From: Streptoalloteichus hindustanus | GTDB lineage: Bacteria > Actinomycetota > Actinomycetes > Mycobacteriales > Pseudonocardiaceae | Direction of reading: 5' to 3' | DNA: 64,000 nucleotides | NCBI RefSeq assembly: GCF_900129375.1 | Contig: NZ_FQVN01000006.1 | Location: 186,001 to 250,000, forward strand | Shown here: piece by piece, positions 1-64,000 of the stretch | Layout: the number at the start of each line of letters is the position of its first letter | Numbering within the stretch: the stretch's first letter is position 1 | Translations under genes and position numbers: made by a program | The notes under the pieces: generated by a model | Databases searched by the model: none | What the model saw: only the letters and a program-made list of their open reading frames with translations | What the model was told of the DNA's origin: nothing

Positions 1-888
1 GCGGCCCGCCGGCTGGGCGAGCCCGCCGCGGTCGTCGTCGGCGCCCCCGGCTCCGCCGCGAAGGCGAAGGACGCCCTGGCCCGCCACGGCGCGGCCGCGG
101 TGTACGTCGCCGAGTCCGACGAGGCGGCCGACCTGCTGGTGACGCCGAAGGTGGACGTGCTGGCCGCGCTGGTCGGCTCGGCCGCCCCGGCCGCCGTCCT
201 GGTCGCGGCCACCGCGGAGGGCAAGGAGGTCGCCGGCCGGCTCGCCGTCCGCGTGGGCTCCGGCGTGCTCGCCGACGCCGTCGACCTGGACGGCGAGGGT
301 GTGGCCACCCAGTCCGTGTTCGGTGGCGCCTACACCGTGAAGGCCAGGGTGACCACCGGCGTGCCGGTGATCAGCCTGCGGCCGGGCGCCGTGGAGGCCG
401 AGGAGTCGGCCGGCGCCGCCGCCGAGAAGACCGTCGAGGTCCCGGCGGTCGACCCGGCCAGGGCGGTGCGGGTGACCCGCCGCGAGCCGGTGACCGGCGG
501 CGACCGGCCGGAGCTGGCCGAGGCGTCCGTGGTCGTCTCGGGCGGCCGCGGCGTGGGCAGCGCGGACAACTTCGCCATCGTGGAGAAGCTGGCCGACGTG
601 CTCGGCGGCGCCGTGGGCGCCTCCAGGGCGGCCGTGGACTCCGGCTACTACCCGCACCAGTTCCAGGTCGGCCAGACCGGCAAGACCGTCGCCCCGCAGC
701 TCTACGTCGCGCTGGGCATCTCCGGCGCGATCCAGCACCGGGCCGGCATGCAGACCTCGAAGACGATCGTCGCGGTGAACAAGGACCCCGAGGCGCCCAT
801 CTTCGAGATCGCCGACTTCGGCGTGGTCGGCGACCTGTTCCAGGTCGCGCCGCAGCTCACCGAGGAGATCGGCAAGCGCAAGGGCTGA
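1..888 (+). CDS. etfA: Electron transfer flavoprotein subunit alpha (5' end cut by the window)
   Basis: The reading frame is open from base 1, so the start lies upstream; about 295 residues are present. EtfA binds FAD, forms a heterodimer with EtfB and passes electrons from acyl-CoA dehydrogenases to the respiratory chain. The C-terminal FAD-binding domain is clear: the run [19 protein letters not shown] and the later [22 protein letters not shown] are the family signature. The N-terminal part matches the weaker nucleotide-binding fold. In related actinobacteria etfB lies immediately upstream and the next genes downstream are a GNAT and a PlsC protein, as here. A strong hairpin follows the stop codon. 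Confidence 0.95.
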
Positions 889-905
889 CGCCCGGCACAC
901 ACCGG

Positions 906-946
906 CAGGGGGACGGGCTCCGCTGCGCGCGGAGGCCGTCCCCCTG
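906..946 (+). terminator. Hairpin downstream of etfA
   Basis: An inverted repeat pairs the run GGGGGACGGgCTCCG with CGGAGgCCGTCCCCC around a short loop. It begins 18 bases after the etfA stop. There is no T-run, which is usual for GC-rich actinobacterial terminators. The stem is visible; the terminator role is inferred from its position. Confidence 0.7.
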
Positions 947-1116
947 GTGTGCATTAGGGTCGGTGAAACCGGAAGTGGGTTTAACCCTACCGGGGTATTG
1001 CCTCTATCCACCCCGGGGCGATCCCTGATCCTTTCGGTCAGGGATTCACCGATATTCCACCGACACGTCATCAGAGGGGCTTCCGCATGTACCGAGCGAA
1101 CCGGTAGACCGAGGTC

Positions 1117-1899
1117 ATGACGCAGTCGCAAGTGCTGGTGAGTTCCGCGGGAGTGGGAGCCGAGCAGTCGCAGGGCTCCCCGCGTTACTCGCTGCTCGTG
1201 GCACGGGAGACCGAGGAGGTCCTGGCGGCGCAACGGTTGCGCCACCGGGTCTTCGCCGAGGAAATGGGGGCGACGTTGCACACCAGGGAACCTGGTGTCG
1301 ACGTCGATGAGTTCGACGAGTTTTGCGATCACCTCGTGGTCCGGGAGGACAACACCGGGGAGATCGTCGGCACGTACCGGATGTTGCCGCCGGAACGCGC
1401 CGCCGAGGCGGGCCGGTTGTACTCCGAGACGGAATTCGATCTTGGTGCGCTGTCCTCGCTGCGCCCGGCGATCGTGGAGGCCGGCCGGTCGTGCGTCCAC
1501 CCGGACCACCGCACCGGCGCCGTGGTGAGCCTGGTGTGGGCGGGCATCGGCCGCTACATGCTGCTGTCCGGGCACAGCCACCTCGCCGGGTGCGCGTCCG
1601 TGCCGCTGGCCGACGGCGGCGGGGTCGCGGCCAGCGTGTGGGACCTGGTGCGGGCCAAGCACTACGCGCCGGAGGAGTACCGGGTCCGGCCGCTCAACCC
1701 GTGGGACGTCGACTCGGTGGAGCGGCCGGCGCGGACGGTCGTGCCGCCGCTGCTCAAGGGCTACCTGCGGTTGGGCGCGTGGGTGTGCGGCCCGCCGGCC
1801 CACGACCCCGACTTCGGGGTGGCCGACCTGTTCATCCTGCTGTCCCTGGAGCGCGTGGACCCGAGGTACCTGCGCTTCTTCCTGGGGGAGATGGAGTGA
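1117..1899 (+). CDS. GNAT-fold N-acyltransferase, OlsB/hemolysin-like
   Basis: A 260-residue protein of the acyl-homoserine-lactone-synthase/OlsB-like GNAT group. Features seen are the N-terminal LRHRVFAEEMG segment, the YRML strand, and ARSCVHP-type residues (here EAGRSCVHPDHR) that precede the acyl-donor site. OlsB relatives move a 3-hydroxyacyl chain from ACP to the alpha-amino group of ornithine, making the lyso form of an aminolipid. The stop codon overlaps the GTG start of the next gene, a PlsC-type O-acyltransferase, which fits a two-step N- then O-acylation as in ornithine-lipid synthesis. The acceptor amine is not evident from sequence. The ATG start is preceded by a GAGG-type ribosome site. 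Confidence 0.75.
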   Translation: MTQSQVLVSSAGVGAEQSQGSPRYSLLVARETEEVLAAQRLRHRVFAEEMGATLHTREPGVDVDEFDEFCDHLVVREDNTGEIVGTYRMLPPERAAEAGRLYSETEFDLGALSSLRPAIVEAGRSCVHPDHRTGAVVSLVWAGIGRYMLLSGHSHLAGCASVPLADGGGVAASVWDLVRAKHYAPEEYRVRPLNPWDVDSVERPARTVVPPLLKGYLRLGAWVCGPPAHDPDFGVADLFILLSLERVDPRYLRFFLGEME

Positions 1900-2780
1900 G
1901 CCACGCGGTGCTGGCGCCGCCGACGCCGGGCAGTCACCCGTGGATGCCCGTGTCGCCCTGCGGTGACCACTGCATTCCCGGGGCCGACGAGACGCCCGGC
2001 GTCGGCGCGGCCCGCCGCGCGCTCCGCTTCGGCGCGTTGTTCCTGGTGGTGTTGTCCGGGGTGCCGATCGCGGCGCTCTACCCGGTCCTCGGGCCGCGGG
2101 GCAGGCAGTGGCTCGCGCGTCGGTGGTTCCGCGCGGTGCTGCGGGCCATCGGGGCCCGCCTCGTCGTGCGCGGGGAACCGCGGTTCGCCGGGGAGGGCGC
2201 GGGAGCGCTGGTGGTCGGCAACCACTGCTCCTGGCTGGACATCGTCGCGCTGGACGCCGTGCAGCCCGTGCGGATGCTCGCCAAGCGCGAGGTGCGGAGC
2301 TGGCCGGTCGTCGGGTGGTTCGCCGCCGCCACCGGTTCGGTGTTCGTCGACAGGGAGCGGCTGAGCGCCCTCCCCGGGACCGTCGCCGACCTCGCCGCGG
2401 TGCTGCGGGAGGGCGCCGTGGTCGGCGTGTTCCCCGAGGGCACCACGTGGTGCGGCGCGGCCTCCGGGCGCTACCGCAGCGCCCCCTTCCAGGCCGCGCT
2501 CGACGCCGGCGTCCCGGTGCGGCCGGTCGCGGTGCGCTACCTCGTCAACGGATCGCCCACCTCGGCGGTCGCCTTCGTCGGCGCGGACACCCTGTGGCAC
2601 TCGGTGCGCCGGGTCGTCGGCCTGCGCGGCCTGGTCGTGGAGGTCGAGCCGCTGCCCGAGCTCACGAACCGCTCCGCCGCCGACCGCAGGGAGCTCGCCG
2701 CCCTGGCCGAGCGGCTCGTCGCCGCCGCCACCTATCCCGACGACGCGTCGGGTCCGCGTCCGCAGCGCGCCGCGGCCTGA
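1896..2780 (+). CDS. 1-acyl-sn-glycerol-3-phosphate acyltransferase family protein (PlsC/OlsA-like)
   Basis: About 294 residues. The start chosen is the GTG that shares GTGA with the stop of the upstream N-acyltransferase, implying translational coupling; an in-frame ATG at 1944 is the alternative. The acyltransferase block HX4D is NHCSWLD, followed by FPEGTT, the EGT motif that binds the acyl acceptor. A hydrophobic segment near residues 45-60 (LFLVVLSGVPIAALYPVL) suggests membrane attachment. The coupled N-acyltransferase suggests that it O-acylates a lyso-aminolipid, but a lysophosphatidate substrate is equally possible. Confidence 0.85.
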   Translation: MSHAVLAPPTPGSHPWMPVSPCGDHCIPGADETPGVGAARRALRFGALFLVVLSGVPIAALYPVLGPRGRQWLARRWFRAVLRAIGARLVVRGEPRFAGEGAGALVVGNHCSWLDIVALDAVQPVRMLAKREVRSWPVVGWFAAATGSVFVDRERLSALPGTVADLAAVLREGAVVGVFPEGTTWCGAASGRYRSAPFQAALDAGVPVRPVAVRYLVNGSPTSAVAFVGADTLWHSVRRVVGLRGLVVEVEPLPELTNRSAADRRELAALAERLVAAATYPDDASGPRPQRAAA

Positions 2781-2973
2781 CACCACACCAACACCGCGCC
2801 CGGACGGCACGTTCGCCCCGCCAGGGGTGGGCCTGCCGCCCGGGCGTTGTCCTTCCCCCGACCGGCAACGCTCGTCGGCGGAACCGGCGACCGCGTCGCG
2901 GCGGCAGGGGCGTGCCTGGTGTGGCGAAGAATGCACTGGACCTCCAGCCGGGTCGAAGTGTGAGAGTGGCGCG

Positions 2974-4326
2974 GTGACCTCGACGACCACCTCGCGCCGC
3001 AGCGCGCTCTGGGCCCCTGACCGAAGATTCGTGACTCTGGCGCTGTTCCTCCTGGTCACCCTGGCCGCGTTCGAGGGGATGAGCCTGGGCACCGCGCTGC
3101 CGACGATCGTGGCCGACCTGCACGGCGAGTCGATGTACTCGTGGCCGTTCGTCGCGTTCCTCGCCGCGAGCGTCGTCGGCACCGTCCTGTCCGGACGGAT
3201 CAGTGACAGGTGGGGGCCGGTGCCCGCGCTCGTGGTGGGGCCGCTGCTCTTCCTCGCCGGCCTGGTGATCGCCGGGGTCGCCCAGACGATGGTCGTGCTG
3301 CTCGTCGGCCGGGTGCTCCAGGGCGTCGGCAGCGGCGCGCAGGTCGTGGCGCTCTACGTGATGATCGCCCAGGTCTACCCGGAGCGGGACCGGCCGGCCG
3401 CCTTCGGCGTGCTCTCCGCCGCGTGGGTGATCCCGTCCCTGGTCGGCCCGACCGTGGCCGGGCTGCTCACCCAGCACCTGAGCTGGCGGTGGGTGTTCCT
3501 CAGCCTCGCCCCGCTGGTGGCGGTCGGCGTGCTGATGCTGACCCCGGTCCTGCGCCAGCTCGGCATCCGCCGGGACAGCTCTGGCGGCGACGAGCGGTGG
3601 TGGCTGCTGCCGCTGGCCGCGGTCGGCGCGGCGGCCGGCCTGGCCTCGCTGACCTGGGCCGCGCAGCACCCCTCGCTCGGCTCCGCCGGGGTCGCCGCGG
3701 TCGCGCTGGCCGTGCTGGTCCCCGCGCTGCGCCACCTGCTGCCCGCCGGCACCCTCGTCGGCCGTCCCGGCCTGCCGATGACGATCCTGTCCCGCGGCCT
3801 GATCGCCGGCGTGTTCTTCTCCGTGGAGGCGTACGTCCCGCTGACGCTGTCCTCGGTGCACGGCTTCTCGCCGGCCATGGCCGGTCTGCCGCTCACCCTC
3901 GGCTCGCTCGGCTGGTCGGCCGCCTCGATGTGGCAGGCCCGCCGCGAGGGCGACCCCCAGGTGCGCATCCGGAACGGGTTTCTGCTCGTGGCGGTGGCCG
4001 CCGTCGGCATCGTGGTCATCGCGCCGGACTGGGGCCCGCCGTGGGCGGTGGTGCCGCTGTGGCTGGTCGCCGGGGCGGGCATGGGCCTGGCGATGCCCAG
4101 CATCAGCGTCCGCACGATCTCGCTGTCCGCGGACGGGGAGCAGGGCGCGAACTCGGCCGCCCTCCAGGTCTGCGACATGCTCGGCAGCGCGTGCCTGATC
4201 GGGCTGGGCGGCGCGCTGATCGGGGCGTTGGCCTCCACCGCCCACCCCACGGCGGCGGTGATCCCGTTCGACCTGCTGATGGCCGGCGTCGCGCTGCTCG
4301 GCGCGGTGCTCGTCAGCCGGAAATGA
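2974..4326 (+). CDS. MFS drug/metabolite transporter
   Basis: About 450 residues and mostly hydrophobic, with around 12 or more membrane segments. The cytoplasmic loop motif between TM2 and TM3 is seen as GRISDRWGP, and motif C-like GPTVAGLL lies in TM5, typical of proton-driven multidrug exporters (DHA1/DHA2). The GTG at 2974 is chosen because the protein then begins just before TM1; the frame is open further upstream but that part has no membrane character. The substrate cannot be read from sequence. It lies alone between the plsC-like gene and the cysteine desulfurase. Confidence 0.85.
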
Positions 4327-4363
4327 CGCTGGTCACGCGGCGCTGGCGGGACGCTCGCACGCG

Positions 4364-4393
4364 TTCCTGACCACCACCGGATCGGACTACCCT
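4364..4393 (+). promoter_or_regulatory. Candidate promoter of the cysteine desulfurase-mnmA operon
   Basis: TTCCTG at 4364-4369 and TACCCT at 4388-4393 are 18 bases apart. The ATG of the desulfurase is 9 bases after the -10, so the transcript would carry almost no leader. The -35 is weak; this is a pattern call. Confidence 0.4.
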
Positions 4394-4402
4394 GGTGCCA
4401 CG

Positions 4403-5677
4403 ATGACGTACCTCGACCACGCGGCGACCACGCCGATGCTGCCCTCGGCGGTGGCGGCGATGAGCGAGGCGTTGGCGAACTCCGGCAACGCCTCGTCGCT
4501 GCACACCTCCGGGCGGCGGGCGCGTCGGCTGGTCGAGGAGGCCCGCGAGGACGTCGCGCTGGCGACCGGCGCCCGGCCGTCCGAGGTGATCTTCACCGGG
4601 GGCGGCACGGAGAGCGACAACCTGGCGGTCAAGGGCATCTTCTGGGCGCGCCGGGACGCCGACCCGCGCCGCCGGCGCGTGCTGGCCTCGGCGGTCGAGC
4701 ACCACGCCGTGCTGGACGCCGTGCAGTGGCTGGCCGACCGGGAGGGCGCCGAGGTCACCTGGCTGGAGGTCGACCGGTTCGGGCGGGTGCGGCCGGAGGT
4801 GCTGCGGGCCGCGATCGAGCGGGACCCCGACTCCGTCGCGCTGGTCTCGGTGATGTGGGCGAACAACGAGGTCGGCACGGTCAACCCGGTCGCGGAGCTG
4901 GCCGCCGTCGCGCACGAGCACGGGGTGCCGCTGCACACCGACGCGGTGCAGGCCGTCGGCGCGCTGCCCGTCGACTTCGCCGAGAGCGGCGCGGACGCGC
5001 TCACGCTGACCGGGCACAAGCTGGGCGGGCCGCACGGGGCCGGTGTCCTGCTGCTGGGCAGGGACACCCCGTGCGCCCCGCTGCTGCACGGCGGCGGGCA
5101 GGAGCGGGACGTGCGGTCGGGCACGCTGGACGTGCCGGGGATCGTCGGCCTGGCGGTCGCGGTGCGGGAGGCGGTCGCCGCCCGGCCGACGTGGGCCGTC
5201 GAGGCGGCGGCGCTGCGGGACGCGCTGGTCGAGGCCGTGCGGGCGGCGGTGCCGGACGTCGTGGTGAACGGCGATCCGGACCCGGCCGGCCGGCTGCCGG
5301 GGATCGCGCACTTCACCTTCGCCGGCTGCGAGGGCGACAGCCTGCTGATGTTGTTGGACGCCAGGGGCGTCGAGTGCTCGACCGGGTCGGCGTGCACGGC
5401 GGGGGTCGCGCAGGCCAGCCACGTGCTGCTGGCCATGGGCGTCGACCCGGTGACCGCCAGGGGCTCGCTGCGCTTCTCGTTCGGGCACACCTCGACGGCG
5501 GCGGACGTGGCCGCCGTGCGCGCGGTGATCGGCCCGGTCGTGGAGCGCGCGCGCAACGCCGGCCTGGCCGGGCTGCGCCGGTCGGCGGCCAGCGGGTCCA
5601 CCGGGGTCGCCGGGGGCGTCGCGGACGGTGGGGACACCGCGGAGGCGGCGGTGTGCTCGGACACGGGGGAGGCGTGA
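4403..5677 (+). CDS. Cysteine desulfurase (IscS/NifS family), tRNA-thiolation partner
   Basis: A 424-residue PLP enzyme that takes sulfur from L-cysteine and holds it as a persulfide. The fold-type I landmarks are present: YLDHAATTP at the N terminus, [18 protein letters not shown], the PLP lysine in [11 protein letters not shown], and the persulfide cysteine in STGSACTAG. The last 40 or so residues are Gly/Ala-rich and extend past the usual family end. The gene overlaps mnmA by four bases, so its likely job is to feed sulfur to MnmA for 2-thiouridine formation in tRNA rather than general Fe-S assembly. The same pair occurs in mycobacteria. Confidence 0.93.
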
Positions 5678-6777
5678 GGCCGGTGCGGGTGCTGGCGGCG
5701 ATGAGCGGGGGCGTGGACTCCGCGGTGGCGGCGGCCAGGGCGGTGGAGGCCGGGCACGACGTGGTCGGGGTCCACCTGGCGCTGTCGGCCAAACCGGGGA
5801 CGTTGCGCACCGGCGCGCGGGGCTGTTGCACGGTCGAGGACGCCAGGGACGCGCGGCGCGCCGCCGACGTGCTCGGCATCCCGTTCTACGTCTGGGACTT
5901 CGCGGAGCGCTTCACGGAGCAGGTGGTGGAGGACTTCGTCGCCGAGTACGCGGCCGGCCGCACCCCCAACCCGTGCCTGCGCTGCAACGAGAAGATCAAG
6001 TTCGAGGCGTTGCTGGACAAGGCGTTGGCGCTGGGCTTCGACGCGGTGTGCACCGGGCACTACGCCCGTCTGTCCCTTGTGGACGGACGGCCGCGGCTGG
6101 CGCGCAGCGCGGACGAGGGCAAGGACCAGTCCTACGTCCTGGCCTCGCTGACCGCCGAGCAGCTCCGGCACGCCCTGTTCCCGCTCGGCGACTCCACCAA
6201 GACCGAGGTCAGGGCCGAGGCGGCCCGGCGCGGCCTGGCCGTGGCGGAGAAGCCGGACAGCCACGACATCTGCTTCATCCCCGACGGCGACACCCGGCGA
6301 TTCCTCACGAACCGGCTGGGCGAGCGGCCGGGCCGGCTGGTCGACGACACGACCGGCGAGGTGCTCGGCGAGCACGAGGGCGTGCACGGGTTCACCGTCG
6401 GCCAGCGCAAGGGCCTGGGCATCGACCAGCCGGCCCGCGACGGCCGCCCCCGCTACGTGCTCTCGCTGGAGCCGGTGTCGGGCACCGTGCGGGTCGGCGC
6501 GGCCGACCGGCTCGCGGTGACCGGGATCGTCGCCTCGCGCCCGGTGTGGCCCTCCGGGCTGCCGCTGGACGGGCCGGTCGAGTGCGTGGCGCAGGTGCGC
6601 GCGCACGGCGGGACGGCGCCCGCCGTCGCCGAGCTGGAGCCGGACGGCGCCCGGCTGGCGGTCCGGCTGCGGGAGCCGCTGCGGGGCGTCGCCCCCGGCC
6701 AGGCGGTGGCCCTGTACCGGCCGGACCCCGCGGGCGACGTCGTGCTGGGCAGCGCGACGATCACCGCGACCTCCTGA
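5674..6777 (+). CDS. mnmA: tRNA-specific 2-thiouridylase MnmA
   Basis: About 367 residues, the normal family length. It starts at the GTG of a GTGA overlap with the desulfurase. The PP-loop SGGVDS that activates the uridine with ATP lies at residues 11-16. The two catalytic cysteines are in NPCLRCN and in [10 protein letters not shown]. The tRNA-recognition and C-terminal beta-barrel regions ([11 protein letters not shown], then the PVSG segment) are also intact. It thiolates U34 of the Lys, Glu and Gln tRNAs. Confidence 0.96.
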
Positions 6778-6825
6778 CCGGTCGCTCTCGCCTGGGCGCT
6801 CCCGATCGGTGGCTCCCGACCGGGC

Positions 6826-6859
6826 GCTCCTGACCGGGGGCGCGCCCCCGGTCAGGAGC
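6826..6859. terminator. Perfect 34-base palindrome between convergent genes
   Basis: GCTCCTGACCGGGGGCG is followed directly by its exact reverse complement. It sits between mnmA (+) and the SemiSWEET gene (-), and its right arm overlaps the stop codon of the latter. It can act as a terminator in both directions. Confidence 0.75.
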
Positions 6860-7127
6860 CGGCCGAGCCGCGGGCGCGGCGCTCGGTGTGGGCCTTGGTC
6901 GCGACGATCGCCAGCAGCAGCGCGAGCGTGAGCGAGTTGGCCAGGATGATCGAGAGGTCCTCCCGCGCCACTCCGTAGGCCGCCCAACACCCGACGCCGG
7001 CGCTCAGCACCCACAGGTAGGACCAGGAGAAGTCCCCGGCGCTGCGGGTGCTGAGCGTGCGCCGCACCTGCGGCAGCCAGCTCACGGTGGTCAGGACGGC
7101 GGCCAGCACGCCCAACGTGGTGATCAT
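6852..7127 (-). CDS. SemiSWEET/PQ-loop family small membrane transporter
   Basis: 91 residues with three predicted membrane segments (MITTLGVLAAVLTTVSW, the LWVLSAGVGCWAAYG region, and ILANSLTLALLLAIVA). The PQ motif lies in SWLPQVRRTLSTRSAGDFS, as in bacterial SemiSWEET sugar transporters, which work as dimers of triple-helix bundles. The ATG at 7127 is chosen because a GAGGTG ribosome site lies about 7 bases upstream. The frame is open further, but without membrane character. The substrate is unknown. It sits just downstream of the PLP dehydratase on the same strand, about 70 bases away. Confidence 0.85.
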   Translation of the reverse strand: MITTLGVLAAVLTTVSWLPQVRRTLSTRSAGDFSWSYLWVLSAGVGCWAAYGVAREDLSIILANSLTLALLLAIVATKAHTERRARGSAGS

Positions 7128-7200
7128 GGACAGCACCTCGCTCTCGGCGGAACACCCTCCGCTGTGAGGAAGCCGGTCCGAGGGGCGTGGTCGCAAGTCG

Positions 7201-8118
7201 TCAGTTTCCGGCGGGCGCCCAGTCGGTGTTCGCGCCGCACAGGACCACGCACGGCGTCTCGGCGTCGACCCGCCCGGCCAGCCACGCCGCGAACGGTGTC
7301 GCGGCGGCCGGCTCGACCGCCAGCCGGAACTCCTCCCAGAGCCGGTCCCGCGCCGCCAGCAACTCGGTGTCGCTCACCAGCACCGAGCGCGTCGGGGTGC
7401 TGCTGAGCAGGGCGAAGGGCAGATCGCCCACCCGGCTGGCGCCCAGGGCCGACGCCGCGGCCGAGCCGCTGTCCACCGCGACGTCGACCGGCTCGCCCGC
7501 CGCCAGCGCGGTGTGCAGCGTCGGACAGCCCTCCGGCTCGACCGCGACGACGGGCACGCGCCCGCCGAGCGCGGCGGCGGCGCCCGCCGCCAGTCCGCCT
7601 CCGCCCACCGCGAGCACGACCGCGTCCGTGTCGGGGGCGTCGGAGAGGATCTCCACCGTCATGGTGCCCTGCCCGGCGATCACGGCCGGGTCGTCGTAGG
7701 CGTGCAGGTGACGCGTCCCGGGCTGGCGGGCGGCGGCCAGCGCCGCTGCCGCCGCCTCGGCGTAGCCGGCGCCGTGCCGGATCACCTCGGCGCCGGTGGC
7801 CTCGATCCGCCGCACCTTGCCGGCGGGGGCCGAGGTCGGGACGTAGACGGTGGCGGGCAGCCCGAGGATCGCGGCGGCGGTGGCGACGCCCAGGCCGTGG
7901 TTGCCGCCCGAGGCGGTCACGACCCGCTCGGGGGCGTCGCCGGAGAGCAGGGCGTTGAGCGCGCCCCGCAGCTTGAACGAACCGGTCCGTTGCAGGTGTT
8001 CCAGCTTCAGCACGAGGGGACGTCCGTCCACAGTGGCGCGCAGCAGCGGGGTGCGGCGGACGTGCGGCCGGATCAGCTCGGCGGCGGTCTCGACGTCGGA
8101 CAGGGTGGGAGCGGTCAT
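7201..8118 (-). CDS. PLP-dependent serine/threonine dehydratase-like enzyme
   Basis: About 305 residues of fold-type II PLP enzymes. Seen are the PLP lysine in SFKLRGALN, the substrate loop SGGNHG, and the phosphate-binding glycine run GGGGLAAG. The order matches threonine/serine ammonia-lyases that turn L-Thr or L-Ser into 2-oxobutyrate or pyruvate. There is no C-terminal regulatory domain, so it resembles the catabolic or serine-racemase-like type rather than IlvA. The start at 8118 gives the usual family N terminus; an ATG at 8136 in the same frame adds six residues. Sequence alone does not settle dehydratase versus racemase activity. Confidence 0.8.
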   Translation of the reverse strand: MTAPTLSDVETAAELIRPHVRRTPLLRATVDGRPLVLKLEHLQRTGSFKLRGALNALLSGDAPERVVTASGGNHGLGVATAAAILGLPATVYVPTSAPAGKVRRIEATGAEVIRHGAGYAEAAAAALAAARQPGTRHLHAYDDPAVIAGQGTMTVEILSDAPDTDAVVLAVGGGGLAAGAAAALGGRVPVVAVEPEGCPTLHTALAAGEPVDVAVDSGSAAASALGASRVGDLPFALLSSTPTRSVLVSDTELLAARDRLWEEFRLAVEPAAATPFAAWLAGRVDAETPCVVLCGANTDWAPAGN

Positions 8119-8136
8119 GGCACCAGCCTGCTCCAT

Positions 8137-8478
8137 GCGGGGCCCGGGACTGAAGCAGGTTGAAGTGGGAGGTGGGCCGCGAGTCGCTGGAGTGCCGGTC
8201 CCGAGCGGGTGAGCTCACCAGGGCTGGTCAGGTCCTCGGGAAGCATGGCGAAAGAGTTCTCCGCGAGCTCGGGGACGTCGGGGGTGCGCCGCGTGTCTCG
8301 ATCGTCGAGTGGCTCCCGGTGGCTGTGCTCGGAGCTTTCGCTTCCTCCACACGGGTTTCGGCCCCGCCGTGCATACCGTGCCACGTCGGGCGTACCCCGC
8401 CGTGGAACCGGCTCGCCTGGCCTGGGCCTGGGCCGTCCGGAGGCTCAGTGACCAGCTCGGAACGAGTTCGCGCAGTCA
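8137..8478. other. Non-coding stretch beside insertion-sequence debris
   Basis: About 340 bases between the dehydratase and the minus-strand transposase fragment. Open frames exist on both strands but show no family resemblance, no ribosome sites and poor codon usage. With the two transposase fragments it looks like a decayed insertion site. Confidence 0.5.
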
Positions 8479-8586
8479 GACGATCGAGCAGGCGAGGCTC
8501 GGGAAGGCGCGACGGACGACGGCTCGTCGTTCGGCGCGAGGGGTGCCGGTGGCGTCGGTGATCAGGTGGTGCTTCCGGGCCGGGTG
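8479..8586 (-). pseudogene. IS5-type transposase fragment, minus strand
   Basis: On the minus strand the residues RKHHLITDATGTP match the conserved KHHLITDATGIPL block of IS5-family DDE transposases. After that block the reading goes to unrelated residues, so only about 12-20 codons survive. It lies 80 bases from a second transposase fragment in the opposite orientation. No start, catalytic triad or terminal inverted repeats remain. Confidence 0.6.
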
Positions 8587-8668
8587 CGCGTCGACCGACC
8601 GGGCTGGGTCCCCTGTGCTCCCGCTCTTGAGCTTGTGGCGTAGGTCTTCCCGCGATCGCGGTGTTCTT

Positions 8669-9022
8669 GATGAGATCCTGACCGACGAGTTGTGGGCACG
8701 CCTGGGGCCGCTGTTCCCGGTGCGTCGAGATCGCTTCCGCTGTTCGGACCGCAGGCGCGCCGAGGACAGGGCAGCGCTGGAGTGCATCTCGTACTCGGTG
8801 CGCACCGGCGGCTCGCACCAGGGGGTGCGCACCGGGCCGACCCCGGTCGTCCGGCACAAGTCCGGATCCGCGCATCATCTGGTTACCGGCGCGGTTGCTG
8901 GTCACGTTCACCGGCGGGGTTCAAGGACTTCAAGGACTTCGCCTCACTGGCTCCCCTTGATCAGAGCGGTCCCGCTGACCCGGGGCGTGGTCGGCGAGTG
9001 CCCTGTCGGCCTCGCGTTGTGA
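8669..9022 (+). pseudogene. IS5-type transposase fragments, plus strand
   Basis: The reading frame begins with LTDELWARLGPLFPVRR and continues with RAEDRAALECISYSVRTG, the DUF4096-like N-terminal domain of IS5-family transposases. It then jumps to GPTPVVRHKSGSAHHLV, which matches the middle DDE region (normally GPSPVDRGKPGSKHHLI), and ends with LPLIRAVPLTRGVVG. Roughly 40-60 residues between these blocks are missing and the C-terminal half is lost. It is an internally deleted, non-functional remnant. Seen directly: the motif order and the gaps. Family assignment is from memory of IS5 proteins. Confidence 0.65.
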
Positions 9023-9135
9023 GATCTCCACTCGGTTGTCTGTTCCCAGCGGACCGAGGACGTTCAGGTGGCTGGTAGTCCACAGTGGATGGTTCTGGGT
9101 TCGGTTCCGGGGTTGGTGCGCTGGGTGGACCGGTT

Positions 9136-9170
9136 GGCGCCCGCGGGTCCGCGCGCGACGCGCGGGCGCC
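9136..9170 (-). terminator. Hairpin downstream of the AOC-like gene
   Basis: GGCGCCCGCG and CGCGGGCGCC flank a 15-base loop, directly after the stop of the minus-strand gene that ends at 9177. The position supports a terminator; there is no T-run. Confidence 0.6.
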
Positions 9171-9176
9171 CCGGGG

Positions 9177-9662
9177 TCAGAGGCTGACCTGGATGCGGTA
9201 CCGCTCCTTTGGGGTGTGGATGTCCCAGGCCTGGAGGTAGCCGCGGGCGTTGCGGTAGGCCCCGGTGCCGCCGGTGATGGCCATCTGCATCGGGGAGGTG
9301 CCGTCGTCCCACAGGCCCTGCGCGGTGAGCTGGCCCTCCGCCAGGCGGATCGTCAGCACGCAGTTCGAGATGGATCGCGGCCCGTCGACGTGGGTGACGA
9401 CGCAGGTGCCGCCGTCCTCGCCGACCTCCCGGCCGTCCCGGACCATCTTGTCCGAGTACACGGTCATGTCGCCGAGGCTCTTGCCCGGCTGGCCGATGTC
9501 GTGGGCGGCGAACTGGTCGTTGGCGACGTGGAGGTCCAGCGTCACCGCGCGGCCGGCCGCCTCGGTCTCCGCGGCCGCCGGACCGCCGAGGGTCGACAGC
9601 CCGGCCCCGGCGAGCACCCCGGTCAGCGCGACCGCGCCGGCGATGGCGAGCGTCCTGTTCAT
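9177..9662 (-). CDS. Secreted allene oxide cyclase barrel-like protein
   Basis: 161 residues. Residues 1-31 form a Sec signal peptide (MNRTLAIAGAVALTGVLAGAG, then an Ala-rich cleavage area near GPAAAETEA). The mature part has alternating beta strands with VYSDKMVRDGREVGEDGGTCVVTH, NCVLTIRLAEGQLTAQGLWDDG and ITGGTGAYRNARGYLQA. The GGTGAYRNARG block is the hallmark of the allene oxide cyclase/dirigent-like barrel found in many secreted actinobacterial proteins. No catalytic role is established for these homologues. An active enzyme, a lipocalin-like binder or a cell-envelope factor are all possible. Confidence 0.75.
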   Translation of the reverse strand: MNRTLAIAGAVALTGVLAGAGLSTLGGPAAAETEAAGRAVTLDLHVANDQFAAHDIGQPGKSLGDMTVYSDKMVRDGREVGEDGGTCVVTHVDGPRSISNCVLTIRLAEGQLTAQGLWDDGTSPMQMAITGGTGAYRNARGYLQAWDIHTPKERYRIQVSL

Positions 9663-10109
9663 TCTCCTCGCTCCCTTCGAAGTCGGAACGAAAACGATCT
9701 TCGAAGCTCCATCGCGCTGGAGGTCAAGGGAACGGGGAGTTGAACGATCTCACAGCTACACCTCGGTCGGAGAACGTGCGACGATGGCGGGTTTCGCCTG
9801 CGCGACAAGGATTTCTCCGGGAGGTTCGAGTGGACGAGCGGGTTTCGGCATCGGTTGGCGAAAGATGCCACAACACTGTCCACAATGGACGCCCGAGTCG
9901 ATTCCGAAATCTGTTCGGGATTTCGTCGGCCATTCCCGTGACGCCGTCGCGGCCGGACGGTCGAGTCGGGACCACCGCGGCCGACCCGACGGCGGCGGTG
10001 CCCGGCGCCGGGTCGACGGGCGGTCCGGGGCGGTCCGGGCTGCCGGGGACCCCGGCGCGCCGCGCCTCCGGCCCCGCCCGGTCACCCGAGATCATCACCG
10101 AGCGTCGGA
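9663..10109. other. Intergenic region with no recognisable gene
   Basis: About 450 bases between the divergent AOC-like gene and methyltransferase gene. It is less GC-rich near 9680-9900 than its surroundings and carries one copy of the GTCCnnnnTGGAC motif at 9878-9890. Open frames here show no homology or ribosome sites. Confidence 0.5.
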
Positions 10110-10138
10110 TTGGCTGCCACGCTGGCTCGCCCTAGTGT
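10110..10138 (+). promoter_or_regulatory. Promoter of the methyltransferase gene, probably leaderless
   Basis: TTGGCT at 10110-10115 and TAGTGT at 10133-10138 have a 17-base spacer. The ATG at 10147 is 8 bases after the -10, so transcription would start at or next to the start codon. Confidence 0.55.
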
Positions 10139-10146
10139 CGGAGGGC

Positions 10147-10968
10147 ATGGCGGACGAGGTGCACCCGGACCCGGATCTCCTGCGGTACTACGGCCAGGGC
10201 GCGGAGGCGGACCGCCTCCGCAGCGGCAGCGGCCTGCTGGAGCTGCTCCGCACACAGGACCTGCTCCGGCGGTTCCTGCCCCCGCCACCCGCGAAGGTGC
10301 TCGACCTCGGCGGGGCGACCGGCGTCCACGCCGAGTGGCTGGTGACGGACGGCTACCGGGTCGACCTCGTGGACGCGGTGCCGGCGCACGTCGAGCAGGC
10401 CGCGACGCTGCCCGGGGTGCGGGCGAGGGTCGGCGACGCCAGGGCCCTGGAGGAGGCCGACTCCTCCTACGACGCGGTGCTCATGCTCGGCCCGCTCTAC
10501 CACCTGGTCCGGCGCGAGGACCGGCTCCGCGCCTGGCGGGAGGCGACCCGCGTGGTGCGCCCCGGCGGTCTCGTCGCGGCCGCGACGGTCAGCCGCTTCG
10601 CCTCGCTGCACGACGGGTTCCGGAGCGGGCTGCTCACCAACGGGGACTTCCGCGAGATGGTGGCCAGGGATCTCGCCGACGGCCGGCACCGGCCGCCGCC
10701 GGGCAAGCCGTGGAGCTGGTTCACCAACACCTACTTCCACCTGCCCGAGGAGGCCGCCGCCGAGGCGAGGGCGGTGGGCCTGGAGTCCCCGACGGTCCTC
10801 GGCGTGGAGTGCTCCGCGTGGTTGCTGGCCGAGGAGGAGATCGACGAGTGGCTGGCCGACCCGGACCGGCGGGGGCGGCTGCTGTGGGGACTGCGGCGGA
10901 TCGAGCGGGAACCCTCGCTCCTCGGGGTGTCCGCCCACCTGCTCACCCTTGCCAACCGCTCGCTCTGA
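10147..10968 (+). CDS. Class I SAM-dependent methyltransferase
   Basis: 273 residues with the Rossmann motif I VLDLGGATGVHAEWL, the acidic strand-2 end VDLVDAVPAHV, motif II-like VGDARALEEADSSYDAVLMLGPLYHL and the post-motif VVRPGGLVAAATVSR. GPLYHL is typical of the UbiE/small-molecule branch. The substrate is unknown and the gene is alone, facing the chitinases across a strong shared terminator. The ATG fits the leaderless promoter just upstream. Confidence 0.85.
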   Translation: MADEVHPDPDLLRYYGQGAEADRLRSGSGLLELLRTQDLLRRFLPPPPAKVLDLGGATGVHAEWLVTDGYRVDLVDAVPAHVEQAATLPGVRARVGDARALEEADSSYDAVLMLGPLYHLVRREDRLRAWREATRVVRPGGLVAAATVSRFASLHDGFRSGLLTNGDFREMVARDLADGRHRPPPGKPWSWFTNTYFHLPEEAAAEARAVGLESPTVLGVECSAWLLAEEEIDEWLADPDRRGRLLWGLRRIEREPSLLGVSAHLLTLANRSL

Positions 10969-11015
10969 GCGCTAACGCCAGCCGATTTCTTTTCGTTGGC
11001 GGGCAACGAAAGCGT

Positions 11016-11057
11016 CCGCCGTGCCCGTGGGGAGAGGACTCCCCACGGGCACGGCGG
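11016..11057. terminator. Strong bidirectional terminator between methyltransferase and chitinase genes
   Basis: A 19-base arm (11016-11034) is the exact reverse complement of 11039-11057, with a 4-base loop. It lies 14 bases from the stop codon of the minus-strand chitinase. A second, shorter hairpin (TTCGTTG/CAACGAA) lies at about 10991-11009. Confidence 0.85.
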
Positions 11058-11070
11058 GGATTCGGGCTCG

Positions 11071-12072
11071 TCAGCCCGCGTAGGACTTGAAGATGTTGGT
11101 GAACTCGTAGTCGGACTGGCGGATTCCGCTGCAGGTGGGGGAGACGCCGCCGCCGGAACAGCGGCCGTTGTCCCGGCCCACCGACCAGAAGCCGATGAAG
11201 CCGATGCGGTTGGCCTGGGCGAAGGACAGCACCTTGCGGGCGTGGGCCTGCGTGGTGGTCATGCCGGTGTCGTTCCGGCCGATCATCGGGGTGACGCCCA
11301 GCTTCGCCTTCAGCTCCGCGTCGGACTTGCCCGGCCAGACCTCCTTCATCTGGCGCAGGGTGGCGTTGGCGGCGGAGACCATCGCGTCGCCCCAGTCGCC
11401 GCTGTAGCCGAAGTTCATCAGCATCGGGTTGACCAGGACGTCGACCTTGTGCCGCGCCGCGCTGTGCAGGATCTGCAGCGAGAACGGGTCCACGCCGTAG
11501 TCCTGGCCCTGCACGCGGAGGGTGTAGCTGACCGAGGTCCCCCGCTCCCGCTGGACGGTGGCCAGGGCCTGGTTCACCGTGTCCGCCGGGATGGACGCCT
11601 CCACGTCGACGTCCAGGTGGTTGCTGCCGGTCGCGTCGAGCACCTTCCGGTAGGCCCCGGCCAGGGCGCTCGCGCTGCCGCAGACGTGCTCCAGGTACGG
11701 GCCGAGCGCGCCGCCGGTGGCGATCACGACGTCACCGCCCATCGCCTTGAGCTCCCTGATCTGGTTGATGATCCGGGGCTCGTTGAGGTCGATGATCCCG
11801 CCCCACTTGGGGTCGCAGCCGGTGCTGCTGCCCAGCGCGAAGGCCAGGGTGAAGTACTTCTGGCCGGTGGCGCGGGCGACCTCGGTCAGGGTCGGCTTCT
11901 CCATCGTGATGTCGATGTAGGGCGCGACCTTCGGCATGGCCGCCCTCGTCCCTGGCCCGTCCGCGCTCGCCGTCGCGGCGCCGGCGACGCCGGGGCCGGA
12001 CAGCAACGCGGCCAGGCACAGGGACACGGCGCCGGTGACGAGCGCGGCGATCCTGGACTTCCGGTTCCTCAT
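11071..12072 (-). CDS. Secreted GH18 chitinase-like glycoside hydrolase, single domain
   Basis: 333 residues. A signal peptide covers roughly residues 1-32 (basic start, then ALVTGAVSLCLAALLSGPGVAGA). The mature part is a GH18 TIM barrel: YFTLAFALGSSTGCDPKWGG, GGDVVIATGG (the SxGG strand, here ATGG), and the catalytic strand HLDVDVEA, where the last Glu is the acid/base. Canonical enzymes have DGxDxDxE, so the first Asp is replaced here, which may lower activity. It has no carbohydrate-binding module. It lies 10 bases downstream of the CBM-bearing chitinase and is probably cotranscribed with it. Confidence 0.85.
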   Translation of the reverse strand: MRNRKSRIAALVTGAVSLCLAALLSGPGVAGAATASADGPGTRAAMPKVAPYIDITMEKPTLTEVARATGQKYFTLAFALGSSTGCDPKWGGIIDLNEPRIINQIRELKAMGGDVVIATGGALGPYLEHVCGSASALAGAYRKVLDATGSNHLDVDVEASIPADTVNQALATVQRERGTSVSYTLRVQGQDYGVDPFSLQILHSAARHKVDVLVNPMLMNFGYSGDWGDAMVSAANATLRQMKEVWPGKSDAELKAKLGVTPMIGRNDTGMTTTQAHARKVLSFAQANRIGFIGFWSVGRDNGRCSGGGVSPTCSGIRQSDYEFTNIFKSYAG

Positions 12073-12082
12073 GACGTCCTCC

Positions 12083-13432
12083 TCACCGGTACTGGGCGAC
12101 GATCTTCGTGAAGTCGTACGGCTGCTGGGTCACGCCGCTGCAGTCGTCCCGCGAGCCGGAGCCCCCGCCCGAGCACTGCCGGTCGCGGTTGACCGCCCAG
12201 AAGGTGAAGCGCCCCAACTGCTTCTGCCGCGCGTAGGCCAGCATGTCCTGGAAGTCGGACTGGTAGCCGAACTCGCCGGTGTCCGTCCGGCCGTTCATCG
12301 ACGAGATGCCCTGCATCCGGTAGATCTCGGCGTCGGACTTGCCCGGGTAGTGCGCCTTGAGCTGCCGGTGCAACGCCTCCATCGAGTTGATGGTGGCCTG
12401 GCCCAGGTCGCTCGCGCCGAAGTTGAACGGCATCAGCGTCCACGCGTCGATCGGCACGCCGACCTCCACGGCCTTCTTCACCAGGTCGTTGCCCCACCGG
12501 TTGAGGCCGCTCTGCAGCGCCGGGATCGTCACGTAGACCTTGATGCCCGGGTTCTTCTGCCGGATGATCCGCAGCGCCCGCATGATGCGGTCCTGCGCCG
12601 CCGAGTTCTCGAACTCGGTGTTCTCGATGTCGAGGTCGATCGCCTTGAGCGAGTACTTGTCGATGACCTGCTGGTAGGCGTTGGCCAGCGACTGGGCGTC
12701 GGTGCAGACCTCGCCCAGCTTGCTGCCGCTCCAGCCGCCGACGGAGGGCATGACGTCGCCGCCGGCCGCGCGGACCTGCTTGATCAGGTCGGCCCACCGG
12801 GTGTCGGTGGCGACGGGCTGCCGGCCGTCCCACGCGGGAGTGCAGCCGCCCCCGGCGAGGATGAACGCCAGCGTGAACGTCCGGACGCCGGTCGCGCTCA
12901 TCACCTCGGTGATCGGCTGCGGCCTTCCCCAGCCGTAGTAGTAGTACGGCGCGGCCGCGTAGCTGTTCGGGCCGGGCCCGGGGTCGTGCGAGGTCGTCGT
13001 GGTGGGCGTGGTCGTGGTGGTGGGCGTGCCACCGCCGCCGCAGGGCTGGCCGTTGAGCTTGCAGTTGACGGGCGCGCCGGGGCCGGTGCCGTTGAAGCCG
13101 AAGGACGTGCTGCCGCCGGCCTTCACGACCCGGTTGTAGTCGCGGGGCGTGAACGTGTAGTGGTCGCCGCTGCGGTTCATCGAGGCGTCCCACGCGCTGG
13201 TGACGCCGGTGCCGGACGGCAGGTCGAACTCCAGGGTCCAACCGTCCAAAGTGGACGATCCGGCCGAGACGGTGTACTGGCCGGTGAAACCGCCCTCCCA
13301 CGACGACGCCTTGGCGAAGGTGGCGGTGGGACCGTTGTCCGCGCCGGCGGAGACGCCGGCCAGGAGTAGGGCGGTGACGGGGAGGAGGGCGGCGGCCGCG
13401 ACGGCCGCCCACCGGTGTCTGCCGAAGCTCAT
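12083..13432 (-). CDS. Secreted chitinase: CBM2-like module plus GH18 domain
   Basis: 449 residues starting at the ATG at 13432, with GGAGAC as ribosome site. Domain order: signal peptide (about 1-33), a cellulose/chitin-binding CBM2-like domain (about 35-130, with WEGGFTGQYTV, WTLEFDLPSG and FGFNGTG), a Thr-rich linker (TPTTTTTPTTTTS), then the GH18 barrel. The catalytic strand is KAIDLDIENTE, matching DxDxE with the acid Glu, and VGGW marks the SxGG strand. It hydrolyses chitin outside the cell. The upstream region holds two DasR-like boxes. Confidence 0.9.
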   Translation of the reverse strand: MSFGRHRWAAVAAAALLPVTALLLAGVSAGADNGPTATFAKASSWEGGFTGQYTVSAGSSTLDGWTLEFDLPSGTGVTSAWDASMNRSGDHYTFTPRDYNRVVKAGGSTSFGFNGTGPGAPVNCKLNGQPCGGGGTPTTTTTPTTTTSHDPGPGPNSYAAAPYYYYGWGRPQPITEVMSATGVRTFTLAFILAGGGCTPAWDGRQPVATDTRWADLIKQVRAAGGDVMPSVGGWSGSKLGEVCTDAQSLANAYQQVIDKYSLKAIDLDIENTEFENSAAQDRIMRALRIIRQKNPGIKVYVTIPALQSGLNRWGNDLVKKAVEVGVPIDAWTLMPFNFGASDLGQATINSMEALHRQLKAHYPGKSDAEIYRMQGISSMNGRTDTGEFGYQSDFQDMLAYARQKQLGRFTFWAVNRDRQCSGGGSGSRDDCSGVTQQPYDFTKIVAQYR

Positions 13433-13689
13433 TGTTGTCTCCACAGGTGTTCGCAGGGGGTGCGGAGAGCGGGACGACCACCGGTGAGGTGGTCGGGGAT
13501 GCCGGGCTCCGAGGCCCGGCCGGAGGATCGCGCCGCCTTTCTCGCTCGCGTGGAGGCCGGGCGCGGGACGCGGTCGGTGTCGTCGCGTCCCGCGCCCGAG
13601 GCCTGTCGTCCGGAGGACGACGTCGGGGAGGCGGCGGGGCCGGTGACCGGGGTGTGGGTTGCCGGTCACCGGCTGCCACGACGGTATGT

Positions 13690-13721
13690 GGCCTGGACCA
13701 CCCCGTCAATGGGTCTAGACC
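13690..13721. promoter_or_regulatory. Pair of DasR-like (dre) boxes upstream of the chitinase operon
   Basis: GGTCTAGACC at 13712-13721 is the palindromic core of the dre element bound by the GntR regulator DasR, which controls chitin and N-acetylglucosamine use in Streptomyces. GGCCTGGACC at 13690-13699 is a second, weaker copy whose start is 22 bases away, about two helical turns. Paired direct repeats of this type are known in Streptomyces chitinase promoters. The site is about 260-290 bases from the chitinase start and 70-100 from the divergent MetE-like gene, so either or both could be controlled. Confidence 0.6.
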
Positions 13722-13789
13722 TTTTCTGTCCCCGGCGCCGGGGACGGGCGGGCCGGGACCGGCGGCGGCCGGGGTGGTAGGGATGGGGC

Positions 13790-14827
13790 GTGAGCAACAC
13801 ACCGTGGCCAGCCGGCACGGCGACCGGCATCGGCTCGCTGCCCGGCACCGACCCGCTGGAGGCCGCCCGCGTCGTCGTGGGCGAGCTCCCCGCGCTGCCG
13901 CACCTGCCCGAGCTGCCCGCCAGGGGCGTCGGCGCCGACATGATCGGCCGCACCGCCGGCCTGCTGGTGGACCTCGCGGTCGAGGTGATCCCCACCGGGT
14001 ACCGGGTCACCGCGCGCCCGGGAGCGGACCACCGCCGGGCCGTCGACCTGCTGCGGCGCGACCTCGACGCGTTCGACGAGGCGACGCAGGCCGCCGGCGC
14101 GCGGCCCGCCGTGGTCAAGACGCAGCTCGCCGGGCCGTGGACCCTCACCGCCGGGATCGAGCTGGTGCGCGGGCACCGCGTGCTCACCGACCACGGCGCG
14201 CTGCGCGAGTTCGCCGAGTCGCTGGCCGAGGGGCTGACCGCCCACGTGCGCGAGTTGGCCGCGCGCACCGGCGCCCAGGTCGTCGTGCAGCTCGACGAGC
14301 CCACGCTGCCCGCCGCCCTGGCCGGCGCCCTGTCGACCCCGTCCGGGTACGGCACCGTGCGTGCGGTCGAGGAGTCCACGGCCGTGACCGTCCTCGGTCA
14401 GGTCGTGGCGGCGGCGCGCGCCGCGACGGGCCAACCGGTGGTCGTCCACTGCTGCGCGCCCCGGCCCCCGCTGCGCCTGCTGCGCCGCGCGGGCGCGGAC
14501 GCCCTCGCGCTGGACGTCTCGCTGCTGCGCGGCGCTCCGCCGGCGGTGTGGGACGAGCTCGGTGAGGTGTGGGACGGCGGCGCAACGCTGTTCCTCGGGC
14601 TGCTGCCCGGCCTCGCCCCGGAGCGCGCTCCCGGCCTGCGGGAGGTCGCGCCGCCGGCGTTGGAGCTGGTGGACCGGCTCGGCTTCGCCCGCTCGTGGCT
14701 CGCCGACCGCGCCGTGGTCACGCCCAGTTGCGGCATGGCCGGCGCGACGGCCGACTGGACCCGGCGCGCGATGACGCTGGCCAGGGACCTCGGCCGGGCG
14801 TTCGTCGAGCCGCCGGAGTCCTGGTGA
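13790..14827 (+). CDS. Cobalamin-independent methionine synthase C-terminal domain-like protein
   Basis: 345 residues, matching only the catalytic half of MetE. Zinc ligands can be seen as HCC in VVVHCCAPRP and the Cys of TPSCGMAG near the C terminus, and the start TGIGSLPGTDPLEA is typical of the group. The N-terminal MetE half is absent. Such short proteins sit next to ligA in mycobacteria and relatives. They may transfer methyl groups from an unknown donor to homocysteine; this is inference. The GTG start is preceded by a purine-rich GGATGGGG stretch. Its stop overlaps the next gene by four bases. Confidence 0.8.
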   Translation: MSNTPWPAGTATGIGSLPGTDPLEAARVVVGELPALPHLPELPARGVGADMIGRTAGLLVDLAVEVIPTGYRVTARPGADHRRAVDLLRRDLDAFDEATQAAGARPAVVKTQLAGPWTLTAGIELVRGHRVLTDHGALREFAESLAEGLTAHVRELAARTGAQVVVQLDEPTLPAALAGALSTPSGYGTVRAVEESTAVTVLGQVVAAARAATGQPVVVHCCAPRPPLRLLRRAGADALALDVSLLRGAPPAVWDELGEVWDGGATLFLGLLPGLAPERAPGLREVAPPALELVDRLGFARSWLADRAVVTPSCGMAGATADWTRRAMTLARDLGRAFVEPPESW

Positions 14828-15297
14828 CCGCGCGGTTCGAGCTGACGACCCGGGTGCCGGCGCCGGTCGAGGCCGTCTTCGACGCCTCCCTCGACGTCGA
14901 CGTCCACCTCGGCTCGATGCGGCGGTCCGGCGAGCGGGTCGTCGGCGGGGTCCGAAGTGGACGGATGGGGCTCGCCGACACGGTCACGTGGCAGGCGCGG
15001 CACTTCGGCGTGCCGTGGCGGATGACCTCGGTCATCAGCGCCTGCGACCGACCGCACCGTTTCGTCGACGAGCAGGTGCGCGGCCCGTTCCGGCGGTGGT
15101 GGCACGAGCACGTCTTCGAGGTCGACCCGGACGATCCCACGCGCACGACGATGCGGGACGCGGTCGAGTTCGCCGCGCCGGCCGGGCCGCTCGGCCGCCT
15201 GGTCGCGGCGGCCGGGCTCCGGCGCTACCTGGAGCGCCTGATCGTCGCGCGGAACGCGCACATCGTCGAGGTGCTGGCCGGCGCGCGGCCCCAGTGA
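14824..15297 (+). CDS. SRPBCC (START-like) family protein
   Basis: 157 residues beginning with a GTGA overlap to the MetE-like gene, so the two are probably cotranslated. The opening FELTTRVPAPVEAVFDASLDVDVH and the segment FVDEQVRGPFRRWWHEHVFE follow the SRPBCC/polyketide-cyclase pattern of cell-division inhibitor SULA-like and ligand-binding proteins. No catalytic residues are assigned in this subgroup. It ends 12 bases from the convergent transporter gene. Confidence 0.75.
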   Translation: MTARFELTTRVPAPVEAVFDASLDVDVHLGSMRRSGERVVGGVRSGRMGLADTVTWQARHFGVPWRMTSVISACDRPHRFVDEQVRGPFRRWWHEHVFEVDPDDPTRTTMRDAVEFAAPAGPLGRLVAAAGLRRYLERLIVARNAHIVEVLAGARPQ

Positions 15298-15309
15298 TCA
15301 GAGGACTGA

Positions 15310-16356
15310 TCAGAGGACGAGGGTCAGCCCGGCCCAGGAGACGGCGACGACCAGGAGCGTCGAGAAGAGGCCCAGCAGGAGGGCCTTCGGCCCGGTGCGG
15401 ACCAGGGCGGCGATCCGCACCGCGCTGCCGAGCCCGAACAACGCGCCGGCCAGCAGGAGCGTGGTGACGAACTTCGTCCCGTCCAGCACCGCGGCGGGCA
15501 ACACGTCGACGCTGCGCAGCACCACCATCGCCAGGAACCCGAGCACGAACAGCGGGACCAGCGGCGGCCGCTTCCCCTCGGCGGCGGGCCGCCGCCGGCG
15601 CTCCGCGACGCTGATCGCCGCCACCAGGGGCGCGAGCAGCACCACCCGGCTCAGCTTCACCACCACGGCCGTGGCCACCGCGGCCGCGCCGGCCGGGGAG
15701 GCCGCGGCGACGACCTGCGCCACCTCGTGCACGCTCGCGCCCGCCCAGCGGCCGAAGTCCTCGCCGCCGAGGCCGGCCGGGCCGGCGAGCAGCGGCAGCG
15801 CCGCGATCGCCAGGCTGCCGTAGAGGGTGACCAGCGCCACCGCCGTCGCGACGTCCTCCTCGTCCCGCTCGACCACGCCCTCCACGGCGGCGACGGCCGA
15901 GGCGCCGCAGATCGAGAACCCGGTGCCGACCAGCACCGACAGGCCGCGGGGCAGGCCCATCACCCGGCCGAGGGCCACGGTGCCCACGAACGTGACGGCC
16001 ACGGTCGCGAGCACCACGAGCAGCGTGCCGGCGCCCAGGCCCAGCACCTGGGGCACGGCGAGCTGGAGGCCGAGCAGGACCACGCCGGCCCGCAGCAGGC
16101 GGCGGGTCGCCCAGGTGAGCCCAGGGCGGGCGGCGGTCGGCAGCACCGGCAGGTTGCCGGCCAGGACGCCGAGCACCACCGCGATGGTCAGCGCGCTGAC
16201 CGCCGGGAGCGCCTGGTTGGCCAGCACCGCCACCGCGACCGCCACGCCGACGGCCAGCAACCCCGGGAGGAGACGGCGGACCCGCCCGGTGGTGGTGGGC
16301 GGGGCGGCGGTGTCGGGCGCGGCGGGCACGGGCGGAACTGTCGGCACGGTGACCAC
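15310..16356 (-). CDS. YeiH/UPF0324 family putative sulfate exporter
   Basis: 348 residues with about ten membrane segments after a Pro/Thr-rich cytoplasmic start. The conserved block GTGFSICGASAVAA identifies the YeiH family (UPF0324), as do LLRAGVVLLGLQL and VKLSRVVLLAP. Transport of sulfite, sulfate or sulfonates has been proposed for relatives; the substrate is not shown here. It is divergent from a LysR-type regulator gene with 62 bases between them, the same pairing as YeiE/YeiH in enterobacteria, so that regulator probably controls it. Confidence 0.85.
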   Translation of the reverse strand: MVTVPTVPPVPAAPDTAAPPTTTGRVRRLLPGLLAVGVAVAVAVLANQALPAVSALTIAVVLGVLAGNLPVLPTAARPGLTWATRRLLRAGVVLLGLQLAVPQVLGLGAGTLLVVLATVAVTFVGTVALGRVMGLPRGLSVLVGTGFSICGASAVAAVEGVVERDEEDVATAVALVTLYGSLAIAALPLLAGPAGLGGEDFGRWAGASVHEVAQVVAAASPAGAAAVATAVVVKLSRVVLLAPLVAAISVAERRRRPAAEGKRPPLVPLFVLGFLAMVVLRSVDVLPAAVLDGTKFVTTLLLAGALFGLGSAVRIAALVRTGPKALLLGLFSTLLVVAVSWAGLTLVL

Positions 16357-16406
16357 GCTCCGTCACGGTTCCGTCCGTCGGTAGCCCGATCTTGGTGACG
16401 TGCTCA

Positions 16407-16412
16407 TAACCT
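16407..16412 (+). promoter_or_regulatory. -10 box of a leaderless LysR gene
   Basis: TAACCT lies six bases before the ATG at 16419, so the transcript would start at the start codon. No clear -35 is visible. The whole 62-base divergent region would also hold the LysR operator. Confidence 0.45.
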
Positions 16413-16418
16413 GAAGGC

Positions 16419-17321
16419 ATGAGCGGCCTGCCGGACCTGGAGTCACTGCGGCTGCTCGTGCTGGTCGGCGAGTGGGGCAGCCTCGGTCGGGCGGCCGCCG
16501 AACTGGGCGTCAGCCAGCCCGCCGCCAGCAAGCGCCTCTCCGCGCTGGAGCGACAGCTCCGCCTGGTGCTGGTCGACCGCACCCGGCGCGGGTCGCGGCT
16601 CACCCCGGCCGGCCAGGTGGTCTGCGACTGGGCCCGGCGCGTGCTCGACGAGGTGGACGGCCTGCTGACCGGGGCCGCCGCCCTGCGCGCCCACCGGGAC
16701 GCCGAGCTGCGGGTCGCGGCCAGCATGACCGTCGCCGAGCACCTGGCCCCCGGCTGGATCGGCGAGCTGCGGCGCGCCGAGCCCGCGCTCTACGTCGGGT
16801 TGCAGGTGACCAACTCGACCTCGGCCGTCGAGCTGGTCCGCGCCGGCGAGGTCGACATGGGGTTCGTCGAGTCGCCCTCCATCCCGTCCGACCTCGCCTA
16901 CCGGCGGGTGGCCGTCGACCGGCTCGCGGTCGTGGTCGCCCCCACCCACCCGTGGTCGCGCCGGCGGCGGCCGGTGCGGCCCGCCGAGCTGGCCGCCACC
17001 CCGCTGGTGGTGCGCGAGGCGGGCTCCGGGACGCGGGAGACCCTGGACCGCGCGCTGACGGCGGCGGACTGCGGACCCGCGCAACCGCTGCTCGAACTCG
17101 GCTCCACCACGGCGGTGCGCAGCGCGGTCGTCGCCGGCGCGGGGCCGGCGGTGCTCAGCGTGCTCGCCGTCGCCACCGACCTGTCCGAGGGACGGCTGGT
17201 CGAGGTCGGCGTGGAGGGCATCGACCTGCGGCGGGCGCTGTGCGCGGTGTGGCCGTCCGGCCGTCGGCTCGTGGGGCCCGCCGCCGCGCTGCTGGCGATC
17301 GCGGGCCGCGCGGGCCCCTGA
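16419..17321 (+). CDS. LysR family transcriptional regulator
   Basis: 300 residues. The N-terminal winged helix-turn-helix spans about residues 5-62 (LRLLVLVGEWGSLGRAAAEL, SQPAASKRLSALERQL), followed by a linker helix and a two-lobed effector domain. The neighbouring divergent YeiH-type gene is the likely target, by analogy to YeiE/YeiH. The effector might be a sulfur oxyanion, but nothing in the sequence proves this. Confidence 0.88.
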   Translation: MSGLPDLESLRLLVLVGEWGSLGRAAAELGVSQPAASKRLSALERQLRLVLVDRTRRGSRLTPAGQVVCDWARRVLDEVDGLLTGAAALRAHRDAELRVAASMTVAEHLAPGWIGELRRAEPALYVGLQVTNSTSAVELVRAGEVDMGFVESPSIPSDLAYRRVAVDRLAVVVAPTHPWSRRRRPVRPAELAATPLVVREAGSGTRETLDRALTAADCGPAQPLLELGSTTAVRSAVVAGAGPAVLSVLAVATDLSEGRLVEVGVEGIDLRRALCAVWPSGRRLVGPAAALLAIAGRAGP

Positions 17322-17453
17322 GCGCCGTCCCCTGAGCGCCGTCCCCGGTCGGGGGCGTCCTGGCCGGGGACCAGTCGATCGGGACGGGTCGGTCGGGGTC
17401 GGGTCGGCCGAACCCGGCGTGGCGCGGGTGCCGATGTCGGAGAATGGCTCCCC

Positions 17454-20355
<2,902 letters not shown>

Positions 20356-20446
20356 GCCGAACCGGGTAACTCGCCCGGCGTAATCCGGGGAGTAGGACGG
20401 GACCACGGGCCGTCCCCCGCGCCATGATCGGAAGGTCCCGGCACCT

Positions 20447-22051
20447 GTGCCGGACGCCGGCCAGCGGCTGCGACGACTGGGGGACGGAGTGGACAAGGTC
20501 GAGGAGGCGAACCCGGCCCTGACGGCCGGAACCATCGTGGTCCGGGCGGCCGACCCGGCCGAGTACGCGGACGTTGGCGAGCTCACCGTGGCGGCCTTCG
20601 CCGCCGACGGCCAGCTCGTCGACGACGACCGGCAGGACCAGGAGCTGCGCGACGCCGCGGGTCGGGCCGCGCGGGCCGAGCTCCTGGTGGCGGTGGACGG
20701 GGTCAGCGGCGCGCTGCTGGGCACCGTCACGCTCTCCGCGGCCGGCGCCGAGGGGACGACCATCAGCCGGGACGACGAGTGGGAGTTCCGCGCCCTGGCG
20801 GTGCTCCCGGCCGTCCAGGGCCGCGGCGTGGGCCGCCGGCTGGTCCGGGCCGTGCTCGACCGGGCCCGCGCGGCGCGCGCCCGGCGGGTCGTGCTGCTGA
20901 CCAGGGACGTGATCAGCGCGGCCCGCCAGCTCTACGAGACGATGGGCTTCACCCGGATGCCCGAGCGCGACTGGGAGCCGGTCCCGGGCGCGCGGCTGCT
21001 CGCCTACGGCTTCGAGCTGGTCAGGGAACACCCGGTGCGGCGGGCCAGGGTCCGGTCGGCGGAGCCCGCCGAGTACCACGAGATCGGGGAGCTGACCGTC
21101 ACCGCCTACCGCGCGGACGGGCTCCTGGAGGGCACCGCCAGCTACGCGGGGGTGCTCAGGGACGCGGCGAGCCGGGCCGCGATGGCCGACCTCCTGGTGG
21201 CCGTCGACTCCACCGGCGTGCTGGGCACGGTCACGGTCTGCCGCCCGGGTTCGCCGTGGGTGGAGGTGGCCAGGGGCGCGGAGTGGGAGTTCCGGGCGCT
21301 GGCCGTGCACCCGAGGGCGCGCGGCCGCGGCCTCGGCCGGCTGCTCGTGCAGGCGGTGCTGGACCGCGCGGCGCGGCACGGGGTCCGGCGCGTCGTGCTC
21401 AGCTCGCAGCACCGGATGCGCAGCGCGCAACGCCTCTACGAGGCCATGGGGTTCACCCGGATGCCGGACCGGGACCGGGAGTCGATCGCCGGGGTCCGCC
21501 TGCTCGGCTACGGCCGCGAGGTGGAGCCGCTGCCGATGCCGGCCACCGCGGGCGTCGTGCGCGTCCGCCCGATCGCCGACGACGACTTCGCGGCCGTGGG
21601 CGACCTGATGGCCCGGGTCTACGTGGGCGAGGGCTACGCGGGCGAGGCGGTCGTGCCCCTGCTCTCGGACACCGCGCGCCGCGCCCGGCAGACCGAGCTG
21701 CTCGTCGCGGTCGAGGGCGACGCCGAGCGGGAGCGCCGGCTCGGCTCGGTGACCCTGTGCCGGGCGGACAGCCCGTACGCCCAGCTCGCCCGGCACGGGG
21801 AGCTGGAGCTGCGGATGCTGGCCGTGGAGCCCACGGCCAGGGGCCGGGGCGTGGGGGAGGGGCTGGTCCGGGCGCTGCTGGACCACGCCCGGGGGATCGG
21901 GGGCCGGCGGGTCGTGCTCTCCGCCCAGCCCACCATGTACGCGGCGCAACGGCTCTTCACCCGGACGGGATTCCTGCGGGACCGGGAACGGGACTGGCAC
22001 ACGTCCTTCGGCCTGCACATGCTGGCCTACGTCCACTCCCTGCGGAGGTAG
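20447..22051 (+). CDS. Triple-domain GNAT acetyltransferase
   Basis: 534 residues consisting of three tandem GNAT domains (about 25-195, 200-360 and 365-530). Each carries an acetyl-CoA loop: VQGRGVGRRLVRAVLD, ARGRGLGRLLVQAVLD and ARGRGVGEGLVRALLD. Domains 1 and 2 share WEFRALAV and LYE(T/A)MGFTRMP(E/D)RD; domain 3 is more divergent. This points to internal triplication. The substrate is unknown. A second in-frame GTG at 20489 has a better ribosome site (GGGGGACG) and could be the true start. The gene is followed after two bases by a BKACE-like gene, so the pair may share a pathway. Confidence 0.8.
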   Translation: MPDAGQRLRRLGDGVDKVEEANPALTAGTIVVRAADPAEYADVGELTVAAFAADGQLVDDDRQDQELRDAAGRAARAELLVAVDGVSGALLGTVTLSAAGAEGTTISRDDEWEFRALAVLPAVQGRGVGRRLVRAVLDRARAARARRVVLLTRDVISAARQLYETMGFTRMPERDWEPVPGARLLAYGFELVREHPVRRARVRSAEPAEYHEIGELTVTAYRADGLLEGTASYAGVLRDAASRAAMADLLVAVDSTGVLGTVTVCRPGSPWVEVARGAEWEFRALAVHPRARGRGLGRLLVQAVLDRAARHGVRRVVLSSQHRMRSAQRLYEAMGFTRMPDRDRESIAGVRLLGYGREVEPLPMPATAGVVRVRPIADDDFAAVGDLMARVYVGEGYAGEAVVPLLSDTARRARQTELLVAVEGDAERERRLGSVTLCRADSPYAQLARHGELELRMLAVEPTARGRGVGEGLVRALLDHARGIGGRRVVLSAQPTMYAAQRLFTRTGFLRDRERDWHTSFGLHMLAYVHSLRR

Positions 22052-22053
22052 CC

Positions 22054-22797
22054 GTGTTGCAGCTCTGCCCGAACGGGGCGCGGCGACTGGACGAGCACAA
22101 CGCCGTCCCGGTGACGCCGGAACAGGTCGCGGCGGACGTCCGCGCGGTGGTGCCGCTGGGGGTCGGCTCGGTCCACCTGCACCCCAGGGTGGCCGGTGGC
22201 CCGGAGACGATGGAGCCGGAGGAGGTGGCCGCGGCGGTCACCGCGGTGCGGGCCGTCGCGCCCGACATAGAGGTCGGCGTCACAACCGCGGCGTGGGTGG
22301 AGCCGGACCCCACCCGGCGGGTGGCGCACGTGCTGCGCTGGGCCGACCTCGGCCCCGGCCGGCCCGACGTCGCCTCGGTCAACGTGCACGAGGAAGGGTG
22401 GCGCGAGGTCGTGCAGGCGCTGCGCATGGCCGGCATCGGGGTGGAGCTGGGCGTGTGGACGGCCCTGGACGCCGCGCGGGTGCGGGCGGCCGGCCTCGCC
22501 GACGGCGCGGTCCGCGTCCTGGTCGAGGTCGTCGACCCGGACCCGGCGGCCGCGCTGGTCGAGGCCCGGCGGATCATCGACGAGCTGGGCGACGCGGAGG
22601 CGCCGCTGCTGCTGCACGGCGAGGACACCGGGTGCTGGCCGGTCCTGGCCGAGGCGGGCCGGCGGCAGCTCGCCACCCGGATCGGCCTGGAGGACACCCT
22701 CCTGCTGCCCGACGGGCGCCTCGCCACCAGCAACGCGGAGCTGGTCGCCACCGCCCGCCGCCTCCTGGGCGGCAACCACACCACGCACCCCAACTGA
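22054..22797 (+). CDS. BKACE/DUF849 family 3-keto-acid cleavage enzyme-like protein
   Basis: 247 residues, a short version of the beta-keto acid cleavage enzymes (usually 270-310). The family start LQLCPNGARR and the metal-binding HLHPR (the two His) are present, then EVGVTTAAW and the acidic HGED near the C terminus. Known members condense a beta-keto acid with acetyl-CoA; the specificity of this one is unknown. GTG at 22054 is chosen because GGAGG is 5 bases upstream, overlapping the end of the triple-GNAT gene, so the two are coupled. Confidence 0.78.
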   Translation: MLQLCPNGARRLDEHNAVPVTPEQVAADVRAVVPLGVGSVHLHPRVAGGPETMEPEEVAAAVTAVRAVAPDIEVGVTTAAWVEPDPTRRVAHVLRWADLGPGRPDVASVNVHEEGWREVVQALRMAGIGVELGVWTALDAARVRAAGLADGAVRVLVEVVDPDPAAALVEARRIIDELGDAEAPLLLHGEDTGCWPVLAEAGRRQLATRIGLEDTLLLPDGRLATSNAELVATARRLLGGNHTTHPN

Positions 22798-22857
22798 CGC
22801 CCGGCCGCGCGTCGCCGTGCGCCCGGCGTTGGCGATCAACCGCCCGCCGGCCGCGGG

Positions 22858-23517
22858 TCAGCCGTCGAGGACGACGGAGACGATCCCGGCGAGGTGGGCG
22901 AGCCGGGCGAGCTCGGCCGCGCGGAACATCGGCCCGCCGGGCCGCCCCACGAGCAGGACGCGCTCCGGGTTGCCCAGCGGGGTGGCGGCCAGCTCGGTCC
23001 CGAGCTCCCGCCAGGTCGGCGGGACCCAGTCCTCCTCGCCGTCCAGGATCGTCGCGCGCCGCAGCGGCAGCCAGGGCAGGTGCACCGCCCCGGTCTCGGG
23101 CGCGGCGCCGCTGGCGGCGAGGCGGTCGACGCGGCCGCCGCCGTCGCGGCCCACCACCACGGCCCAGCCCGACCGGATGATCCTGGGCACGCCCTCGGTG
23201 AACACGGCGAGACCCCGGTCCGGGTGCGCGGCGGCCACCTCCTCGACGAGTTCCAGCTCGCGGTGGGTGTCGAGCACGCCCGCGTACGGGCGCACCGCGT
23301 CCACGACCACGCCGTCGATCGACTCGGCGGCCGTGATGAGGGCGTCCGGCAGCCGGCCGGACGGCAGCTCGACCACGAGGTCGTCCACCGCGACCCCGGA
23401 CCCGCGCTCGACCACGTCCACGCTGAGGATGTCCGCGCCCACGCCGCCCAGCGCGGTGGCCACCGCGCCGAGCATGCCGGGGCGGTCCGGGACCTGGACC
23501 CGGATGAGGAAGGACAC
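22858..23517 (-). CDS. ACT domain-containing protein
   Basis: 219 residues. The first 75 form an ACT domain ([35 protein letters not shown] is the typical beta-alpha-beta start), which usually binds an amino acid. The rest, about 110-219, is a separate alpha/beta region with GWAVVVGRD and a closing hydrophobic strand, not recognised. A homologue sits between ligA and gatC in mycobacteria. It is divergent from gatC and could sense an amino acid, but no DNA-binding or enzymatic part is visible. Confidence 0.82.
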
Positions 23518-23864
23518 TCCGCACGCCTCCCGCCGGCCGTGCGCGGGACCTCGCCGCCCGCGTCTGGCGCAGTCGCGCCGGGCTCGCCGGCGGGACTGCC
23601 GACGGTCGATTCTCGCAGACCCGAGCTGGCGGACGGGGCCGCGCGTCCGAATCCCGGGAGCTCACCGCCGGCTCCTTGACACCGCGACCCGACGGCGGCG
23701 CGTCCGCCCCGCCGTCCCCGGGGCCGACCGCCCGCCCGGTCCCGCCGGCCAAACCCGCCGCCAGCCTCGCCGCCCAGCCCGTCGCCCAACCCGTTCGGGC
23801 CGACCGGCCCGCTCGCCCTAGACTCGGCTGGTCACGCACACCATCGACCAGGGGGTCTTCAGGA
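23518..23864. promoter_or_regulatory. Divergent control region of the ACT gene and gatC
   Basis: About 350 bases without a gene. TAGACT at 23819-23824 is a likely -10 for the gatCAB operon and would give a 35-base leader with the GGGGG ribosome site before the GTG of gatC. A matching -35 is weak (TTCGGG, 19-base spacer). Nothing else stands out. Confidence 0.4.
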
Positions 23865-24164
23865 GTGCCCGCCATCTCCCGCGACGAGGTCGCCCACCTC
23901 GCCAGGCTCGCCAGGTTGGCCGTGACCGACGAGGAGCTCGACGTCTTCGCCGGTCAGCTCGACGTCATCCTGCGGTCCGTGGCCTCGGTGGGCGAGGTCG
24001 CCGCCGACGACATCCCGCCGACCTCGCACGCCGTGCCGTTGACGAACGTCTTCCGCGCGGACGAGGTGCGCCCGGGGCTGAACCAGCAGCAGGCGTTGTC
24101 CGGCGCGCCGGAGGCGGAGGACGGCCGGTTCCGCGTTCCCCGCATCCTGGGGGAGGAGCAGTGA
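23865..24164 (+). CDS. gatC: Asp-tRNA(Asn)/Glu-tRNA(Gln) amidotransferase subunit C
   Basis: 99 residues, the normal GatC length when begun at the GTG at 23865. The frame is open further upstream, but that part is unrelated Pro/Ala-rich sequence. The family core is [22 protein letters not shown], then [10 protein letters not shown] near the end. GatC bridges and stabilises GatA and GatB. The stop overlaps the ATG of gatA by one base. Confidence 0.95.
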
Positions 24165-25672
24165 TGGGCGACCTGACCAGGCTCACCGCGGCCGAGCTGG
24201 CCGCGAAGGTGCACGCCCGCGAGGTGACCGCGGTCGAGGTGGCGCAGGCCCACCTGGACCGGATCGCCGCCGTCGACGGCCGGGTGCACGCGTTCCTGCA
24301 CGTGGACCACGAGGGTGCGCTCGCGTCGGCCCGCGCGGTCGACGAGGCGCTGGACGCCGGCCAGGCCCCGGCCTCGCCGCTGGCCGGCGTGCCGCTGGCC
24401 CTCAAGGACGTCTTCACCACGCGGGACATGCCCACCACCTGCGGCTCGAAGATGCTCGAAGGCTGGGTGCCGCCGTACGACGCCACGGTCACCCGCCGAC
24501 TGCGCGAGGCCGGCGTGGTCATCCTGGGCAAGACCAACATGGACGAGTTCGCCATGGGCTCGTCCACCGAGAACTCGGCCTACGGCCCCACCCGCAACCC
24601 GTGGGACCTGGACCGCATCCCCGGCGGCTCGGGCGGCGGCTCCTCCGCGGCGCTGGCCGCGTTCGAGGCCCCGCTGGCCATCGGCACCGACACCGGCGGC
24701 TCGATCCGCCAGCCGGGCGCGGTCACCGGCACCGTGGGCGCCAAGCCGACCTACGGCGGCGTGTCCCGCTACGGCCTGGTGGCCTTCTCCTCCTCGCTGG
24801 ACCAGGGCGGCCCGTGCGGCCGGACGGTGCTGGACACCGCGCTGCTGCACGAGGTGATCGCCGGGTACGACCCGCTCGACTCCACCTCGATCGACGCCCC
24901 GGTGCCGCCGGTCGTGGCCGCGGCCAGGGAGGGCGCCGCCGGTGACCTCGCCGGCGTGCGGGTCGGCGTGGTGAGGGAGTTCGCCGGCGAGGGCTACCAG
25001 CCGGGCGTGCTGGCCGCCTTCCACGCGGCCGTCGAGCAGCTCCGCGCGCTGGGCGCCGAGGTGGTCGAGGTGTCCTGCCCGAACTTCACCTACGCGCTGC
25101 CGGCCTACTACCTGATCGCGCCGAGCGAGTGCTCGTCCAACCTCGCCCGCTTCGACGCCATGCGGTACGGCCTGCGGGTCGGCGACGACGGCTCGCGCAG
25201 CGCCGAGGAGGTCATGGCGCTCACCAGGGAGGCCGGCTTCGGCCCCGAGGTCAAGCGCCGGATCATGATCGGCACCTACGCGCTGTCCTCCGGCTACTAC
25301 GACGCCTACTACGGGCAGGCGCAGAAGGTGCGCACGCTGATCTCCCGGGACTTCGCGGCCGCGTTCGAGCGGGTCGACGTGCTCGTGTCGCCGACCACCC
25401 CGACCACGGCGTTCCGCATCGGTGAGCGGGCCGACGACCCGATGGCGATGTACCTGTCCGACCTGTGCACGATCCCGTCCAACCTCGCGGGCAACGCGTC
25501 GATGAGCGTGCCCTGCGGCCTGGCCGAGGAGGACGGGCTGCCGGTCGGCCTGCAGATCATGGCCCCGGCCATGCAGGACCACCGGATGTACCGGGTGGCC
25601 GCCGCCTACGAGGTGGCGCGCGACGCCGGCGCCGGGCGGCTGAGCGACCGGGTGCCGGAGGTGGGGGCCTGA
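24164..25672 (+). CDS. gatA: Asp-tRNA(Asn)/Glu-tRNA(Gln) amidotransferase subunit A
   Basis: 502 residues of the amidase-signature family. The catalytic Ser-cis-Ser-Lys triad is visible: the Lys in PLALKDVF, the serine-rich [10 protein letters not shown], and the nucleophile Ser in [11 protein letters not shown]. GatA frees ammonia from glutamine and passes it to GatB to convert Glu-tRNA(Gln) and Asp-tRNA(Asn). GGGAGGAG precedes the start. The gene overlaps gatC by one base and the following small membrane gene by one base. Confidence 0.97.
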
Positions 25673-25875
25673 TGGAGGACGGGATGCGGAAGGCCCGGGG
25701 CGCGCTGATGCTCGCCGGCTCGGCCGTCGGCCTGGTCGGCGTGGTGCGCCAGATCCGGTCGGCGCGGCAGAAGTCCGACCCGCTGATGCTGGTCAACGCG
25801 CTGGGCAACGCCATCGTCGTGATCACCGGTGCCGCGCTGGCCCTGCGCGGCCTGCGGAAGGGCAGGAGCGAGTGA
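25672..25875 (+). CDS. Small membrane protein between gatA and gatB
   Basis: 67 residues, ATG overlapping the gatA stop by one base and the gatB GTG by four. Two hydrophobic segments ([15 protein letters not shown] and [19 protein letters not shown]) flank a basic loop [12 protein letters not shown]; the C terminus is basic. It is not recognised as a known family. The tight overlaps on both sides show that it is translated with the amidotransferase subunits. Whether it anchors or regulates them is unknown. Confidence 0.75.
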
Positions 25876-27380
25876 CCGCCACCGCCGAGCTGATGGACTA
25901 CTCCGACGTCGTCGCGCGCTTCGACCCGGTGCTCGGGCTTGAGGTGCACGTCGAGCTGTCCACCGCCACCAAGATGTTCTGCGGCTGCGCCAACGTCTTC
26001 GGCGGCGAGCCGAACACCCGCGTGTGCCCGACCTGTCTGGGCCTGCCCGGCTCGCTGCCGGCGGTCAACGGCCGGGCCGTGGAGTCCGCCATCCGGATCG
26101 GTCTGGCGCTGAACTGCCAGATCGCGGAGTGGTGCCGGTTCGCCAGGAAGAACTACTTCTACCCGGACATGCCGAAGAACTTCCAGACCTCGCAGTACGA
26201 CGAGCCGATCGCCTTCGACGGCTACCTGGACGTCGTGCTGGAGGACGGCGAGATCTTCCGGGTGGGCATCGAGCGGGCCCACATGGAGGAGGACACCGGC
26301 AAGTCGCTGCACGTGGGCGGCGCGACCGGCCGCATCCACGGCGCCGAGCACTCGCTGCTGGACTACAACCGGGCCGGCGTGCCGCTGATCGAGATCGTCA
26401 CCAAGCCGATCACCGGCGCCGGCGAGCGGGCGCCCGAGGTGGCCCGCGCCTACGTCACGGCCCTGCGGGACCTGCTCCGCGCGCTCGACGTCTCCGACGT
26501 CCGCATGGACCAGGGCTCCCTGCGGTGCGACGCGAACGTCTCGCTGATGCCGAAGGGCGCCGAGGTGTTCGGCACCCGCAGCGAGACCAAGAACGTCAAC
26601 TCGCTGCGCTCGGTGGAGCGCGCCGTGCGCTACGAGATGTGTCGGCAGGGCGCGGTGCTGACGGCCGGCGGGACCGTGGTGCAGGAGACCCGGCACTTCG
26701 ACGAGGCCACCGGCAGCACGTCCTCGGGTCGCCGCAAGGAGACCGCCGAGGACTACCGCTACTTCCCCGAGCCCGACCTGGTGCCGATCGCGCCGGCGAG
26801 GGAGTGGGTGGAGGAGCTGCGCACCACCCTGCCCGAGCTGCCGTGGGAGCGGCGCCGGCGGGCCAAGGAGGAGTGGGGCCTGTCCGACGCCGAGCTGCGC
26901 GACCTGGTCAACGCCGGGGCGCTGGAGCTGGTGGCGGAGACCGTCGAGGCCGGGGCCGCGCCGGGCGAGGCCCGCTCGTGGTGGGTGTCCTACCTGGCCC
27001 AGCAGGCCAACGTCCGGGGCGTCGAGCTGGGCGACCTGGAGATCACCCCGGTCCAGGTGGCCAGGGTGACCGCGCTGGTGGCCGAGGGCTCGCTGACCAA
27101 CAAGCTGGCCCGCCAGGTGGTCGACGGCGTGCTGGACGGCGAGGGCGAGCCGGACGAGGTCGTCGAGAAGCGCGGCCTGAAGGTCGTCTCCGACGACTCG
27201 GCGCTGCTCACCGCGATCGACGAGGCGCTGGCCGCCAACGCCGACGTAGCGGACAAGATCCGCAGCGGCAAGGTGGCCGCGGCCGGCGCGATCGTCGGCG
27301 CGGTCATGAAGGCCACGAAGGGCCAGGCGGACGCGAAGCGCGTGCGGGAGCTGGTGCTCCAGCGCTGCGGCCAGAGCTGA
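25872..27380 (+). CDS. gatB: Asp-tRNA(Asn)/Glu-tRNA(Gln) amidotransferase subunit B
   Basis: 502 residues beginning with a GTGA overlap. The catalytic cradle has [11 protein letters not shown], the zinc-type cysteines in [20 protein letters not shown], the signature [16 protein letters not shown], and [14 protein letters not shown]. The C-terminal tail domain (YqeY-like, about 350-500) recognises tRNA. GatB phosphorylates and amidates the mischarged aminoacyl-tRNA. With gltX in this window, it completes the indirect route to Gln-tRNA. Confidence 0.97.
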
Positions 27381-27404
27381 CGCCTGACCCCTGACGCCTG
27401 ACCT

Positions 27405-27452
27405 CATGGACCCGTGCGGTCCGCGGGAACTCCCGCGCCGCACGGGTCCATG
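27405..27452. terminator. Large hairpin between gatB and the lppZ-like gene
   Basis: CATGGACCCGTGCGG at 27405-27419 pairs exactly with 27438-27452, with an 18-base loop that itself can pair (CGCGGGAACTCCCGCG). It lies 24 bases after the gatB stop and before a convergent gene. Confidence 0.8.
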
Positions 27453-27548
27453 TCGTTCCGGGGTTGTTTCCGGACCGCCGCCTCGGGGTTGGTGGTCGGC
27501 GCAGCCGTGGCCGGGTCGATGGCGGTCGAGCTCCGGGGACAGTCCCAC

Positions 27549-27580
27549 GTGGACAGTCTCTTGTGGACAGTCTCTTGTGG
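27549..27580. repeat. 14-base tandem repeat
   Basis: GTGGACAGTCTCTT occurs twice in a row (27549-27562, 27563-27576) and a third copy starts (GTGG). A related GGACAGTCCCAC precedes it. It lies in the non-coding gap downstream of gatB, just outside the 3' end of the lppZ-like gene. No function is apparent. Confidence 0.7.
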
Positions 27581-27623
27581 TCGTCCGCGTGCCGACGGCC
27601 GTCCGCCGACCCGTCGCGCCGGC

Positions 27624-28817
27624 CTAGTCCTTGCCGTTGGCCGCGCCGGCCTTGTTGATCGGGATCGCGACGACCCGGTCGTCGCTGGAGACGGGCTGCC
27701 CGCCGGCCTTGTTCATGGTCCCGAAGAAGGCGTAGGTGCCGTCGGGCGCGATGTCGGCGGCGGACAGCCGCCCGTACCGGTTCTGCTCGGTGAGCTGCGG
27801 CTTGCCCTTGAAGGTGCCGTCCGGGTTGAGGAAGAGGTTGGCCAGCGCGGCCGAGCGCTCCATGGCGACGCTGATGACGCCCGCCCCCGCCGCGCAGCCG
27901 CCGACGCCGGGCCGGTCGGGCCAGTTCCACGCGGGCGTGGCCAGCTTGCCGGGGCGCACCTGGAACAACAGGTCCCGGTCCTGGGCGCGGTCGGTGACCC
28001 AGCTCGCCTTGCCCTCCCGGTCGGTGCACAGGCCGGCCGGCGCGTGCAGGCCGCTGGCGAGGACGGGGGAGTTGGCGTTCGGGTTGTCCTTGGCCGGCTT
28101 GCCGGACGTGTCGACCCGCAGCACCTTGCCGGCCAGGGAGTTCGGGTCGCCGGCCGCCGCGGCGTCGCCCGCGTCGCCGGTGGCGACCAGCAGGTTGCCC
28201 CTGCGGTCGCTGGCCAGCGCGCCCCGGTTGCCGGACCCGCCCTTCGGGATGCCGGTCAGCACCGGCTTCGCGGTGTCGTTGCGCGCGAAGCGCACCACGC
28301 GGTTGTCCGTCGCCGTGGTGACGTAGGCGTAGATCAGCTCGTCCTCGGCGTAGTTCGGGGACAACGCCAGCCCGGTCAGCCCGCCGTCGCCGGTCATGTC
28401 GACCGGGATCCTGGCGATCTCCACCGGGTCGCGGTCCTTCTCCACCCGCACGACGCGCCCCGAGCGGTCGGCGGCCAGCGCCGTGGTCTCACCCAGCGTG
28501 GCCACGGCCGTCACCGGTTCGAGGCAGGTGCCGATCACGGCCGGGTCGAAGTCCTTGCAGCCCTGCGGGGGCTGCACCGACGCCGAGGTCCGGCCGGGCT
28601 GCCCGCCGGCGCGCGGGCCGTTCTCCGGGTCGCCCTCGACGTGCGGCTTCGGCCCGGCCTCGGGCGTCAGCCGGGGTTTCTCCTGCCAGCTCTCGGCCGG
28701 GCGGGCGTCGGGGAACTGGGCGCAGGAGGCCGCGACCAGGGCGAGCGCGCTCACGCCGGCCACCAGCGCGCCCCGCACCGCCGGCCGAGCGAACCCACGC
28801 CTACGACCCCCACCCAT
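27624..28817 (-). CDS. LppZ-like lipoprotein, PQQ-dependent sugar dehydrogenase/beta-propeller fold
   Basis: About 397 residues from the ATG at 28817; a GTG directly upstream (28820) is an equal choice, with GGGGA as ribosome site. The N terminus is a lipoprotein signal: basic residues, ALVAGVSALALVAAS and Cys, after which the protein is anchored outside the membrane. The rest follows the soluble glucose dehydrogenase/GSDH propeller: DGGLTGLALSPNYAEDELIYAYVT, GNRGALASDRRGNLLVATGD, and HAPAGLCTDREG. The mycobacterial homologue LppZ occupies the same place after gatB. Substrate and cofactor are unknown. Confidence 0.85.
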   Translation of the reverse strand: MGGGRRRGFARPAVRGALVAGVSALALVAASCAQFPDARPAESWQEKPRLTPEAGPKPHVEGDPENGPRAGGQPGRTSASVQPPQGCKDFDPAVIGTCLEPVTAVATLGETTALAADRSGRVVRVEKDRDPVEIARIPVDMTGDGGLTGLALSPNYAEDELIYAYVTTATDNRVVRFARNDTAKPVLTGIPKGGSGNRGALASDRRGNLLVATGDAGDAAAAGDPNSLAGKVLRVDTSGKPAKDNPNANSPVLASGLHAPAGLCTDREGKASWVTDRAQDRDLLFQVRPGKLATPAWNWPDRPGVGGCAAGAGVISVAMERSAALANLFLNPDGTFKGKPQLTEQNRYGRLSAADIAPDGTYAFFGTMNKAGGQPVSSDDRVVAIPINKAGAANGKD

Positions 28818-28920
28818 CACGTCCCCACGGTAGGCGGTGCCAGGTGAACCCCGGGTGAGGGTCCCCAACCCCGTGCGACACGAATCACCCCAGGTCCGAG
28901 CCCCCACGCCCTCGCGGAAC

Positions 28921-28945
28921 GTCCCTACTACCGCGTAGTAGGGAC
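28921..28945. promoter_or_regulatory. Perfect palindrome, candidate operator
   Basis: GTCCCTACTA and TAGTAGGGAC are exact reverse complements around CCGCG. It lies about 100 bases upstream of the lppZ-like start and 170 upstream of the pentapeptide-type gene. The shape suits a dimeric repressor site (TetR-like); without T-run or adjacent 3' ends a terminator is less likely. Confidence 0.45.
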
Positions 28946-29103
28946 TGCCCGGCCGAGGCTCCAAGCAATGGCGGGGGTCAGGAGATGTGAAACCGCGCAT
29001 TGCCTTTCCGTCGCCATGAGCCAGTAGCGGCGACAGGTAATCCGGACGCCACTGAAACGGAGCAATCAGGGTCCGTTCGGAACAAAATAGGGAGGTGTGT
29101 CGC

Positions 29104-29109
29104 TAGGGT
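29104..29109 (+). promoter_or_regulatory. -10 box of the leaderless pentapeptide-type gene
   Basis: TAGGGT lies six bases before the ATG at 29116. The ACAGG between them is too close to serve as a normal ribosome site, which supports leaderless translation. Confidence 0.4.
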
Positions 29110-29115
29110 GACAGG

Positions 29116-29772
29116 ATGGACTTTCGTACGTTCCAGGGCCGCTCTCTCCAACGTCCGTCCGTGGACGCGGATGACCTCCAGGAGGATTCGACGGGTTTCA
29201 AGGGTGAGTTCGACCTCGAATCCGTGAGCATGAGTGACGTCAGTCAACCCGGTGTTGTCGGGGAGGGCTCCCTGGCTCGTTCCGTTGTCACGCGGGTGAA
29301 CCTCGGTGAGTCCCGGCTCGGGCCACTGGTGTTGGCGGATGTTCGGACGGAAGACGTCGACCTGTCGAACGCCCACCTGGACTTCGAGACGATCCGACGG
29401 GTTGAGGTCATCCGCAGTCGTGCTGTGGGGGTGCGGTTGCGGGCTGGTGAGGTGAGCGACCTGTCCGTCGAGGAATCCCGCCTGGACTACGCCTCGCTCC
29501 ACTTCGAGCGGGTGAGGACGCTCGTGGTGTTCCGCGACTGTTCCCTTCGGGAGGCCACGTTCACGGGTGACCTGTCCAACGTGCTGTTCCTCGACTCGGA
29601 CCTGACGGACGCCGAGTTCGACGCACGCGCGGCGAGGGGACTGGACCTGCGGACCTGCCGCCTCGACGGGGTGAAGGGCTGGCGGACACTCCGGGGGGCG
29701 ACCGTCAGCGCCGATCAGGCCGTCTCGGTCGCCACTCTCCTGGCGACCGAGATCGGCCTGACCGTCGACTAG
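29116..29772 (+). CDS. Pentapeptide-repeat-like protein
   Basis: 218 residues with degenerate five-residue periodicity, for example DLSNAHLDF, DLSVEESRLDYASLHF, CSLREATFTGDLSNVLF and DSDLTDAEFDARAARGLDLRTCRLDGV. This gives the right-handed beta-helix of pentapeptide-repeat proteins. The N-terminal third is less regular. There is no signal peptide. The gene is convergent with, and only 7 bases from, the putative RiPP precursor; its GC content is a little lower than the core genes. Members of this family can mimic DNA or act as scaffolds or immunity factors; no role is proven here. Confidence 0.72.
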   Translation: MDFRTFQGRSLQRPSVDADDLQEDSTGFKGEFDLESVSMSDVSQPGVVGEGSLARSVVTRVNLGESRLGPLVLADVRTEDVDLSNAHLDFETIRRVEVIRSRAVGVRLRAGEVSDLSVEESRLDYASLHFERVRTLVVFRDCSLREATFTGDLSNVLFLDSDLTDAEFDARAARGLDLRTCRLDGVKGWRTLRGATVSADQAVSVATLLATEIGLTVD

Positions 29773-29779
29773 CTGGTTT

Positions 29780-29974
29780 CTACTTCTTCGCCCAGTTGTC
29801 CCAGGTGGGCCGGTTGTCGAACCCCCCGTTTCCGGTCTTGTTGTCCCAACTGGGGCGGTTGTCGAACGACCCTCCGCCGTTGCTGGCGCGGTGTCCGTCG
29901 CGTTGTCGCGCCAGCAGCACCCTCATTCCCGGTGCGGCGTGGGCAATTCGCTCAATGAGCGTGGCGGTTGGCAA
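29780..29974 (-). CDS. Putative cyclophane RiPP precursor peptide
   Basis: 64 residues when begun at TTG 29974, which follows GGAAGGGA and overlaps the end of the maturase gene; the first ATG (29926) would give 48. A leader (LIERIAHAAPGMRVLLARQ) is followed by a Gly/Asn-rich core with two repeats, SFDNRPSWDN (36-45) and GFDNRPTWDN (51-60), ending WAKK. F-D-N and W-D-N fit the aromatic-X-X pattern that radical SAM/SPASM three-residue cyclophane-forming enzymes crosslink between the aromatic ring and the third residue. The adjacent radical SAM gene supports this. Up to four rings are possible. The product is inferred, not known. Confidence 0.75.
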   Translation of the reverse strand: MPTATLIERIAHAAPGMRVLLARQRDGHRASNGGGSFDNRPSWDNKTGNGGFDNRPTWDNWAKK

Positions 29975-30817
29975 GGTCGATCATCCCTTCCACGAGTGCG
30001 ATCTTGCTGTTCCGGCAGTGGTCCGTTTCCGTTCCGTCCAGCCGCCCCGTCTCGAACAACCTGTTCGCGGGGTGGCCACCCCCGCAGAAGTCGAAGTAGG
30101 GGCAGGTGGCGCGGCACCGCTCGACGCCCCGGCGGAACTCCCGCACCCACGGGGCGTCGAGCCCCCGCTGGACGATCTGGTCCAGCGGCGTCATCAGCAC
30201 GTTCCCCGCCGACAACGAGCCGAACCGCGCCGAGTGTTGACCCCCTCGCGCTCCTCGATGTTCACGCCCAGCCACGCGGCCCCCAGCTCCCGTACGAACG
30301 TGTAGAGACGACCTGCCCGCTCCGGGGTCGGGTCCGACACCACCGCGATGACCGACACGGGTAACCCGACCGCCGCCAGGCGTCCGATCCCGTGCCGGAT
30401 GCGGTCGAAGGCAGGTCGGCCGGAGTGATCCACCCGCTGGCCGTTGTCCTCAGGTGGACCGTCGACGCTCACGCCCACCCGCACGCGGCGCTCCGCGAAG
30501 AACTCACACCATTCCGGGGTGATCAGCGTGGCGTTCGTCTGGACCGAGTGAACGACGTCCAAGCCGTCGAAACGGTCCATGAGCCGCCCGAGCACCGATC
30601 GGCCAGCGGCCAGCGGCTCGCCCCCGTGCCAACAGACTTCGACCGTTCCCCGGTCGACCCAGCCGGCCACGGCGTCTCGCACGCGGCCGGCGACAGTGGG
30701 ATACATGATCCGCTGCTTCCTCCGGTCTGGCAGGTAGCAGTAGGAGCAGTCCAAGTTGCAGAGGGTTGTCGGCTGCATGATGACCGCGGTCGTGGACTGA
30801 AAACCGAACTCTTCCAC
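29952..30817 (-). pseudogene. Radical SAM/SPASM peptide maturase with internal deletion and frameshift
   Basis: The first part (30817 down to about 30233) encodes a radical SAM domain with CNLDCSYC at residues 20-27, CWHGGEPL, VQTNATLI, VSVDGP and ending WLGVNIEEREGVNT. The second part, in another frame (about 30230 to 29952), encodes a SPASM-type tail: SAGNVLMTPLDQIVQRG, CRATCPYFDFCGGGHPANR and TETDHC. The junction is between 30228 and 30233. Intact relatives of this cyclophane-maturase group are, from memory, about 370-400 residues, so roughly 80-100 residues between the two parts are missing. GTG at 30817 is the likely start. Two functional polypeptides seem unlikely, but cannot be excluded. 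Confidence 0.75.
30196..30227. repeat. 32-base repeat, copy 1 (inside the maturase remnant)
   Basis: This segment, read on the minus strand, encodes RFGSLSAGNVLM of the maturase and is 31/32 identical to 31019-31050 in the same orientation. Its edge lies at the deletion junction of the maturase gene. Confidence 0.8.
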
Positions 30818-31018
30818 TTTGGTTACCTGTTCTCATCCGGCCTGCGATGCTTGCGCGAATGGCTGCCGAAAACAGGGGTGGGATACCAGGAACCCTCGAT
30901 CCGGTGCTTTCGTCGGCACCAGACCTGGTCTCCGCACGGGGTGGGCGGGCCTCCCTCGTTCGGGTGGAGAGAGGGGAGATCCGCCAGGTGGGTGGTTGGC
31001 GGTCGGTGCGGCGCCATG
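30818..31018. other. Leader region of the maturase remnant, no gene seen
   Basis: About 200 bases of lower GC content than the core genes. It holds the ribosome site ACAGG before the GTG at 30817. A minus-strand frame (30823-31038) continues from repeat copy 2 but has no resemblance to any family after the repeat. Confidence 0.45.
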
Positions 31019-31050
31019 AGCACGTTCCCCGCCGACAACGCGCCGAACCG
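31019..31050. repeat. 32-base repeat, copy 2 (orphan maturase fragment)
   Basis: Copy 2 differs from copy 1 at one base and would encode RFGALSAGNVLM on the minus strand, but the flanks are unrelated: the kbl terminator on one side and non-coding sequence on the other. It looks like a scrap of a second maturase gene or a recombination scar. Confidence 0.75.
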
Positions 31051-31064
31051 TGGGCCGGAAACGG

Positions 31065-31100
31065 GGAGGGCGCCGCTCCGCTGGGGGAGCGACGCCCTCC
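31065..31100 (-). terminator. Terminator of the tdh-kbl operon
   Basis: GGAGGGCGCCGCTCC and GGAGCGACGCCCTCC form a stem with one mismatch and a 6-base loop, 24 bases past the kbl stop. No strong T-run follows. Confidence 0.75.
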
Positions 31101-31123
31101 GCTGGGGCCGTCGGGCGGGGGGA

Positions 31124-32308
<1,185 letters not shown>

Positions 32309-32321
32309 GTCGGGTGCCTCC

Positions 32322-33383
32322 TCAGGCTCCGGTCGGCTGGCTGGTGGGCAGGGTGGGACGGGTCCAGTCGATCACGACCTTGCCGCAGCGGCCCGAGCGG
32401 GCGGCGGCGAACGCCTCGGCGTGCTGCTCGAAGCCGAACCGGTCGGTGATGACCGGGCTGATGTCCAGCCCGCCCTGGAGCAGCACGGACATGGCGTACC
32501 AGGTCTCGTACATCTCCCTGCCGTAGATGCCCTTGATGGTCAGCATGTGCGTGACCACCTTGGCCATGTCGATCGGGATGTCGTCGGTGGGCAGGCCGAG
32601 GACGGCGATCCGGCCACCGTGGGTCATGTTGGCGATCATGTCGCGCAGCGGCTCCGGCCGGCCGGACATCTCCAGGCCGACGTCGAAGCCCTCCTTCATG
32701 CCCAGCGTGCGCTGCGCCTCCTCGATGGAGGTCGTGCGCACGTCCAGCGCCAGGCTCACACCCACCTTGCGGGCGAGCTCCAGCCGGTAGTCGCTGACGT
32801 CGGTGATGACCACGTGCCGGGCGCCGGCGTGCCTGGCGACCGCGGCGGCCATGATGCCGATCGGCCCGGCGCCGGTGATGAGCACGTCCTCGTTGAGCAC
32901 CGGGAAGCTCAGCGCGGTGTGCACCGCGTTGCCGAACGGGTCGAAGATCGCCGCGACGTCGAGGTCGACGGGCTGGCGGTGCACCCACACGTTGGACTCG
33001 GGCAGCGCGACCAGCTCGGCGAACGCGCCGTCGGTGTGCACGCCCAGGCCGACGGTGCGCGCGCACAGGTGGCGGCGGCCGGCCATGCAGTTGCGACAGG
33101 AGCCGCACACCAGGTGGCCCTCGCCGCTGACCAGGTCGCCGGGCTGCGCGCGGGTGACGCCGGAGCCGACCGCGACGACCTCGCCGACGAACTCGTGGCC
33201 GAGGACCAGCGGCGCGCGCACGACGCCGGCGGCCCAGTCGTCCCAGCTCTCGATGTGCAGGTCCGTGCCGCAGATCCCGGTCCGCAACACCCGGATGAGC
33301 ACGTCGTTGTCGCCTGGACGGGGGTCGGGAACCTCGGTCAGCTCCAGCCCCGGGCCGGCGGCGGTCTTCACCAGCGCTTTCAC
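32322..33383 (-). CDS. tdh: L-threonine 3-dehydrogenase
   Basis: About 353 residues from the GTG at 33383, which aligns with the family start ([17 protein letters not shown]); an ATG at 33419 would add 12 residues and neither has a convincing ribosome site. The medium-chain dehydrogenase features are present: the zinc site GHEFVGEV with structural cysteines [15 protein letters not shown], and the NAD fold [15 protein letters not shown]. It oxidises threonine to 2-amino-3-oxobutyrate for Kbl. Confidence 0.93.
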
Positions 33384-33489
33384 GTCCCTACTGTCGGCAG
33401 GCCCGGCGGGGAAGTCCATCGACGTTTTCTCGAAAGGAGGTTTAGCTCACCTGAACAGGGGATGCGGCCGGACGTGCGACGATGGAGGG

Positions 33490-34536
33490 GTGATCGACCC
33501 CCGCCGGCTGCGCGTGCTGCGCGCGCTGGCCGACCACGGCACCGTCACCGCCGCGGCCAGGGCCCTGTACCTGACCCCGTCGGCGGTGTCGCAGCAGCTG
33601 GCTGCCCTGGAGTCCGAGGTGGGGCAGCCGCTGCTGGACCGGCGGGGCCGGGCCGTGCGGCTGACCGCGGCGGGCGAGATCCTGGCCTCGCACGCCAGCG
33701 CCGTGCTCGCCCAGCTCGAACGGGCCGAGGCCGACCTCGCGGCGTGCGCCAGCGGCGCGACCGGTCGGGTCGTGGTCGCCGCCTTCGCCACCGCCATCAC
33801 CATGGTGGTCGCGCCGGCCATCGCAGCCCTGCGCGTCCGGGCGCCGGAGGTGGAGGTGCTGGTCAGGGACGCCGAGGGGCACGCCAGCCTGCCGCTGCTG
33901 CTGGCCGGCGAGGTCGACATGGCCATCGCCATGGACTACCGGGGCGCGCCGGGGGCCGACGACGAGCGCCTGTCGCGGGCGCCGCTCTACGCCGAGCCCT
34001 TCGACGCGGTCCTGCCGGCGGCGCACCGGCTCGCCGGGCACCGCGCGGTGGCCGTCGCCGACCTGGCCACCGAGGAGTGGATCACGCCGTGGCCGGGCAA
34101 CCCCTGTCACGACGTCGTGCAGCTCGCCTGCGAGAACGCCGGTTTCCAGCCCAGGGTCGCGCACTCGTCGGACGACTTCCGGGCCATCTGCGCGCTGGCC
34201 GGGGCGGGGGTCGGCGTGGCGCTGGTGCCGCGCTCCGCCCTGCGGGGGGTGGAGCTGCGGGACGCGGTGATCCGCCCGGTCGCCGGCCGGCCGCCGACCC
34301 GTCGGGTGTTCGCCGCGTTGCGGCGCGGCGGGGAGCGCCACCCGCTGCTGGGCATGACGCTCGACGCGCTCCGCACCGCCGCCGAGTCGTTGGACGACAG
34401 TGGCGGGGAGCCCGTCGTCGGGTCGGTCACCGGTCCTCACACCGAGCCGCTCGCCGGGGCGGCCGCCGGACCCGTCTCGGGGCCGGTCGTCGAGCCCGGA
34501 GCCGGGCCCGCGGACGAGCCCCGCGAAACCCTTTGA
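33490..34536 (+). CDS. LysR family transcriptional regulator
   Basis: 348 residues. Helix-turn-helix at about 3-60 (LRVLRALADHGTVTAAARALYLTPSAVSQQLAALE) and an effector-binding domain to about 300. The last 45 residues are Gly/Pro/Glu-rich with repeated GP and EP units and are not part of the family; they read like expanded low-complexity DNA. GTG at 33490 has GGAGG upstream. It is divergent from tdh-kbl with about 100 bases between, so control of threonine catabolism is likely; self-regulation is usual for the family. Confidence 0.85.
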   Translation: MIDPRRLRVLRALADHGTVTAAARALYLTPSAVSQQLAALESEVGQPLLDRRGRAVRLTAAGEILASHASAVLAQLERAEADLAACASGATGRVVVAAFATAITMVVAPAIAALRVRAPEVEVLVRDAEGHASLPLLLAGEVDMAIAMDYRGAPGADDERLSRAPLYAEPFDAVLPAAHRLAGHRAVAVADLATEEWITPWPGNPCHDVVQLACENAGFQPRVAHSSDDFRAICALAGAGVGVALVPRSALRGVELRDAVIRPVAGRPPTRRVFAALRRGGERHPLLGMTLDALRTAAESLDDSGGEPVVGSVTGPHTEPLAGAAAGPVSGPVVEPGAGPADEPRETL

Positions 34537-34565
34537 TCAGCTAACGGTGTGAGTACGCTGTCGCC

Positions 34566-35480
34566 ATGGCGTTCACCGTGCTCGTCCCCTCCGCCGACGC
34601 CGTCCCGGTCTTCCGCGAGGTCGAGGGCCTGCGCCCGGTCCAGTACGACGTGGCCGCGCCGCTGCCGCCCGAGGCGGCCGACGCGGAGGCCCTGGTCGTG
34701 CCGATCTGGCCGACCGAGTCGGCGCGCGCCGTCGTCGGGCGGTTGCCGCGGCTGCGCCTCGTGCAGACCCTGACGGCCGGTGTCGACGGCTGGCGGGACG
34801 TGCTGCCGGAGGGCGCGGTGCTCTCCTGCGCACGCGGCGCGCACGGCGGCAGCACCGCCGAGTGGGCGATGACCGCCCTGCTGACCGTGTACCGCCAGTT
34901 CCCGTCGTTCCTCGCCCTGCAGGCCGAGCGCCGCTGGGAGCACCGCCAGGTCGACACCCTGCAGGGCAAGCGGGTGCTCGTCATCGGGTCCGGCGACCTG
35001 GGGAACCAGCTCCGCCGCCGGCTGGCGGCGTTCGACGCGGTTCCCACCATGGTGGGCCGGGCCGCGCGCGACGGCGTGCACGGCGTGGACGCGTTGCCCG
35101 AGCTGCTGCCCGCGCAGGACGCGGTGGTCGTCGTCGTGCCGCTGACCGACGAGACCCGGGGCCTGGTCGACGCCGAGTTCCTCGCCCGGATGCCGGACGG
35201 CGCGATCCTGGTCAACGCCGCCCGCGGCCCGGTGGTCGACACCGACGCCCTGCTGGCCGAGCTGACGCGCGGGCGGCTGCGCGCGGTGCTCGACGTGACC
35301 GACCCGGAGCCCCTGCCGGCGGACCATCCACTGTGGACGGCTCCGGGAGTGATCATCACGCCGCACGTCGGCGGGAACAGCAGGGGGCAGGAGGTGCGGG
35401 CCTTCCGCGTCGCCGCGGAGCAGATCGCCGCGTTCGCCGCCGGCCGCACGCCGGACAACCTCGTCACCGGCGCCTACTGA
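34566..35480 (+). CDS. D-isomer-specific 2-hydroxyacid dehydrogenase
   Basis: 304 residues. The NAD fold begins LQGKRVLVIGSGDLGNQL (GxGxxG), with the catalytic-region strand ILVNAARGPVVDTDAL and the active-site His in ITPHVGGNS. It reduces a 2-oxoacid or oxidises a D-2-hydroxyacid. It is shorter than SerA and lacks ACT and ASB domains, so it is not the serine-pathway enzyme encoded later in the window. Physiological substrate unknown. Confidence 0.87.
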   Translation: MAFTVLVPSADAVPVFREVEGLRPVQYDVAAPLPPEAADAEALVVPIWPTESARAVVGRLPRLRLVQTLTAGVDGWRDVLPEGAVLSCARGAHGGSTAEWAMTALLTVYRQFPSFLALQAERRWEHRQVDTLQGKRVLVIGSGDLGNQLRRRLAAFDAVPTMVGRAARDGVHGVDALPELLPAQDAVVVVVPLTDETRGLVDAEFLARMPDGAILVNAARGPVVDTDALLAELTRGRLRAVLDVTDPEPLPADHPLWTAPGVIITPHVGGNSRGQEVRAFRVAAEQIAAFAAGRTPDNLVTGAY

Positions 35481-35607
35481 CCGCCGGCCCCGCGCCGTGC
35501 GCCCCGCGCCCCGGCCACTCGCGCGGGCTCGCGGCCGGTCGCGTCGTGACCACTCAGGACGGACGCGGGCAGCGCCGCTTCGAGTCGCCGGAGCACGCGG
35601 GAGCACC

Positions 35608-35613
35608 TAGCCT
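35608..35613 (+). promoter_or_regulatory. -10 box of the leaderless doxX gene
   Basis: TAGCCT lies 7 bases before the GTG at 35621. The same spacing occurs before several other starts in the window, and it decides this start over the longer open frame. Confidence 0.45.
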
Positions 35614-35620
35614 GCTGGCC

Positions 35621-36199
35621 GTGAGCACCCACGACGAGGAGCCAGCCCACACGGCCCCGATCCCGGGGCCGGTCCTGGGGACGGAGTCGCGTCCGCTGGG
35701 CTGGACCGCCGGCGCGGACCTCGGCCTGCTGGTGCTGCGGCTGGTGCTCGGCGGCACGTTCGTCGCGCACGGCGCGCAGAAGCTCTTCGGGGCGTTCGAC
35801 GGGCCCGGCATCGACGGCTTCGCCGGCTACCTGGCCGGGCTCGGCTTCCAGCAGACCACCCTGATGGCCTGGATCACCGGGCTGACCGAGTTCGTCGGCG
35901 GCATCCTCGTCGTGCTCGGCCTGCTCACCCCGCTGGCCGCGGCCGGCCTGCTCGGCGTGATGATCAGCAGCGTCGCCGTCAAGTGGCCCAACGGCTTCTT
36001 CACCGGCACGGGTCAGGGATTCGAGCTGGACCTGGTGCTGGCGGCGGCCGCGGCCTGCCTGCTGCTGGCCGGCCCTGGTCGGGCGGCGATGGACACCGGC
36101 CGCGTGTGGATGCGCCGCCCGCTCATCAGCGGCCTGCCGTTCCTGCTGCTCGCCATCGGCGCGGCCATCCTCGTGCTGCTGATCCTGCGCCGGCGCTGA
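35621..36199 (+). CDS. DoxX family membrane protein
   Basis: 192 residues with four to five membrane segments. The DoxX core is GLLVLRLVLGGTFVAHGAQKLFGAFDGPGIDGFAGYLAGLGF in part, followed by GLTEFVGGILVVLGLLTPLAA. An additional C-terminal segment (LPFLLLAIGAAILVLLI) and a basic end follow. Homologues are linked to redox or thiosulfate oxidation and, in mycobacteria, to an oxidant-defence membrane complex. The exact role here is unknown. Confidence 0.83.
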   Translation: MSTHDEEPAHTAPIPGPVLGTESRPLGWTAGADLGLLVLRLVLGGTFVAHGAQKLFGAFDGPGIDGFAGYLAGLGFQQTTLMAWITGLTEFVGGILVVLGLLTPLAAAGLLGVMISSVAVKWPNGFFTGTGQGFELDLVLAAAAACLLLAGPGRAAMDTGRVWMRRPLISGLPFLLLAIGAAILVLLILRRR

Positions 36200-36232
36200 C
36201 CGGCCGACGGCACGGGCGCGGCGAGGTTCGCC

Positions 36233-36269
36233 AGTCCCGTGCGGCACGGCTGGCGCGCCGCACGGGACT
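36233..36269. terminator. Bidirectional terminator between doxX and ilvD
   Basis: AGTCCCGTGCGGC at 36233-36245 is exactly complementary to 36257-36269. The genes on both sides converge on it. Confidence 0.85.
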
Positions 36270-36283
36270 CGCTCCGTACTGGA

Positions 36284-38128
36284 TCAGAGGTTCGGGTCGC
36301 GCACCGCGCCGGTGGCGGCCGAGGTTGCCAGCTTCGCGTAGGCGCGCAGGGCCAGCGAGACCTGGCGCTGCCGGTCCCTGGGTTGCCAGGGCCGCTCCGC
36401 GGCCTCCATCTTCGCGCGCCGCTCGGCCAGCACCGCGTCGTCGACCAGCACCGCGAGCCGGCGCTCGTGGACGTCGATGACGATCTCGTCGCCGTCCTCG
36501 ACCAGCCCGATCGCCCCACCGGCCGCCGCCTCCGGCGAGACGTGGCCGACCGAGATGCCCGACGAGCCGCCGGAGAACCGGCCGTCGGTGATCAACGCGC
36601 ACACGCGGCCCAGCCCGGCGCCCTTGAGGAACGCGGTCGGGTGCAGCATCTCCTGCATCCCCGGCCCGCCGGCCGGACCCTCGTACCGCACCACGAGCAC
36701 CTCGCCGGGCTGGATCTCCCGGTTCAGGATGACCGACACGGCCTCCTCCTGGCTCTCCACCACCCGGGCCGGCCCGCGGAAGCGCCACAGCTCCTCGGGG
36801 ATGCCGGCGGTCTTGATGACCGCCCCGTCCTCCGCCAGGTTGCCGTGCAGCACCGCCAGCCCGCCGTCGGCCGTGTACGCGTGCGCGGCGTCGCGGATGC
36901 AGCCACCCGCCGCGTCGGTGTCCAAAGAGGACCACCGGTTGGCGGAGGAGAACGCCTCCGTCGTGCGGACCCCGCCCGGCGCGGCGTGGAACAGCTCCAC
37001 GGCCCGCTCGGCCGGCGCCCCGCCCCGGATGTCCCAAGTGGACAGCCACTCGTCCAGCGACGGGCTGTGCACGGCGTGCACGTCCCGGTGCAGCAGCCCG
37101 GCCCGGTCCAGCTCGCCGAGGATCGCCGGGATGCCGCCGGCCCGGTGCACGTCCTCCATGTGGTAGTCCGAGTTCGGGCTCACCTTGCTCAGGCAGGGCA
37201 CCCGGCGGCTGGTCGCGTCGATGTCGGCGAGGGTGAAGTCGATCTCGCCCTCGCGCGCGGCGGCGAGGATGTGCAGCACCGTGTTCGTGGAGCCGCCCAT
37301 CGCCATGTCCAGCGCCATCGCGTTCTCGAACGCCTTGCGGTTGGCGATCGACCGCGGCAGCGCCGACTCGTCGTCCCGCTCGTACCACCGCCGCGCCAGC
37401 TCGACCACGAGCGAGCCCGCCCGCAGGAACAGGTCGCGCCGCGCGGCGTGCGTGGCGAGCGTGGACCCGTTGCCCGGCAGCGCCAGCCCCAGCGCCTCGG
37501 TCAGGCAGTTCATCGAGTTCGCGGTGAACATGCCGGAGCACGAGCCGCAGGTCGGGCAGGCCGACCGCTCCACGACGGACAGCCCATCGTCGTCGACCTG
37601 GTCGTTGGCCGAGGCGGAGATCGCGGTGATGAGGTCGGTCGGCGCGTGCGCGACGCCGTCCACCACGACCGCCTTGCCGGCCTCCATCGGGCCGCCGGAG
37701 ACGAACACGGTCGGGACGTTGAGCCGCAGCGCGGCGTTGAGCATGCCCGGGGTGATCTTGTCGCAGTTCGAGATGCACACCAGCGCGTCCGCCTGGTGCG
37801 CGTTGACCATGTACTCCACCGAGTCGGCGATGATCTCGCGCGAGGGCAGCGAGTAGAGCATGCCGCTGTGGCCCATCGCGATGCCGTCGTCCACCGCGAT
37901 CGTGTGGAACTCGCGGGGCACGCCGCCGGCCTCCCTGACCGCGCCGGCGACCAGCTCCCCGAGGTCGCGCAGGTGCACGTGGCCCGGCACGAACTGGGTG
38001 TAGGAGTTGGCGATCGCCACGATCGGCTTGCCGAAGTCGCTGTCGGTCATGCCGGTGGCACGCCACAGCGCGCGGGCGCCGGCGGCGTTGCGGCCGTGGG
38101 TGGTGGTGCGGGAGCGCAGCGGGGGCAC
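36284..38128 (-). CDS. ilvD: Dihydroxy-acid dehydratase
   Basis: 614 residues. GTG start at 38128 with an AGGAGGA ribosome site. Iron-sulfur ligands appear in NCDKITPGM and [27 protein letters not shown]-type (here [19 protein letters not shown]) marks the active-site serine. It converts dihydroxyisovalerate and dihydroxymethylvalerate to the keto acids of valine/leucine and isoleucine. It is on the opposite strand to ilvB but in the same neighbourhood, as in other Pseudonocardiales. Confidence 0.97.
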
Positions 38129-38178
38129 GGCTCCTCCTGGAGCTGTCGCTGGTGTGCCGGCCGCGGGGGCGGGTGGAC

Positions 38179-38928
38179 TCAGGCGTCCTCGCGGGATCGG
38201 GGGTGACCGTCCGCGCCGGGCCCCGCGTCCGCGGCCGGGGTGTCGGCGGCCTCCGGGGTCGCCGAAGGGTCCTCACCAACGGTAGCCGACGCCGCGCCCG
38301 GCTCGGGGAGTCGACCGCTGATGGCGGCCAGCACCGGGACGTGCCGCGCGCGCACCGAGGGCAGCGGCACCTCGGTCTCGTCGCGCAGCACGGCGGTCAC
38401 CACGGACCGCTCCGACAGCCGCAACGAGACGATGTCGTCCCACGGCAGGCGCCGCGTGCGGAACACCTCGCGCACCACGATCTCGTCCACGCGCACCACG
38501 GTGCGCACCCGCCACCACCAGACCAGCAGCGCGAGCGGCACCAGGTAGACGACCTGGAGGCCGGGGGCGCCCCAGGCGACCGGCGTCACGCAGACCGCGA
38601 GGAAGAGGATCGCGAACACCCCGATGGGGCTGATCCGGAACACCGCGTGCGGGGCGGGCGTCGGGCTCGGCTCGCTCGCGGGCGTCTCCGACGTCCCCTG
38701 CGCCTCTGTCCGGGCCTCTGCCCGGGCTTCCGCCGGCGGAAGCGTCGGCGGCGTCCCGGCGTCGGCCGTGGCGTCGGCCTCGGCGCCGGCGCCGGCGCCG
38801 GCGGCGCTCGGGGGAGCGGGGTCGGCGGCGCCGTTCCGGCCGGCGCGGCCCTGGGCCCGCGCGCCGGCGGGCGCCTCGTCGACCTCGGGGCCGGTGGGGT
38901 CCTGCTGCGGAGTGGCGGCTTCGCTCAC
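38179..38928 (-). CDS. PH domain-containing membrane protein, Cfp6-like
   Basis: About 249 residues from the GTG at 38928 ([10 protein letters not shown]), placed after GGTGGGA; the frame is open to an ATG at 38949 and further. A disordered Ala/Pro/Glu-rich region (1-105) leads into two membrane segments ([21 protein letters not shown] and [16 protein letters not shown]), then a bacterial PH domain ([30 protein letters not shown]) and an acidic Ala-rich tail. The Cfp6 protein beside ilvB in mycobacteria is of the same type. Function unknown. Confidence 0.78.
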
Positions 38929-39070
38929 GTCCCGAATGGTCCCACCCATCCTGTTCGCCGGTGACGTCGACCCGGCGGGCCGGTGTGCGGCGGCACACGC
39001 CGTCACCTGCTCGGATGTCGCCGCCAGTCCCCCAGAGGTGTCCATTTGCTGGGACAGTTGTTCCGCAGTG

Positions 39071-39100
39071 TTGACGCTCGCCCGGACGGGCGGCTAACGT
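39071..39100 (+). promoter_or_regulatory. Promoter of the ilvB operon
   Basis: TTGACG (39071-39076) and TAACGT (39095-39100) are spaced by 18 bases, the best sigma-A-type promoter in the window. The leader-peptide GTG starts 7 bases later, so the transcript is probably leaderless. Confidence 0.7.
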
Positions 39101-39107
39101 CGGCGGC

Positions 39108-39161
39108 GTGCTGCGACTGACCCACCTCCTTCTCGTAATTCCCAGGCGCGTCGACGCCTAG
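39108..39161 (+). CDS. ilvB leader peptide (attenuator)
   Basis: 17 residues, VLRLTHLLLVIPRRVDA, with the consecutive branched-chain run Leu-Leu-Leu-Val-Ile. When charged tRNA for these is scarce the ribosome stalls there, which in known leu/ilv attenuators prevents formation of the terminator. The GTG lies right at the predicted transcription start. Confidence 0.8.
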   Translation: MLRLTHLLLVIPRRVDA

Positions 39162-39228
39162 GAATTCCACGCAGCGTCGACGCGCCTGACCCTCGTACGG
39201 CCCCTCCTCGGGCTGGCGGGGGTTTTTT
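39144..39228 (+). promoter_or_regulatory. ilvB attenuator: competing hairpins and terminator
   Basis: AGGCGCGTCGACGC (39144-39157) is exactly complementary to 39174-39187, with the leader stop codon in the loop. A second structure, the GC-rich stem from 39201 to 39222, ends in TTTTTT (39223-39228), a classic intrinsic terminator. ilvB begins 39 bases on. The arms are visible; the switching mechanism is inferred from known branched-chain attenuators. Confidence 0.75.
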
Positions 39229-39267
39229 CGTGCCCGGACACCTCCCCGACCCACGAAGGCAGCCCCC

Positions 39268-41088
39268 ATGACCAGCGCGAATCCGCGTCCCACCCCGGCG
39301 CCCCGGCCGGTGGCACCCCGGCCAACGCCGCCCAGCGGCGCCCCGGTCCGCGTGACCGGCGCGCAGTCCCTCGTCCGCTCGCTTGAGGCTGTCGGCTGCG
39401 ACGTCGTGTTCGGAATCCCCGGCGGCGCGATCATGCCGGCCTACGACGCGTTGCTCGACTCCCGGACGCTCCGGCACGTGCTGGTCCGCCACGAGCAGGG
39501 CGCCGGCCACGCGGCCACCGGCTACGCGCAGGCCACCGGCCGGGTCGGCGTCTGCGTGGCCACCTCGGGCCCCGGCGCGACCAACCTGGTCACCCCGCTG
39601 GCCGACGCCTACATGGACTCGGTCCCGATGGTGGCGATCACCGGCCAGGTGTCGCAGTCGCTGATCGGCACCGACGGCTTCCAGGAAGCCGACATCTGCG
39701 GCATCACCCTGCCGGTCACCAAGCACAACTTCCTCGTCACCGACCCGGCGGACATCCCGCGCACCATCGCCGAGGCGTTCCACCTGGCCGCCACCGGCCG
39801 GCCCGGCCCGGTGCTGGTCGACATCCCCAAGGACGTCCAGCAGGCCGTCACCGCGTTCAGCTGGCCGCCGGAGATGCGGCTGCCCGGCTACCGGCCGACC
39901 ACCCGGCCGCACGGCAAGCAGGTGCGGGAGGCCGCCCGGCTCGTCGCCACCGCGAGCCGGCCGGTGCTCTACGTCGGCGGCGGCGTCCTCAAGGCCGACG
40001 CCGCGCCCGAGCTGCGGGAACTGGCCGAGCTGACCGGCATCCCGGTCGTCACCACGCTGATGGCCAGGGGCGCCTTCCCCGACTCGCACCGCCAGCACCT
40101 GGGCATGCCCGGCATGCACGGCACGGTGGCGGCGGTGGCCGCGATGCAGCGCTCCGACCTGCTGATCACGCTCGGCGCCCGGTTCGACGACCGGGTCACC
40201 GGCAAGCTCAGCTCCTTCGCGCCGGACGCGACCGTCGTGCACGCCGACATCGACCCCGCGGAGATCTCCAAGAACCGCAGGGCCGACGTGCCGATCGTCG
40301 GCGACTGCAAGGAGGTCATCGCCGAGCTGACCGCCGCCGTCCGCGCCGAGCTGGAGCAGACCGGCGCGCCCGACCTGACCGAGTGGTGGGCGCAGCTCGA
40401 CCACTGGCGGGAGACCTTCCCGCTGGGGTACGACTGGCCGGCCGACGGCTCCCTGTCGCCGCAGTACGTCATCGAGCGGATCGGCGCTCTGGTCGGCCCG
40501 GACGCGGTCTACGCGACCGGCGTGGGCCAGCACCAGATGTGGGCGGCGCAGTTCGTCCGGTACGAGAACCCGCGCAGCTTCATCAATTCGGGTGGTCTGG
40601 GCACCATGGGCTTCGCGGTGCCGGGCGCGATGGGCGCCAGGGTCGGCCGGCCCGACCTCCCCGTGTGGGCCATCGACGGCGACGGCTGCTTCCAGATGAC
40701 CAACCAGGAGCTCGCCACCTGCGCCATCGAGAACATCCCGATCAAGGTGGCCGTCATCAACAACGGCAACCTGGGCATGGTCCGGCAGTGGCAGACCCTG
40801 TTCTACGACCAGCGGTACTCGCACACCGACCTGGGCACGCACCGGCACCGCATCCCGGACTTCGTGCTGCTGGCCGAGGCGCTGGGCTGCGTGGGCCTGC
40901 GTGCCGAGTCGCGGGACGAGGTCGACGAGGTCGTCCGCAAGGCCATGGAGATCAACGACCGTCCGGTGGTCATCGACTTCGTGGTCGGCAAGGACGCCCA
41001 GGTGTGGCCGATGGTCGCGGCCGGCGCCGGCAACGACGAGATCATGGCGGCCAGGGGCATCCGCCCCCTCTTCGACGAGGACGCGTGA
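39268..41088 (+). CDS. ilvB: Acetolactate synthase large subunit
   Basis: 606 residues. The ThDP glutamate is in [15 protein letters not shown], the cofactor-binding motif runs from IDGDGCFQM to INN, and the FAD region lies in between ([13 protein letters not shown]). It condenses pyruvate with pyruvate or 2-oxobutyrate, the first common step of Val/Leu/Ile synthesis. A Pro-rich extension of about 30 residues precedes the family start. Its regulatory subunit gene ilvN is not adjacent as usual but separated by a racemase gene. Confidence 0.97.
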
Positions 41089-41257
41089 CGAGGACGCGTG
41101 AGAGGTAAGAGGTGCTGCGCCTGCGCCGCGGGCGAGGATCGCAACGACGAGGACGCGTGGAGCGGCTGTCGACAGGACGTGCGGCGTCCGTGACGTGGAC
41201 GAGGACCAGGGACAGCGCCCGCTGCGCGGGCCAGGAACGCAACGACGAGGACGCGTG
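41073..41257. repeat. Four copies of the ilvB 3' end, CGAGGACGCGTG
   Basis: The last bases of ilvB (ACGAGGACGCGTGA) recur at 41087-41100, 41144-41159 and 41242-41257. The last two share 19-20 identical bases beginning with CGCAACGACGAGG and lie 98 bases apart with partly similar upstream sequence, suggesting duplication of a 98-base unit. No gene lies in 41089-41254. Confidence 0.8.
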
Positions 41258-41263
41258 ACCAGG

Positions 41264-42058
41264 ATGCGACGGATCGGTCTGTTGGGCGGGATGAGCTGGG
41301 AGTCCACCGCCGTCTACTACCGCCTTCTCAACGAGGGCGCCCGCGAGCGGCTGGGCGGCCTGCACTCCGCCGACCTGGTACTGCGTTCGGTCGACTTCGC
41401 CGACATCGCCGAGCTCCAGCACGCGGCGGCGTGGGAGGCGCTGGGCGCGACCCTGGCGGCGGAGGCCGGGTCGCTGGTCGCCGCCGGCGCCGAGGTGCTC
41501 GGCATCGCCACCAACACCATGCACCTGGTTGCGCCGCAGATCGCCGAGGCGGCGAGAATCCCGTTGGTGCACATCGTGGACGTGGTCGCCGAGGCGGCGC
41601 GCGCCCGAGCTGTGGGTCGCCTCGCCGTGCTCGGCACGAACTTCACCATGACCTCCTCGCTGTACACGGAGGGCATGGCGCGCCACGGGATCGAGGTCGT
41701 CGTCCCCGACGAGGACGACCGGCGCGTGGTGCACGACGTCATCTACGACGAGCTGTGCCGGGGAGTCGTCCTGGACTCCTCCCGGCAGCGGTACCGGGAG
41801 ATCGTGGGCAGGCTGGCGGAGCGCGGCGCGGAGGCGGTCGTCCTCGGGTGCACCGAGATCACTCTCCTGTTCGGACAGTCCGAAGTGGACGGTCTCACCG
41901 TTCTGGACTCCACCGCGTTGCACGCCACGGCACTGCTCGACGCGGCACTGCTCGACGTGGCGTTGCCCGGGACGGCCACGTCCGGCGCCACCGCCCGGCC
42001 GGCCCCCGCCGCCGTCCCCGACCCGGCCCCCGAGACGCGACAGGAGCGCAGCGCATGA
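41264..42058 (+). CDS. Aspartate/glutamate racemase family protein
   Basis: 264 residues from the ATG at 41264; a GTG at 41255 is an alternative, with GAGGA upstream. The family start is RRIGLLGGMSWESTAVYY; the two cysteines normally found are replaced in part: the second catalytic Cys is present in VVLGCTEITLL, but the first region reads IATNTMH, where many members have TNTMH too. This is the YgeA-like group, which often uses Thr/Cys and has broad or weak amino-acid racemase activity. The gene stands between ilvB and ilvN, overlaps ilvN by four bases, and is therefore cotranslated with it. Confidence 0.82.
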   Translation: MRRIGLLGGMSWESTAVYYRLLNEGARERLGGLHSADLVLRSVDFADIAELQHAAAWEALGATLAAEAGSLVAAGAEVLGIATNTMHLVAPQIAEAARIPLVHIVDVVAEAARARAVGRLAVLGTNFTMTSSLYTEGMARHGIEVVVPDEDDRRVVHDVIYDELCRGVVLDSSRQRYREIVGRLAERGAEAVVLGCTEITLLFGQSEVDGLTVLDSTALHATALLDAALLDVALPGTATSGATARPAPAAVPDPAPETRQERSA

Positions 42059-42561
42059 GCAGGCACACGCTGAGCGTGCTGGTGGAGAACAAGCCCGGCG
42101 TGCTGGCCAGGGTGGCCGGGCTCTTCTCCCGCCGCGGCTTCAACATCGAGTCGCTGGCGGTGGGCCCCACCGAGCACCCCGAGGTCTCCCGGATGACCAT
42201 CGTCGTCTCGGTCGACGAGCTGCCGCTGGAGCAGGTGACCAAGCAGCTCAACAAGCTGGTCAACGTGATCAAGATCGTCGAGCTGGAGCGGCCCGCCTCC
42301 GTGCAGCGGGAACTGCTGCTGGTCAAGGTGCGGGCCGACGCCACGGTCCGCAGCCAGGTGCTGGAGACCGTGCAGCTGTTCCGGGCCAAGGTCGTCGACG
42401 TGTCCCCGGAGGCGGTCACCGTCGAGGCCACCGGCACCCAGGACAAGCTCGACGCCCTGCTCCGCATGCTGGAGCCCTACGGCATCCGGGAGATGGTGCA
42501 GTCCGGCATGGTGGCCATCGGCCGCGGCGCCCGCTCCATCACCGCCACCGCGGTCCGCTGA
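42055..42561 (+). CDS. ilvN: Acetolactate synthase small (regulatory) subunit
   Basis: 168 residues. An N-terminal ACT domain begins HTLSVLVENKPGVLARVAGLFSRRGFNIESL, and the C-terminal part has ELLLVKVRAD and MVQSGMVAIGRG. It binds valine and feeds back on IlvB. ATG overlaps the racemase stop, so despite the intruding gene the subunits are likely made from one transcript. Confidence 0.96.
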   Translation: MSRHTLSVLVENKPGVLARVAGLFSRRGFNIESLAVGPTEHPEVSRMTIVVSVDELPLEQVTKQLNKLVNVIKIVELERPASVQRELLLVKVRADATVRSQVLETVQLFRAKVVDVSPEAVTVEATGTQDKLDALLRMLEPYGIREMVQSGMVAIGRGARSITATAVR

Positions 42562-43644
<1,083 letters not shown>

Positions 43645-43658
43645 GCCGGATCGCGTCA

Positions 43659-43687
43659 GGGGGGTCGACGGTGCGCCGTCGGCCCCC
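43659..43687 (+). terminator. Terminator of the ilv operon
   Basis: GGGGGGTCGACGG and CCGTCGGCCCCC pair around TGCG, 15 bases after the ilvC stop; TTCGCGTT follows. Confidence 0.75.
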
Positions 43688-43990
43688 TTCGCGTTCGCGG
43701 CGCGCCCGCCCGCGTCCGGCTGGGGCCGACTGGCCGCCCGTCGACTGGCCGCCGTTCGCCGCCCGTCGACTGGTGTCGCAGAGAGTGGGACGGCTGTCAC
43801 GAAACGTGGGACGTGCCTGGTGGGAAACGGAGTTCTCGCGGTGGATACACTCACGGCCTCACGCCGGGGCACAGCGCGGTACCCCTGTGTGCCGCGGAGT
43901 CACCCGCGCCCGAACCCGCCGGAGCCCGGTGGGACACGTCCGGGAGGCCCGCACCCGAGCGCACGCATCGCCTGATCCAGGAGCGAACCC
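43688..43990. promoter_or_regulatory. Upstream region of serA
   Basis: About 300 bases without a gene. TACACT at about 43847-43852 is the best -10 candidate and would leave a long leader of about 130 bases. The leader shows no clear attenuator or riboswitch. Confidence 0.35.
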
Positions 43991-45589
43991 GTGACCAACT
44001 CCAGCCGCCCCGTCGTCCTCATCGCCGAGAAGCTCGCGCCGTCGGTGCTCTCGGTGTTCGGCGACGAGGTCGAGGTCCGTCATGTCGACGGCACCGACCG
44101 ACCGGCCCTGCTGACCGCGATCGCCGACGCCGACGCCCTGCTCGTCCGCTCGGCCACCCGGGTGGACGCCGAGGCGCTCGGCGCCGGCAAGCGGCTCAAG
44201 GTCGTGGCCAGGGCGGGCGTGGGCCTGGACAACGTCGAGGTGCCCGCCGCCACCGAGCGCGGCGTGATGGTGGTCAACGCGCCCACCTCCAACATCGTCT
44301 CCGCCGCCGAGCACGCGCTGGCGCTGCTGCTCGCGGTCGCGCGCCGGGTCCCGGCCGCCGACGCCAGCCTCCGGGCCGGCGAGTGGAAGCGCAGCGCCTA
44401 CACCGGCGTCGAGCTGAACGGCAAGACCGTGGGCGTGGTCGGCCTCGGCAAGATCGGCCAGCTCTTCGCGCAGCGCATCGCGGCCTTCGGCACCACGGTC
44501 ATCGCCTACGACCCGTACGTGTCGGCCGCGCGGGCCGCGCAGCTCGGTATCGAGCTGGTGAGCCTGGACGAGCTGCTGGAGCGCGCGGACGCGATCTCCA
44601 TCCACCTGCCGAAGACGCCGGAGACGCTCGGCCTCATCGGCGCCGAGCAGCTCGCCCGGTGCAAGAAGGGCGTGCTGATCGTCAACGCCGCCCGCGGTGG
44701 CCTGGTCGACGAGGCCGCGCTGGCCGAGGCGGTGCGCGGGGGCCACGTGGGCGGGGCCGGCGTCGACGTGTTCGTCACCGAGCCGTGCACCGACAGCCCG
44801 CTGTTCGGCCTGCCCAACGTGGTCGTCACGCCGCACCTGGGCGCGTCGACGGCCGAGGCGCAGGACCGGGCGGGCACCGACGTCGCCCGCTCGGTGCTGC
44901 TGGCGCTGCGCGGCGACTTCGTGCCGGACGCGGTCAACGTGCAGAGCGGCGGCGTCGTCAACGAGGAGGTCCGGCCGTTCCTGCCGCTGACCCAGAAGCT
45001 GGGCACGGTGCTGGCCGCGCTGACCAGCAAGCCGCCGGCCGCGGTGACCGTGGAGGCTCGGGGCGAGCTGTCGCACGAGGACGTCACGGTCCTGCCGCTC
45101 GCCGCGTTGCGGGGCGTCTTCTCCGGCGTGGTGGAGAACCAGGTCACCTTCGTCAACGCGCCGCGGCTGGCCGAGGACCTGGGGGTGAAGGTCGAGCTGC
45201 GCAAGGAGTCGGAGAGCGCCGACCACCGCAGCGTGGTGACGCTGCGCGCGGTGCTGGCCGACGGCGCGACGGTCAGCGTGTCGGGCACCCTCACCGGCCC
45301 CCGCCAGGTCGAGAAGCTGGTGGAGATCAACGGCCGGCACTTCGACCTGCGGGCCGAGGGGCACGTGCTGCTGCTGGTCTACCCGGAGCGCCCGGCGGTG
45401 ATGGGCACCGTGGGCACGCTGCTCGGCGAGGCCGGGGTGAACGTCGAGGCGGCGCAGATCAGCCAGACGACCGACCGGGCCGAGGCGATCATGCTGCTTC
45501 GGGTGGACCGGCCGGTGGCCGCCGGGGTGCTGGAGCCGATCGGCGCCGCGATCGGCGCGCGCACGGTGCGCGACCTCGCGTTCGAGTGA
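43991..45589 (+). CDS. serA: D-3-phosphoglycerate dehydrogenase, long form
   Basis: 532 residues. The NAD fold has VGVVGLGKIGQLFAQR, the catalytic-region NAARGGLVDEAAL and TPHLGAST. A serine-binding/ASB domain (about 320-450) and a C-terminal ACT domain (VLLLVYPERPAVMGTVGTLLGEAGVNV) mark the type 1 enzyme, which is allosterically inhibited by serine. It is the first step from 3-phosphoglycerate to serine. Position after ilvC is conserved in actinobacteria. Confidence 0.97.
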   Translation: MTNSSRPVVLIAEKLAPSVLSVFGDEVEVRHVDGTDRPALLTAIADADALLVRSATRVDAEALGAGKRLKVVARAGVGLDNVEVPAATERGVMVVNAPTSNIVSAAEHALALLLAVARRVPAADASLRAGEWKRSAYTGVELNGKTVGVVGLGKIGQLFAQRIAAFGTTVIAYDPYVSAARAAQLGIELVSLDELLERADAISIHLPKTPETLGLIGAEQLARCKKGVLIVNAARGGLVDEAALAEAVRGGHVGGAGVDVFVTEPCTDSPLFGLPNVVVTPHLGASTAEAQDRAGTDVARSVLLALRGDFVPDAVNVQSGGVVNEEVRPFLPLTQKLGTVLAALTSKPPAAVTVEARGELSHEDVTVLPLAALRGVFSGVVENQVTFVNAPRLAEDLGVKVELRKESESADHRSVVTLRAVLADGATVSVSGTLTGPRQVEKLVEINGRHFDLRAEGHVLLLVYPERPAVMGTVGTLLGEAGVNVEAAQISQTTDRAEAIMLLRVDRPVAAGVLEPIGAAIGARTVRDLAFE

Positions 45590-45793
45590 CCGCTGCTGGC
45601 GGTGGGCCGGTGGCGGCGCGATCTTGCCCGCCGGCCCGCCGCCAGGCCGTCGCCGACGGCGTTTTCCTGTTACCAGGCGGAAGTTCGCGTCGCCCGGGCA
45701 CTTCGCGGCACCGCCTGAGAACGGCCGGACCGGACGCGTGACAGCCGTTCGGCGCACGCGAGGACGGGCCGGCGTGCCCTAACTTCGGTGATC

Positions 45794-46252
45794 ATGGGTG
45801 TGGGGGAGGGGCCGGACGACACGTCGGGCGGGCTCCTCGCCGCCCGGTGGCTGGCGGCGGTGGCCGCGGTGGTGACGTTGCTGGGGCTGTACGTCCTGCC
45901 GTGGTGGCCGGGCGAGTCCTTCCTGGAGTTCCGGGCCGAGCACCTGGCCGGCCGGGTCGACCCCGACCCCACGTGGTGGAAGTCCCTCCAGCGCGGCTAC
46001 TTCCGCTTCGGCTTCGTCGCGCACTCCGTGGTGTCGGCGCTGCCGCCGTTCGTCGTGGCCCGGCCGGACCGGTGGCGTTCGCTGACCGGGCTGGCCCTGC
46101 TGGGCGCGGCGTGGCAGCTGCTCGCGGTGCGCGGCGCGACGTTGATCAACACCACCGGTGTGCCGTACCTCGGCTCGGTGGCGGGGATGTTGGTGGTCAT
46201 CGCGTGGTGGTTGGGCCGGGTCTCGGCCCGGCCGGACGGCTGGGGACTCTGA
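45794..46252 (+). CDS. Hypothetical membrane protein
   Basis: 152 residues with about four membrane segments (LAAVAAVVTLLGLYVLP, FGFVAHSVVSALPPFVV, LTGLALLGAAWQLLAV, AGMLVVIAWWLG). ATG at 45794 is chosen over GTG at 45788 because TAACTT at 45780-45785 is a likely -10, which would place the transcript start at or near this ATG. Not recognised; only actinobacterial in style. It sits alone between serA and the subtilase. Confidence 0.65.
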   Translation: MGVGEGPDDTSGGLLAARWLAAVAAVVTLLGLYVLPWWPGESFLEFRAEHLAGRVDPDPTWWKSLQRGYFRFGFVAHSVVSALPPFVVARPDRWRSLTGLALLGAAWQLLAVRGATLINTTGVPYLGSVAGMLVVIAWWLGRVSARPDGWGL

Positions 46253-46570
46253 GCCACGAACTCCCCGAACAGAGCAATCCGGACCATGACCCGTTCCGGT
46301 CGCCCGGGCGGAACCGGCCCCACCAGGCCACGCCCCGTGTCCAACTTCGCTGTCAAGCCGGTGTGATCACCCCAATGGAGCAGTACACGGTGGGGTGAGC
46401 CGCGTTAGGTTCGGCGTTCACGAGGCCGGACCAGGTGCCGCGGAGGGCTCGGCACCACGCCGGCGCTGCCCTGGTGTGGTGCGATCCGCCGGCCGTGGGG
46501 GAGCGCGTGCCGGTTCGCGACGAGCGGACCGGTGGGCATGGTCGGAGACGGCCCCGTAGTGAGGGCAGCA
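46253..46570. other. Intergenic region before the subtilase
   Basis: About 320 bases with no gene. TAGGTT at 46406-46411 could be a -10 for the protease gene. Nothing else is apparent. Confidence 0.35.
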
Positions 46571-49500
46571 GTGAGTCGAACCCGAGGACCGGGGCACGGC
46601 GTCCGCCGGGTCGCGGCGCGCTCGGCCGCGGTGTTGTTCGCCGCGGTGCTGGCGACCGGGGTGGCCGGCGCCGGCGTGGCGAGCGGTCAGGACGACCGGG
46701 GCGATCTCGCCCCGTCGGTGCCCGGTGCCGGCGGCCTGCCGGCCAGGGCGCTCCAGGACAAGATCAAGCCCCGGTTGGCCGACGCGCGGGGCAGCGTGAC
46801 GGCCTTCGTGGAGCTGGAGAAGAAGCCGGCCGTCGACGCGTTCACCGAGAAGCAGGGCTCCGACAAGGAACAGGCCAAGCAGGCCGCCAGGGAAGCCAAG
46901 CAGGACACCCAGCAGGCCGCCGAGAAGGTGGTCGACACCCTGCGGGCCAAGGACTCCGCGGCCAAGGAGACCTACCGCACCAGCAACGCCGTCCCCGGCG
47001 TGGTCGTCACGGCCAACGCGGACAAGGTGCGGGAGCTGGCCGAGCTGCCCGAGGTCAGGGCGGTGCACGCGGTCGTGCCGAAGGAGCCGGGCAACGCCAA
47101 CGCCGTCCAGCTCACCAGGACCCTGGCCGCCTGGCAGCAGACCGGCCGGCTGGGCGACGGGGTCCGGGTCGGCATCATCGACACCGGGATCGACTACACC
47201 CACGCGATGTTCGGCGGGCCGGGCACCAAGGCCGCCTACGACGCGATCGACCGCACCAAGGTCGACCCGTCGTTCTTCCCCACCGCGAAGGTGGTCGGCG
47301 GCGTCGACCTCGCCGGCGACGCCTACGACGGCAGCGGCAAGAGCGGGCCCGAGGCCATGGTGCCCAAGCCCGACCCCAACCCGATGGACTGCCACAGCCA
47401 CGGCACGCACGTGGCCGGCACGGCGGCCGGTTTCGGCGTCAACGCCGACGGCAGCACCTTCCGGGGCGACTACGGCAAGCTCGACGACAAGCAGCTCAAC
47501 GAGATGCGGATCGGCCCGGGCACCGCGCCCAAGGCCCTGCTGTACGGCATCAAGGTGTTCGGCTGCACCGGTTCGACCAACCTCACCGGCCAGGCGCTGG
47601 ACTGGGCGCTCGACCCGGACGGCGACGGCGACTTCAGCGACCGCCTGGACGTCGTGAACCTGTCGCTGGGCCAGGACTACGGCGCCCCGGACGACCCGGA
47701 CAGCCTGTTCGTGCGCAAGCTGGTCAAGAACGGCGTGCTCCCGGTCATCTCCGCCGGCAACGGCGGTGACCTGTACGACGTGGGCGGCTCGCCGGGCAGC
47801 ACGCCGGAGGCGCTGACCGTGGCGAGCACCAGGGACTCGTTCGTCCTGCGGGACGGCGCCGAGGTCGTCGCCCCCGGTGGCGTCGCCGGCGTGAAGGCCG
47901 GGCAGTACAGCCAGAACTACGCCGACTACGCCGGCCTCGAGCGCACCAAGCCCGTGGTCGCGTTGACGGAGGAGTCCAACAAGGACGGTTGCCGTCCGTT
48001 CTCCAGCGCCGACAAGGTGGCGGTGCTGAACCGGTTCGTCTGGTTGGAGTGGGACGACAACGACGCCAGCCGGCGTTGTGGTTCCGGGGTCCGGGCGGAC
48101 AACGCGCGCGCCGCCGGCGCGGTGGGCGCGATCTTCTCGTCCTCGGTGGAGAACTTCAACGCGGGCATCGGTGGCAACAAGGACCTCCCGGTGTTCCAGT
48201 TCACCGGCTCCGCCACCAAGGCGGTGCGCCCGGCGCTGGAGGCCGGTTCGCTCCAGGTCCGCATGGCCGGCGACCTCCGCACGAGCGTGAAGACGCACGC
48301 GCCGGAGATCTCCGACACGCCCAGCACCTTCACCTCGCGGGGCGTGCACCAGAAGGTCGTCAAGCCGGACGTCGCGGCGCCCGGCGACACGATCGCGTCG
48401 GCCCTCGTCGGCAGCGGCAACGGGACGCTGGTGATCAGCGGCACCTCGATGGCCGCGCCGCACACCTCCGGCATCGCCGCCCTGGTGCGGCAGGCGCACC
48501 CGGACTGGACGCCGGAGGAGGTCAAGGCCGCGGTGATGAACACCGCGGGCGCCGACGTCCGCACCGGTCCGAACGGCTCGGTGCTCGCGCCGAACCGCGT
48601 GGGCGCCGGGCGGATCGACGCGAAGTCCGCGCTGGACAACCAGGTGCTGGCGATGGTCGAGGACGACCCGGGCGCGGTGAGCGTCTCGTTCGGCACCGTC
48701 GAGGTCTCGGGGAAGACCCAGATCAGCAAGACCGTGAAGATCGTGAACAAGGGCGTCAACGCGGTCGAGCTGTCGCCGAGCTTCCAGGCGGCCACCCAGA
48801 TCCCCGGGGTGCGCTACGAGGTCTCCACGAGCAGCATCCGGCTCAGCCCGCGGGGCGTCGCGAAGATCAAGCTGACGCTGCGGATCGACGACCCGGCGGC
48901 GCTGCGCAGGACGGTCGACCCGACCGTCCAGACGACCCAGCTCAACGTGGCCCGGCAGTTCCTGGCCGACGCGTCGGGCCGGCTGGTGCTGACGCCGAAG
49001 AACGGCTCCGGCACGCCGCTGCGCGTTCCGGTCTACGCCGCGCCCAAGCCGGTGGCCAAGATCAGCGCCACCGACAGGATCAGGTTCAACCGGGGCGACT
49101 CGCAGGCGGTGCTGAACCTCAAGGGCCGCGGCGTGGAGCAGGGCCAGGGTTCCTCGGCGTACCGCTCGCTGGTGAGCGTCTTCGAGTTGCAGGGCAGCTC
49201 GCCGCAGCTCCCGCAGTGCGGCAAGAAGGTCACCAGCGACTGCACGCCCAACGAGACGGCCAAGGGCGGCGACCTGCGCTACGTCGGCGCCACCTCGACC
49301 GCGCCGCTGGCCAAGGCCCAGGGCAAGCTGGACCAGGCCCAGGTGGCGTTCGGCATCGCGACGTGGGGCAACTGGTACAACGTCGGCTCGAACACGGTTC
49401 CCTACGTGGACATCGACGTGAACGGCGACGGCAAGCCCGACTTCGAGACCTTCGTGACGAGGCCGAGCGGCACCGACGTGCTCGTCGCGTCCACGGTGGA

Positions 49501-50008
49501 CCTCAACAAGCCGTTGCCCAACGGCGGTTTCCAGTCCGTTGACCTGCAACCGGTCAACGGGCAGTTCGGCGACGTCGACACGAACGTCTTCGACAGCAAC
49601 GTGATCGTGCTACCGGTGACGCTCAAGGCGCTGGGCATCGACCCGAACGCCGCGACGGCGCGCCTGAACTACACGGTCGGGGTGTCCGGGTTCTACACCG
49701 GACCGGGCGACAAGGACGGGGTGATTGACCAGATCGCCAAGCCGATGTCGTTCGACCCGCTCAAGCCGGGCCTGTGGGCGCAGGGCGGCGGCGACGCCGC
49801 GCTGTCCTACGTGGCCAAGCCGGCCACCGCGCTCGTCGTCAACCGCGACGCGGGCGCCCTGGCGATGGACCGGGTGGACAAGCTGCTCGTGCTGCACCAC
49901 CACAACGCGAGCGGCGAGCGGGCCCAGCTCGTGTCGGTGGACGGCTCGCGCACCTGGGCGGATCTGGACCTGCGCGGCGGGCCAGGGGAGGGCCGTCACT
50001 CCTCCTGA
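46571..50008 (+). CDS. Large secreted subtilase (S8 family serine protease)
   Basis: About 1145 residues from the GTG at 46571, which has GAGGG five bases upstream; an in-frame ATG at 46538 is the other option. A signal peptide ([24 protein letters not shown]) is followed by an I9-like propeptide (about 55-180), the S8 domain with Asp in [15 protein letters not shown], His in [12 protein letters not shown] and Ser in [12 protein letters not shown], and a PA-type insertion between His and Ser. The region beyond 650 is beta-rich (Fn3-like). It resembles the vpr/C5a-peptidase-like group. No autotransporter or anchor is visible, so it is probably released to degrade proteins. Confidence 0.9.
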
Positions 50009-50030
50009 CGTCGAGGAGTCCTGGCGGGTA

Positions 50031-50069
50031 CCGGTGCCCGGGTCGGCTGACCGCCGGCCCGGGCACCGG
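50031..50069 (+). terminator. Terminator of the subtilase gene
   Basis: CCGGTGCCCGGG and CCCGGGCACCGG flank a 15-base loop that itself is GC-rich; CCTTCT follows. It lies 22 bases after the stop. Confidence 0.75.
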
Positions 50070-50382
50070 CCTTCTCCGGCCGGGCGCCGGCCCCCACCGG
50101 TGGCCGGTGTCGGTACAAGTTGGACCCCGGGGGCGCTTTGCCTTGCGGCGCCGGGCAGAATGCGCATTCCGACCGTTCGCGCCGTCTCGCGCCGCGCCAG
50201 CCGGCCCAGCGTGGACGGTGACGGCGGACCCGACGCGGCATCACCCGAACGGGTGTCCCGCAGAACGGGATAGATCAGTGCGGAGGCGTGTCCGCGCTGC
50301 GGATAGCGACGCGGCGGCGGGTAGCCTTCGCGCAAGTGGATGGGTTCCGATGGGTGGGACCTACAACCCGGGAGGTGTGTCG
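50070..50382. promoter_or_regulatory. Upstream region of leuB
   Basis: About 310 bases without a gene. TAGCCT at 50322-50327 is a probable -10 and would give a leader of about 50 bases ending in GGGAGGTG, the leuB ribosome site. A possible short frame starting at GTG 50336 has no branched-chain codon run, so no attenuator is claimed. Confidence 0.45.
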
Positions 50383-51429
50383 ATGCGGCTCGCGGTGATC
50401 CCAGGTGACGGGATTGGACCCGAGGTGATCGCCGAGGCGCTCAAGGTGCTCGGTGAGGTCGTGCCCGATGCGGAGATCACCCGCTACGACCTCGGCGCGG
50501 CGCGGTGGCACGCCACCGGGGAGTTGCTGCCGGAGTCGGTGCTGGGCGAACTGCGCCAGCACGACGCGATCCTGCTGGGCGCGGTGGGCGATCCCTCGGT
50601 GCCCAGCGGAATCCTGGAGCGCGGGCTGCTGCTGCGCCTGCGCTTCGAGCTGGACCACCACGTGAACCTGCGCCCGGCGCGGCTCTACCCGGGCGTGCGC
50701 AGCCCGATCGCCGACCCACCGGAGATCGACATGCTGGTGGTGCGCGAGGGCACCGAGGGCCTGTACGCGGGCAACGGCGGCCTGCTGCGCAAGGACACCC
50801 CGCACGAGATCGCGACCGAGGTCAGCATCAACACCTCGTTCGGCGTGGAGCGGGTGGTGCGCGACGCGTTCCAGCGGGCGCAGGGCCGCCCGCGCCGACA
50901 CCTGACGCTGGTGCACAAGACCAACGTCCTCGCGCACGCGGGCTCGTTGTGGTCGCGGGTGGTCGAGGAGGTGTCGTTGCAGTACCCCGACGTGACGGTC
51001 GCCTACCAGCACGTGGACGCGACGACCATCCACATGGTCACCGACCCCGGCCGGTTCGACGTGATCGTCACCGACAACCTGTTCGGCGACATCATCACGG
51101 ACCTGGCGGCCGCGGTGACCGGTGGCATCGGCCTGGCGGCCTCGGGCAACCTGGACGTGACGCGGCGGAACCCGAGCATGTTCGAGCCGGTGCACGGCAG
51201 CGCCCCGGACATCGCGGGTCAGGGCGTGGCCGACCCGACGGCGGCCGTGCTGTCGGTGGCGCTGCTGCTGGACCACCTGGGCGAGCAGGAGGCGGCGCGC
51301 CGGATCGAGGCGGCGGTGGCGTTCGACCTGGCCACCAGGGACCACTCGGCGCCGGGCGCGACCTACGCGATCGGCGACCGGCTGGCCGCGCTGGTCTCCT
51401 CCAACACCCACCACCGCGCCGAGGTCTGA
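50383..51429 (+). CDS. leuB: 3-isopropylmalate dehydrogenase
   Basis: 348 residues; ATG 50383 follows [23 protein letters not shown] at the start, [10 protein letters not shown], the NAD/metal strand [16 protein letters not shown] and [15 protein letters not shown]. It oxidises and decarboxylates 3-isopropylmalate to 2-oxoisocaproate for leucine. An in-frame ATG eleven codons upstream ([11 protein letters not shown]) lacks family similarity. Confidence 0.96.
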
Positions 51430-51457
51430 CGCCCGAGGCGACCCGGACGGTCCGAGA

Positions 51458-51488
51458 GGCCCCCGACCACGCGGTCGGGGGCCTTTTC
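51458..51488 (+). terminator. Terminator of leuB
   Basis: GGCCCCCGACC pairs with GGTCGGGGGCC around ACGC, followed by TTTT. It is one of the few textbook intrinsic terminators in the window. Confidence 0.85.
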
Positions 51489-51607
51489 GGTTCCGGGCCG
51501 GGAAAACCACCCGACGACTCCCGAAGTCGGTCCCGGCGTCGTCCCGCGGTGTCGTGGGTCGCCGCCAGGATCACCGCGGCGACGCTGGCGACGACCCACG
51601 ACGGCCG

Positions 51608-52858
51608 TCAACCGGCGAGGGGGCGGCGGGCCGGGGCCGTGGCGAGCACGTGGTGCAGGTGCTCGGCGGCGGCGTGTCCGAACCGCTCGTCGTTGATGTG
51701 CGCGTCGATCTCGCGGAGCTCCACGTGCGAGCCCGCCACCCCGGCCCGCAGCGCCTCGACGAGCGCGCGGTCCGCCAGCGGGTCGTGGAAGGGCTGTCCC
51801 GGCGCGTCGTAGGCGGACAGGCCGCCCAGGGGGACGAGCACGCTGACCGGCCCCCTGGCCGCCACCAGCTTCGCCGCGACCCGCCGACCCAGCTCGGCCA
51901 GCTCGGCCGCGGTCAGCCGCACCACCGTGACGGTCGGGTTGTGCTCGTGGATCGTGCGGTGCCGCAGGTGCTCCGGCACGGTCGGCCTGGCCCCGAAGTT
52001 CACCATGTCGAGGGCGCCCAGGCTCACCACCTGCGGCAGGCCCGCCCGACCCGCGGCCTCCAGCCGCCGGGGGCCCGCCGACAGCACCCCGCCCATCAGG
52101 TCGTCGGCGAGCTCGGTGGTGGTCAGGTCCAGGACGCCGGTCAGCACCCCGCTGCCGGCCAGCTCCTCCAGCGCCCGGCCGCCGGCGCCGTTGGCGTGGA
52201 ACACGAGGACCTCGTAGCCGAGCTCCTCCAGCCGGCGGCGGGCGGCGGTGACGCCGGGGGTGGTGACGCCGAACATCGTGGTGGCCACGAGCGGGCGCCG
52301 GTGCTCGTCCGGCGCGCCCTGCGCCGCCCGGTAGGCGATCGCCATGCTGGCCGCGGCGCTCGCGGCGTTGCCGAGGATGCGTTCGGAGAACCGGTTGATC
52401 CCGGCGATGTCCAGCACGCTGTGCATGAGCGTCATGTCCGTCGAGCCGACGAACGGCGCGCAGTCGCCGGCCGCCATCGTCGAGACGAGGAGCTTGGGCA
52501 CGCCGACCGGCAGCGCGCGCATCGCCCTGCTGGCGATGACCGAGCCGCAGGAGCCGCCCAGGGAGAGAGCGGCGTGCAGACGGCCTTCGCCGTGCAGCCG
52601 GCGCAGCACCTCGGCCGCGCCCTCCGCCATCGCTCTCACCGCTGTGTTCCGGTCGCCGTGCGCGCGGAGCGCGCCCAGGTCGTGTCCGGCCGCCGCGGCG
52701 ACCTCGGCGCGGTCGATGTCAGCGGGCACTGCGGGTGTGCCCAGCACTCCGGTGTCGACCAACACGGTCTGGCAGCCCGCCGCGCGGACGCGCTCCGCGA
52801 GCCAGCCGAACTCGGACCCCTTGGTGTCCAGGGTCCCCACGAGCACAACAGTCGTCAT
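51608..52858 (-). CDS. Tm-1-like ATP-binding domain (UPF0261) protein
   Basis: 416 residues from the ATG at 52858, which follows GGAGGA. The start VVLVGTLDTKGSEFGWLAERVRAAG is typical of the UPF0261/Tm-1 family, with GGSCGSVIASRAMRALPVGVPKLLVSTMAAGD as the nucleotide-binding region, and LSAYDAPGQPFHDPLADRALVEAL near the end. Plant Tm-1 binds a viral replicase; bacterial members are linked to sugar-acid or secondary metabolism and often sit with a TIM-barrel partner, which is absent here. Function unknown. Confidence 0.85.
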   Translation of the reverse strand: MTTVVLVGTLDTKGSEFGWLAERVRAAGCQTVLVDTGVLGTPAVPADIDRAEVAAAAGHDLGALRAHGDRNTAVRAMAEGAAEVLRRLHGEGRLHAALSLGGSCGSVIASRAMRALPVGVPKLLVSTMAAGDCAPFVGSTDMTLMHSVLDIAGINRFSERILGNAASAAASMAIAYRAAQGAPDEHRRPLVATTMFGVTTPGVTAARRRLEELGYEVLVFHANGAGGRALEELAGSGVLTGVLDLTTTELADDLMGGVLSAGPRRLEAAGRAGLPQVVSLGALDMVNFGARPTVPEHLRHRTIHEHNPTVTVVRLTAAELAELGRRVAAKLVAARGPVSVLVPLGGLSAYDAPGQPFHDPLADRALVEALRAGVAGSHVELREIDAHINDERFGHAAAEHLHHVLATAPARRPLAG

Positions 52859-53053
52859 TCTCAGTCCTCCGGTCCCACCCACCACATCGGCCACAGGCTG
52901 CCGAGCCCCAAGCACCCCGCCCAGCCTCCTCAGGGGTGGAAATCGCCGGCCGTTGACCACGCTGCGCGATCGCCGGCGCGGAGCGGCAGGTCGGTGCGTC
53001 ACCCGGCGGTGGCCCGCCCGTTGTTCCAGTACCTGGGATCACCCGTCCGTGAA

Positions 53054-53083
53054 TTGGTACGCGCGGGAGGGCTGTGGCAGCAT
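53054..53083 (+). promoter_or_regulatory. Promoter of the citramalate-synthase-like gene
   Basis: TTGGTA (53054-53059) and CAGCAT (53078-53083) have an 18-base spacer. The leader-peptide GTG is seven bases after the -10, the same geometry as in the ilvB leader. The -10 is weak. Confidence 0.45.
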
Positions 53084-53089
53084 CGGGGC

Positions 53090-53134
53090 GTGGCTCGCTC
53101 CAGCGTGATCATCATTTGCTGGCGCGCCGGGTAA
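53090..53134 (+). CDS. cimA leader peptide (attenuator)
   Basis: 14 residues, VARSSVIIICWRAG, with Val-Ile-Ile-Ile. Isoleucine-rich control codons fit a gene for isoleucine synthesis from citramalate. The GTG lies at the predicted transcription start, so it would be read as a leaderless mRNA. Confidence 0.75.
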   Translation: MARSSVIIICWRAG

Positions 53135-53201
53135 GTGCCTCGGGGCGTTCGTCCCGCAGCACCCGGCGCGCAGACCTCTCGCATCCGCGGGGGGTCTTTT
53201 T
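53122..53201 (+). promoter_or_regulatory. cimA attenuator: pause hairpin and terminator
   Basis: GCGCGCCGGGT (53122-53132), at the end of the leader peptide, is exactly complementary to ACCCGGCGCGC (53161-53171). Right after it AGACC...GGTCT (53173-53197) ends in TTTTT, a terminator 75 bases before the gene. Arms seen; mutual exclusion inferred. Confidence 0.7.
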
Positions 53202-53275
53202 GTTTTCCCGCTCCAGCACTTCCGTTCCGCAGTCCCGTCCTCCCAGACCGCCCCGACCGTTCCAGGGAGACCACC

Positions 53276-54898
53276 GTGAACCGGCCCACCGCCCCCACCG
53301 GCACCCCGCTCGGCGACTCGTTCCACGTCTACGACACGACCCTCAGGGACGGCGCGCAGCGCGAGGGCATCTCCTACTCGGCGACCGACAAGCTGGCCGT
53401 GGCCCGGCTGCTGGACTCCCTGGGCGTCGGCTTCATCGAGGGCGGCTGGCCGGGGGCGCTGCCCAAGGACACCGAGTTCTTCGCCCGCGCCGCCGCCGGT
53501 GAGCTGGAGCTGCGGCACGCGGCGCTGGTGGCCTTCGGCGCCACCCGCAGGGCCGGCGTCGCCGCCGCCGACGACCCGCAGGTGCGGGCGCTGCTCGACT
53601 CCCAGGCGCCCGTGGTGACCCTGGTGGCGAAGTCGGACCGCCGGCACATCGAACGCGCGCTGCGCACCGACGTCGCCGAGGCCGCAGCCATGGTGTTCGA
53701 CACCGTCCGGTTCCTGGTGGGGGAGGGCCGCCGCGTCTTCCTCGACGCCGAGCACTTCTTCGACGGCTACGCCCACGACCCCGACTGCGCGCTGCGGGTG
53801 CTGCAGTCCGCTGTGGACGCCGGCGCGGACGTCGTCGTGCTGTGCGACACCAACGGCGGCCAGCTCCCGCTGCAGCTCGCCGAGACCGTGGCCGAGGTGG
53901 TCGCCCGCACCGGGTTCCGCGTCGGCATCCACTGCCAGGACGACACGGCCTGCGCGGTGGCGAACACCGTGGCAGCCGTGCAGGCCGGCGCCACCCACGT
54001 GCAGTGCACCGCGAACGGCTACGGCGAGCGGACCGGCAACGCCGACCTGTTCGCCGTCGTCGGCAACCTGGTGACCAAGCTCGACATGCCGGTGCTGCCC
54101 GCGGCGGCGCTGCCCGAACTCACCCGCGTCTCGCACGCCCTCGCCGAGATCGCGAACCTCGCGCCCGACACCCACCAGGCCTACGTCGGGTCGTCGGCCT
54201 TCGCCCACAAGGCGGGGCTGCACGCGAGCGCGATCAAGGTGGACCCGGAGCTGTACAACCACGTCGATCCGGCCACCGTCGGCAACGGGATGCGGGTGCT
54301 CGTCACCGAGATGGCCGGCCGGGCCAGCCTGGAGCTGAAGGGGCGTGAGCTCGGGCTGGACCTGGCCGGTCGGCACGACGCGCTGGGGCGCGCCGTGCGC
54401 AGGGTCAAGGAGCTGGAGGCGCGGGGCTGGTCGTTCGAGGCCGCCGACGCGTCGCTGGAGCTGTTGCTGCGCAGGGAGATCGACGAGGCCGAGACCGAGG
54501 CCCCGTTCGCGCTGGAGTCCTACCGCGTCGTGCTCGACCACCGCGCCGACGGCGAGGTGGTCTCCGAGGCCACCGTGCGGGTGCTCGTCGCGGGGGAGCG
54601 GGTGATCGCCACCGCCGAGGGCAACGGCCCGGTGCACGCGCTGGACGCGGCGCTGCGCAAGGCGTTGGAGCCGGCGCTGCCGTGGCTGTCGAGCGTCGAG
54701 CTGGCCGACTACAAGGTCCGCATCCTGGTTGAGCACCCGGGAACGGACGCGGTGACCAGGGTGCTGGTGCAGTCCAGCGACGGCGAGCGGGAGTGGACCA
54801 CCGTCGGCGTCCACGGCAACATCGTCGAGGCGAGCTGGCTCGCCCTCTGCGACGCCCTCGTGCACAAGGCGCTGTCCGTGCGGGAGCCGGTGGGCTGA
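53276..54898 (+). CDS. cimA: (R)-citramalate synthase-like / LeuA-family enzyme
   Basis: 540 residues from the GTG at 53276 with AGGGAGA upstream. The HMGL-like TIM barrel has YDTTLRDGAQREGISYS, the metal His pair in VGIHCQDDTACAVANT, and NGYGERTGNADL; the C-terminal LeuA dimer/allosteric domain follows from about 400. This layout (CimA/LeuA type 3) condenses pyruvate with acetyl-CoA to citramalate, a threonine-independent route to isoleucine. The Ile-rich leader supports citramalate over isopropylmalate synthase. Homocitrate-like activity is less likely. Confidence 0.82.
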   Translation: MNRPTAPTGTPLGDSFHVYDTTLRDGAQREGISYSATDKLAVARLLDSLGVGFIEGGWPGALPKDTEFFARAAAGELELRHAALVAFGATRRAGVAAADDPQVRALLDSQAPVVTLVAKSDRRHIERALRTDVAEAAAMVFDTVRFLVGEGRRVFLDAEHFFDGYAHDPDCALRVLQSAVDAGADVVVLCDTNGGQLPLQLAETVAEVVARTGFRVGIHCQDDTACAVANTVAAVQAGATHVQCTANGYGERTGNADLFAVVGNLVTKLDMPVLPAAALPELTRVSHALAEIANLAPDTHQAYVGSSAFAHKAGLHASAIKVDPELYNHVDPATVGNGMRVLVTEMAGRASLELKGRELGLDLAGRHDALGRAVRRVKELEARGWSFEAADASLELLLRREIDEAETEAPFALESYRVVLDHRADGEVVSEATVRVLVAGERVIATAEGNGPVHALDAALRKALEPALPWLSSVELADYKVRILVEHPGTDAVTRVLVQSSDGEREWTTVGVHGNIVEASWLALCDALVHKALSVREPVG

Positions 54899-55053
54899 GT
54901 CGTCGGTCCGGGGCGCGGTCACCGGGGCCACCGGCCCCGGTTCGACGGCGCGGGGCCGGCGGGTCACCCGGCGGGGCGGGCGTTCGCGGCGACCGGGTCC
55001 GGCGCTGGGTTACCGTTGCCGCCGTCCCCTCCGACCCGACGACAGGAGCGTCC

Positions 55054-55839
55054 GTGCGCATCGCCCGCATCGTCCACCCCGAAGGCATCGCGTTCGCGGC
55101 CGTCCAAGGCGAGCCCGGCGCCGCGCTGGACGACCTGGTCGCCTCGGAGATCGACGAGCACCCGTTCGGGACGGTGACGTTCACCGGGCGGGCGTGGAAG
55201 CTGGCCGACGTCCGGCTGCTCGCCCCGATCCTGCCGTCGAAGGTGGTCTGCGTCGGCAAGAACTACGCCGAGCACGCCGAGGAGATGGGGGGTCCGGCCC
55301 CGGCCGACCCGGTGATCTTCCTCAAGCCGCCCACGGCGGTGGTCGGCCCGAACGCCGAGATCAGACTGCCGGCGAACTCCGAGCGCGTGGACTACGAGGG
55401 CGAGCTCGCCGTGGTCATCGGCCGCCCGTGCCGGGACGTCCCCGCCGAGCGCGCGGCCCAGATGGTGCTGGGCTACACCATCGCCAACGACGTGACCGCG
55501 CGTGACCAGCAGAAGGCCGACGGCCAGTGGGCCAGGGCCAAGGGCTACGACACGTTCTGCCCGCTGGGGCCGTGGATCGACACCACGGTCGACCCGGCGG
55601 ACCTGGCCATCCGCACCGAGCTGGACGGCCAGGTGCGCCAGGACTCCCGCACCTCGCAGCTGATCCACGACGTGCCGAAGCTGATCGAGTGGGTGTCCTC
55701 GGTGATGACCCTGCTGCCTGGCGACGTCATCCTCACCGGCACCCCGGCGGGCGTGGGACCGGTCCGGCCCGGCCAGACGGTGTCGGTCACCGTCGAGGGC
55801 ATCGGCACCCTCAGCAACCCGGTCGGCCGGCGCTCCTGA
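55054..55839 (+). CDS. Fumarylacetoacetate hydrolase family protein
   Basis: 261 residues from the GTG at 55054 after ACAGGAG. The C-terminal FAH domain has VCVGKNYAEHAEEMG, the metal acids in VDYEGELAVVIGRP and DVTARDQQ. Members hydrolyse acyl-pyruvate or decarboxylate 2-oxoacids such as 5-oxopent-3-ene-tricarboxylate or oxaloacetate. In mycobacteria the homologue sits in the same place before gltX. Substrate not defined. Confidence 0.88.
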   Translation: MRIARIVHPEGIAFAAVQGEPGAALDDLVASEIDEHPFGTVTFTGRAWKLADVRLLAPILPSKVVCVGKNYAEHAEEMGGPAPADPVIFLKPPTAVVGPNAEIRLPANSERVDYEGELAVVIGRPCRDVPAERAAQMVLGYTIANDVTARDQQKADGQWARAKGYDTFCPLGPWIDTTVDPADLAIRTELDGQVRQDSRTSQLIHDVPKLIEWVSSVMTLLPGDVILTGTPAGVGPVRPGQTVSVTVEGIGTLSNPVGRRS

Positions 55840-55903
55840 CACCGCGAACGGTCCCCCGGCACGCATCCCGCGTGCCGGGGGACCGTCGTTTCCGCCCCTC
55901 GCG

Positions 55904-57160
55904 CTACCGCGGGGCCGATGCCGGTGTCCGGCGTGCGAAGTCCGGCGCGTGCTCGGGCAGCAGCCCGACGCCGAACAGGTAGGCCGGGACGACCTGCAGA
56001 CGCGGGAAACGTTGCAGGAGGCGGACAACGCGGGGTGGGCGCGTTCGGTTGACGACGCTGATCCGACCGCTCAGCGCCCGGTCGAGCAGTCCCCTGTGGA
56101 TCAGGCGCTGGACGGTCTGGGTCACCGCGGTGGGCAGCCAGCGCCGCAGTTGGACCTTCGCGAGGTCCCGTCCGGTGACCCGTCCGCGCCGCAGCGGCTC
56201 GGCGAGCAGCCGGGCCGCCGCCACCGCGTCCTGCACCGCCAGGTTGATACCCACCCCACCGATGGGTGACATCGCGTGCGCGGCGTCGCCGACGCACAGC
56301 AGGCCGTCGGTGTGCCACCGGGGCAGGCGGTCGAGCCGCACGTCGAGCAGCTTCACGTCGTCCCACGACCGCACGTGGTCGACCCGGTCGGCCAGCCACG
56401 GGATGAGGTCGGCCAGCCCCTGGCGGAACGACTCGATGCCCCGCGCCCTGAGCGCGGCGTCGGTGCCCTTCCTGATCAGGAAGGCGCACTGGTAGTACTC
56501 GCCGCGGTCGATGAGCACGAGGGCGCGGCCGCCGCCGAAGCGGCCGCCGGCCCCGGCGATGTTGCCCTCGTGCCGGGGCAGGCGGAACCACCACACGTCC
56601 ATCGGCACGCCGAACTCCCTGGCCCGCAGGCCCGCCGCGGCGCGCAGCACCGAGGACCGGCCGTCGCAGGCGACCACCAGGTCGGCCCGCAGCTCGCCGG
56701 TCTCACCCTCCTCCGTGCGGTACCGCACGCCGGCGACCCGTCCGCCCTCCCGCACCAGACCGGTGGCCTCGGTGCGCATCCGCAGCGTGAAGCACGGCTC
56801 CTCGGCGCCCGCCCTGGCGAGCAGGTCCAGGAAGTCCCACTGCGGCACGAACGCGATGTGCTTGTGCGGTCCGGGCAGTCGCCGCATGTCACCCAGTCGG
56901 ACCGGCCCGCTGTCGAGGATGACCCCCAACTGGTCGACCAGGCGGTGCGGGACGCGGGCGAACGCCTCGCCCAACCCCAGCTCGTCGAGCAGGGTGAGGG
57001 TCGAGGAGTGCACCGTGTCGCCCCGGAAGTCCCGCAGGAAGTCGCCGTGCTTCTCCAGCACCACGACGTCGATCCCGCCCCTGGCGAGCAGCAGGCCCAG
57101 CACCATCCCGGCCGGTCCGCCGCCCACCACGCAGACCCTGGTCCGCTCCGTCGACGACAT
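55904..57160 (-). CDS. FAD-dependent monooxygenase/oxidoreductase
   Basis: 418 residues from the ATG at 57160, which has AGAAGG eight bases upstream; two further starts lie within nine bases upstream. Dinucleotide fold VCVVGGGPAGMVLGLLLARGG, then VVACDGRSSVLR (DG motif) and GDAAHAMSPIGGVGINLAVQDA (GD motif), the order of the class A flavin hydroxylases (UbiH/PHBH-like). It likely hydroxylates an aromatic or polyketide substrate. It is divergent from gltX and not part of an obvious cluster. An apparent accessory gene between conserved neighbours. Confidence 0.85.
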   Translation of the reverse strand: MSSTERTRVCVVGGGPAGMVLGLLLARGGIDVVVLEKHGDFLRDFRGDTVHSSTLTLLDELGLGEAFARVPHRLVDQLGVILDSGPVRLGDMRRLPGPHKHIAFVPQWDFLDLLARAGAEEPCFTLRMRTEATGLVREGGRVAGVRYRTEEGETGELRADLVVACDGRSSVLRAAAGLRAREFGVPMDVWWFRLPRHEGNIAGAGGRFGGGRALVLIDRGEYYQCAFLIRKGTDAALRARGIESFRQGLADLIPWLADRVDHVRSWDDVKLLDVRLDRLPRWHTDGLLCVGDAAHAMSPIGGVGINLAVQDAVAAARLLAEPLRRGRVTGRDLAKVQLRRWLPTAVTQTVQRLIHRGLLDRALSGRISVVNRTRPPRVVRLLQRFPRLQVVPAYLFGVGLLPEHAPDFARRTPASAPR

Positions 57161-57258
57161 GGCCATCACCTTCTTTTCAACGCTGGTTGAATAACCTCAG
57201 GATGCTCCCGGACCGCGACTCGGTCAAGCCCCGGCGGGGCGGATAGGCTGATCGGGCC

Positions 57259-58761
57259 ATGAGCACGCCAGACGCCACCACCAAGGTCCGGGTCCGCTTC
57301 TGCCCGTCGCCGACCGGGACGCCGCATGTCGGACTGATCCGCACCGCCCTGTTCAACTGGGCCCACGCCCGCCACGTCGGTGGCGACTTCGTCTTCCGCA
57401 TCGAGGACACGGACGCCGCCAGGGACTCCGAGGAGTCCTACGCCGCGCTGCTCGACGCGCTGCGGTGGCTCGGCATGGACTGGGACGAGGGGCCCGAGGT
57501 CGGCGGCCCGTACGAGCCGTACCGACAGAGCCAGCGCCGGGAGATCTACGCCGACGTGGTGGCCAAGCTGGTCGAGGCCGGCGAGGTCTACGAGTCCTTC
57601 TCCACCCCGGAGGAGGTCGAGGCGCGCCACCGCGCCGCCGGCCGCGACCCCAAGCTCGGCTACGACAACTTCGACCGCACCCACACCGACGAGCAGAAGG
57701 CCGCCTTCCGCGCGGAGGGCCGCGAGCCCGTCCTGCGGCTGCGCATGCCCGACCACGACATCACGTTCACCGACCTCGTCCGCGGCGAGATCACCTTCCG
57801 GGCGGGCAGCGTGCCGGACCCGGTGCTCGTCCGCGCCAACGGCGAGCCGCTCTACACGCTGGTGAACCCGGTCGACGACGCGCTCATGCGGATCACCCAC
57901 GTGCTGCGGGGTGAGGACCTGCTCCCCTCCACCCCCCGCCAGATCGCGCTCTACGAGGCGCTGCGGCGGGTCGGGGTCGCCGAGTTCACCCCCCACTTCG
58001 GACACATGCCCTACGTGATGGGCGAGGGCAACAAGAAGCTGTCCAAGCGGGACCCGCAGTCCAACCTGTTCCTCTACCGCGAGCGCGGGTTCCTGCCCGA
58101 GGGCCTGCTCAACTACCTCGCCCTGCTGGGCTGGTCGATCGCCGACGACCGGGACGTCTTCACCATGGCGGAGATGACCGAGGCCTTCGACATCAGCCGG
58201 GTGAGCGCGAACCCCGCCCGGTTCGACCTGAAGAAGGCCGAGGCCATCAACGCCGCGCACCTGCGCGCGCTGTCGGCGGAGGAGTTCGTCGAGCGGGTGC
58301 TGCCCCACCTGCGCGAGGCCGGCGTGCTGCCGGCGGAGGTCAGCGCCGAGCAGCGCGCCGTGCTGGCCGCCATCGCGCCGATGGTGCAGGAGCGCTGCGT
58401 GGTGCTGAGCGACGCCGCGGGCATGGTCGGCTTCCTGTTCGCCGACGAGGACGCGTTCGCGCCGGAGCCGGACGCCGCGGCCAAGACGCTCGGCGCCGAC
58501 GCGGAGCCCGTGCTGCGGGCCTCGGTCGAGGCGCTGCGCGACCTTCCGGAGTGGACCACCGCCGCGATCGAGGAGGCGCTCAGGACCGCGCTGGTCGACG
58601 GGCTCGGGCTCAAGCCGCGCAAGGCGTTCGGCCCGGTGCGCGTCGCGATCACCGGCCGCACGGTCTCGCCGCCGCTCTACGAGTCGATGGAACTGCTCGG
58701 CAGGGACCGTTCGCTCGGCCGGCTCGGGCGCGCGCTGGAGTCGGTGACCGCCGGCGCTTGA
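57259..58761 (+). CDS. gltX: Glutamyl-tRNA synthetase
   Basis: 500 residues. The HIGH motif is [24 protein letters not shown] in part (HVGL) and the KMSKS equivalent is [20 protein letters not shown] is also typical. With GatCAB in this window it would charge tRNA(Gln) indirectly in organisms without GlnRS. TAGGCT at 57244-57249 lies nine bases before the ATG and may give a leaderless message. An additional tRNA-Glu gene lies 1.1 kb downstream. Confidence 0.97.
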
Positions 58762-58819
58762 CCGTGCCAGTGGCGGATTATCACCTTCTCAGCCGAATCG
58801 GACACAAGGCGTGCGCAAC

Positions 58820-58825
58820 TAGCCT
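58820..58825 (+). promoter_or_regulatory. -10 box of the leaderless HAD gene
   Basis: TAGCCT lies six bases before the GTG at 58832. No ribosome site precedes this start, consistent with a leaderless mRNA. Confidence 0.45.
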
Positions 58826-58831
58826 CGCTGG

Positions 58832-59596
58832 GTGACATCCGCTTTGGCGACCGACATCCCCGAAAGAACGACCACGACCCCGATCCGCGCCGTTTGCCTC
58901 GATATCGACGACACCCTCGTCGATTACGGGCAGGCGGCGCGGATCGCTTTGGAGACCGCCGCCGGCCGGGACGACGCCTGGCCGGTGTGGGAACGCGCCA
59001 ACGCCCACCACTTCGCGCGCCTGCTCGCCGGCGAGGTCGATTACGAGACCATGCGCCGGGACCGCGCCCGCACCTTCTACGACGATCTGGGCGAGCGGTT
59101 GGACGACGCCGGGATCGCGGAACGCGAGTCCCGTCGCCAGTTCGCCATGGAGCGCTCCTGGCAGCTCTACGGCGACACCCTGCCCTGCCTCGACTGGCTG
59201 CGCGCCGCCGGCCTGCGCCTGGCGGCGGTGACCAACGCGTCCGGAGCCCACCAGCGGGCCAAGCTCGCCGTGCTGGGCCTCACCCCGTTCTTCGACTACG
59301 TGGCCATCGCCGGCGAACTCCGCACCGCCAAGCCCGAGCCTGTGATCTTCCACACCGCCTGCCTCGCGCTGGGTGTCGACCCGGCCGAGACGGTGCACGT
59401 CGGCGACCGGCTCGACCTCGACGCGGTCGGCGCCCGAGACGCCGGTCTGCACGGTGTGTGGCTGGACCGCGCCGCGACGCGCACAGCGCCGCCCAGCGGG
59501 GTGTCCGTCATCACGACCCTCGCGGAGCTGCCCGAGTTGCTGGTCTGCGATCTCGAGCTGGACCTGGCGCCCGCGGCCCCGGTCGGGAGCCGGTGA
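58832..59596 (+). CDS. HAD superfamily hydrolase
   Basis: 254 residues. Motif I is CLDIDDTLVDYG (nucleophile Asp, DxDxT), motif II VTNASG, motif III the Lys in RTAKPEP and motif IV HVGDRLDLDAVGARDAG. The cap of about 100 residues is of the C1 alpha-helical type, as in YjjG and phosphoglycolate phosphatase. It removes a phosphate or similar group from a small metabolite that cannot be named from sequence. Confidence 0.9.
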   Translation: MTSALATDIPERTTTTPIRAVCLDIDDTLVDYGQAARIALETAAGRDDAWPVWERANAHHFARLLAGEVDYETMRRDRARTFYDDLGERLDDAGIAERESRRQFAMERSWQLYGDTLPCLDWLRAAGLRLAAVTNASGAHQRAKLAVLGLTPFFDYVAIAGELRTAKPEPVIFHTACLALGVDPAETVHVGDRLDLDAVGARDAGLHGVWLDRAATRTAPPSGVSVITTLAELPELLVCDLELDLAPAAPVGSR

Positions 59597-59766
59597 ACGA
59601 TCCGGTGAACAGCCCGCCACCCGCCGGCCACGCCGGGACCCCCGCCCGTTTGCCCAGCTAGAGCCCGGTGGTGGGGGTCGATTAGGCATCGGCCCCCATC
59701 GTGGGCTAGTATTCCTACACGTCGGGCGGACAGCGGACCGAAACCCGGGACGATGGCCGACGCCGG

Positions 59767-59838
59767 TGGGGTATGGTGTAATTGGCAGCACGACGGATTC
59801 TGGCTCCGTTAGTCTAGGTTCGAGTCCTGGTACCCCAG
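59767..59838 (+). tRNA. tRNA-Gln (CTG)
   Basis: 72 nt. Acceptor TGGGGTA pairs with TACCCCA, discriminator G. The anticodon loop TTCTGGC reads CTG. The T-loop GGTTCGAGTCC is canonical. No CCA is encoded. Confidence 0.95.
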
Positions 59839-59890
59839 CTGTGAGAAACCAAATCGGTTGTGATAGGGTTTCCTCACTACAAAAGAACAA

Positions 59891-59963
59891 GGCCCCGTCG
59901 TCTAGCGGCCTAGGACGCCGCCCTCTCAAGGCGGTAGCGCGGGTTCAAATCCCGTCGGGGCTA
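59891..59963 (+). tRNA. tRNA-Glu (CTC)
   Basis: 73 nt. Acceptor GGCCCCG pairs with CGGGGCT (one G-T pair), discriminator A. The anticodon stem CCGCC/GGCGG encloses CTCTCAA, reading CTC. T-arm GGGTTCAAATCCC. No encoded CCA. It may share a transcript with tRNA-Gln 52 bases upstream. Confidence 0.95.
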
Positions 59964-61260
59964 CAGGGGTGGGAGGGGTGTGTTCCTTTGGAACACGCCC
60001 CTTTCGCCATTATTTTGGGGGGCCGAGCCCCCCAGGCCCCCCACGAACTGCTGGGCGCTTTTTGGCTCTTTCTTGCGGTCGGCTTTTCTCGGCTTTGGTT
60101 GGTGGGGGCGCCTGGCTTCGCCGGCGCTGCTACGCACCGCACTTTCCTTGCGCCTCACCTGACATGACACAAGGTCTGGGGATGCCCCGGCTTCCCTCGT
60201 ATGGCCGAGGAGGGCTTGCTTCGCCGGCGTGCCACTGCCCCTTGCCGCCGCTTACCTCTCTTTCACCGTGCTGTCGCACGGGTTCGGGTGGATCGGCCGG
60301 TACCTCGACACTCGGTGCTGGTCGGTCTGAGGCTTGAGCGGTCTTCTGCTTGCTTGAGCTTCAGGTTGGGGGCGCCTGGCTGCGCCGGCGCTGCGACACA
60401 ACTTCTTCCTTGTGGCTTGGCCTGGCTGTCGCCCGACGCGTGTCTGGCCTGCGGGCGCCTGGCTGCTCGGTGCTCCTTGCCTGTTTGCCCTGGTGTTTGG
60501 ATGAAAGGCTCTGCCACCTCAGCCAGCTGCCACCGACTTGGGGGTGTGGTTGAGGAGAAGTGGTGCCGGGCTCCGCTGGTGACACCTACTCCGCGCCTTG
60601 CTTCGCTGTCAGAGTCACAAGGCCTGGGGACGCTGGGCTTCGTCCGTGCTGCGCATGACTTCTTGCTTGCGCCTCGGTTGGTTGTCGCATGGCAGGTGTC
60701 CGGCCTAGGTGGTGTCTGGCTGCTGGGCGCTCCCCTACGCCGTTTGTCTTGGTGTTTGGATGAAAGGCTCTGCCACCTCAGTCGGCTGCCGCCGACTTGG
60801 GGGTGTGGTCGAGGAGAAGTGGTGCGGGGCTTGGTTGTGCTGATGGACCCAACACCTACTCCGCGCCTTGTTTCGTCGTCGCAGTCACAAGGTCTGAGGG
60901 CGTCGGGCTTCGCTGTGCTGTGATGCCGCTTCTTGCTTGCGTCTCGGCTGGCTGTCGCATGGTTGAGGGGGATGCGCTTCGCGGGCGGCGTCGCCTGTTC
61001 GTTGCCGTTGCTCGTCTCTCTTTCGCCATGCTGTCGTACGGGTTGGGTGATCTGCAGCTCGCCTGAGCTTCAGGTTGTCGGCGCCTGTCCTCGCGGCGCT
61101 GCCGAAAGCTCGCTTGGCTGTCGCATGTCAGGGGTCCGGCCTCGGTGGTGTCTGGCCGGTTGGTGCTTCCTCGCGCCGTTTGTCTTGGGGCTTGGATGAA
61201 AGGGCTCTGCGACCTCAGACGGTTGCCACCGACTTCGGGGTGGGGGTGCAGCGTGCCGGC
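59964..61260. repeat. Mosaic of degenerate repeats after the tRNA genes
   Basis: No convincing gene. Short blocks recur in varied order. One of about 130-140 bases includes GATGAAAGGCTCTGCCACCT and is seen at about 60417-60549, 60671-60809 and 61114-61245. A second, CTCCGCGCCTTG...CTTCTTGCTTGCG, is at about 60589-60677 and 60859-60947. A third, CTTCAGGTTG..GGCGCCTG, is at about 60352-60393 and 61062-61100, with a part at 60096-60130. The plus strand is poor in A and rich in T and G, unlike the coding genes. Short frames on both strands follow the repeats and have no family likeness. Confidence 0.65.
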
Positions 61261-61674
61261 GTCCTCTTGCTGTTCGGTTAGCTGACGGAGTAAGGCAGTC
61301 GGCCAAGGTGATCGTTCAACCTGTGACCTTGACCTTGCTCGATGGTCCACTTGGGGTGGGTGGTTGGGTGGCGCAGTCGCCGCTGACCTTGCTCTACCTC
61401 GAACTTCTTGTTCCGGCTGGCTGCGGCTTGGGTGTTTGGCCTCTCAACGGCTTCTGGTCGGGTTGAGGGCAGGGGCGTGGGTGCTGTCCACGTAGTACTC
61501 GGTCCGATGTGGCTGCTCGCGGTTTCACTGCTCGGACAGCTTCTTGTTGCGTGTGGACAGTGCGGGTGCGGGGCCGGGGTCGCTTGGCGGGCAAGGCGTT
61601 GCTCTGTCCGGAGTGCTTCGGGGCGTCCGATGGGACGTCTGGTGTGGAGGTTCGGGTGGGGGTGGGGTGAAAGG
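61261..61674. other. Non-coding stretch before the IclR gene
   Basis: About 410 bases with T/G-rich composition like the repeat mosaic but without clear copies. Frames on both strands lack ribosome sites and similarity. I see nothing functional here. Confidence 0.5.
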
Positions 61675-61675
61675 A

Positions 61676-61713
61676 AACCCCGGGTGCGCGGGGTGTCGCG
61701 CGCCCGGGGTTCG
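61676..61713. terminator. Hairpin downstream of the IclR gene
   Basis: An AACCCCGGGTGCGCG arm pairs with CGCGCGCCCGGGGTT around a short loop. It lies about 70 bases past the IclR stop on the minus strand. Confidence 0.65.
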
Positions 61714-61750
61714 GGTTGGGTGGTTTCCCTGGTGCCGATGGGGTTTCTGG

Positions 61751-61790
61751 GGCCTGTGGGGTCACAGTCGGGCCTGTGGGGTCACAGTCG
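61751..61790. repeat. Exact 20-base tandem duplication at the 3' end of the IclR gene
   Basis: GGCCTGTGGGGTCACAGTCG stands twice without a gap. The stop codon of the IclR gene (61782-61784) is inside the second copy, so both copies end the frame identically. Confidence 0.9.
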
Positions 61791-62483
61791 GGACTGGAGG
61801 GCCTCCGCGGCGGCCAGGAGGTCGGCGGCCCAGCGGGCGCCGGGGCGCCGGCCCATGCGGTCGATCGGGCCGGACACCGAGACCGCGCCGACCACCGCGC
61901 CCGAGCTGTCGCGCACGGGGGCGGAGACGCTGGCCACGCCGGGTTCCCGTTCGGCGACGCTCTGGGCCCAGCCGCGGCGGCGGACCTCCAGGAGGGTCCG
62001 CTCCCCGAACACGGCCTCGGCGAGGACCGTGCGCTGGGTGCCGGGATCGGCCCACGCCGCCAGGACCTTCGCGCCGGAGCCCGCCGTCATCGGTAGCCGC
62101 GCGCCGATGGGCACCGTGTCCCGGAGGCCGCTCGGCGGTTCCGCCGTGGCCACGCAGACCCGTTGCATCCCGTCCCGGCGGTAGAGCTGGACGCTCTCGC
62201 CGGTGATGTCGCGCAGCCGTGGCAGCACCGCCGCCGCCGCGTCCAACAGCGGATCCGTCGCGCCGCCGGCCAACTCGGCCAGCGCCGCGCCCGGCCGCCA
62301 CCGGCCGTCCGGGCCGCGCCGGAGCAACCGGTGCACCTCCAGGCCGACGGCGAGCCGGTGCGCGGTCGCCCTCGGCAGGCCGGTGCGGTTGCACAGCTCC
62401 GCCAGCCCACACGGATCCTTCGCCACTGCCTGCAGGACGGCCACTGCCTTGTCCAGCACGCCGATACCGCTATGCTGTCCCAC
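61782..62483 (-). CDS. ndgR: IclR family transcriptional regulator, NdgR/LtbR-like
   Basis: 233 residues. Winged helix-turn-helix at about 8-65 (GVLDKAVAVLQAVAKDPCGLAELCNRTGLPRATAHRLAVGLE in part) and a C-terminal effector domain (LRDTVPIGARLPMTAGSGAKVLAAW, GVASVSAPVRDSSGAVVGAVSVSG). A divergent IclR gene next to leuCD is conserved in actinobacteria: NdgR in Streptomyces and LtbR in Corynebacterium, both controlling leucine genes. The operator is likely the palindrome just upstream. Confidence 0.9.
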   Translation of the reverse strand: MGQHSGIGVLDKAVAVLQAVAKDPCGLAELCNRTGLPRATAHRLAVGLEVHRLLRRGPDGRWRPGAALAELAGGATDPLLDAAAAVLPRLRDITGESVQLYRRDGMQRVCVATAEPPSGLRDTVPIGARLPMTAGSGAKVLAAWADPGTQRTVLAEAVFGERTLLEVRRRGWAQSVAEREPGVASVSAPVRDSSGAVVGAVSVSGPIDRMGRRPGARWAADLLAAAEALQSRL

Positions 62484-62492
62484 GACCCGATA

Positions 62493-62520
62493 CTAGCTTC
62501 CCGACATGTGGGAAGTCTAG
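62493..62520. promoter_or_regulatory. Palindromic operator candidate between ndgR and leuC
   Basis: CTTCCC (62497-62502) and GGGAAG (62510-62515) flank a 7-base centre; CTAG sequences occur on both outer sides (62493-62496, 62517-62520). It sits 10-38 bases before the IclR start and 58 before leuC. The pattern suits an IclR dimer that controls both genes. Confidence 0.55.
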
Positions 62521-62577
62521 CGCGAACGGGCCAATCGACCGAAGCAACCTCGAACGACACCTCGACGGGGAGGAGCG

Positions 62578-63981
62578 ATGGGTCGCACCCTCGCGGAGAA
62601 AGTCTGGGACGCGCACGTGGTGCGTCGCGGTGATGGCGACGAGCCCGACCTGCTCTACATCGACCTCCACCTCGTGCACGAGGTCACCAGCCCGCAGGCG
62701 TTCGACGGGCTGCGCGCGGCCGGCCGGCCGGTGCGCCGGCCGGACCTGACGATCGCGACCGAGGACCACAACGTCCCGACCGTCGGCGTCGACCTGCCCA
62801 TCGCGGACCCGGTGTCCCGCACCCAGGTGGAGACGTTGCGGCGCAACTGCGCCGAGTTCGGGGTGCGGCTGCACCCCATGGGCGACGCGGAACAGGGCAT
62901 CGTCCACGTGGTGGGCCCGCAGCTCGGGCTGACCCAGCCGGGGATGACGGTCGTCTGCGGCGACAGCCACACCTCGACGCACGGCGCCTTCGGCGCGTTG
63001 GCCTTCGGCATCGGCACGTCCGAGGTCGAGCACGTGCTGGCGACGCAGACGCTCCCGCTGCGGCCGTTCCGCACCATGGCGATCACTGTGGACGGTCGGC
63101 TGCGGCCGGGCGTGACGGCGAAGGACGTCATCCTCGCCGTCATCGCCAGGATCGGCACCGGCGGCGGCCAGGGCTACGTGCTGGAGTACCGGGGCAGCGC
63201 CATCGAGTCCCTGTCGGTGGAAGCCAGGATGACCATCTGCAACATGTCGATCGAGGCGGGCGCGCGGGCCGGGATGATCGCGCCGGACGAGACGACGTTC
63301 GAGTACCTGCGCGGCCGCCCGCACGCCCCGACGGGCGCGGAGTGGGACGCCGCCGTGGAGTACTGGCGGACGTTGCGCACCGACCCCGACGCCGTCTTCG
63401 ACCGCGAGATCCGGCTCGACGCCGAGGAACTCACGCCGTTCGTCACCTGGGGCACCAATCCCGGGCAGGGCCTGCCGCTGGCCGAGCGGGTGCCGGACCC
63501 GACCCGGATCGCCGACGAGGTCGAGCGGGTCGCCGCGGAGAAGGCGCTCGCCTACATGGGCCTGAACCCCGGAACGCCGTTGCGGGAGATCGGTGTGGAC
63601 ACCGTGTTCCTCGGCTCGTGCACGAACGGCCGCATCGAGGACCTGCGCGCCGCGGCGGACGTGCTGCGCGGGCGCAGGGTGGCCGAGGGCGTGCGGATGC
63701 TGGTGGTTCCCGGCTCGATGCGGGTGCGGGCCCAGGCCGAGCACGAGGGCCTGCACGAGGTGTTCCTGGCCGCCGGCGCGGAGTGGCGTTCCGCCGGCTG
63801 CTCCATGTGCCTCGGCATGAACCCGGACCAGCTCCGGCCCGGCGAGCGCAGCGCGTCCACCTCCAACCGGAACTTCGAGGGCCGGCAGGGCAAGGGTGGC
63901 CGGACCCACCTGGTGTCGCCACTCGTGGCCGCCGCGACCGCGGTGCGCGGCACCCTCTCCTCGCCAGAGGACCTGGACTGA
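62578..63981 (+). CDS. leuC: 3-isopropylmalate dehydratase large subunit
   Basis: 467 residues, complete. The 4Fe-4S ligands are in GSCTNGR and [30 protein letters not shown] is the substrate region. It isomerises 2-isopropylmalate to 3-isopropylmalate together with LeuD, whose gene is expected immediately past the window. GGGGAGGAGCG precedes the ATG. It is divergent from ndgR, its presumed regulator. Confidence 0.97.
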
Positions 63982-64000
63982 CCACCCGGCACCGGCGGCC

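Follow-up and report, generated by a model that had tools for sequence, protein, structure and literature searches.

The locus examined here raises a simple question. In the 64,000-nucleotide stretch of the Streptoalloteichus hindustanus genome that was analysed (contig NZ_FQVN01000006.1, positions 186,001 to 250,000; hereafter the window), a short RiPP precursor lies beside a radical SAM/SPASM maturase read in two frames, and it may be asked whether such a locus is dying, whether the two halves of the enzyme act as separate polypeptides, or whether a second maturase elsewhere in the genome acts on the precursor. These options had been left side by side in an initial annotation made from the sequence alone. 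The answer favoured here, with a probability of roughly 80%, is that the locus is an AmcB-AmcA-PRP cassette, i.e., a known actinobacterial multiple-cyclophane RiPP locus, whose amcB gene has been inactivated by an internal deletion plus a frameshift and whose pentapeptide-repeat protein (PRP) gene likely confers immunity. As such the locus is ordinary; its interest lies in the PRP link, which can be tested.

Identity of the precursor and maturase genes

Searches of the precursor and of both maturase halves against family models assigned them to AmcA (NF041721) and AmcB (NF041718), respectively. The amcA precursor gene (29780-29974, minus strand, TTG start) encodes 64 aa and scored 68.1 bits (6.4e-19) against the AmcA model, for which the cut-off is 40, and 67.1 bits in the genome scan. 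Its core reads FDNRPSWDN-KTGNGG-FDNRPTWDN-WAKK, and the two repeats were also found at the DNA level as a 33-nt direct repeat at 29795 and 29840 (85% alike), which bears out the earlier description of a 64-residue, two-repeat precursor of the cyclophane type. The window's AmcA is one of 30 distinct precursors compared. Its gene lies directly downstream of amcB, the usual order in relatives, and shares 23 nt (29952-29974) with the 3' end of the SPASM frame. While the initial annotation had seen both precursor and maturase, it had missed the named AmcA/AmcB system, the usual gene order and the third gene, encoding the PRP.

Both maturase halves matched the same model, confirming that a radical SAM/SPASM maturase is spread over two frames. 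The 5' part (30194-30817, minus strand, GTG start, 207 aa) carries the radical SAM domain (PF04055, 65.9 bits) and scored 248 bits (1.4e-73) against NF041718 over profile positions 4-198 of 362; its frame runs on past the frameshift and is closed by a TGA at 30194-30196. The 3' part, or SPASM half (29952-30275, minus strand, 107 aa), is homologous from about 30236 to near its stop and scored 105.8 bits (2.4e-30) over profile positions 271-360 of 362. Profile positions 199-270 are absent, and neither part exceeded the cut-off of 425 bits for a full-length AmcB, because a deletion of 74-79 residues and a frameshift interrupt the gene.

Linkage of a PRP gene to amcA

At 29116-29772 on the plus strand lies the gene for a PRP of 218 aa; it is convergent with amcA, and the two stop codons are 7 nt apart. 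In loci with AmcA_1-like precursors, this PRP gene is the third conserved member. A family draw of 297 genomes gave 23 AmcA matches at E ≤ 0.01, of which 20 exceeded the cut-off; two marginal matches (G016 and G129, E about 0.006), at whose loci our own profile gave 8.4 bits (L137) and no match (L136), were dropped before counting, and in all 21 of the AmcA genomes then left the PRP gene directly adjoins amcA, as judged from coordinates. In addition, 80 AmcB-like loci from a species collection were compared together with flanks of at most 5 kb (shorter for some loci), an AmcA_1-like precursor being called by our own profile at 28 bits or more (L053 with one core unit only). The PRP was present in 18 of the 18 AmcA_1-like loci versus none of the 62 others. 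Seven of these 18 are from Pseudonocardiales, six of which are apparently already in the family draw, as they have the same match scores. The PRP gene is convergent with amcA in Pseudonocardiaceae and lies on the same strand in 11 loci from other actinobacteria, and the linkage therefore holds in two orientations.

Further conserved partners, such as a protease or an exporter, were sought with a rough gene caller and blastp; besides amcB (called in 16 of 18) and the PRP (18 of 18), no neighbour was shared by more than five of the 18 loci. A gene of 182-245 aa follows the PRP in five of the 18 (L036:4298-5032, L045:7042-7779, L050:7062-7772, L046 and L049) and had no Pfam match in the three loci scanned. 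Where amcA and the PRP gene converge (in the window at 29770-29782), the distance between their stop codons ranges from -4 to +15 nt, and an overlap of 4 nt is frequent. So close a spacing leaves no room for a terminator, and the two transcripts should overlap; a promoter and terminator scan returned no sites.

Among the 62 loci lacking the PRP, 24 are mostly of the Actinoplanes/Micromonospora type with a precursor of the AmcA_3a kind (L014 tested), and a profile search for a PRP in AmcA_3a-type loci gave none. In one of this type, L015, the two downstream genes encode a DUF3073 protein and a Glu/Leu-type dehydrogenase. In 24 loci between L014 and L048 the precursor 3' of the AmcB gene ends AWNHFENIPTFYNWNNRPR, one having FF for FY. 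This precursor is nearly invariant across Actinoplanes/Micromonospora-type genera and is found with no PRP; its conservation suggests a fixed role.

Possible function of the PRP

PRPs of the Qnr, MfpA and AlbG type protect gyrase, and the Qnr/MfpA-type fold is a right-handed quadrilateral beta-helix with a C-terminal dimer module. When a profile was built from 21 PRPs (alignment A1, consisting of 20 amc-linked members and one orphan, L147), its strongest natural PDB matches were 2w7z (3.8e-17), 6fls, 2xt2, MfpA (2bm4 and 6zt4) and QnrB1, of which we take 2w7z to be EfsQnr and 2xt2 to be AlbG. Beta-helix proteins that are presumably designed were also among the top PDB matches, and HetL (3du1) and Np275 came lower. 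The C-terminal segment of the family (LrGarisaeqa) aligns with those of 2w7z and MfpA, and the net charge was -8 to -15 in the 13 members for which it was calculated. Together with a linkage that is tied to one precursor type in two orientations, these features point to self-protection, which would most likely be the task of the PRP in intact loci and would have been kept in the window after production was lost.

The strongest rival to this assignment is that the PRP next to amcA serves some purpose other than immunity, for example regulation, or is a passenger kept by the abutting 3' ends. All 21 members of A1 matched PF13599 at E ≤ 0.001, though the window copy, at 25 bits, fell short of the 38 that Pfam requires, and the window PRP had no NCBIfam model match at E ≤ 0.001. 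Among the weak model matches of the 21, anti-phage HalA (15 of 21) is about as frequent as Qnr (14 of 21), and the self-protection role is accordingly putative. Members of the family also occur apart from the peptide. PRP matches were obtained in 60 of the 297 genomes, 39 of which are without a confirmed AmcA (60 minus 21), and the PRP is therefore not bound to the peptide. Of these 39, 19 regions were taken as orphans, in addition to G201, leaving out weaker matches and four stronger ones (G073, G144, G166 and G204); no amcA or amcB match was found in the 19 regions (6.6-6.7 kb each), and five neighbours of the PRP in four of them belong to mutually unrelated families. In a tree of 52 PRPs, built without L135 (the PRP of G227, which is split by a stop and too short), the amc-linked label needs nine changes, at least three of them forced by well-supported branches, which fits a repeated separation of PRP and amcBA in the direction of either loss or gain. 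A role other than immunity is set against the two orientations, the tie to a single precursor type, the ranking of the structure matches, the shared C-terminal segment and the net charge, and we regard it as a serious contender that falls somewhat short of being probable.

If the PRP is taken as an immunity protein, gyrase may in turn be the target. A fuller proposal, put forward tentatively and in our view doubtful, is that AmcA_1-type peptides inhibit DNA gyrase or a related topoisomerase and that the adjoining PRP is the cognate self-protection; a producer that lost amcB but retained the PRP would then become an immune non-producer, and stand-alone PRPs would be the end point. Gyrase-protecting PRPs have served as beacons in the search for topoisomerase inhibitors such as cystobactamid and pyxidicycline (PMC9231227). 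A link between PRPs and cyclophane peptides is absent from the available parts of PMC9231227 and PMC11002830 and may be in print elsewhere, and no target for AmcA peptides was found in the literature as covered by open papers.

Nature of the amcB defect

An alignment of 23 intact AmcBs (A2) served as the reference for the size of the gap and for invariant columns. When the two halves were aligned to these homologues they did not join without a gap: counting from R196 of the first frame to H14 of the second (the counted ends overlap by 7 nt), 74-79 residues, mostly 75-77, are absent compared with all 23. The initial annotation was therefore correct in seeing a true gap, whereas its figure of 80-100 residues was too high, and of its three options that of a dying locus is the one supported by this gap and by the frameshift. 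The junction, across which 74-79 codons are gone and the frame is shifted, was placed by alignment to intact AmcB at about 30227-30238 (minus strand), a stretch into which both frames remain alignable. The missing part holds ten columns invariant in A2 and corresponds in a profile alignment to about residues 206-283 of the sulfatase-maturating enzyme anSME 4k37, a stretch that begins in the final portion of the barrel and reaches into the SPASM domain if the domain limits of 4k37 are as we assume them to be.

What is left of the gene is well preserved. The 5' part retains 40 of 41 invariant residues and the 3' part 11 of 11 (51 of 52 in total), the sole change being A to R. These include the radical SAM cluster motif CxxxCxxC (CNLDCSYC; C19, C23 and C26 of A2) and the four SPASM cysteines (CxxxCx5C...C; CRATCPYFDFC...C), which equal C312, C316, C322 and C345 of A2. 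That the retained parts are hardly eroded fits a recent event, and the deletion may thus be of fairly recent date. In intact relatives, AmcB would join an aromatic residue and Asn within the F/W-D-N units of the AmcA core, and up to four rings could form in a two-repeat precursor. Without the stretch that links the barrel to the SPASM domain, the AmcB of the window is probably unable to cyclise, in which case AmcA would stay linear. Against this explanation counts the good preservation of AmcA itself, which is unexpected beside a dead enzyme.

The surroundings of the cassette were compared with one other genome of the genus, G001. By blastn, long matches between the window and the corresponding place in G001 (L172) extend to 28866 and resume from 31054, and the 2187 bases between (28867-31053), which contain the whole trio, have no counterpart there; G001 has instead 556 bases without significant match. 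No AmcA, AmcB or PRP match was found in G001 at the limits used, and the kbl protein is 96% identical between G001 and the window. The G+C content of the segment is 62-67% in three of four 500-base steps and 71% in the fourth, versus 69-78% around it, which is compatible with, but not proof of, acquisition of the trio from outside. When plasmid carriage was checked, a single distant GrrM came up at E ≤ 1e-30.

A second copy of the start of the kept SPASM sequence, 43 nt long and 93% identical, lies at 31008-31050 (minus strand), at the kbl-side margin of the segment; the original (30185-30227) ends at the deletion junction. The copy and the deletion may stem from one complex rearrangement. A remnant of an upstream amcB copy was also considered, and only these 43 nt were found. 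This bears on the possibility that the gap arose as an artefact of assembly or sequencing and that the strain has an intact amcB. The locus comes from a single assembly (33 contigs), and the amcB frameshifts in S. spinosa and in a MAG show that such genes can look broken in drafts; an artefact would, however, need the clean loss of more than 220 bases inside a contig, and the presence of post-junction sequence elsewhere in the cassette points to a real rearrangement. An artefact is accordingly judged improbable.

Broken amcB genes are not confined to the window. The amcB frame is full-length in 17 of the 21 AmcA genomes (in G151 on another contig) and not in four, namely the window (deletion), G111 and G179 (frameshifts) and G227 (5' part absent). 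G111 is apparently S. spinosa (L011) and G179 apparently the MAG L006, and these two of the three other cases are single frameshifts that are possibly sequencing errors. In G227 the PRP gene contains a stop while amcA is open, which counts against the notion that the immunity gene goes last. Outside the 21, G201 has only 3' remnants of the amcB beside the PRP and an interrupted amcA, together with an intact PRP. With 87% completeness and 210 contigs, G201 is presumably a MAG, and since further AmcB-like genes occur elsewhere in it, the locus may not be an orphaned one. A programmed frameshift was considered since S. spinosa (L011), the MAG (L006) and G147 (L115) also break near the start of SPASM, and was rejected because the breaks differ (profile positions 316, 292 and 339) and because the window has a true deletion.

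The initial suggestion that the two halves work together as separate polypeptides found partial footing in the arrangement of their reading frames. The TGA that closes the 5' part and an ATG in the second frame (30192-30194) share bases in a TGATG at 30192-30196, with GGGGA a few bases upstream, so that translation of the SPASM part is possible, and both halves keep nearly all of their invariant residues. However, the 74-79 missing residues, ten of them invariant, are absent from both halves, the gap enters the SPASM domain, and none of the other interrupted AmcB-like genes compared has this gap. Cooperation of the halves is thus considered very improbable.

Least credible of all is modification of AmcA by another radical SAM enzyme, as the initial annotation had also envisaged: the genome has 29 radical SAM matches, the window's own included, but only two places besides amcB matched the AmcB model at E ≤ 0.001, scoring 67.7 and 26.5 bits where the cut-off is 425, one of these is closest to nif11/PapB-type maturases (below their cut-offs) and the other to BlsE (over its cut-off), and the AmcA of relatives adjoins its own AmcB. 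Searches of the genome with the AmcB and AmcA models gave no second AmcB over the cut-off and no second AmcA, and nothing was found that supplies the missing 74-79 residues. Elsewhere in the same genome, a 689-aa frame at C9:374374 (L004) matched the BlsE-type cytosylglucuronate decarboxylase model with 631 bits (cut-off 400), pointing to a possible blasticidin-like nucleoside cluster. Two adjacent large radical SAM frames were observed at C18:800098-802025; the second (945 aa, covered by L003) most resembles nif11/PapB-type peptide maturases, though its scores stay under their cut-offs.

Comparison with known systems

NCBIfam already has a name for the AmcA/AmcB family, which probably corresponds to the triceptide maturases from actinobacteria of Phan and Morinaka (2022). 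With this system (NF041721/NF041718) the window shares a precursor over the cut-off, both parts of the maturase, the amcB-amcA order and two F/W-D-N...W-D-N repeats, and it differs in the deletion of 74-79 residues and the frameshift in amcB; it is an inactivated member of the family. The three-residue cyclophane enzymes GrrM/OscB (TIGR04261) were the second-best model for both halves, scoring below AmcB, and the window's precursor is an AmcA and not of the Gly-rich GrrA type. Enzymes that form three-residue cyclophanes have been described; the linkages made by OscB run from C7 of Trp to Asn or Asp, or from C4 of Phe to Asn (PMC11002830).

For the PRP, the nearest known systems are Qnr, MfpA and AlbG, which provide the strongest natural structure matches and, for 2w7z and MfpA, a C-terminal segment in common with the profile of the window's family. 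The window PRP nevertheless lies far below the cut-offs of the Qnr/MfpA models (best score 17.6 bits, cut-off 240), and the function assigned to it is putative. One type of precursor, AmcA_1-like, is accompanied by a Qnr/MfpA-like PRP in every locus examined, in two orientations and across several actinobacterial families, a link that names gyrase as a testable candidate target for AmcA_1-like peptides. Set beside the intact AmcA/AmcB loci, the window offers a natural case of an enzyme lost and a putative immunity kept.
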